Positions 1 to 32,082 of a stretch of DNA of 32,082 bases are shown piece by piece. The first letter of the stretch is position 1. Every line of letters starts with the position of its first letter. The notes under the pieces were generated by a model that ran no database searches, was not told where the DNA came from, and saw only the letters and a list, made by a program, of their open reading frames with translations. A program made the position numbers and the translations under genes. The stretch lies in contig PLED01000018.1 in NCBI GenBank assembly GCA_003136355.1, positions 2,139 through 34,220 on the forward strand, in the 5' to 3' direction. The stretch is from Vulcanimicrobiota bacterium (GTDB lineage: Bacteria > Vulcanimicrobiota > Vulcanimicrobiia > Vulcanimicrobiales > Vulcanimicrobiaceae).

Positions 1-763
1 TGTCGCGCGTCGTGCCGGGAATCTCGGAGACGATTGCACGATCCTCGCCGAGCAGCGCATTTAACAAGGAAGACTTTCCGGCATTGGGCGGACCGACAAT
101 CGCAACTCCGACGCCTTCGCGGATTAAGCGCCCGGCTTCGCCTTCGCGCTGCAACCGGCGCAGCTCCGCAGCGATCGATTCCAGCGAACTCTCGAGCTCG
201 GCGCGATCGGGGTCGCGAACTTCATCGGGAAAATCGATCGACGCCGCAAGTTCTTCCAGAATCGTTGAAAGCCGCGCACGCAGCGCTTGCACTTCGCGCG
301 CAACTCCGCCCCCGAGATTTGCCGCGGCCGCGCGGGCAGCCGATCGCGATTCGGCCGCGAGCAGATCGGCGACCGCCGACGCTTCGTGCAGGTCCATCTT
401 TCCGTTGAGCAGCGCGCGCCGGCTAAATTCCCCGGCGCCGGCATAACTCGCCCCGCACGCCAGCAGCGCTCGCACGACTTCGCGCGCCACGATCGGCGAC
501 CCGTGAATCTGTAACTCGAGTGTGTCTTCGCCGGTGTAGCTGTGCGGAGCCGCGGAAAGAATAGCGATGCCGCGATCGACCGTGGCCCCGTTTTCGTCAA
601 CTACCGTGCCGTACGTCGCAACCTTCGGCGCTAATGCTTGAGTGGAACGAAACAATCGCGCCGCGAGCGAGCGCGTCTCCGGCCCGCTGATGCGCACGAT
701 CGCAATCGCACCGGCTCCGGCCGGAGTAGCGATTGCACAAATCGTTTCTCCTGATGTGGGCAC
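1..763 (-). CDS. mnmE: tRNA modification GTPase MnmE, N-terminal part (cut by window edge)
   Basis: MnmE, with MnmG, adds the carboxymethylaminomethyl (or taurinomethyl-like) group to wobble uridine 34 of certain tRNAs in the cytoplasm. About 254 residues are present, beginning at a GTG (761-763); an in-frame stop lies about 20 bases further upstream. The start reads [16 protein letters not shown], the usual MnmE N-terminus (folate-binding TrmE domain), followed by the family segment [18 protein letters not shown] around residues 125-140. The G-domain begins near residue 225 with the P-loop GPPNAGKSS and the G2-type motif EIPGTTRD. The remaining G-domain and the C-terminal helical domain with its terminal Cys lie outside the window. 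It is the last visible gene of the rpmH-rnpA-yidD-yidC-jag-mnmE run, a very widely conserved order beside oriC. Identification is firm. Confidence 0.95.
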
Positions 764-803
764 AGCGGCTTTAGTCTCTCTTCACAAGTTCTCGAAATAA
801 TGC

Positions 804-864
804 GGTGAGGCGCTCTTCGCCGAGCGATTAAACATAGCCAAAGCGAGGCGGAGAGTGCCTCACC
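804..864 (-). other. Long imperfect stem-loop between jag and mnmE
   Basis: The arms 804-821 and 847-864 are reverse complements over 18 positions with two mismatches, one of them G-U compatible, around a 25-base loop. The structure begins 3 bases after the jag stop codon and ends about 40 bases before the mnmE start, in the direction of transcription. There is no long T-run after it, so it is not a clear intrinsic terminator. It could be an mRNA-stabilising intercistronic hairpin, a partial terminator lowering mnmE expression, or a member of a dispersed repeat family. Confidence 0.6.
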
Positions 865-867
865 AAG

Positions 868-1491
868 TTATTTCGGGAAAACCACAACCCGGCGCTCCGG
901 TTCCACGCCTTCGGATTCGGTACGCACTGACGCGTTTTCGGCCAGTGCGATGTGTACGATCTTGCGTTCCGACGGCAGCATCGGTTCGAGCCTTTGCGGA
1001 GCATTCTCGCGAACGCAGCGCTCGAGCGTCATGAGCGCAAGGCTCTTCAGCTGATCGGCGCGGCGCGCGCGATAGCCCTCGGCATCGATGGTGTAATACT
1101 TGCGGCCCGTCTTCACACCGGCGTTGAGAATGTTGTTGAAAACCAGGTTCAGCGACTCGAGCGTGTTGCCGTGGCGTCCGATGAGCATCGCCAAGTCCGG
1201 ACCGGTGACTTCAAAGTACTCGCCTTCGGGCCGCGAGAGATAGTCGATCTCCGCGTGAGGCACGCCCATCTTTCCCAAGATCTCTTCGAGCAGGTCGCGG
1301 GCCGGCTTGGCCGCGTCAGGCATGGCGGTCTTCGGCCCTCGGCGCGCTGGCGGGGCGCTGCGGCGCGTGCCGTCAGGCGGGCGGCGTCCGCCGGTTCCGC
1401 CGCGGCGCACGCGCGATCCGGTTCCGGGAATATCGCGGTCGCGAATCTCCGCGGGCTGCTGATCTTCGGGCTCGATGTCGTCTTCAAACAT
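868..1491 (-). CDS. jag: Jag/KhpB (EloR) family RNA-binding protein, KH and R3H domains
   Basis: RNA-binding protein of the Jag/KhpB/EloR family, usually encoded next to yidC and, in Gram-positives, linked to control of cell elongation. The 207-residue product has a disordered, Arg/Pro/Gly-rich N-terminus (1-55), a KH-II-like domain (about 60-140) with the loop GRHGNTLESL in place of the usual GKxGxTL, and an R3H domain (about 145-207) with the signature RKIVH. The N-terminal Jag_N domain common in Firmicutes is not recognisable; a charged low-complexity region takes its place. The ATG is preceded by a purine-rich AGAAGG site and lies two bases after the yidC stop. Family assignment is strong; its role in this lineage is inferred. 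Confidence 0.9.
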   Translation of the reverse strand: MFEDDIEPEDQQPAEIRDRDIPGTGSRVRRGGTGGRRPPDGTRRSAPPARRGPKTAMPDAAKPARDLLEEILGKMGVPHAEIDYLSRPEGEYFEVTGPDLAMLIGRHGNTLESLNLVFNNILNAGVKTGRKYYTIDAEGYRARRADQLKSLALMTLERCVRENAPQRLEPMLPSERKIVHIALAENASVRTESEGVEPERRVVVFPK

Positions 1492-1493
1492 AG

Positions 1494-2363
1494 CTACCTT
1501 CTTGCGCCTCTCTTTTTCTTTTTGTTTCTGCGCGAACCGCCCCGCTGCTGGCCGGAGACTTCACCGTTGGCTTTCGGCAGCGCTTTGGTCTGCGCGTCCG
1601 CCGGCAAATCCGTGATGGCATGGAAGTCGTCCAGCGCCGAGAGCGGCTGGTGGTATTTGCCGAGCAGATAAAATTGTTGGCCCATCGTGAACAAGTTGTA
1701 GGAGAACCAGTAGAGCACCATCGCCGACGGCCAGTTGTAGCGAAGGCCCAAAAATCCGAGCATCAGCGGCGAGAAGTACGCCATCAGCCTTTGCGTCTGC
1801 GCCTGCTGCGGGTCGGCCGACGGCATCGTGGCGTAGCGCGAATAGAAATACATGGATATCGCGTAAAGCAGCAGCAGCACAATGTCGGCCGCCGCCAAGT
1901 TCGGCGCGAAGATATACGCCTTCCATAAAAGCGGCGCCACATGCTGTGTGAACGGCGCGCCGACCCACAGCCAGTGTTCGTTCTTGTAAAGTTCTTTGTG
2001 CGCCCACACCGCGTAATAAACGCTGATGATGATCGGATACTGTACGAGCATCGGCCAGCAGCCCGCCAGCGGATTGGCGCCTTCGCGCTTGTACAGCTCC
2101 ATGGTTTCTTTTTGATAGCGCTGCGGATCGCTCTTGGCGTATTTGGCCTGAAGCGCTTTCATTTGCGGAGCGAGCTTCTGCATCTTGATCATCGACATGA
2201 ACTGCTTGGTGTTCAGCGGCCAGGAGATCAATTTGAAGCCGAGCGCAAAGATAACCAAACTCCAGCCGCGGCTGTGTACCACCGAGTTGATCGCGTTGAG
2301 AATGGCGGTGATACCGTTGACGATCGGATCCAGAAACGCGTTCGTGGCAAAAATGAAATGCAC
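1494..2363 (-). CDS. yidC: Membrane protein insertase YidC (Oxa1/Alb3 type)
   Basis: YidC inserts and folds inner-membrane proteins, alone or with SecYEG. This 289-residue form is the short Oxa1/Alb3 type: a first hydrophobic segment around 8-28, a second at 33-50, a cytosolic coiled-coil hairpin around 53-90 (MIKMQKLAPQMKALQ), and further membrane segments near 100-118, 145-170, 190-210 and 215-235. The tail is strongly basic (SRRNKKKKRGARR), typical for ribosome contact. The conserved groove arginine of the second helix appears as Lys44 (FKLISWPL), a conservative change also seen in Alb3-like proteins. No large periplasmic P1 domain of the proteobacterial type is present. The start is GTG, three bases after the yidD stop, implying coupling within the rpmH operon. 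Confidence 0.95.
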   Translation of the reverse strand: MHFIFATNAFLDPIVNGITAILNAINSVVHSRGWSLVIFALGFKLISWPLNTKQFMSMIKMQKLAPQMKALQAKYAKSDPQRYQKETMELYKREGANPLAGCWPMLVQYPIIISVYYAVWAHKELYKNEHWLWVGAPFTQHVAPLLWKAYIFAPNLAAADIVLLLLYAISMYFYSRYATMPSADPQQAQTQRLMAYFSPLMLGFLGLRYNWPSAMVLYWFSYNLFTMGQQFYLLGKYHQPLSALDDFHAITDLPADAQTKALPKANGEVSGQQRGGSRRNKKKKRGARR

Positions 2364-2366
2364 GAT

Positions 2367-2582
2367 CTATCTCTCGGTTACCGGATCGAATCCGCCGGGA
2401 TGCCACGGGTGACAGCGCGCAAGCCGGCTTACGGCCATCGCGCCGCCGCGCAGCAGGCCGTGTTTTTCAAACGCCTGCGCCGCGTATTCCGAACAGCTCG
2501 GATAGAAACGGCACGCGGGCGGAAGAAGCGGAGAAACGACGATCTTATAGACGCGCAGCGCGGCAACCGCGATCCCGCGCAC
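2367..2582 (-). CDS. yidD: Membrane protein insertion efficiency factor YidD
   Basis: Small 71-residue membrane-associated protein that assists YidC-dependent insertion. It shows the whole family pattern: an amphipathic basic N-terminus ([20 protein letters not shown]), then [22 protein letters not shown] with the two invariant cysteines, and the final [12 protein letters not shown] motif with the third cysteine. The GTG start overlaps the last base of the rnpA stop (TAGTG arrangement), so it is translationally coupled to rnpA. Position between rnpA and yidC is the standard one. No anomaly seen. Confidence 0.95.
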
Positions 2583-2902
2583 TACGCTAACGCTCGCGAG
2601 AGTTCGGAGCGCAGGTCCCCGTACGTCGCGGCGGCCGTGGAAGGGCGCGCGACGACCAAAATCCGGACCTGCGGATCGGCGGGAACGAGCTCGTGCAGTG
2701 CGGCCGCGATGCGGCGCTTCACCGTATTACGGATGACGGCTTTGCCCACTGACGTGGAAACGGTAATGCCCACGAGCGGGCGTTCGCCTTGCGGGGCGCC
2801 TTCGCCGCGGTAAACGGTCAAATTCGGGGTGGCCATACGCCGGCCGCGCTGGCGCAGGCGGGCGAAATCCGCCTGACGGCGCAGGCTGGCAAAGCGTCGC
2901 AT
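2582..2902 (-). CDS. rnpA: Ribonuclease P protein component
   Basis: Protein subunit of RNase P, which binds the catalytic RNA and the 5' leader of pre-tRNAs. The 106-residue product has the expected basic start ([15 protein letters not shown]), the beta-strand segment [13 protein letters not shown] and the diagnostic RNR-type RNA-binding helix [14 protein letters not shown] around residues 58-71. Length is at the short end of the usual 100-130. The ATG shares one base with the rpmH stop (TGATG), so translation is coupled to L34. The rnpB RNA is not in the window. Confidence 0.95.
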
Positions 2903-3036
2903 CAGACGCTGAGGCGCTTGCGGCCCTTTCTGCGGCGGGCCGCGATGACGCGGCGGCCGTTTTTGGTGGACATACGCTCGCGAAAGCCGTGGACGCGCTT
3001 GCGCCGGCGGTTATGCGGTTGGAAGGTCCGCTTCAT
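2902..3036 (-). CDS. rpmH: 50S ribosomal protein L34
   Basis: 44-residue, extremely basic protein: [18 protein letters not shown], then [24 protein letters not shown], the complete L34 signature. It is the first gene of the minus-strand operon and its stop overlaps the rnpA start. Two sigma70-like promoters lie about 55 and 195 bases upstream. Being adjacent to dnaA but divergent is the classical oriC arrangement. Identification is certain. Confidence 0.97.
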
Positions 3037-3091
3037 GAAGGAATGTACTCCTGGGAACGTGCTGCGGATGCACCCGCCGGCACAGCCACCT

Positions 3092-3121
3092 AGTATAGGG
3101 CCCGCACGACCGCAGCGTCAA
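3092..3121 (-). promoter_or_regulatory. Promoter P1 (proximal) of the rpmH operon
   Basis: On the minus strand a -35 hexamer TTGACG (3116-3121) and a -10 hexamer TATACT (3092-3097) are separated by 18 bases. Each matches the sigma70 consensus at five of six positions. Transcription would start near 3085, about 50 bases ahead of the rpmH ATG. Confidence 0.7.
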
Positions 3122-3229
3122 GCCGAGTCCGATTTGCCGGTCAACGCTAGCCTCCGCAACGTAAAGAAATCTCTTGTGAAAGGTGAAGGGTGGCGCGCCC
3201 GAGAGGGCCGCCGGGCGAACAGGCACGGT

Positions 3230-3258
3230 AGTATAGCCATCCGTACTCGGGCCGTCAA
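3230..3258 (-). promoter_or_regulatory. Promoter P2 (distal) of the rpmH operon
   Basis: A second minus-strand promoter with exactly the same hexamers, TTGACG (3253-3258) and TATACT (3230-3235), and an ideal 17-base spacer. It lies about 140 bases upstream of P1 and points the same way. It sits just left of the first DnaA-box inverted pair (3280-3299), so DnaA binding could influence it; that is inference. Confidence 0.75.
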
Positions 3259-3279
3259 GCAAAGATTGAGAAACGGACG

Positions 3280-3311
3280 CTCTCCACACTTGTGGAGAAG
3301 GCTGTGGAAAG
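3280..3311. promoter_or_regulatory. DnaA-box cluster I (inverted pair plus one)
   Basis: TCTCCACA at 3281-3288 and TGTGGAGA at 3291-3298 form a perfect 8-base inverted repeat with a two-base centre. Each half is a one- or two-mismatch DnaA box (consensus TTATNCACA). A third, TGTGGAAAG at 3303-3311, follows in the same orientation as the right half. Confidence 0.6.
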
Positions 3312-3372
3312 CGTTGCGCGGACGCTTGCTAGACTTGGGCCTAAAAGCCCGGCGCGGCGGGCATTTTCGCGC

Positions 3373-3402
3373 TTGTCAATACATGCGCAACAGCGGTGGA
3401 AT
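3373..3402 (+). promoter_or_regulatory. Candidate dnaA promoter
   Basis: TTGTCA (3373-3378; five of six to TTGACA) and TGGAAT (3397-3402; four of six to TATAAT) are 18 bases apart. Start of transcription would fall near 3410, just ahead of the tandem DnaA boxes at 3441-3457, which would suit autorepression. The -10 match is modest and other starts are possible. Confidence 0.35.
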
Positions 3403-3440
3403 ACGTGTGTTTTGGCCTGAAAAAACGATGGTTCTACACC

Positions 3441-3457
3441 TGTGGATAAGTGGATAA
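3441..3457 (-). promoter_or_regulatory. DnaA-box cluster II: tandem high-affinity boxes
   Basis: TGTGGATAA (3441-3449) is an exact consensus DnaA box read on the minus strand, and AGTGGATAA (3449-3457) directly abuts it with one mismatch. A weaker opposing box TTCTACACC (3432-3440) precedes them. Located about 130 bases before the dnaA ATG, they fit both origin function and DnaA autoregulation. Confidence 0.75.
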
Positions 3458-3586
3458 GAATCTCTTAATTTACCGCAGGATACGACCCCGATAGCGCCAA
3501 CCTGTGCGCCTCCACGAAGGGACTGCGCCGTCAGACTTTTGTCGATGGTGGAGTTCCGAACTAGACGACGACGGGACGGATACAGG

Positions 3587-4957
3587 ATGGCGCTTGCGGC
3601 TGGAAACACCGATATTTCCAATGAACTCTGGCAAACCGCACTCACAGCGCTAGAACGAAAGTTTTCCAAACCAGTTTACGAGATGTGGATCAAGCCGTTG
3701 CGGCTAGTATCCCTCAACGGGAACGAGCTGCTGCTGGCGGTCGGGAACACGTTTGCCCGCGAATGGACCGAAAACCGCCTCAAAGTGCAGATCGCCGAAG
3801 CGCTCGCCGAAACGTTCGGAACGGTTTTCGAGCTGCAATTCGTTATCGTCGAACCGCTTAGCGAATCGCCCGCAGCCGAAGGGTCCGCGCCGCCCGCGAC
3901 GGGCTCCGCCCGCCTGCAAACCGAGTTCCGGCCGGGCAATCTGAACTCGCGCTATAAGTTTGAAGAGTTCGTCATCGGCAATTCCAACCGGTTCGCACAC
4001 GCCGCGGCGCAAGCGGTCGCAGCGGCGCCGGCGCGCGCATACAATCCGCTGTTTTTGTACGGCGGCGTCGGACTGGGCAAGACGCATCTCATGCACGCGA
4101 TCGGACACCGGGTGCTGCAAGACATTCCCGACGCCAACGTCGTCTACGTATCGAGCGAAAAATTCACCAACGAATTCATCATCGCGGTGCAAAACAACAA
4201 GACGCTCGAGTTTCGCAACAAGTATCGCTTGGTCGACGTCTTGCTGATCGACGACATCCAATTCTTGGAAGGCAAGGAAGGCACGCAAGAAGAGTTCTTC
4301 CACACCTTCAACGCGCTGCACGAATCTGGGCGCCAGCTCGTCATCTCGAGCGATCGTCCGCCCAAAGAGATTCAAACGCTGGAAAACCGTCTGCGCTCGC
4401 GGTTTGAATGGGGACTGCTCACCGATATTCAGCCGCCCGACTTGGAAACGCGTGAAGCGATTCTGCGCAAGAAAGCGGAGTCGGAGAAGATTCCGGTGCC
4501 CGACGAAGTGACGTCGTACATCGCCAAAGTGATCCCATCGAACATCCGCGAGCTCGAGGGCGCGCTGATTCGCGTGGTCGCGTTCTCGTCGCTAACCAAG
4601 TCTTCCATCACGGTCGACCTCGCCGCCGAGGTACTGAAGAACGCCGTGGCCCAGATGCCGCTGCGCCGCGTAACCATTGACACCATCAAAGACAAGATCG
4701 CGAAGGCGCACGGACTGACCATCAAAGAAATGGACAACCACCGGCGCGACCAGCGAGTAGCCGGCCCCCGTCAGATCGCCATGTTCGTCTGCACCGAACT
4801 GACGGATTGTTCTCTGCCCCACATCGCGCGTGAGTTCAATAAGAAGGACCACACGACGGTGATGTACGCGCGGGACAAGGTCAAGGACCAAATGCAGCGC
4901 GACGAAGCCTACCGCAACAAGATCCGCTCGCTCCTGGCGCTGTGCCAGACCGACTAG
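3587..4957 (+). CDS. dnaA: Chromosomal replication initiator DnaA
   Basis: AAA+ ATPase that binds DnaA boxes, opens oriC and recruits the helicase. The 456-residue protein has domain I (about 8-85: LWQTALTALERKFSKPVYEMWIKPL), a short linker (90-115), the AAA+ domain (about 120-345) with Walker A GGVGLGKTH (Lys165), Walker B LLIDD (Asp222-223), sensor I ISSDRPP and sensor II IRELEGALIR, and the DNA-binding domain (360-456) with DHTTVMYARDKV. In the basic loop the usual VARPRQ reads VAGPRQ (390-396), losing one Arg; other contacts are kept. I chose the ATG at 3587 because it places domain I at its normal distance; earlier in-frame starts at 3539 (TTG) and 3545 (ATG) would add an uncharacteristic Arg-rich leader. 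Confidence 0.97.
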   Translation: MALAAGNTDISNELWQTALTALERKFSKPVYEMWIKPLRLVSLNGNELLLAVGNTFAREWTENRLKVQIAEALAETFGTVFELQFVIVEPLSESPAAEGSAPPATGSARLQTEFRPGNLNSRYKFEEFVIGNSNRFAHAAAQAVAAAPARAYNPLFLYGGVGLGKTHLMHAIGHRVLQDIPDANVVYVSSEKFTNEFIIAVQNNKTLEFRNKYRLVDVLLIDDIQFLEGKEGTQEEFFHTFNALHESGRQLVISSDRPPKEIQTLENRLRSRFEWGLLTDIQPPDLETREAILRKKAESEKIPVPDEVTSYIAKVIPSNIRELEGALIRVVAFSSLTKSSITVDLAAEVLKNAVAQMPLRRVTIDTIKDKIAKAHGLTIKEMDNHRRDQRVAGPRQIAMFVCTELTDCSLPHIAREFNKKDHTTVMYARDKVKDQMQRDEAYRNKIRSLLALCQTD

Positions 4958-5138
4958 CGTTCCTACATCTTATATACACGACATGATGCACAGGGCGGCT
5001 CCCAACGCGTGGATAACTGGCCGGAAGCGGCCGGCGGTGTAAATGTGTAGGAAGTCCCCAAGGTCTTGCACAGGTTATGCCGGGCACAAACCCGCATCGT
5101 AGCAAGCAAATCGGGGCTTCTTCGCAGAATGCACCGCC

Positions 5139-5156
5139 TTACTACTACTATTATTA
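5139..5156. promoter_or_regulatory. Putative DnaA-trio element
   Basis: Six consecutive triplets TTA-CTA-CTA-CTA-TTA-TTA. Their complement reads 3'-AAT-GAT-GAT-GAT-AAT-AAT-5', i.e. three perfect and three near-perfect 3'-GAT-5' trios, all with the central A known to matter most for single-strand DnaA binding. They directly precede the AT-rich tract 5151-5174 and follow a weak DnaA box and GCC. Confidence 0.65.
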
Positions 5157-5164
5157 GATCTTTT

Positions 5165-5170
5165 TATAAT
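5165..5170 (+). promoter_or_regulatory. Possible dnaN -10 element inside the AT-rich tract
   Basis: A perfect TATAAT lies 32 bases before the dnaN ATG, but the position 17-18 bases upstream is the CTA triplet run and has no match to TTGACA. It may be a promoter for dnaN, a part of the unwinding element, or both. Confidence 0.3.
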
Positions 5171-5202
5171 AAAGAGCCAACGACGACAGCAATGAGTGTG
5201 GA

Positions 5203-6318
5203 ATGAAGTTCACCTGTAACACGAAAGACATCTCCGGCGCAGTCGGTGCCGCAAGCAAGGTCGTTAACGCGCATACGACGGTTCCGATCTTGTCCAACGT
5301 GCTGCTCAGCGCAGACGACGGCAAGATATCGGTGCGCGCGACCGATCTCGAAGTGACGCTCGAACACGCTTTCAAGGCCGAGGTCAGTGAGTCGGGCAGC
5401 GTGACGGTCCCGGCAAAATTGTTCAGCAGCTATTTGGGCAATCTGCAAGCCGGACTCATGGAACTGACCGGAACGCCGACTCGTGCCAGCGTCAAATACG
5501 AGCGCAGCAGCTACGATTTCCACGCATTGCCGGCCGAAGAGTATCCGCCGCTGCCCACCGCGCAGAAGGGCCAGAACTTCCGGATCTCCGCCAAGAGATT
5601 TCGTGACGGCGTCAACGCCGCGATCTTCGCCGCCTCGAGCGAGGAAGCGCGCGGCGCGGTCCTGATGGGCACGCTGCTCGAACTCGAAGGCGACTCGCTG
5701 ACGATGGTCGCGACCGACGGTTACCGCCTGGCAAAATACCAAACCACGCTAGAGAGCGGCATCTCGGGCAGCGAAAAATATATCGTGCCGTCGCGCGCGC
5801 TCATCGAGGCAGCGCGGAATGTGGGCGGCGCGGAGTTCGTCGATGTCACCGCGCTCGGTACCCAGAGCAACCAGCTGATGTTTTCGGCAGCCGACGCGTC
5901 GATCACGGTCCGTCTGGTCGACGGACAATATCCCAACTACGGGCAAGTCATCCCGGCGAAATTCGATCGCTCGATGACGGTGAGCACACCGAGTTTAATC
6001 GCCGCGCTGCGCCGCGCCGAACTGGTTGCCGGCGATCGCGCAAGCATGGTGAAGCTCGCGGTGGCAAATCAAACGCTGATCGTCACCGCAAGTTCGGACG
6101 TCTCTGGCAACGCGTACGAAGAGCTCGAGGTCGAACAGCAGGGCGAAGATTTGACCATCGCGTTCAACGCCCGTTATCTTGTGGAGATTCTCAACCACAT
6201 CGAAAGCGCGCAAACCGTGATGGAATTCCTCGGACCACTTTCACCGGCGGCCATCAAACCGGTCGAGCCGGCGGAGGGCGCGCAGCAACTTTACGTTTTG
6301 ATGCCGCTGCGGCAATAG
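5203..6318 (+). CDS. dnaN: DNA polymerase III beta subunit (sliding clamp)
   Basis: The homodimeric ring that tethers DNA polymerase III to DNA and serves as a docking platform for replication and repair proteins. The 371 residues are normal length and split into three similar clamp folds: 1-120 (MKFTCNTKDISGAVGAASKVV, then the family phrase TTVPILSNVLL), about 128-245 (ATDGYRLAKYQ near 170) and about 250-371, ending in VLMPLRQ, the usual VLMPxR terminus that helps shape the peptide-binding pocket. The ATG at 5203 gives the expected N-terminus. The stop TAG shares its last base with a GTG that could start the next gene. Confidence 0.97.
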   Translation: MKFTCNTKDISGAVGAASKVVNAHTTVPILSNVLLSADDGKISVRATDLEVTLEHAFKAEVSESGSVTVPAKLFSSYLGNLQAGLMELTGTPTRASVKYERSSYDFHALPAEEYPPLPTAQKGQNFRISAKRFRDGVNAAIFAASSEEARGAVLMGTLLELEGDSLTMVATDGYRLAKYQTTLESGISGSEKYIVPSRALIEAARNVGGAEFVDVTALGTQSNQLMFSAADASITVRLVDGQYPNYGQVIPAKFDRSMTVSTPSLIAALRRAELVAGDRASMVKLAVANQTLIVTASSDVSGNAYEELEVEQQGEDLTIAFNARYLVEILNHIESAQTVMEFLGPLSPAAIKPVEPAEGAQQLYVLMPLRQ

Positions 6319-6326
6319 TGGCCGTC

Positions 6327-7811
6327 ATGCGGCGCTTCCTGGCGCTTGCAACGGTGGTTGCGGTACTTGCGGGTTGCGGCGGAGGCAGCACGAGCATTCC
6401 GGGACCGGCGCCGGGACCGACCACAACGCCGCCCGGCCCGCTGATCCAGCACGTCGTCGTAGTCATGCAAGAGAACCGCACGTTCGACGGTGTTTTCCAG
6501 GGCTATCCCGGATCGAATACCGTGAGCTCAGGAGTCGATTCAAAGGGCATCACGCGCACGCTGGTGCCGGTCAGTCTTGCCAATCCCGTTGACATCAATC
6601 ACCTGCGGGTGCAATTCCTGGAAGATTATCATAACGGAGCGATGGATAACTTCGATAAGGAGATATTCACTTTCTGCGGCGTTCCTTTGTCGGGCTGCAC
6701 GTGTCCGTCGAACGATCAGCTGAACGATCCGTCTTGTTGGGTCATCGGTACGCATTTCTATCCATCGGGATCGACGGACCCGGGCAAAAATCCCGACGGC
6801 AACAGTTTTCCGCTGGCGTACTCGTACGTGCCGAGAACGGAAGTGCAGCCGTACTGGGATATGGCGGCGCAGTATGCGATCGGCGACAATTTCTTTCCAT
6901 CCAACAACGGGCCGAGTTACGTCTCGCATCAGTTCATGATCGCCGGAGAGTCCGGCCACGTCGCCGAGATACCCAGCGACTTCAATCAAACGTGGGGATG
7001 CGACGCGCCGGCGCCGACGACTACGGCAGTCTTACAACTCGTCAACCCGCCGCCGGCTTACTTTCCGTTTCCGACGCAGTTCGGAATGGAATTACCGGGG
7101 CCGTTCCCATGCTTCTCGTACAGCACGATCGCCACGCAACTCGACAACAAGGGCATATCGTGGGGATTCTACTCGCCGACGATCGGTTTGAACTTGGGCG
7201 ACATCTGGTCAGCGTTTGACGTGATCTATCCGGTGCGGTTCGGCGCCGATTGGGTGCGCAACATCAAATCGCCTGAGAGTACGTTTTTTAACGACGTTTC
7301 CAGCGGCAACCTTCCGCAAGTGTCGTGGGTCATGCCGTCCTTCTTGAACTCCGATCACGCCGGCTCGCAAAGCACCACGGGACCGCAATGGGTTGCCAAT
7401 ATCGTCAATGCGATCGGCAAGAGCAAGTACTGGAACAACACGGCGATCATCATCATGTACGACGACTGGGGCGGCTGGTACGATCACGTCGTGCCGCCGC
7501 AGTACGCCGACGCGCGCACCGGCGCGTATGAAGGCTTGGGCATTCGCACGCCGCTGATCGTCGTGTCGCCGTACTCCAAACACAATTACGTCTCGCACGC
7601 GCAGCACGAAGTTGCCAGCAGCCTGCACTTCATCGAAAAGATCTTCGGGCTAACATCGATTCAAACGTATACCGCAGACGTGCGCGCCGATGCGCTTGAC
7701 GACATGTTCGACTTTACGCAATCGCCGTCGGTCTTCAAACCGATCTCAACGACGCTGACGGTAACCGCCATCATGCATCAGAAGCCCCCGACCGAACCCG
7801 CCGACTATTAG
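6327..7811 (+). CDS. Lipoprotein phosphoesterase, phospholipase C / acid phosphatase AcpA family
   Basis: A predicted lipoprotein (signal MRRFLALATVVAVLAGC, lipobox Cys17) followed by a Pro/Gly linker and a catalytic domain of the phosphoesterase family (PF04185), whose members hydrolyse phosphodiesters or phosphomonoesters outside the cytoplasm. Family motifs are VVVMQENRTFD (Glu49-Asn50, metal-binding type), GDNFFPSNNGPSYVSHQFMIAGES in the middle, SDHAGSQSTTGPQWVANIVNAIG, and YDDWGGWYDHVVPP near residue 382 with the paired Asp of the active site. Several cysteines around 120-135 and 220-260 suggest disulfides. A GTG at 6318 overlapping the dnaN stop would add only three residues. The gene lies between dnaN and recF, where no such enzyme is normally found; substrate unknown. 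Confidence 0.85.
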   Translation: MRRFLALATVVAVLAGCGGGSTSIPGPAPGPTTTPPGPLIQHVVVVMQENRTFDGVFQGYPGSNTVSSGVDSKGITRTLVPVSLANPVDINHLRVQFLEDYHNGAMDNFDKEIFTFCGVPLSGCTCPSNDQLNDPSCWVIGTHFYPSGSTDPGKNPDGNSFPLAYSYVPRTEVQPYWDMAAQYAIGDNFFPSNNGPSYVSHQFMIAGESGHVAEIPSDFNQTWGCDAPAPTTTAVLQLVNPPPAYFPFPTQFGMELPGPFPCFSYSTIATQLDNKGISWGFYSPTIGLNLGDIWSAFDVIYPVRFGADWVRNIKSPESTFFNDVSSGNLPQVSWVMPSFLNSDHAGSQSTTGPQWVANIVNAIGKSKYWNNTAIIIMYDDWGGWYDHVVPPQYADARTGAYEGLGIRTPLIVVSPYSKHNYVSHAQHEVASSLHFIEKIFGLTSIQTYTADVRADALDDMFDFTQSPSVFKPISTTLTVTAIMHQKPPTEPADY

Positions 7812-8912
7812 GCTGGATTCGCTCACGCTCTCGAACGTGCGCAACTACGCGCACCTCGAGCTGCAGCCGGCGCCCGGATTGAACGTCTTCGTTGGAGCGA
7901 ATGCGCAAGGTAAGAGCAATTTGCTCGAAGCGATCTCGCTGCTCGGAACGGGGAAATCTTTTCGCACGAGCCGGGAGCGCGATCTGATCCGCGACGGGTT
8001 CGAACTCGCGACCATATCCGGCGAAGCGCACGTAAAGGCGGGGGCAATCCGTTTAGGCTGTACGCTCACCGCCACGCCGCGCGGCTCGCGCAAGCTCTAC
8101 ACGGTGAACAGCCGCAGCGTGCGGTACGCGACCTTTCTGGGGAGTTTGCGCGTCGTGAGCTTCGTGCCGGCGGATTTGCACCTGGTCGACGGGCCACCGT
8201 CGATGCGGCGATCCTTTCTGAACAGCGCGCTCGCGCAGGAGCAAAAAGCATACTACCGTGATTTGGCGCGCTATCAGAAAGCGGTCATGCAAAAGACCGC
8301 GCTGCTGCGCTCCGATGGCCCGGCGGACCCGGAGCTGCTGAAGATCTACGACGAGACGCTGGTAACGGCGGGCACCGCGCTGATGCTCGCGCGCAATCAT
8401 TTCGTGCGCTCGCTCGGAGCCGCCGCATCGAAAGTGCACGCGCGCTGGAGCGACGGGCGCGAGCACCTGGAGCTGACCTACCGTCCGAACGTTGCGTTCG
8501 AAGCGGAAACCGAAGATTCGATCGCCGGCAGCTTTCAGGAACGTTTGCGCGCCGGCGCGGAACAAGAACGGTTGCGCAGGGTCGCGCTCGTCGGCCCGCA
8601 CCGCGACGATCTCGCGCTCGATTTGGATGGACGCTCGCTCGCGGCATTCGGCTCTCAGGGTCAGCAGCGGACGGCGGTACTTGCCGTCAAGGTTGGCGAA
8701 TATGCCGTCATGCACGAACGCTCGGGCGAAGCCCCGCTCTTGCTGCTCGACGACGTTCTTTCCGAACTCGATCCGCAGCGTGCCCGCGCATTCTTGGAAG
8801 GCGTCGGCGAATTCGAACAGGCGTTTATCACTGCCACTCAGCTTCCGGGCGCGCTCGCCTTGGCATCAGTCTACGAGATCCGCGACGCCCGCGTCGAGTC
8901 CGGCTCGATCTG

Positions 8913-8913
<1 letters not shown>
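7807..8913 (+). CDS. recF: DNA replication and repair protein RecF (probable ATT start)
   Basis: SMC-like ATPase acting with RecO and RecR to load RecA at gaps. Features: Walker A GANAQGKSN (Lys36), the family phrase GTGKSFRTSRERDLIR, the ABC-type signature FGSQGQQRTAVLA and Walker B LLLLDDVLSELD. The first standard start codon is GTG at 7837, but that would remove the first conserved beta-strand. In-frame codons upstream encode IRLDSLTLSNVRNYAHLEL, which aligns with RecF N-termini from the first residue if ATT at 7807 is read as Met. ATT overlaps the preceding TAG (ATTAG), as ATGA would. CTG at 7813 is the other option. With ATT the protein has 368 residues. Confidence 0.93.
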
Positions 8914-11631
<2,718 letters not shown>

Positions 11632-11634
11632 GTC

Positions 11635-11650
11635 CCCCGCGATTGCGGGG
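11635..11650 (+). terminator. Small GC hairpin after gyrB, possible weak terminator
   Basis: CCCCGC and GCGGGG pair perfectly around GATT, starting 4 bases after the gyrB stop. The following CTTCCGCC is not a T-run, so it does not meet the usual intrinsic terminator rule. It is the only obvious structure separating the replication genes from the envelope genes. Confidence 0.35.
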
Positions 11651-11692
11651 CTTCCGCCAACGTTAGGGGTATAACTGGCCGCGGAGGGACCT

Positions 11693-14600
11693 TTGCGCAA
11701 AGGGATCTGGACCGCAGCCGCAGCGCTGGTGCTCGCGGCAATTGCGGTGGTCGTCATTTTCCACAACAGCGTGACGCGCGTCACGGTGAGTGCCCTTTCG
11801 GGCATTGCGACCGGCTATTCGATCCAGATGAAGGACCTTCGCTACGGCGGCGGTCACGCCGCACTCGTTGGCGTGCACATCTCGCGAAACGGACAGACTG
11901 TGCTCGACGCCGATCGCATCGACGTGTTCTACAGCTTGCGCGATCTGTTGCCCGGCAGCAAGCACCGTTTCGGACTGCTGTCCGTAACGATCGATCGTCC
12001 TTACATCACGCTGATCCACAATCAGAACGGCACCTATAACATCGCGCTGCCTCCGAGCGCCGCGGCCGGACCCGCGCACCGCCAGCACCCCAACGCGGTT
12101 CCGATGCAGATGACGCTGCGCATTCGCGACGGACGCGCCTCCCTGATCGATCAATACCGCTATTATAAGGAAAGCCGGCTGCAGCGCGTCGACCACATCA
12201 ACGTCGACCTGAGCCTGAACACGGTGAAGGTCACGCACTATGTCGCCACCGGCGATCTGGAAGATGCCGGTACGCAGCCGTTTCGCGCCGTCGGGACCGT
12301 CGATTACATCAAAGGGTACGCGCTGCACCACGTGCAGGTGCGGGCGATTCCCATCCAAACGATCGGCAATTACTTCATCGATTCGCCGGCCGCGCGTTTG
12401 TTGGGAGGCGTGGTGCGCGGCATGGACGTGCGCATGTACGCCTTCGACGTCAAGCCCAACGAAACGACCGCCTATCACATCATCGGCGCCGGATACATGG
12501 CCAAGGGGTCGATGCAAGTGCGCGGGCTCGACTCGCCCATTCTCAACCTCGATGGACCGATCAATATTTTCGACGGCGGTTTTGCCGCACAGCACCTGAC
12601 CGCGACCGTGGGTCACATTCCGATCCTGATCGCCGGCGGCATCTTCGATTTTCGCCGTCCGCAATTTCGCCTAGGATTTGAGGGGCGCGGCGACTTGCGT
12701 TATCTCAAAGAGATCGCCGGTTTCGCCAAAGGCTTGCCGGTGTACGGCGCCCTGCGAATCCACGCGCTGATCGAAGGGAACATCGATAACCCGCTGCTGT
12801 GGATCGGCTTCGATGGAAAACGCTTCAACTACCAGGCCGTGCCGATCGATAATCCGCGCGGCATGGTCGCTTTATATGGAAGCGACTTGGTCATTTTGCC
12901 GTTCCACGGTGAGTACAGCGGCATGAGCCTTCACGTGCAAGGCACGCTGCAGCTCGGCAAGCAGGTTCGCTCGACGCTGATCCTCCACGCGTTCGGCTCG
13001 TCGAACAGGCTGCCGTACATAGGTGCGCTGGTTGCCGACCAAACGATCAACGCCGAGGCGCTGCTCAGCGGGACGGATCTGAAGATCAACGGTCGCGGAT
13101 ACCTCGTCTCGCTGAGTCATCCCGACGACATCAACGGATTTTACAACATCGATCAAAACGGCGCGGGCACATTCGGTCCCGTCTCCGTAAGGACCGCCGC
13201 GGGTGGCACGCTCGTCGCCGCCTTTGCCTTGGACCGGCCGCATGGAAACAGCGCGTTCTGGGCGTCGGTTGACAACGTGCGCCTCCTCCAGCCGTCACCG
13301 GTAGGGTTGCCGGGCGTTCAGATTCCGGAACTTCCGCCGATCGATGCGCACATCGTGCAAGCAAACATCGCGGGTACCGGTTCGGCCGCGAACGCCGTCA
13401 TCGGCGGATCGGTCGACATGGCGCCCGCGCTCATCTCAGGCGTGCCGTTCGACAGCATTCACGCGCAGTTTGCCGGTCCGTTTGCCAGCGCGGAGATAAG
13501 TGCGGTGCGCGCCAGCGGACCGTGGGGCACTTTTGACGGACGCGGATCCTTCGCGCCTTCGGCTCTCATCGCGCGCGGCAACTACTCCGGAACTCTGCAA
13601 GGGCTGCGCCCATTCATCGGCAACTTCCCGGCGCAGGGATCGATCGACGGCCCGGTCGGCATCGCGATCGCGCAAGGCAAAATCTACGTGCAGGCGGAGA
13701 ACGCGCAGCTGCGCGGCGCAACGATCCGCGGCATTCCGGTGCAAAGCATCTCGGGCACGATGGCTTACGATCGGGGCGTCCTGCGCATCTACTCGGCGCA
13801 AGCACGCGCAGCCGGGGGAGATATCGTCGCGGCGGGATCATTCAATACGTCGTCGTCATCCGCGCCGTCGCGTATGGCGATCGCCACCACGCAGCTCGAC
13901 GCCGGCATGCTCAGAGATCTCGGCGTACCCGTCAGCGGCGGATCGCTGGTCGCATTCGGTGCGATCATGCCCGGTCCGGGCATTCCCGGAATCGATGCGG
14001 GCGTCGTTTTGCAGAACAGCACGGCGGCCGGTTACGGTCCGTTTTCGGCTAGCGCGGAAATCGGCATCGCAAACGACACGCTGCAAGTACGCAATGGCTT
14101 AGCCGCATTGGGTACGACGTTCGCCGACGTGAACGGCGCGATCGGCGGCCTGACCTCAGGTTCGCCGCAATACGATCTGCGCGCTCAAGTGCCGGTGGGG
14201 AATATTTCGGAAGTCGCGCGCATCGCGCACGTGCCGACGTATCGCGCGGATGGCAGTTTCGTTGCCGACGTGAACGTCGCAGGCACGGGCAGCAATCCGT
14301 CGATAACGGGTTCGGTCGGCGTGCCGGTCGGCGAGATCAACGGGTTGGGATTTTCCGACGCGGCCGGACAAATTTCCGCGAGCCGTAGCGGGGTCGCGGT
14401 GCGCGACGGCACCGTGCAAGTCGTGACCACCAAGGCCGCGTTCTCTGCGAGCGTCGCCAAAGGCGAGACCGCGTTTTCGCTGCAGTCGCACGGCGCCGAT
14501 CTCTCCGATTTCAACGACTACTTCGACACCGGCGACACGCTCGCTGGTCACGGGAACTTGAATTTGGCGTTCGCGCAGTACGGCGGTTTGGTCTTCACCT

Positions 14601-16951
14601 CGGGCGACATCGGCGTAACAGCCCTGCGGTACAGGCGTTTTCCGATCGGCGACACGTACGCGCACTGGACCAGCTTGCGCGACATCCTGCAGCTCAACGT
14701 CGCCGTCGGCGGCAGTCACGGACGCTTGCGAGCCGCCGGTACGATCGCGTTCGCGCACACGGCCGGTCTCGCGTCGCTGATCACGAAATCCCGCTACCAC
14801 ATCTCGGGCACACTCAGCGACATCGATCTCGGCACCTGGTTGCCGGCATTCGGATTTCCGCAGGCGCCGGTTACGGGACGCATTAACGGTAACGTCGCCG
14901 TGAGCGGCGCGTACCCGCACTTAGGGTTGACCGGAAATGCGACGATCATGCAAGGCACGCTCGGACCGTTGCCGATAGAAAGCGGAGCACTCTCGGTGCG
15001 ATCGTCCGGCGACCGGATCGACGTGACGCGCCTCACCCTCGCGCTGCCGGCGCTCGACGCGAACGGTTCGGGCAGTTTCGGCTTCGCGCCGACGTCGCCG
15101 CTGGATCTCACCGTGCACGCGGTGACGAACGATCTGCCCCGGCTCGTCGCGCAAGCGACGAAGAAACACATCGACGTCACGGGGCGGCTCGAAACCACGC
15201 TGCACTTCAACGGAACGTTTCGCAACCCGGCCATTTCGGCGGCGGTCGCCGGCACAGGCGTGAACGCTTACGGCATCGTCATGCCGTTGCTGATCGGACA
15301 AGTCGCGCTGCGCGGTAACGATTTGGTCGTTCGCAACGCGGAGTTCAGCTTTGTCAAAGGCAGCGCGGCGATCGCGGGATCGCTGCCGATCGAGTTGTCG
15401 CCGTTCACGTTGGGACCGCCGTCCGCTCCCGTTTCGATGGACTTTCTCGCCAACCACGTCGACCTTTCGTCGTTCAGCGCGTTTCTCGGAAACCAAACGA
15501 AGCTCGGCGGAACGCTGACCGGGCACATGGGCGTTTCGGGAACCGTCGGCGATCCGCGGATCTTAGGGCAGCTCGCCGTGGCCGGCGGATCGTACAGCAG
15601 CGCGATCGAAACGACGCCGATCACGAACACCGTCGCGCAAATGACGTTTTTAGGAACGCACGCGACGCTCGACCGCCTGCAAGCCAGTCCTGGAACGGGC
15701 ACGCTCACCGGTTCCGGCAGACTCGATTTCGGCGGCGGAATTCATGGCGGCCCGCTCGGCTATTCGATCGCGGTGAAGACGATGCGCGCGCAATTGAATC
15801 TTCCGGAGTACGGAACGTACACGTTGACGTCGGCGGCGACGCTCGCACGCGTGCCGGGACGTTTGGCGACGCTAACCGGCACTGCGAACATCACCGACTC
15901 CACGGTGCCTTTCGCCGCCTTCCTCAAATTCGGCGGAGGACCGGCAACAACGCCCGGATCGACCGCCGTTGCGCAAGGGCCGCCGTTCAATCTGGGTTTC
16001 AATCTGGCAATCACCGCCGGGAAGAACGTGCGCGTGCGCGGCGGAGGCGCGGGCATCTTCGGTCTGGATATCGCCGGACAAGGCTCGGTCTTGCTGGCGG
16101 GAACGCTTTTGCAGCCGACGCTTTCGGGTGAATTCAATTCGGCGGGCGGAACGCTCACCTATATCGATCATGCGTTCAAAGTCCGCACCGGAACGGTCAC
16201 GTTCAATCCGGCCAACGGCGTGATTCCCGACATCTACGCGATCGGGACGACGCACGTCACCAATCCCGATCCCAACAGTCAGCGCAATCCCACCGGCTCC
16301 GCTGACATCACGGTTACCGTCAACGGCCCGGTCACGAGTCCGCACATCGCGTTCGAGTCCGATCCGGCGGGCTACAACGAGCAGCAGATCATCGCGCTGC
16401 TTCTGCCCTTCGGCAACTTGATCGGCCCCATTCAATTCAGCGATACCGGCGTTCCGGTGCCGCCCGGGCAACTGAACGGCGCGCCGCCGCCCGGCATCTC
16501 GACCGGGTTGCTCCCGCCGAACCTCTACGTGCGCCGCGAGAACGGCGTGCTCACGATCGGACAGGAAGCGTTCAATATCTTCAACGCCCAATTCGTCAGC
16601 GGTCTGCTGGCGCCGATCGAAAACGCGCTCGGCACGAACCTGGGGCTGACCGACGTCAATCTCACTCTGGATTACACGGGCAATTTCGGCGTCAATTTCC
16701 GGCGGCTGCTGGCCAAGAATTTCTACGCGCTCTACGGCACGACGCTGGGCGTCCCCGTCCGGCAGTCGTTCGGCTTCGTCTACCAGCCCAACACGTTCAC
16801 GTCGGCCCAGTTCACGATGTTCATGCAGCAGGGGCCGACGCCGCTCTTTCAGGCAGGCACCCCTGTCCTCCAGACCAACCAGCGCGCCGCCACCGGGCAA
16901 CCCTTGCAAGGGACCAACGGCTTCACGTTCCTTTACCAGAGGCTGTTCTAG
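11693..16951 (+). CDS. tamB: TamB-like translocation and assembly module protein (DUF490)
   Basis: Very large (1752-residue) envelope protein of the TamB/AsmA-like family: long beta-rich periplasmic proteins anchored in the inner membrane that span to the outer membrane and are implicated in outer-membrane protein assembly and phospholipid transport. It starts with a membrane anchor (about 5-25, TAAAALVLAAIAVVVIF), continues as repetitive beta-strand modules in which GTGSNPSITGSV- and VSGTVGDPRILGQL-like phrases recur, and ends with a DUF490 domain (about 1380-1752; GQGSVLLAGTLLQPTLSGEF, then NEQQIIALLLPFG). The last residues are YQRLF, resembling a C-terminal beta-signal. TTG is the start, supported by GGAGGGA 4-10 bases upstream. 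Its neighbour is the Omp85 protein, the expected partner. Confidence 0.9.
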   Translation: MRKGIWTAAAALVLAAIAVVVIFHNSVTRVTVSALSGIATGYSIQMKDLRYGGGHAALVGVHISRNGQTVLDADRIDVFYSLRDLLPGSKHRFGLLSVTIDRPYITLIHNQNGTYNIALPPSAAAGPAHRQHPNAVPMQMTLRIRDGRASLIDQYRYYKESRLQRVDHINVDLSLNTVKVTHYVATGDLEDAGTQPFRAVGTVDYIKGYALHHVQVRAIPIQTIGNYFIDSPAARLLGGVVRGMDVRMYAFDVKPNETTAYHIIGAGYMAKGSMQVRGLDSPILNLDGPINIFDGGFAAQHLTATVGHIPILIAGGIFDFRRPQFRLGFEGRGDLRYLKEIAGFAKGLPVYGALRIHALIEGNIDNPLLWIGFDGKRFNYQAVPIDNPRGMVALYGSDLVILPFHGEYSGMSLHVQGTLQLGKQVRSTLILHAFGSSNRLPYIGALVADQTINAEALLSGTDLKINGRGYLVSLSHPDDINGFYNIDQNGAGTFGPVSVRTAAGGTLVAAFALDRPHGNSAFWASVDNVRLLQPSPVGLPGVQIPELPPIDAHIVQANIAGTGSAANAVIGGSVDMAPALISGVPFDSIHAQFAGPFASAEISAVRASGPWGTFDGRGSFAPSALIARGNYSGTLQGLRPFIGNFPAQGSIDGPVGIAIAQGKIYVQAENAQLRGATIRGIPVQSISGTMAYDRGVLRIYSAQARAAGGDIVAAGSFNTSSSSAPSRMAIATTQLDAGMLRDLGVPVSGGSLVAFGAIMPGPGIPGIDAGVVLQNSTAAGYGPFSASAEIGIANDTLQVRNGLAALGTTFADVNGAIGGLTSGSPQYDLRAQVPVGNISEVARIAHVPTYRADGSFVADVNVAGTGSNPSITGSVGVPVGEINGLGFSDAAGQISASRSGVAVRDGTVQVVTTKAAFSASVAKGETAFSLQSHGADLSDFNDYFDTGDTLAGHGNLNLAFAQYGGLVFTSGDIGVTALRYRRFPIGDTYAHWTSLRDILQLNVAVGGSHGRLRAAGTIAFAHTAGLASLITKSRYHISGTLSDIDLGTWLPAFGFPQAPVTGRINGNVAVSGAYPHLGLTGNATIMQGTLGPLPIESGALSVRSSGDRIDVTRLTLALPALDANGSGSFGFAPTSPLDLTVHAVTNDLPRLVAQATKKHIDVTGRLETTLHFNGTFRNPAISAAVAGTGVNAYGIVMPLLIGQVALRGNDLVVRNAEFSFVKGSAAIAGSLPIELSPFTLGPPSAPVSMDFLANHVDLSSFSAFLGNQTKLGGTLTGHMGVSGTVGDPRILGQLAVAGGSYSSAIETTPITNTVAQMTFLGTHATLDRLQASPGTGTLTGSGRLDFGGGIHGGPLGYSIAVKTMRAQLNLPEYGTYTLTSAATLARVPGRLATLTGTANITDSTVPFAAFLKFGGGPATTPGSTAVAQGPPFNLGFNLAITAGKNVRVRGGGAGIFGLDIAGQGSVLLAGTLLQPTLSGEFNSAGGTLTYIDHAFKVRTGTVTFNPANGVIPDIYAIGTTHVTNPDPNSQRNPTGSADITVTVNGPVTSPHIAFESDPAGYNEQQIIALLLPFGNLIGPIQFSDTGVPVPPGQLNGAPPPGISTGLLPPNLYVRRENGVLTIGQEAFNIFNAQFVSGLLAPIENALGTNLGLTDVNLTLDYTGNFGVNFRRLLAKNFYALYGTTLGVPVRQSFGFVYQPNTFTSAQFTMFMQQGPTPLFQAGTPVLQTNQRAATGQPLQGTNGFTFLYQRLF

Positions 16952-17084
16952 GCATGCCCGGCAAGGATGGTAACGGGTGTTCTCGAACAGGCGGGGCGGG
17001 CCGAAACGGCGCGGGCGGCGGACGCGTTACGGAGCTGACGCCACGAGCGTTAGACCACTCGTACTCTCAAGGAAGATATTGTTG
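16952..17084 (+). other. tamB-bamA intergenic segment
   Basis: 133 bases between the tamB stop and the bamA ATG. The only clear element is the AAGGAAG ribosome-binding site at 17069-17075. I found no convincing sigma70 promoter or terminator, so cotranscription with tamB is possible. Confidence 0.4.
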
Positions 17085-19355
17085 ATGACCTCGAGCCTCC
17101 GGGGTGCGCGCGGCGTACTCCAACGGTGTGCTGGCATCGTCCTCGCACTGGCAACGATCGTTTCGCTGATCACGCCTGCCCCCGCGATCTCCGCGAGCGC
17201 GCCGCCGATCGTCTCGGTTGACGTTTCGGGCAACGTCCACGTGCCCACCGCGACCATCATGAACGTGGTCGCCGCCAAGCCGGGCCAGCCCTACGATCCG
17301 AAGGTCGTGCAAGCCGACCTGCAGCGCATCTTCGCGCTGGGCTATTTTGCCGATCAAGCCGCGCCGCTTATCCGCCAGCGCCCCAACGGCATCGCGATCA
17401 CCTACCGCGTGATCGAAAATCCGGTCATCACGAAGATCAGCTTTCAAGGAAACACGCACGTGCCCTCAGATACGCTGCTGGCGCTAATGGATTCGTCGGT
17501 CGGCCAGGTGCTCAACACCAACACGATGCGCCAAGACTTCCTGAAGATCAACTCTTACTACGATCGCATCGGCTACGCCGGACAGCTTCCGTCGCATGTC
17601 ACCAACCTCGACATCAGCAGTCAAACCGGCGCCGTCATACTGGACATTAAAGAAGGCCTGACGGTCACGAAGGTCATCATCGGCGGCGACCCCGTGCTTC
17701 CGCCCACCTTGATTCTGCCGGTGCTCAACATCAAACCGGGCGTCGAATATTCCGACGCGCTGCGCGACAAAGATTATCAGGCGCTGCAGACGCTTTACCA
17801 AGACAAATATAATTTGATCCTCGGCGGCTTTGAGGGCGGCATCGACGCCACTACCGTCGATCCGAAAGCCGGAACTGCCGCGGTGACCTACGATATCTAT
17901 GTCGCGCGGGTCGGTTTGGTTCAAGTTACCGGCAACACGAAGACGAAAGATCAGGTCGTCCGGCGTCAGCTCGCGCTCCAGCCGGGAATGATCGTCACCA
18001 AGGCCGGCGTCCAGCGCGATTTAGAACGCCTGAACAACACGCAGTTCTTTTCGAAGGTCGACGTCAACCCTAAACCGTGCCCCGACGAGATGGCGAAAAA
18101 GGATCCGGGCTGCGTGGTGCTCGATTGGGTGGTGGTCGAGCAGAAGACCGCGCAGGCTTCGATCGGCGCGGGGTATTCCGGCGGCATCACAGGTCAAGGT
18201 CTCTACGGAACGATCGGGTACAGCGACAACAACTTGCACGGCACTGGCAACGGCGCGAGCCTTCAGTTCGAGCGCGGCTCGAACAGCTACGTGACGCAAG
18301 CTTCGGTCACTATTCCCTATGTCGGCAACTCGGCCAAGTCTCAGCGCTACAGTTTTGGCGCGACGCTCTTTGCTAACGGGAATACGTATTTCTATCCCGT
18401 CTACACGACGGCGGTCGGCAACGCGGCGACCGATCCGACGCAGCCCGTCCCGGTGACGCTGCTGCCTTCCAATAGTGCGGCGCTGCTCAGCGGCGTGGTT
18501 GCGACGAGCACCGCGAAGACCGCCGGTGTCTCGCTGAATGTGGGGCGCCGCCTGTCGGAGTCGCTGCTGGCGCAGATCGGCATCAACGCGGAAAACGTGA
18601 CGAACAGCACGACCGTGCCGGCGCCGTTCTTCTTCCAGACGAGCCAGCCGAATATTATCATCGGGCCGACCCCGGGACCGCTGAACAATTTGTCGGCGAA
18701 CACCGGCAGTTTTGGCATTCAAGCAACGTCGATTGCGAACATCAACACGGGACAGCCGTACCGCCTGAACTCGCTCTCGTTCTCGATTGGATCGATCCCG
18801 GCGGCGACGCTCGACGACATCTTCAATCCGCGGCGCGGTGGAACGGTCTCGTTCAGCGAGACGGTTTCGACGCCGTCGATTGGCTCGAATTTCTCGTTCA
18901 CGCAAGGCACGCTGGACGCGACCAAATTCTTTCCCGTCCTCAAAGATTCGACGTTTGGTCTGCACGGACAGGTGCGCGCCTCGACCGGCGCGATTCCGCC
19001 CAGCGCACTATTCACGTTCTCCGATCAAAACTTGCGCGGATACGACAGCGTCTACTACGGCACCGATACGGTGCTCGGACAGATCGAACTGCGCAAACCG
19101 GTTACGGCCGACCGGAAATTCTCGGTCGCTGTCTTCGCAGATGAAGGCGGCTGGCGCGTGCGAGGTGCGGCTCCGCTGCTCGATCCCTACACCAACAGAA
19201 TCATCGGATTCCCCGGCAACTGGTCGTACCTTGGCGATTTCGGGTTAGGATTGCGTTTCGACGTTCCGCAGCTCGGTTTGCATACGATTCGCATCGACTT
19301 CGCGAAGGGTTCCAACGGCAACCACACCAGCTTCGGCATCGGCCAAAGCTTCTAG
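17085..19355 (+). CDS. bamA: Omp85 family outer-membrane assembly factor (BamA-like)
   Basis: Outer-membrane beta-barrel that inserts other barrel proteins. The 756-residue precursor has a signal peptide (about 1-37, ending PAISA), four POTRA-like repeats at about 42-108, 110-188, 190-268 and 274-352, each opening with a strand such as VDVSGNVHVP, ISFQGNTHVP or VQVTGNTKTK, and a C-terminal barrel from about 355. The loop-6 motif appears as LRGY near residue 650, and the protein ends in Phe (FGIGQSF), the usual beta-signal. Two cysteines in the fourth POTRA (around 331-341) could form a disulfide. ATG 17085 has AAGGAAG nine bases upstream; an open reading frame continues to 16977 but that part lacks a signal sequence. 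Lying next to tamB, it might also serve as TamA. Confidence 0.92.
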   Translation: MTSSLRGARGVLQRCAGIVLALATIVSLITPAPAISASAPPIVSVDVSGNVHVPTATIMNVVAAKPGQPYDPKVVQADLQRIFALGYFADQAAPLIRQRPNGIAITYRVIENPVITKISFQGNTHVPSDTLLALMDSSVGQVLNTNTMRQDFLKINSYYDRIGYAGQLPSHVTNLDISSQTGAVILDIKEGLTVTKVIIGGDPVLPPTLILPVLNIKPGVEYSDALRDKDYQALQTLYQDKYNLILGGFEGGIDATTVDPKAGTAAVTYDIYVARVGLVQVTGNTKTKDQVVRRQLALQPGMIVTKAGVQRDLERLNNTQFFSKVDVNPKPCPDEMAKKDPGCVVLDWVVVEQKTAQASIGAGYSGGITGQGLYGTIGYSDNNLHGTGNGASLQFERGSNSYVTQASVTIPYVGNSAKSQRYSFGATLFANGNTYFYPVYTTAVGNAATDPTQPVPVTLLPSNSAALLSGVVATSTAKTAGVSLNVGRRLSESLLAQIGINAENVTNSTTVPAPFFFQTSQPNIIIGPTPGPLNNLSANTGSFGIQATSIANINTGQPYRLNSLSFSIGSIPAATLDDIFNPRRGGTVSFSETVSTPSIGSNFSFTQGTLDATKFFPVLKDSTFGLHGQVRASTGAIPPSALFTFSDQNLRGYDSVYYGTDTVLGQIELRKPVTADRKFSVAVFADEGGWRVRGAAPLLDPYTNRIIGFPGNWSYLGDFGLGLRFDVPQLGLHTIRIDFAKGSNGNHTSFGIGQSF

Positions 19356-19360
19356 GAGCT

Positions 19361-20164
19361 ATGAAGAGTACATCAGCAAGAGTAATAGCGGCAGCCGCGT
19401 TCGCGGCACTCCTCGCCGCCCCGGCAGCCATCGCAGCGGATCTCACCGACGTCGGCTATTTGGATCAAGCCGCGGTCGGTGCGCTCCCGCAATTCCAGCG
19501 CGCGAACGCTCAAGTTGCCCAATTCAAGGCCTCGCTCGATCCGCAGTTTGCCGCGGCTATGAAGCACGCGCGCAACGACGCCGACCGCCAGCGCATCTCG
19601 GGAGAGTTTCAACAGAAATTTCTCGATAAGCAGCGGCAGGTGCTCGGACCGCTCTTCGCACGCGCGCAGACGGCGATTGCGCAGATCGCATCCAACGGAC
19701 GCCTTTCGGTCGTCGTTGACAAGCGCATCGTCGTATTCGGCGGACAGAACATTACCAAGAGCGTCGTCGATCTCGTCAACGGTCCGGGACCGGTCGTCCC
19801 GCCGGCGAGCACGCCTCCGCCCGCGGTCATCGGCTTCGTCGATCAGTCGCAGATCGATCAGCTGCCGAAGATCAAAGCGGCCAACGACAACTTCCTAAAA
19901 TTCGCCGGCGACGCGCGTCAAAGCGCCCTGCAAAAAATGCAGGCTGCCAAGAACAACCAGCAGCAGCAGCAGCAAATCTTCCAGCAATATCAAAAATCGC
20001 TCACCGACGAACAGAACCGCACGCTCAAACCGCTGGTCGATCAGACGCGCAGCGCCATGGCCAATGTCGCCAACCAAAAGCATCTGATCCTCGTGATCGA
20101 CCGGGCGGACATCATCTACGGCGGCGCGGACATCACTGCCGATGTCCAAAATGCGCTCAAGTAG
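19361..20164 (+). CDS. OmpH/Skp-like periplasmic chaperone with two tandem OmpH domains
   Basis: OmpH (Skp) proteins are periplasmic holdases for unfolded outer-membrane proteins. This 267-residue precursor has a signal peptide (1-25, ending AAIAA) and then two complete OmpH-like units: about 26-141 and 157-267, joined by a Pro-rich hinge (PGPVVPPASTPPP). Each begins with a V/IG(Y/F)(L/V)D strand, continues as a coiled-coil hairpin and ends with a matching strand pair (VVDKRIVVFGGQNITKSV and VIDRADIIYGGADITADV). The second hairpin contains a Gln run encoded by five CAG codons. The ATG has AGGAG immediately upstream and lies five bases after the bamA stop, so it follows its functional partner. 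Skp normally works as a trimer of single-domain subunits, so the duplication is notable. Confidence 0.88.
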   Translation: MKSTSARVIAAAAFAALLAAPAAIAADLTDVGYLDQAAVGALPQFQRANAQVAQFKASLDPQFAAAMKHARNDADRQRISGEFQQKFLDKQRQVLGPLFARAQTAIAQIASNGRLSVVVDKRIVVFGGQNITKSVVDLVNGPGPVVPPASTPPPAVIGFVDQSQIDQLPKIKAANDNFLKFAGDARQSALQKMQAAKNNQQQQQQIFQQYQKSLTDEQNRTLKPLVDQTRSAMANVANQKHLILVIDRADIIYGGADITADVQNALK

Positions 20165-21452
20165 GACGCTCTTCGCAGGGTTAGCGGCAGCGATCTTCGT
20201 GCTTGCGGGATGCGCGCAGCAGCGCGCGGACGATCCGAACGTGCGCGGCATCGGCTACGTGCGGCTGGAAGAAGTCCTCAAGAAACATCCGCTCTACCCG
20301 CAGCTTTCGCAGATCGATGACTCGATCGACGCGCTGGGCCTGCATTCGCTCGGCGCCGGGGCCGTGCCGCACACGGGCAAGCAGATTGCCGTGCAGACCA
20401 AAGAACTCAACGCCGAGTTGAAAGCCGCGCAAGACCGCGCCAACCTCATCTTGCGGCAGAAGCAGCTGGATTACGCCCAGCGCGAGCAAGCCGCCATCTC
20501 GGCGGCGTTAGCTGCCGCCGGCGCCGGAACCAACGGCGCGCAGAGCGCGCAGGCGATGCAGAGCGTTTCGGCTTCGCAAGCGCAGCAAGTGACCGCGCAA
20601 GCCAACAGCGATTTCGCGCAGTACCAGCAAAGCGTCGTCGCGCAGTCGAATGCGGCGCTGCAATCGATCGGCGCGCAGCTAAGCGCGCGGGCGGACCGCG
20701 CCTTCGGCCAGCGCGCGACGCAGCTGCAGGAGCGCGAATCACAGCTCTCCCTGGAACTTTCGCAAGCCGACGCCAACAAGCGGCTTCAGCTGCGGATGAA
20801 GCTCAACGGCCTGGCGCTGCCCGATGCCACGCGCAAAGAGTACCGCGACGAGCTCGCTGCGCTCGACCGGCGCGAGGCGCTGGCCGTGAACGCGCAGCGC
20901 GCCCGCGATTCGCAAACGCTGGCGGCTTATCGCGCGCAGCTGAATACGCAAGTGCGCGGCGAGATGGCCGCGCAGTCCACGAAAATTCACTCCGATACGC
21001 AAGCCAAACTGCAGACGCGCCGCAACGAAGTCTCCCAAACGGTATCGTCGCAGCTGCAAGGGCTGCGGCCGAACGCCGTGCCTTCGAATCTGCCGGCGTC
21101 GACGCGCGACCGCATCGCGCAAATCGACAAGACCTTTAAGGCCCAATTCCAAGCCGACGCGCAAAAGACGATCGCGCAATACCAAGCGACCAAGGCCGAG
21201 CTCGACGCGCGCTACGCTGAACTGCAGGGCGCGGACGCGACGGCAACCGGCGCTGCGAATACCCAGTTGGGTCAGCTGCAGCGCGAGCGGGACGATCTCT
21301 ACAATAAAATGGTGGAACAGATACGGCGTGACGCCGGAACAGTGGCGGCGAAACGCGGATTGCAAGTCGTTTTGGTCAATATCGAAGCCGCGCCGGGCGG
21401 CATCGATTTAACCAACGACGTCGAAAAGGACATCGAGAGTTTACACGAGTGA
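20142..21452 (+). CDS. OmpH-like lipoprotein with extended coiled coil
   Basis: 436-residue predicted lipoprotein (lipobox LAGC, Cys24 with this start). After the lipid anchor comes an OmpH-type first strand (RGIGYVRLEEVLKKHPLYPQL), then about 300 residues rich in Gln, Ala and Arg with strong coiled-coil character, and finally an OmpH-type closing segment (KRGLQVVLVNIEAAPGGIDLTNDV). It therefore looks like an OmpH/Skp fold whose helical tentacles are much elongated. The start overlaps the previous gene by 23 bases; ATG 20151 is equally possible and gives MRSSRTLFAGLAAAIFVLAGC. Likely membrane-tethered chaperone or envelope spacer; the function is inferred. Confidence 0.8.
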   Translation: MSKMRSSRTLFAGLAAAIFVLAGCAQQRADDPNVRGIGYVRLEEVLKKHPLYPQLSQIDDSIDALGLHSLGAGAVPHTGKQIAVQTKELNAELKAAQDRANLILRQKQLDYAQREQAAISAALAAAGAGTNGAQSAQAMQSVSASQAQQVTAQANSDFAQYQQSVVAQSNAALQSIGAQLSARADRAFGQRATQLQERESQLSLELSQADANKRLQLRMKLNGLALPDATRKEYRDELAALDRREALAVNAQRARDSQTLAAYRAQLNTQVRGEMAAQSTKIHSDTQAKLQTRRNEVSQTVSSQLQGLRPNAVPSNLPASTRDRIAQIDKTFKAQFQADAQKTIAQYQATKAELDARYAELQGADATATGAANTQLGQLQRERDDLYNKMVEQIRRDAGTVAAKRGLQVVLVNIEAAPGGIDLTNDVEKDIESLHE

Positions 21453-21853
21453 AAAAACAACTTGTTTTCATCGCCGCTCTCGGAGCGGCTCTCCTCGCCG
21501 GCTGTGCCGGATCCGGAAGCCCGATCGGTTTGGTCGACGTGCAGCGGCTGACCGCGAATTGGCCGGTCTACACGAACGCGCAAAATCAGCTCGTGGCCGA
21601 CCAGCGCGCGATTGCCGCCAGCAAGGGTTCGAACGCCGACAAGCAGCGTCAGGCCATGGCGCTGCAGCAGCGCTATTCGCAAATCTCCAACCAGCTCGTT
21701 TCGCAGGTGCGCGCGGCGGCCACAAAAGTTGCCGGGCAGAAGCAATTGAAGCTGGTCGTGACACGCGAGTTCGTCGGATACGGCGGGACCGACATCACCG
21801 GCGACGTTGAAAAGCTGCTCGGCATCACCGAAAAACCCACGCCCACTCCGTAG
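21449..21853 (+). CDS. Short OmpH-like lipoprotein
   Basis: 134-residue predicted lipoprotein (LLAGC, Cys19) with a single small OmpH unit: opening strand [17 protein letters not shown], a short helical hairpin ([16 protein letters not shown] ... [23 protein letters not shown]) and the closing strand [25 protein letters not shown], ending in a Thr/Pro tail. It is the third consecutive gene of this family, so four OmpH-like units occur in a row. The GTG start overlaps the previous stop as GTGA, and its own TAG overlaps the lpxD start. Confidence 0.85.
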
Positions 21854-22872
21854 TGCTGGGGACGCTGGGTCAGCTGGCGCAGCGGCTCGGCGGCCGCGCG
21901 ATTGGCGACGACACGCTCCACGTTTCGCGCATCGCGGCGATCGATGACGCGGACGCGCAGACGCTGACGTTTGCAACGACGCCGGCCTATCTTGAAGAGG
22001 CGCTAAAATCGCGCGCGGGCGCGGTGCTCGTCGAGGAATCGCTGCTTTCACCCGAGCTGACCGAGCGGCCGCGAAAACCGCTCGTGGCTGTCCCCAATGC
22101 GCGCGCGGCGCTGGCCGCGCTGCTCCAAACTTTCGAGCGTCCGCGTAAGACCGGCCCGTTCCGCCATCCGTCGGCCTCGGTCGAGGACGACGCCGTCGTC
22201 GGACCGGACGTGTACATCGGCCCGCACACGGTCGTCGGCGCGGGAGCGCGCATCGGCGCGCGCACCGTTCTCGAAGCCGGATCGTACGTCGGCGCGCAGG
22301 CCGTCATCGGCGCAGACGCTCTGCTGCACCCGCGTTCGACCGTGCTCGACGGCTGCACCATCGGCGATCGCACGATCCTGCACAGTGGATCCGTGATCGG
22401 TTCGGACGGCTTCGGTTACGTTTTCGTTGACGGAAAATTCGAAAAGATTCCTCAAGTCGGCAACGTGGTGATCGGTAACGACGTCGAAATCGGCGCGAAC
22501 ACGTGCGTCGACCGCGCGCAGACGGGCAGCACGCAAATCGGCGATGGAACGAAGATCGACAATCTCTGTCAGATCGGTCACAATTGCCGCATCGGCAAAC
22601 ACTGCGGCATCGCAGCGGAAGCCGGTTTCGCGGGCAGCACGATCCTGGGCGATTACGTTCTCGTCGGTGGAAAGGCCGGATGCTCCGGACATCTCACCGT
22701 CGGATCGCGCGCGAGAATCGGCGGTGGCAGCCACGTTTGGAAGGACGTTCCCGAAGGCGCTTTTTACAGCGGCATTCCGGCTCGTCCTCACGACCAGCAA
22801 ATGCGGCGAGAGGTCATGATTCGCAACCTGCCTAAGCTCGTCGCCCGTGTCGACGCGCTCGAAAAACGTTAG
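21853..22872 (+). CDS. lpxD: UDP-3-O-acylglucosamine N-acyltransferase LpxD
   Basis: Third step of lipid A synthesis: transfers an acyl chain from acyl-ACP to the 2-amino group of UDP-3-O-acyl-glucosamine. The 339-residue protein has an N-terminal uridine-binding domain (1-100) and a left-handed parallel beta-helix of hexapeptide repeats (about 105-305; [21 protein letters not shown] and similar), then a C-terminal helix ([21 protein letters not shown]). His243 in IGHNCRIG is in the place of the catalytic histidine; the family phrase GSDGFGYVF is present near residue 185. GTG start overlapping the previous TAG (TAGTG) indicates coupling. Confidence 0.96.
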
Positions 22873-23714
22873 TGACGCACTACCAAACAACGCTGCGTGA
22901 ACCGCTCGCCTTTGAAGGCGTAGGTTTGCATTCGGGCGTCCCCTGCCGAGTGGAGATCCGGCCGGCGGCTCCGGGTAGGGGACTCCGCTTCGTCAGCTCC
23001 GGTGTTGAGATACCGGCGCTTGCGGAATACGTTGTAGAAACCGCGCGCGCGACGGTCCTCGGAAAAGACGGCGTCACCATTTCGACGGTCGAGCACGTGC
23101 TGGCCGCACTCTTCGGCATGGGCGTTTCGAACGCGGAGCTCGCGGTGGACGGTCCGGAGATTCCCGTTGCCGACGGCAGCGCAAAGATTTTCGCCGAAGC
23201 GATCGCCGCGTCCGGCACAACGACGCAGCGCGAAGCGCGCGATAATTTTGTCCCGGCATCGCCCGCGTTCGCGCGAGACGGAGATCGCGTTGTGGCGGTT
23301 CTGCCGGCGGGCGCGCTGCGCGTGAAATTCGTCGGCGATTACGCGGCGCCGATCGGAACGCAGTATTTCGACGGTGAGATCACTCCCGACGTGTTTCTCA
23401 AAGAGATCGCCGGCGCGCGCACGTTCGGTTACGTTCACGAGGTCGAAGCGCTGCTTAAACGCGGTCTCGCCAAGGGCGGAACGCTGGAGAACGCGCTGGT
23501 CTTCGCACCGTCCGGGCCGCTGCGGCCGCTGCGCTGGGAGAACGAACCGGTGCGTCATAAGGTGCTCGACCTGCTCGGAGATTTTGCGCTGCTCGGCGCC
23601 TGGCCGCAGTGCGAGATCGTCGCGATCAAGAGCGGCCACAAACTTCACTGCATTATGACGCAACAGCTGCGCAGCCAAATCGGCGGCAAGCTTTCCGCGA
23701 AAGCGAGCTCGTAG
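22872..23714 (+). CDS. lpxC: UDP-3-O-acyl-N-acetylglucosamine deacetylase LpxC
   Basis: Zinc hydrolase of the committed step of lipid A synthesis. The 280-residue protein carries the zinc ligands His75 (in STVEHVLAAL, with the catalytic Glu74), His229 and Asp233 (RHKVLDLLGD), and the general acid region His256 (SGHKLH). The N-terminal EGVGLHSG phrase is typical. Length is close to the usual 280-305; it is not fused to FabZ as in Bacteroidetes. The GTG start overlaps the lpxD stop, and its TAG overlaps the fabZ GTG. Confidence 0.96.
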   Translation: MTHYQTTLREPLAFEGVGLHSGVPCRVEIRPAAPGRGLRFVSSGVEIPALAEYVVETARATVLGKDGVTISTVEHVLAALFGMGVSNAELAVDGPEIPVADGSAKIFAEAIAASGTTTQREARDNFVPASPAFARDGDRVVAVLPAGALRVKFVGDYAAPIGTQYFDGEITPDVFLKEIAGARTFGYVHEVEALLKRGLAKGGTLENALVFAPSGPLRPLRWENEPVRHKVLDLLGDFALLGAWPQCEIVAIKSGHKLHCIMTQQLRSQIGGKLSAKASS

Positions 23715-24187
23715 TGGCCGAACTCGACATCCGGCAGATCATGGAGATACTGCCGCACCGCTATCCGCTGCTGCTCGTCGATCGCATCCTGGAGTTGGAA
23801 GCCGGCGTGCGTGCGCGCGGCTATAAGAACATCACGAATAACGAACCGGTCTTCACGGGACACTTTCCGGGAAATCCCGTGCTGCCGGGCGTCTATATGA
23901 TCGAAGCGCTAGCGCAGCTCGGCGGCTGCGTGGTGCTCGAGCCCGGCGAGTTCTCGCGCAAGATCCCGTACTTGGCCGGAATTGACCGCGCCAAGTTTCG
24001 CCGCCCCGTGATTCCCGGGGACTGCTTCATGATGGAAGCGACGCTGATCAAGTACAAGCGCAACATCGGCTGGGTGCAGGCGGAAGGACGCGTCGGCAAC
24101 GAGTTCGCCGTTTCGGCCGAGCTGATGTTCTCGATCTCTTCGGATCCCCGGCTGCTCGGTTACGATGCGGCCGTCTTGCACGTCTAA
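23714..24187 (+). CDS. fabZ: 3-hydroxyacyl-ACP dehydratase FabZ
   Basis: Hot-dog fold dehydratase of fatty acid elongation; it competes with LpxA and LpxD for 3-hydroxyacyl-ACP, which explains its frequent place among lpx genes. The 157-residue product shows MEILPHRYPLLLVDR (12-24), the catalytic GHFPGNPVLPGVYMIEALAQ with His50 and Glu64, and the closing AEGRVGNEFAVSAELMFSI. The GTG at 23714 overlaps the lpxC stop and gives the family N-terminus MAELDIRQIM; a longer in-frame extension upstream inside lpxC is not conserved and was rejected. Confidence 0.96.
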   Translation: MAELDIRQIMEILPHRYPLLLVDRILELEAGVRARGYKNITNNEPVFTGHFPGNPVLPGVYMIEALAQLGGCVVLEPGEFSRKIPYLAGIDRAKFRRPVIPGDCFMMEATLIKYKRNIGWVQAEGRVGNEFAVSAELMFSISSDPRLLGYDAAVLHV

Positions 24188-24196
24188 GGTCCGCGC

Positions 24197-24967
24197 TTGA
24201 TCCACCCGACTGCGATCGTTCACCCGAACGCCGGCATTGACCGTGGCGTCGAGATCGGGCCGTTTTGTATCGTGGGAGAAAATGTTTCGATCGGACGCGG
24301 ATCGGTGCTGCAGTCGCACGTCGTCGTCAACGGCTGGACGACGATCGGCGAAGACTGCAAGATTTTTCCGTTTGCGACGATCGGCGCGCCGTCACAGGAC
24401 AAGAAATATCAAGGCGAGCGCGCCTACACGCGCATCGGCAGCCGCACGACGGTGCGCGAATACGTCAGCATTCAGCGTGCCACCGGCGAAGACCAAGTGA
24501 CGTCGGTCGGCGACGACTGCTTATTCCTGGCCTACGTGCACATCGCGCACAACTGCGTCGTCGGCAACAGCGTAACGATGAGTAACCTCGCGCAACTGGC
24601 CGGGCATTGCATCATCGAGGACAATGCGCTGATCGGCGGCATGACGGCGCTGCATCAGTTTACGCGCGTCGGATCTTACGCGATGGTCGGCGGCGCGAGC
24701 CGCCTTACACGTGACGTTCCGCCGTTCTTCCTGGTCGCGGGGAATCCGGCCGAACCGTACGGTCTGAACAGCGTCGGCTTGCGGCGCGCCGAGTTCTCGG
24801 CCGACGACCGCGCCGAGATCAAGAAATTCTACAAGATCCTGTACGGGTCGAAACTGAATCTTTCGCAGGCGATCGAAACGATGAAAGCCGAGGCTGCGAC
24901 CGAGTCGGGCAAACACATCATCGAGTTCTTGGAAGCCGACTCTCAGCAAGGCATTCTCCTGAAGTGA
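24197..24967 (+). CDS. lpxA: UDP-N-acetylglucosamine O-acyltransferase LpxA
   Basis: First lipid A enzyme: transfers a 3-hydroxyacyl group to UDP-GlcNAc. The 256-residue protein begins IHPTAIVHPNAGIDRGVEIGPFCIVG, continues as left-handed beta-helix repeats to about residue 185 and ends in the helical C-terminal domain that starts near AEPYGLNSVGLRR. His118 in AYVHIAHNCVVGN corresponds to the catalytic histidine (His125 in E. coli), and the GERAYTRIGS and VREYVSIQRAT phrases are typical. The start is TTG with a short AAGG site about 8 bases upstream. Confidence 0.96.
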   Translation: MIHPTAIVHPNAGIDRGVEIGPFCIVGENVSIGRGSVLQSHVVVNGWTTIGEDCKIFPFATIGAPSQDKKYQGERAYTRIGSRTTVREYVSIQRATGEDQVTSVGDDCLFLAYVHIAHNCVVGNSVTMSNLAQLAGHCIIEDNALIGGMTALHQFTRVGSYAMVGGASRLTRDVPPFFLVAGNPAEPYGLNSVGLRRAEFSADDRAEIKKFYKILYGSKLNLSQAIETMKAEAATESGKHIIEFLEADSQQGILLK

Positions 24968-24985
24968 GGAGCCGGCCGGGCTCCT
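24967..24985 (+). promoter_or_regulatory. Hairpin covering the lpxB ribosome-binding region
   Basis: AGGAGCC (24967-24973) and GGCTCCT (24979-24985) pair perfectly around a five-base loop, ending three bases before the lpxB ATG. The 5' arm contains AGGAG, the only SD-like sequence here; in the folded state it would be hidden, and unfolded it would be 17 bases from the start. Confidence 0.5.
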
Positions 24986-24988
24986 AAC

Positions 24989-26104
24989 ATGCGCTATTTT
25001 TTCTCGACCGGCGAAGCCTCGGGAGAACTGACGGCCGTCGCGCTGGCCGAAGCGATCGCGCGGCTTGATGCGGGCGCGCGATTCGAAGGAATCGGATCGG
25101 ATCGCATGCGCGCCGCCGGTTTTACGATCCGGCAAGATAACGGCGGATGGGCGAGCATGGGTCCGCTGGCGGCGATTCCGCGCATTCCGAAACTGCTCGC
25201 GATCGGGTTGCGCATTGCGGCGCAACTCGTGCTTTCACCGCCCGATCTCGTAGTGCTCGTCGACTTCGGCGGGTTTAACGTGCGGTTCGCTCAAGTTTTG
25301 CGCGCGCTCGGATTCCGGAAGCCGGTTATCGATCTCTATCCGCCCGGAACATGGCTGGACGACCCGAAACGCGCCAAAGACGTCGCCCGCGTTGCTTTGC
25401 CGCTGACCGCCTTCGCGCACCAGCGCGATTTTTTTGCTGCGCTCGGATTGCCGATCGCCTTTTTCGGACATCCACTCGCCTCGCGTTACGCGATGCGTTC
25501 GCCGCGCCCGGCGGCTCCGCCCGACGGCGGCACAGTTGCGATCTTGCCGGGCAGCCGCCCGGGCGAACTGAAATATCACGTTCCGCTGCTACTGCGCGCA
25601 TTCGCGCTCTTGAAAACACAGCGTCCGCTCCTGCGCGCGATAGCCGGGCCCGCCGATGAACGCGGAAAACGGTACATCATGGAAGCGGCGGCGCGCGAAG
25701 GCATTGCGGATCTTTCCTTCGCGGCCGGAACCGGCGCCGCGATCGCCGGCGCCGATGCGGCGTGGGTGGCGTCCGGAACCGCAGTGCTCGAGTGCGCGCT
25801 CTCAGGCATTCCAGTGGTGGCGCTGTACGTGATCTCGCCACGCTTGGAAAAGTACGCGCAGCGCGTACGCGCCGGCCGCTTTGTGACGATTCCGAATTTG
25901 GTCATGCGCAGGCAGATCGTGCCGGAGCTGTTGCAAGAGGCGGCGACGCCGGAGAGATTGGCCGAGGAAATGGACGCGCTGCTGCGCGATCCCTCAGAGC
26001 AGTACGCTGAGTTTTCCGCGCTGCGCGAAGAGCTCGGGCCGCCCGGTGCGATCGAGCGCTGCGCGGCCTTTACCTTCGAGCTGGCGAAGAACGGCACGAG
26101 CTGA
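24989..26104 (+). CDS. lpxB: Lipid-A-disaccharide synthase LpxB
   Basis: Glycosyltransferase (GT19) that joins lipid X and UDP-diacylglucosamine into the lipid A disaccharide at the inner membrane. The 371-residue protein shows the GEASGE start, VDFGGFN with Asp92 in the position of the catalytic Asp, FFGHPL, a glycine-rich ILPGSRPGELKYH nucleotide-sugar loop, SGTAVLECALSGIPVVALY, and IPNLVMRRQIVPELLQ. The usual PQVWAW segment is replaced by PPGTWLDDPKR, so this is a divergent member. It is the one gene in this section separated from its neighbour (21 bases, with a hairpin). The stop overlaps the next ATG (TGATG). Confidence 0.93.
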   Translation: MRYFFSTGEASGELTAVALAEAIARLDAGARFEGIGSDRMRAAGFTIRQDNGGWASMGPLAAIPRIPKLLAIGLRIAAQLVLSPPDLVVLVDFGGFNVRFAQVLRALGFRKPVIDLYPPGTWLDDPKRAKDVARVALPLTAFAHQRDFFAALGLPIAFFGHPLASRYAMRSPRPAAPPDGGTVAILPGSRPGELKYHVPLLLRAFALLKTQRPLLRAIAGPADERGKRYIMEAAAREGIADLSFAAGTGAAIAGADAAWVASGTAVLECALSGIPVVALYVISPRLEKYAQRVRAGRFVTIPNLVMRRQIVPELLQEAATPERLAEEMDALLRDPSEQYAEFSALREELGPPGAIERCAAFTFELAKNGTS

Positions 26105-26844
26105 TGCGCATCTATCACACCTCCGACTTGCACGATCACCGCGGCATCGCGCCCCGGCTGCGTTCGCTGCGGCAGAACTCGCCGGGTTTGCTCTTCGATT
26201 GCGGCGACTCGCTGCGCGGCAGTCAGACGGTCTATCACCGCAAAGAACCGGTTATCGCCGAGATCGATGACGCCGGATACGACGCGCAGGCAATCGGCAA
26301 CCGCGAATTTCATTACCTGTTCGGCTGTCTGCGCGCGCGCGCGGCGCAGATGCGTCATCCGCTGATTTGCAGCAACTTGATCGATCTCAAAGGACGCGAC
26401 CTGCCGTTCTCACGCTTTCACACGATCGAGTATGCGGGACAAGGCCAATCGCCCGCCCGCGTGCATCTTGCGGCAATGCTCGTCACGCAATATCCGGCCG
26501 GGAGTCCGTGGGAGCGAATCTTCGGATGGCGCTTTTTGGATCCGCAGACCGTGCTGCGCGAATATAGCGAGAGCGTTCCGGCGGGCGACGCGCTGATCGT
26601 GCTCTCGCATTTGGGCTTGCAGCGCGATCGCGAACTCGCTGCCGCCAATCCGCGCATCGACCTGCTGCTGGGCGGACACAGTCACGACACGCTCTTCGAG
26701 CCCGAAGTGCACGGCGGGGTGCCGGTCGTGCACGCCGGACCGTACGGGCACTATGTTTCGCAGACCGACCTCGAGTACGACCTGACGCGCGCCCGCTGGT
26801 CGCTGGCGTCGTTTGCGCTGGTCCCGCTGCTGGCCGCCGCATGA
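26104..26844 (+). CDS. Calcineurin-like metallophosphoesterase, candidate LpxH substitute
   Basis: 246 residues without a signal peptide, so cytoplasmic. Metal-binding motifs are in order: SDLHDH (Asp8, His10), DCGDS (Asp35), GNRE (Asn66-Arg67), LSHLG (His169) and GGHSHD (His192, His194). The overall layout recalls the N-terminal domain of 5'-nucleotidases, but where those have GNHEFD this has GNREFHYLFG. Proteobacterial LpxH, the UDP-2,3-diacylglucosamine pyrophosphatase, carries GNRDFLLG at that spot. The gene overlaps lpxB and the second LpxB-like gene by one and four bases, and no recognisable lpxH or lpxI is in the cluster. I infer it may do the LpxH step (UMP release to give lipid X); a different phosphatase role is possible. 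Confidence 0.82.
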   Translation: MRIYHTSDLHDHRGIAPRLRSLRQNSPGLLFDCGDSLRGSQTVYHRKEPVIAEIDDAGYDAQAIGNREFHYLFGCLRARAAQMRHPLICSNLIDLKGRDLPFSRFHTIEYAGQGQSPARVHLAAMLVTQYPAGSPWERIFGWRFLDPQTVLREYSESVPAGDALIVLSHLGLQRDRELAAANPRIDLLLGGHSHDTLFEPEVHGGVPVVHAGPYGHYVSQTDLEYDLTRARWSLASFALVPLLAAA

Positions 26845-27989
26845 AAGCCGCGCTGTTCGTTTCGAACGGGCACGGAGAAACCGCAATCGCAGCGCGCATC
26901 GCGCGCGAAATCGAAAAGCTCTCGGATCTTCGCTGTGACCACTTGGCACTCGTCGGCCCTTCGGCAAACCCAGGATCGGTAAACAGCTGGGCTCCGCTGC
27001 GCGACGTCGGTCCGCGCAGAAAAATGCCGAGCGGCGGAATCGTCGCGATGGGAAACGTCCGCAATCTCGCGCGCGACGTCGTTGCCGGGCTTGGGCCGCT
27101 GACGATCGCGCAGTGGCGGTTTCTCGCGCGCCACGGACGCGATTATGCCGCAGTCGTAGCGGTCGGCGATGCGTTCGCGCTTTTCATGGCGTTGCGCGCG
27201 CACGCGCCCGTTATTTTCGTGGGGACCGCGAAGAGCGTGTACGTCGCGCCTTACGGCCGCCTCGAAGAGCGGCTCATGCGGCGCACGTCAGCCGTATTCG
27301 TGCGCGACGCCGCGACGGTGCAGGCTCTCGAAACTCACGGTGTTCGCGCGCGCTACGCGAACGTGATGGCGGATCTCGGCGTCGCCGAGCATCCGCAACG
27401 CCCGGCTTTGGCGGGCGATCCGCTCGTCGCGATCTTCCCGGGCAGCCGCGACGACGCATACGATCAGGCTGCGTTCTTGCTGCGCGTGCTCGCCGGCGCG
27501 CAAAGGCTGCGGCCCGGAGTCAGAGGCGTGCTTTCGGTCGCACCCGGATTGAAACCCGAAAAATTTACCGCTGCGTTGGAACGAGCGGGGCTGCGCGTCG
27601 TTGCGCGCGGCGATTCATTCGAGCCGTTTTCTGTCTATGCCGCCGCAGTGGAAATCGCGCGCGCCTGGACGGGAGAGATCGGTGCGGCGATCGAGCTCGC
27701 GCAACTGGTGCTCGGACAAGCCGGAACGGCGAACGAAGCCGCGGCCGCCGCGGGCGTGCCGGTGATTGCATTCGAGGGCGGAGGGTGGTACCGGCGCCGC
27801 CAAGTCGCGCTGCTGGGCGGCGCATTGCGCGTTCTTGCGCGCAACGAGCAATCGGGCGCGCGTGAAGTGGCGGCATTATTGCAAGACGAGCGCCAGCGCG
27901 AGGCAATGGCGCGCACCGGCCGCGAGCGTTTGGGAGCGCCGGGCGCGGCGCGCCGCATCGCCGAAGAGATCGTACGCCGTTGCGCCTGA
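26841..27989 (+). CDS. LpxB-related glycosyltransferase-like protein (lipid-A-disaccharide synthase-related)
   Basis: 382 residues beginning AALFVSNGHGETAIAARIAREI, the signature N-terminus of the lipid-A-disaccharide synthase-related family known from Cyanobacteria and Deinococcus-Thermus (TIGR03492 as I recall it). A GT-B-like fold is suggested by AIFPGSRDDAYDQAAFLLRVL (about residue 195) and the C-terminal LVLGQAGTANEAAAAAGVPVIAFEGGGWY. It is similar in plan to the lpxB product upstream but lacks its VDFGGFN and GHPL motifs; VVAVGDAFALFMAL takes the former's place. Its reaction is not known; the position suggests a glycosyl transfer in LPS or a related glycolipid. ATGA overlap with the preceding gene. 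Confidence 0.8.
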   Translation: MKAALFVSNGHGETAIAARIAREIEKLSDLRCDHLALVGPSANPGSVNSWAPLRDVGPRRKMPSGGIVAMGNVRNLARDVVAGLGPLTIAQWRFLARHGRDYAAVVAVGDAFALFMALRAHAPVIFVGTAKSVYVAPYGRLEERLMRRTSAVFVRDAATVQALETHGVRARYANVMADLGVAEHPQRPALAGDPLVAIFPGSRDDAYDQAAFLLRVLAGAQRLRPGVRGVLSVAPGLKPEKFTAALERAGLRVVARGDSFEPFSVYAAAVEIARAWTGEIGAAIELAQLVLGQAGTANEAAAAAGVPVIAFEGGGWYRRRQVALLGGALRVLARNEQSGAREVAALLQDERQREAMARTGRERLGAPGAARRIAEEIVRRCA

Positions 27990-29191
27990 CGCGCGGATTG
28001 CCGCTCGCATTCGCGGTGACGAATTTCGCCATCCCGTTTTTCCCCGCGTTCATCACGCTGACGGCCGTCACCGTACCGGGCGTTTCGCTCGTGCCGCGCT
28101 GGTTCGCCGTAACGCTGCTCGTCGTGATGGCGGTCGTGGCGATCTACGCGACGGTGACGCTGCTCGTTCCGCCGCTCCAAACGCCCGCAACATTTTGGCC
28201 GCTGCTCGCGTGGATCGGCGCGGCGCTGCTTTCAGCGGCGTTTGGTTTCGATCCGCGCGGCGGCTTGCTCTTTATCGGCCTCTTCGGGCTCGCGTTGGTC
28301 TGGCATCTGGCGATCGTGCGGTACTACCGGGCTCCCGGCGTAAGCCGCGCGATCTTTACGAGTTACTTGCTCTCGGGCGGATTGGCTTCGCTGGCGGCGA
28401 TCGCCATGGTCGTCACGCGCGTGCCGGTTTCGGAGTACGCGATCGGACACGGACGCGCGATCGGCACGTTCATTTTGCCGGGGGAGCTGGCGGGCTATCT
28501 CATCATCTTCTTGCCGATCTCGTACGCGGTCGCGCGCGTTTCGCAGGATGCGCGCTTGCGCGCGCTGGCGTGGGGCGCGCTCGCAGCCGGCGCGGCGGCA
28601 TTTGTGATGACGTTTTCGCGCGCCGGATGGATGGGACTGGCGGCGGCGATCGCGTTTTACATCTTTTTCGGCGGTCGCATGCGGCGGCGCTACGCTCCGC
28701 TGATTCTGTTGGGCGGACTCGCGGCTGTGCTCGTGGTCTTCAACGCGCATCACAATCCGTCGGAGAACTATACGCGCCTTTCCATTTGGCAAGCGGGCAT
28801 CGAGATCGTACGGCGCTTTCCGCTCACGGGCGTCGGGCCGTTTAATTTCGCGCGCATCTATCCGCTCGTGCGCCTGCCCGACGGTGACGCCGCTGCGTTT
28901 CATGCGCACAGCTTTCTGCTGACGATCTTTGCCGAAACGGGCCTCGTGGGGCTGTTGGCGGTGCTCTTCGCCTGGTGGCGTTTCGCGCTCGAACTGCTGC
29001 GCCGGCTCCGTGGCGCGTCACCGGCGAACTCGACCATCGCGCTCGCGATTGCGGCGGGACTCGCCGGCACGTGGGTGCAAGGGCTCATCGATACCGTGAG
29101 CGTCGTCATCTTCGGACTGTGGCTGCCCTCAATGGCGCTCGCATTGGTCACGGCCACGGACGGACTTGGGGAGCAACCGCGATCGTCATGA
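27980..29191 (+). CDS. O-antigen ligase/polymerase family membrane protein
   Basis: 403-residue polytopic membrane protein with about ten to twelve hydrophobic segments. Family features (PF04932, WaaL/Wzy type) are GTFILPGELAGYLIIFLP in the middle (usually GTFxNPNxLAxY), SRAGWMGLAAAI, a hydrophilic periplasmic stretch (HHNPSENYTRLSIWQAG) leading to PLTGVGPFNFARIYP, and HAHSFLLTIFAETGLVG, the His-containing motif before the last helices. Such proteins join undecaprenyl-linked glycans to lipid A-core or polymerise glycans in the periplasm; ligase versus polymerase cannot be settled from sequence alone. The TTG start overlaps the previous gene by 10 bases; the stop overlaps lptC as ATGA. Confidence 0.87.
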   Translation: MRLTRGLPLAFAVTNFAIPFFPAFITLTAVTVPGVSLVPRWFAVTLLVVMAVVAIYATVTLLVPPLQTPATFWPLLAWIGAALLSAAFGFDPRGGLLFIGLFGLALVWHLAIVRYYRAPGVSRAIFTSYLLSGGLASLAAIAMVVTRVPVSEYAIGHGRAIGTFILPGELAGYLIIFLPISYAVARVSQDARLRALAWGALAAGAAAFVMTFSRAGWMGLAAAIAFYIFFGGRMRRRYAPLILLGGLAAVLVVFNAHHNPSENYTRLSIWQAGIEIVRRFPLTGVGPFNFARIYPLVRLPDGDAAAFHAHSFLLTIFAETGLVGLLAVLFAWWRFALELLRRLRGASPANSTIALAIAAGLAGTWVQGLIDTVSVVIFGLWLPSMALALVTATDGLGEQPRSS

Positions 29192-29730
29192 AAAGTATCG
29201 GCACGGTTCTGCTGGCGGCTGCAGCGCTTTGCGCGTGCAATCCTCAGCCGCTCCGGAATTCCGCGCCGACGCCGGCGCCGACAGCGCAGGGCGTGCCGCC
29301 GCTCAAGATCACCGGGCACGGCACCGCGACCTCGCCCGTGCGCACGTTCGAACAGGCGGGCAACCGCAAAGTGTACGAACTTCTGGCGCGTTCTTATGTT
29401 AGCCGCTCGGCGCATAACGTCGCGCAAGCGACCTTTCACGAAGCGACGGTAACGTTTTATGATAAGGACGGCTCGTCGCTCACCGCGCAAGCTCCGCAAG
29501 CCGCGGTCGACGAACGCACCAAACAAGTCACGCTTTCGGGCGGCGTTCAAGCGCATACGAGTACGGGTGCGACGCTGACATGCGACCGCCTCACCTACGA
29601 TCGCGCGACGAGCATGCTGGCAGGCAGCGGCAACGTGCGCATGACGGCTGACCAGAACGGATCGCGCGAAGTGCTGACCGGCAACACATTTACCTCCGAC
29701 ATCAAGTTGACTCGCATGGTCATGAAGTGA
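29188..29730 (+). CDS. lptC: LptC/LptA-like LPS export lipoprotein
   Basis: 180 residues, with a lipoprotein-type signal (lipobox LCAC, Cys17) followed by a Pro/Thr/Ala linker. The rest is a beta-jellyroll-type domain of the OstA/LptC superfamily: repeated strand phrases ATFHEATVTFYDKDGSSLTA, AAVDERTKQVTLSGGVQAHT and LTCDRLTYDRATSMLAGSGNVRM. LptC receives LPS from LptBFG and passes it to the periplasmic bridge. Position directly before lptB supports LptC; LptA is the alternative, since both share the fold and no separate lptA is visible. Start ATG lies in an ATGA overlap, stop in a GTGA overlap. Confidence 0.85.
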   Translation: MKSIGTVLLAAAALCACNPQPLRNSAPTPAPTAQGVPPLKITGHGTATSPVRTFEQAGNRKVYELLARSYVSRSAHNVAQATFHEATVTFYDKDGSSLTAQAPQAAVDERTKQVTLSGGVQAHTSTGATLTCDRLTYDRATSMLAGSGNVRMTADQNGSREVLTGNTFTSDIKLTRMVMK

Positions 29731-30479
29731 CCGCGCAAAACCCCGCGCGGCAGATAAAAATACGCGATCTGCGCAAACGCTATGGCGAGCGGACCGTCGT
29801 CGACGGCGTCAGCGCCGAAGTGCGCACCGGCGAGATCGTGGGACTGCTGGGGCCCAACGGCGCGGGCAAGACGACCACATTTTATATGGTCGTCGGGTTG
29901 GTCAAAGCCGACGGCGGTTCGGTGCTGCTTGAGACCGGGGGGAGCGAGATCGATTTGACGTCCGCGCCGATGTATCAGCGGTCGCGCCGCGGCATCGGCT
30001 ATCTGGCGCAAGAAAACTCGATCTTCCGCAAACTCTCCGTGGGCGACAACATCCGCTTGATTTGGGAAATGCACGGCGTGCCGCGCGAGGAGCAGGAAGC
30101 CCGGATCGGGCCACTGCTCGAAGAATTCGGACTGCTTCACCTGGTAGACGCGCGCGGCGACAGTCTTTCGGGCGGCGAACGCCGGCGAGTTGAGATCGCG
30201 CGTTCGCTGGCAACCGAACCGGCGTTCTTGCTGCTCGACGAACCGTTCACGGGAATCGATCCGATCGCCGTTGCCGATATCCAAGCGATGATCCGGCAGT
30301 TGCGCGACCGCGGCCTCGGCATCTTGATCACCGATCATCAAGTCCGCGAAACGCTGGCGATTGTGGACCGCGCGTACATTTTGAACAACGGCCGCATCGA
30401 GGTCTCCGGATCGGCGCAAGAAGTGCTCGACAGTCCGGTGGCGCGCAAATTCTATCTGGGCGAAGGGTTCCGCCTTTGA
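29727..30479 (+). CDS. lptB: LPS export ABC transporter ATP-binding protein LptB
   Basis: Cytoplasmic ATPase that powers LPS extraction from the inner membrane. The 250-residue protein carries Walker A GPNGAGKTT (Lys48), the Q-loop GYLAQENSIFRKLSV, which is the LptB-specific form, ABC signature LSGGERRR (147-154), Walker B FLLLDEP (Glu172) and ITDHQVRETL with the switch His. The phrases FYMVVGLVKADGG and SIFRKLSVGDN separate it from branched-chain amino acid LivG proteins. GTG start overlapping the lptC stop; its own stop overlaps the TTG of the permease. Confidence 0.96.
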   Translation: MTAQNPARQIKIRDLRKRYGERTVVDGVSAEVRTGEIVGLLGPNGAGKTTTFYMVVGLVKADGGSVLLETGGSEIDLTSAPMYQRSRRGIGYLAQENSIFRKLSVGDNIRLIWEMHGVPREEQEARIGPLLEEFGLLHLVDARGDSLSGGERRRVEIARSLATEPAFLLLDEPFTGIDPIAVADIQAMIRQLRDRGLGILITDHQVRETLAIVDRAYILNNGRIEVSGSAQEVLDSPVARKFYLGEGFRL

Positions 30480-31612
30480 GTCAAACCGCCGCCCGGCTCC
30501 CTTTCTTGAGATTCACCATTCTGGACCGGTACATGCTCGGCGAATTGTTGGGGCCTTTCATTTTCGGACTTTCGGCGTTCACGCTGATCTTCGCAGCGGC
30601 CCAGATCATTGCGATTGGCCGCGCGGTATCGGAAGCGCACGCGCCGCTTTGGGCGGCCATCGAAGCCTTCGTCTGGCAGCTCCCATCGATGGTCGTGCTG
30701 ACGATTCCGATGGCCTTGCTTTTGGGGACGCTGCTGGCGATTCAGCGCCTCTCCAGCGAGAGCGAGATCACCGCGATGAACGCGGGCGGCATCACGTTCA
30801 TACGTATAATAGTGCCGCTGCTGGTCGCCGGGTTCGTGATGTCGATCGTCAACCTCATCTTGCAAGAGGCGATCGTTCCCTACGCGCAGACGCAGTTCAC
30901 CATCATCGAAAACACCGTCATCAACCACACGAGCGCGTTTGCCAGCGACACCACGGTGAATGCCCCGCTGCCGGGAGGCGGGCACCAGATCACATTTTTT
31001 AACGCCTACGATCCTAACACGCACGGCCTGATGCAAGTAACGCTCGTTCAGTACGATAAATCCGGCAATCCCACCCAGATCGTTTTTGCCGACCGCGCGG
31101 ATTTCGCGGCCGAAAAATGGACGCTGGACAACGCGCGCATCTACCGCTTCAGCGGGCCCGACGGACAGAGCATCGTCGGTTCGCAAACGCCCGCGCTGCA
31201 AGTCGAGCTCGGACAGAGCCCCGCGGAGATCGCCAAACGCGCCGCGGGCAACAATCCGCTCAACATGAGCCGGGCCGAACTTGCCGAAATAATCCGGACG
31301 GGGCAGCTCACACCTTCGGAGCTGCGCAAATATTGGATGGCTTATCAGGAAAAACTCGCGCAGCCGTTTGCCTGTTTCGTCTTCACGCTCATCGCGGTGC
31401 CTTTCGGGATCCGCTCGGTGCGCGGCGGCGGGAGTGCGAGCTTGGGCTTTGGGTTAGCAGTGCTCATCGCGTTTATCTACTACGTCGTTCAAACGATTTT
31501 TACGGGAATCGGCGAAGCCGCGCCGTTCATCGCGGCGCTTGCCGCGTGGATGCCCAACCTGATCTTCACGGCCATCGGAGCGTACCGGCTGCGCCGGGCG
31601 GCGCTAGTGTAA
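30476..31612 (+). CDS. LptF/LptG (YjgP/YjgQ) family LPS export permease
   Basis: 378-residue permease subunit of the LPS exporter. It has three N-terminal membrane helices (about 18-45, 60-85, 100-125, with LDRYMLGELLGPFIFGLSAF and the SSESEITAMNAGGI coupling-helix segment that contacts LptB), a periplasmic beta-jellyroll domain (about 135-280), and three C-terminal helices (from about 300, AQPFACFVFTLIAVPFGIRS). Only one such gene is present here; proteobacteria need LptF and LptG, whereas single-gene systems are known in cyanobacteria and would act as homodimers. Start TTG overlaps the lptB stop (TTGA); stop TAA directly abuts the next ATG. Confidence 0.93.
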   Translation: MSQTAARLPFLRFTILDRYMLGELLGPFIFGLSAFTLIFAAAQIIAIGRAVSEAHAPLWAAIEAFVWQLPSMVVLTIPMALLLGTLLAIQRLSSESEITAMNAGGITFIRIIVPLLVAGFVMSIVNLILQEAIVPYAQTQFTIIENTVINHTSAFASDTTVNAPLPGGGHQITFFNAYDPNTHGLMQVTLVQYDKSGNPTQIVFADRADFAAEKWTLDNARIYRFSGPDGQSIVGSQTPALQVELGQSPAEIAKRAAGNNPLNMSRAELAEIIRTGQLTPSELRKYWMAYQEKLAQPFACFVFTLIAVPFGIRSVRGGGSASLGFGLAVLIAFIYYVVQTIFTGIGEAAPFIAALAAWMPNLIFTAIGAYRLRRAALV

Positions 31613-32082
31613 ATGAGTTTCGTCGATCTGCTCCAAGGCGCGGGCATCATTATCGTCATCGTCGCGCTGGCGGGCATCATCGCCTACGCCGGCGACCGCA
31701 TCGGACATCAAGTCGGGCGAAAGCGTCTGACGCTGCTCAATATCAGGCCGCGGTATACGTCGACGATCATTGCCGTCGCGACCGGCATGATCATCGCGCT
31801 GATCGTGACGCTTGCTGCGATTTTTGGCTCGAATCAAGTGAAGACGGCATTCTTCCGCCTCAATCAGATCAACGCGGAGATCGCTAAAGCGCAAGCGCGA
31901 GCAACCGAAGCGGAGAGCAAAGTCAACAGCGGCAGGCTCGTCGTCGGCGTCGGCGCCCCCATGGGCTACAATCCGGTCCTGATTCCGCAGGACGCGTCGC
32001 CCCAGATGCGGCGCCGTCAGGTCAAGCAGCTCTACGATCAAACTGTCGCTTATGTAAACCAAGTTTATCCGCCGCTAGGGCT
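31613..32082 (+). CDS. DUF3084 domain membrane protein, N-terminal part (cut by window edge)
   Basis: 156 residues are visible, open at the window end. Two membrane segments occur at about 9-27 (GAGIIIVIVALAGIIAYAGD) and 50-72 (IIAVATGMIIALIVTLAAIF); between them lies GDRIGHQVGRKRLTLLNIRPRYTS, the hallmark of the DUF3084 family best known from Cyanobacteria. A coiled-coil-like stretch (about 78-108, rich in Ala/Glu/Gln) follows. The function of the family is unknown to me. The ATG follows the permease stop without a gap (TAAATG), linking it to the LPS exporter genes. Confidence 0.85.
   Translation, partial: MSFVDLLQGAGIIIVIVALAGIIAYAGDRIGHQVGRKRLTLLNIRPRYTSTIIAVATGMIIALIVTLAAIFGSNQVKTAFFRLNQINAEIAKAQARATEAESKVNSGRLVVGVGAPMGYNPVLIPQDASPQMRRRQVKQLYDQTVAYVNQVYPPLG

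Follow-up and report, generated by a model that had tools for sequence, protein, structure and literature searches.

The DnaA-trio was reportedly defined in a 2016 Nature paper, and at the centre of a trio an exocyclic amino group is offered by A and C only. In Bacillus subtilis, the structure of DnaA on the unwinding module of the origin (BUS) contains six trios, the first two bases of each trio being captured between neighbouring DnaA protomers while the central base offers an amino group to Asn187 (PMC10721633). When a central C was engineered in this organism, strand separation in vitro was about as good as with A (PMC10721633, Fig. 4), and growth and initiation in vivo were better than with G or T (PMC10721633), from which the authors drew the view that other DnaA proteins might read a range of sequences. 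A BUS has also been predicted in 1755 of 2070 origins by a rule that searches for NAN trios together with a box, within 16 bp, that has no more than two mismatches (PMC8287927); since this rule requires NAN, it renders central-C trios unreportable. DnaA reading of single-stranded origin DNA has so far been described in atomic detail from one organism. In the literature searched, which did not extend to subscription papers such as the founding 2016 one, we found no report of natural central-C trios, and our literature search likewise found no origin work in the phylum Vulcanimicrobiota.

The stretch of DNA analyzed here (hereafter the window; 32,082 nucleotides) lies on a 34-kb contig of a Vulcanimicrobiota draft genome of 2.52 Mb in 111 contigs. 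Its gene order includes a jag-like (R3H/KH) gene and, further along, dnaA, dnaN, a phosphoesterase gene, a recF-like gene, dciA, and gyrB. The initiator gene dnaA (3539..4957, plus strand) encodes a protein with the Pfam domains Bac_DnaA (8e-76), DnaA_N, and Bac_DnaA_C that aligns with B. subtilis DnaA (8btg) at an E value of 6.7e-148; position 3539 is the longest-ORF start, and the real start is probably further in. The sliding-clamp gene dnaN (5203..6318, plus strand; Pfam DNA_pol3_beta domains) begins with an ATG at 5203. The phosphoesterase-family gene (PF04185, 6318-7811) between dnaN and recF is an unusual insertion in the dnaA-dnaN-recF-gyrB block, and a gene for a DciA-type helicase loader (8913-9743) lies between recF and gyrB, near the origin. 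An Rfam search of the dnaA-dnaN gap gave no match, and a promoter and terminator scan detected none.

Within this gap, on the plus strand, box A (TTCTTCGCA, 5118..5126) occupies the position of B. subtilis DnaA-box 6 and abuts box B (GAATGCACC, 5127..5135), at the position of DnaA-box 7; they have three and four mismatches, respectively, to TTATCCACA, the E. coli consensus used here as the standard. There follow a GC step (GCC, 5136..5138), six DnaA-trios (TTA CTA CTA CTA TTA TTA, 5139..5156), which read 3′-AAT GAT GAT GAT AAT AAT-5′ on the trio strand, and an AT-rich tract of low duplex stability that continues the unwinding element (GATCTTTTTATAATAAAG, 5157..5174). The geometry is 9 bp for box A, 9 for box B, 3 for the step, and 6×3 for the trios, in the order boxes, GC step, trios, AT tract, dnaN. 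Box B, the GCC, the six CTA/TTA triplets, and the AT tract to 5174 are present letter for letter as the initial annotation had described them; the single weak box that it reported is real, but the better box abutting it, box A, had been missed. The YTA pattern repeated six times has a single match in the window at up to two mismatches, with 0 in 100 dinucleotide-preserving shuffles, and across the 2.52-Mb genome it matches exactly only once. Likewise, the sole run of at least five NTA triplets in the 757-kb contig of a congener (G003) is that genome's own copy of the module. Positions 5139-5174 are the least stable 36-mer of the window, with a nearest-neighbour energy of -34.2 compared with a mean of -55.3 (sd 3.9) kcal/mol.

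We also analyzed GC skew, a check suggested by the initial annotation. On the G003 contig, the cumulative minimum falls at ~420 kb and dnaA at 447 kb, a distance of ~27 kb that was measured at 20-kb resolution and in the congener, not in the draft genome itself; the skew is opposite on the two sides (left mean -0.015, right +0.013). The minimum is within ~30 kb of dnaA, and the check did not refute the initial annotation. In a single-contig genome (G014), 14 sparse 20-kb samples gave no usable skew signal.

Other DnaA boxes surround the module. A leftward box with one mismatch (TTATCCACG, 5008..5016, minus strand) is located 110 bp upstream of box A; most family relatives have its counterpart at -109 to -113. 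Two weaker box-like sites, each with three mismatches, correspond to clearer positions in relatives: the leftward TCCTACACA (5044..5052, minus strand) to leftward boxes with one or two mismatches at -72 to -75 in many of them, and the rightward TCTTGCACA (5064..5072, plus strand) to CCATCCACA/TCGTCCACA-like boxes at -53 to -55. At a fourth, weak rightward site (TTATGCCGG, 5075..5083, plus strand), several relatives carry TTATCCNNN at -43/-44. Across relatives, the distances of these boxes to box A are near-fixed, at about -110 and -74/-81 for the leftward and -54 and -43 for the rightward ones. Upstream of dnaA lies a further cluster (3441-3457 and 3291-3299, one box being perfect), which includes TTATCCACA at 3441-3449 and TTATCCACT at 3449-3457, both on the minus strand; the boxes at 3441-3457 could possibly form the second half of a bipartite origin or serve dnaA autoregulation.

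All usable genomes of the genus retain the module, as does most of the class (phylum Vulcanimicrobiota/Eremiobacterota), so that the triplets, whose loss in close relatives would have counted against the initial annotation, prove to be conserved. In 51 class members, whose gaps were anchored on a motif model with modest scores for some members of the sister family f3, both boxes are followed by a step of three bases and roughly six triplets. A held-out set consisted of 57 further loci, 48 of them with an anchor score of at least 10, for which the model comprised boxes and spacer only, such that the trio letters were unable to influence the register. Eight of these loci were dropped for a score below 10 (L192, L200, L222, L225, L228, L238, L241, and L246), and L245 was dropped because it had no gap; the trio pattern is visible by eye in L225, L228, and L238. 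Over 83 origins of the family, positions 1, 2, 6, and 8 of box A are nearly invariant as T, T, C, and C (core TTnnnCnC), as is the CACC end of box B, and box A has one or two mismatches in many relatives. The counterpart of the AT tract averages 76% AT in the family, compared with 38% in the rest of the upstream intergenic region. In L054 and several f3 loci (L006, L007, L011, L015, and L022), the module is 150-165 bp from dnaN, compared with ~65-70 elsewhere, leaving an extra stretch between the opening site and dnaN. Some relatives encode a second or divergent protein with a DnaA C-terminal domain (L056 in G038, L192 in G097, and L057 in G039); the stretches fetched after these extra copies contain neither dnaN nor the module.

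Comparing the trios among the 83 origins reveals a top-strand pattern, 5′-N[T/G][A/G]-3′, that is repeated six times and then ends: [T/G][A/G] is found in 83, 83, 81, 82, 78, and 55 of 83 origins at trios 1-6, and in 6/83 at trio 7. The centre is T or G (A or C when read on the trio strand) in 493 of the 498 cells of trios 1-6 (36/83 at trio 7), and in 286 of 288 cells of the held-out set with its boxes-only anchor. All six trios of this genome have a central A, as the initial annotation stressed, but what relatives conserve is not a fixed A: their centre is A or C, and 70 of the 83 origins carry at least one central-C trio. At the box-proximal trios (1-2 in the family), central A is almost invariant, and central C is common in trios 4-6, most often at 5 and 6; in the sister family f3, it is common as early as trio 3 (trios 3-6).

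We counted central changes by parsimony on a DnaA+DnaN family tree. The results show 41 changes in the family, of which 36 (88%) are T<->G, corresponding to A<->C transversions on the trio strand, whereas T<->G makes up 9% of changes in the spacer that precedes the boxes and 8% of those in the AT tract. Nineteen of the 22 changes away from a central T lead to G (binomial p 1.9e-8 versus the upstream spacer, presuming independent parsimony changes and a gap-free alignment of the control columns), and a 99-tip analysis gives the same picture. Changes at the first position of a trio are mostly C<->T and those at the third mostly A<->G, which leaves the centre as the only position that avoids the usual transition. 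Origins with a higher local GC content tend weakly to have more central-C trios (Spearman 0.27, p 0.013). This A/C pattern is what the amino-group chemistry of B. subtilis Asn187 predicts, and the occurrence of central-C trios in nature looks like support from evolution for the amino-group rule; the amino contact itself would be carried over to this lineage from the B. subtilis structure.

Outside the phylum, we examined 56 anchored origins, mostly from Bacillota and some of them mis-anchored. Bacillota loci show the same 9+9+3 layout (e.g., TTATCCACA-TATTCACAG-GCC-CTA CTA) and commonly five to six trios; the B. subtilis structure has six as well (PMC10721633), and the present run is not unusually long, contrary to its earlier description. 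Non-T centres in trios 2-5 of the 56 origins are G in 24, A in 9, and C in 4 cases, and Blautia-like origins read CTA CGG CGG TTA, indicating that central-C trios are not confined to Vulcanimicrobiota. Three Blautia-type (Clostridia) origins, L120, L121, and L145, contain many CGG trios (central C) and are more GC-rich than the 3′-GAT-5′ consensus.

Based on this comparison, we consider it highly probable that the dnaA-dnaN gap is the unwinding module (BUS) of the origin, along whose six trios DnaA adds and whose trio centres need an amino base, A or C. The conserved architecture, the A/C restriction, and the conserved contact residues are direct observations in this lineage. Among the 60 class members with usable sequence, the residues corresponding to the B. 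subtilis trio contacts Glu183, Asn187, Ile190, Asn196, Arg202, Lys222, Glu223, and Glu228 are identical in 60/60, as is the RSRF arginine (arginine finger); Ile193, replaced by V/I/L, is the sole trio-contact residue that varies. DnaA binding and strand opening are transferred from B. subtilis. By analogy, two DnaA molecules would bind the double-stranded boxes A and B, after which DnaA-ATP would add protomer by protomer on the strand complementary to the printed one, each protomer taking one trinucleotide of the six trios. A pocket between neighbouring protomers would capture the first two bases of a trio, opening the DNA toward dnaN, and the central base would need to carry an exocyclic amino group of a suitable kind, as A and C do, and not to be A as such. 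The earlier proposal of a probable strand-opening site directed toward dnaN has the orientation right, with opening itself put forward by analogy, and it stands because the module is conserved across the class, the box spacing is fixed, and the skew of the congener turns near dnaA.

Other readings of the triplets were weighed against the same data. Their period of three could be a codon period, and an ATG at 5129 does open a 25-codon ORF in the window, a potential leader peptide whose stop overlaps the dnaN start. Such a start codon is present at that site in just 31/83 relatives, however, each of the three frames is broken by stops within the module in 41-49 of 83, and in other phyla, too, these boxes are followed by these triplets; we rejected this coding explanation as extremely improbable. 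It is also quite unlikely that the region is a plain AT-rich melting element (a microsatellite-like CTA repeat) or a dnaN promoter, with no base-specific reading by DnaA. The lowest duplex stability in the window and a TATAAT string within 5157-5174 fit such an element, but drift or melting alone would not forbid T->C yet allow T->G at every third base, relatives carry G:C pairs at the centres of distal trios, and the consensus promoter scan was empty. The AT tract may nevertheless double as a dnaN promoter beside its role in the BUS.

An unlikely, if somewhat more serious, alternative accepts the BUS and attributes the A/C restriction to a second reader, for example a helicase-loading or other protein on the opposite strand, instead of the DnaA amino contact. 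B. subtilis DnaD recognizes a motif opposite the trios (review PMC13220808), and a different kind of helicase loader, DciA, is encoded in the window. Yet in period (three bases) and in length (six trios) the restriction follows the DnaA oligomer, whose known amino-group chemistry it also fits, and C likewise predominates among the alternative central bases of origins outside the phylum.

Returning to capture by DnaA, we lean, with some reserve, toward a natural code of the "central amino base" type, 3′-N[A/C]Y-5′, in which A is required only at box-proximal trios. This code would be followed openly in Vulcanimicrobiota and partly in other phyla, many origins would have been mis-scored, and DnaA would open tracts containing G:C pairs by base capture. 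If the pattern is read correctly, evolution has, in a second phylum, carried out this base swap dozens of times and arrived at the same result, A or C and not G or T, which would support nucleobase capture as a general mechanism and a better origin search rule. The module also marks a candidate opening site in Vulcanimicrobiota, a poorly studied lineage. The element belongs to a familiar origin type, of which it is an unremarkable, though degenerate, case; what sets it apart is the relaxed but chemically sensible trio code, which shows up only when relatives are compared.

The element class and order equal those of the BUS predicted by PMC8287927. When we re-implemented that rule on 83 gaps, it found the module in 43 and missed this window and about half of the family. 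The window has more than the three consecutive 3′-NAN-5′ trios asked for (six, all with central A), but no co-oriented box within 16 bp at two or fewer mismatches to TTATCCACA (box A 3, box B 4). Since box A keeps both its position and its TTnnnCnC core among relatives, this failure amounts to box degeneracy relative to the E. coli consensus, and we therefore class the locus as an orthologous variant that probably works like a BUS, not as a match under the published rule. Its DnaA carries the trio-contact and arginine-finger residues, and its location is that of a chromosome origin, in the dnaA-dnaN gap, the skew turn near dnaA being that of the congener. Compared with the B. subtilis incC BUS of DnaA-boxes 6/7 and trios (PMC6669920, PMC10721633), the locus shares two co-oriented adjoining 9-bp boxes, a short GC step, six trios, and an AT tract, a site between dnaA and dnaN with putative opening toward dnaN, the trio-contact residues of DnaA, and a distal box cluster upstream. 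It differs in that both boxes are degenerate, that the central trio base of relatives is A or C instead of A, and that a DciA-type loader is encoded in the gene cluster. An A-or-C centre is what a 2023 Bacillus biochemistry paper would lead one to expect, and what appears to be new here, within the searchable literature, is the evidence from nature: the base swap is the same as in the engineered central-C trios of B. subtilis (PMC10721633), whereas here it is natural, recurrent, and lineage-wide.
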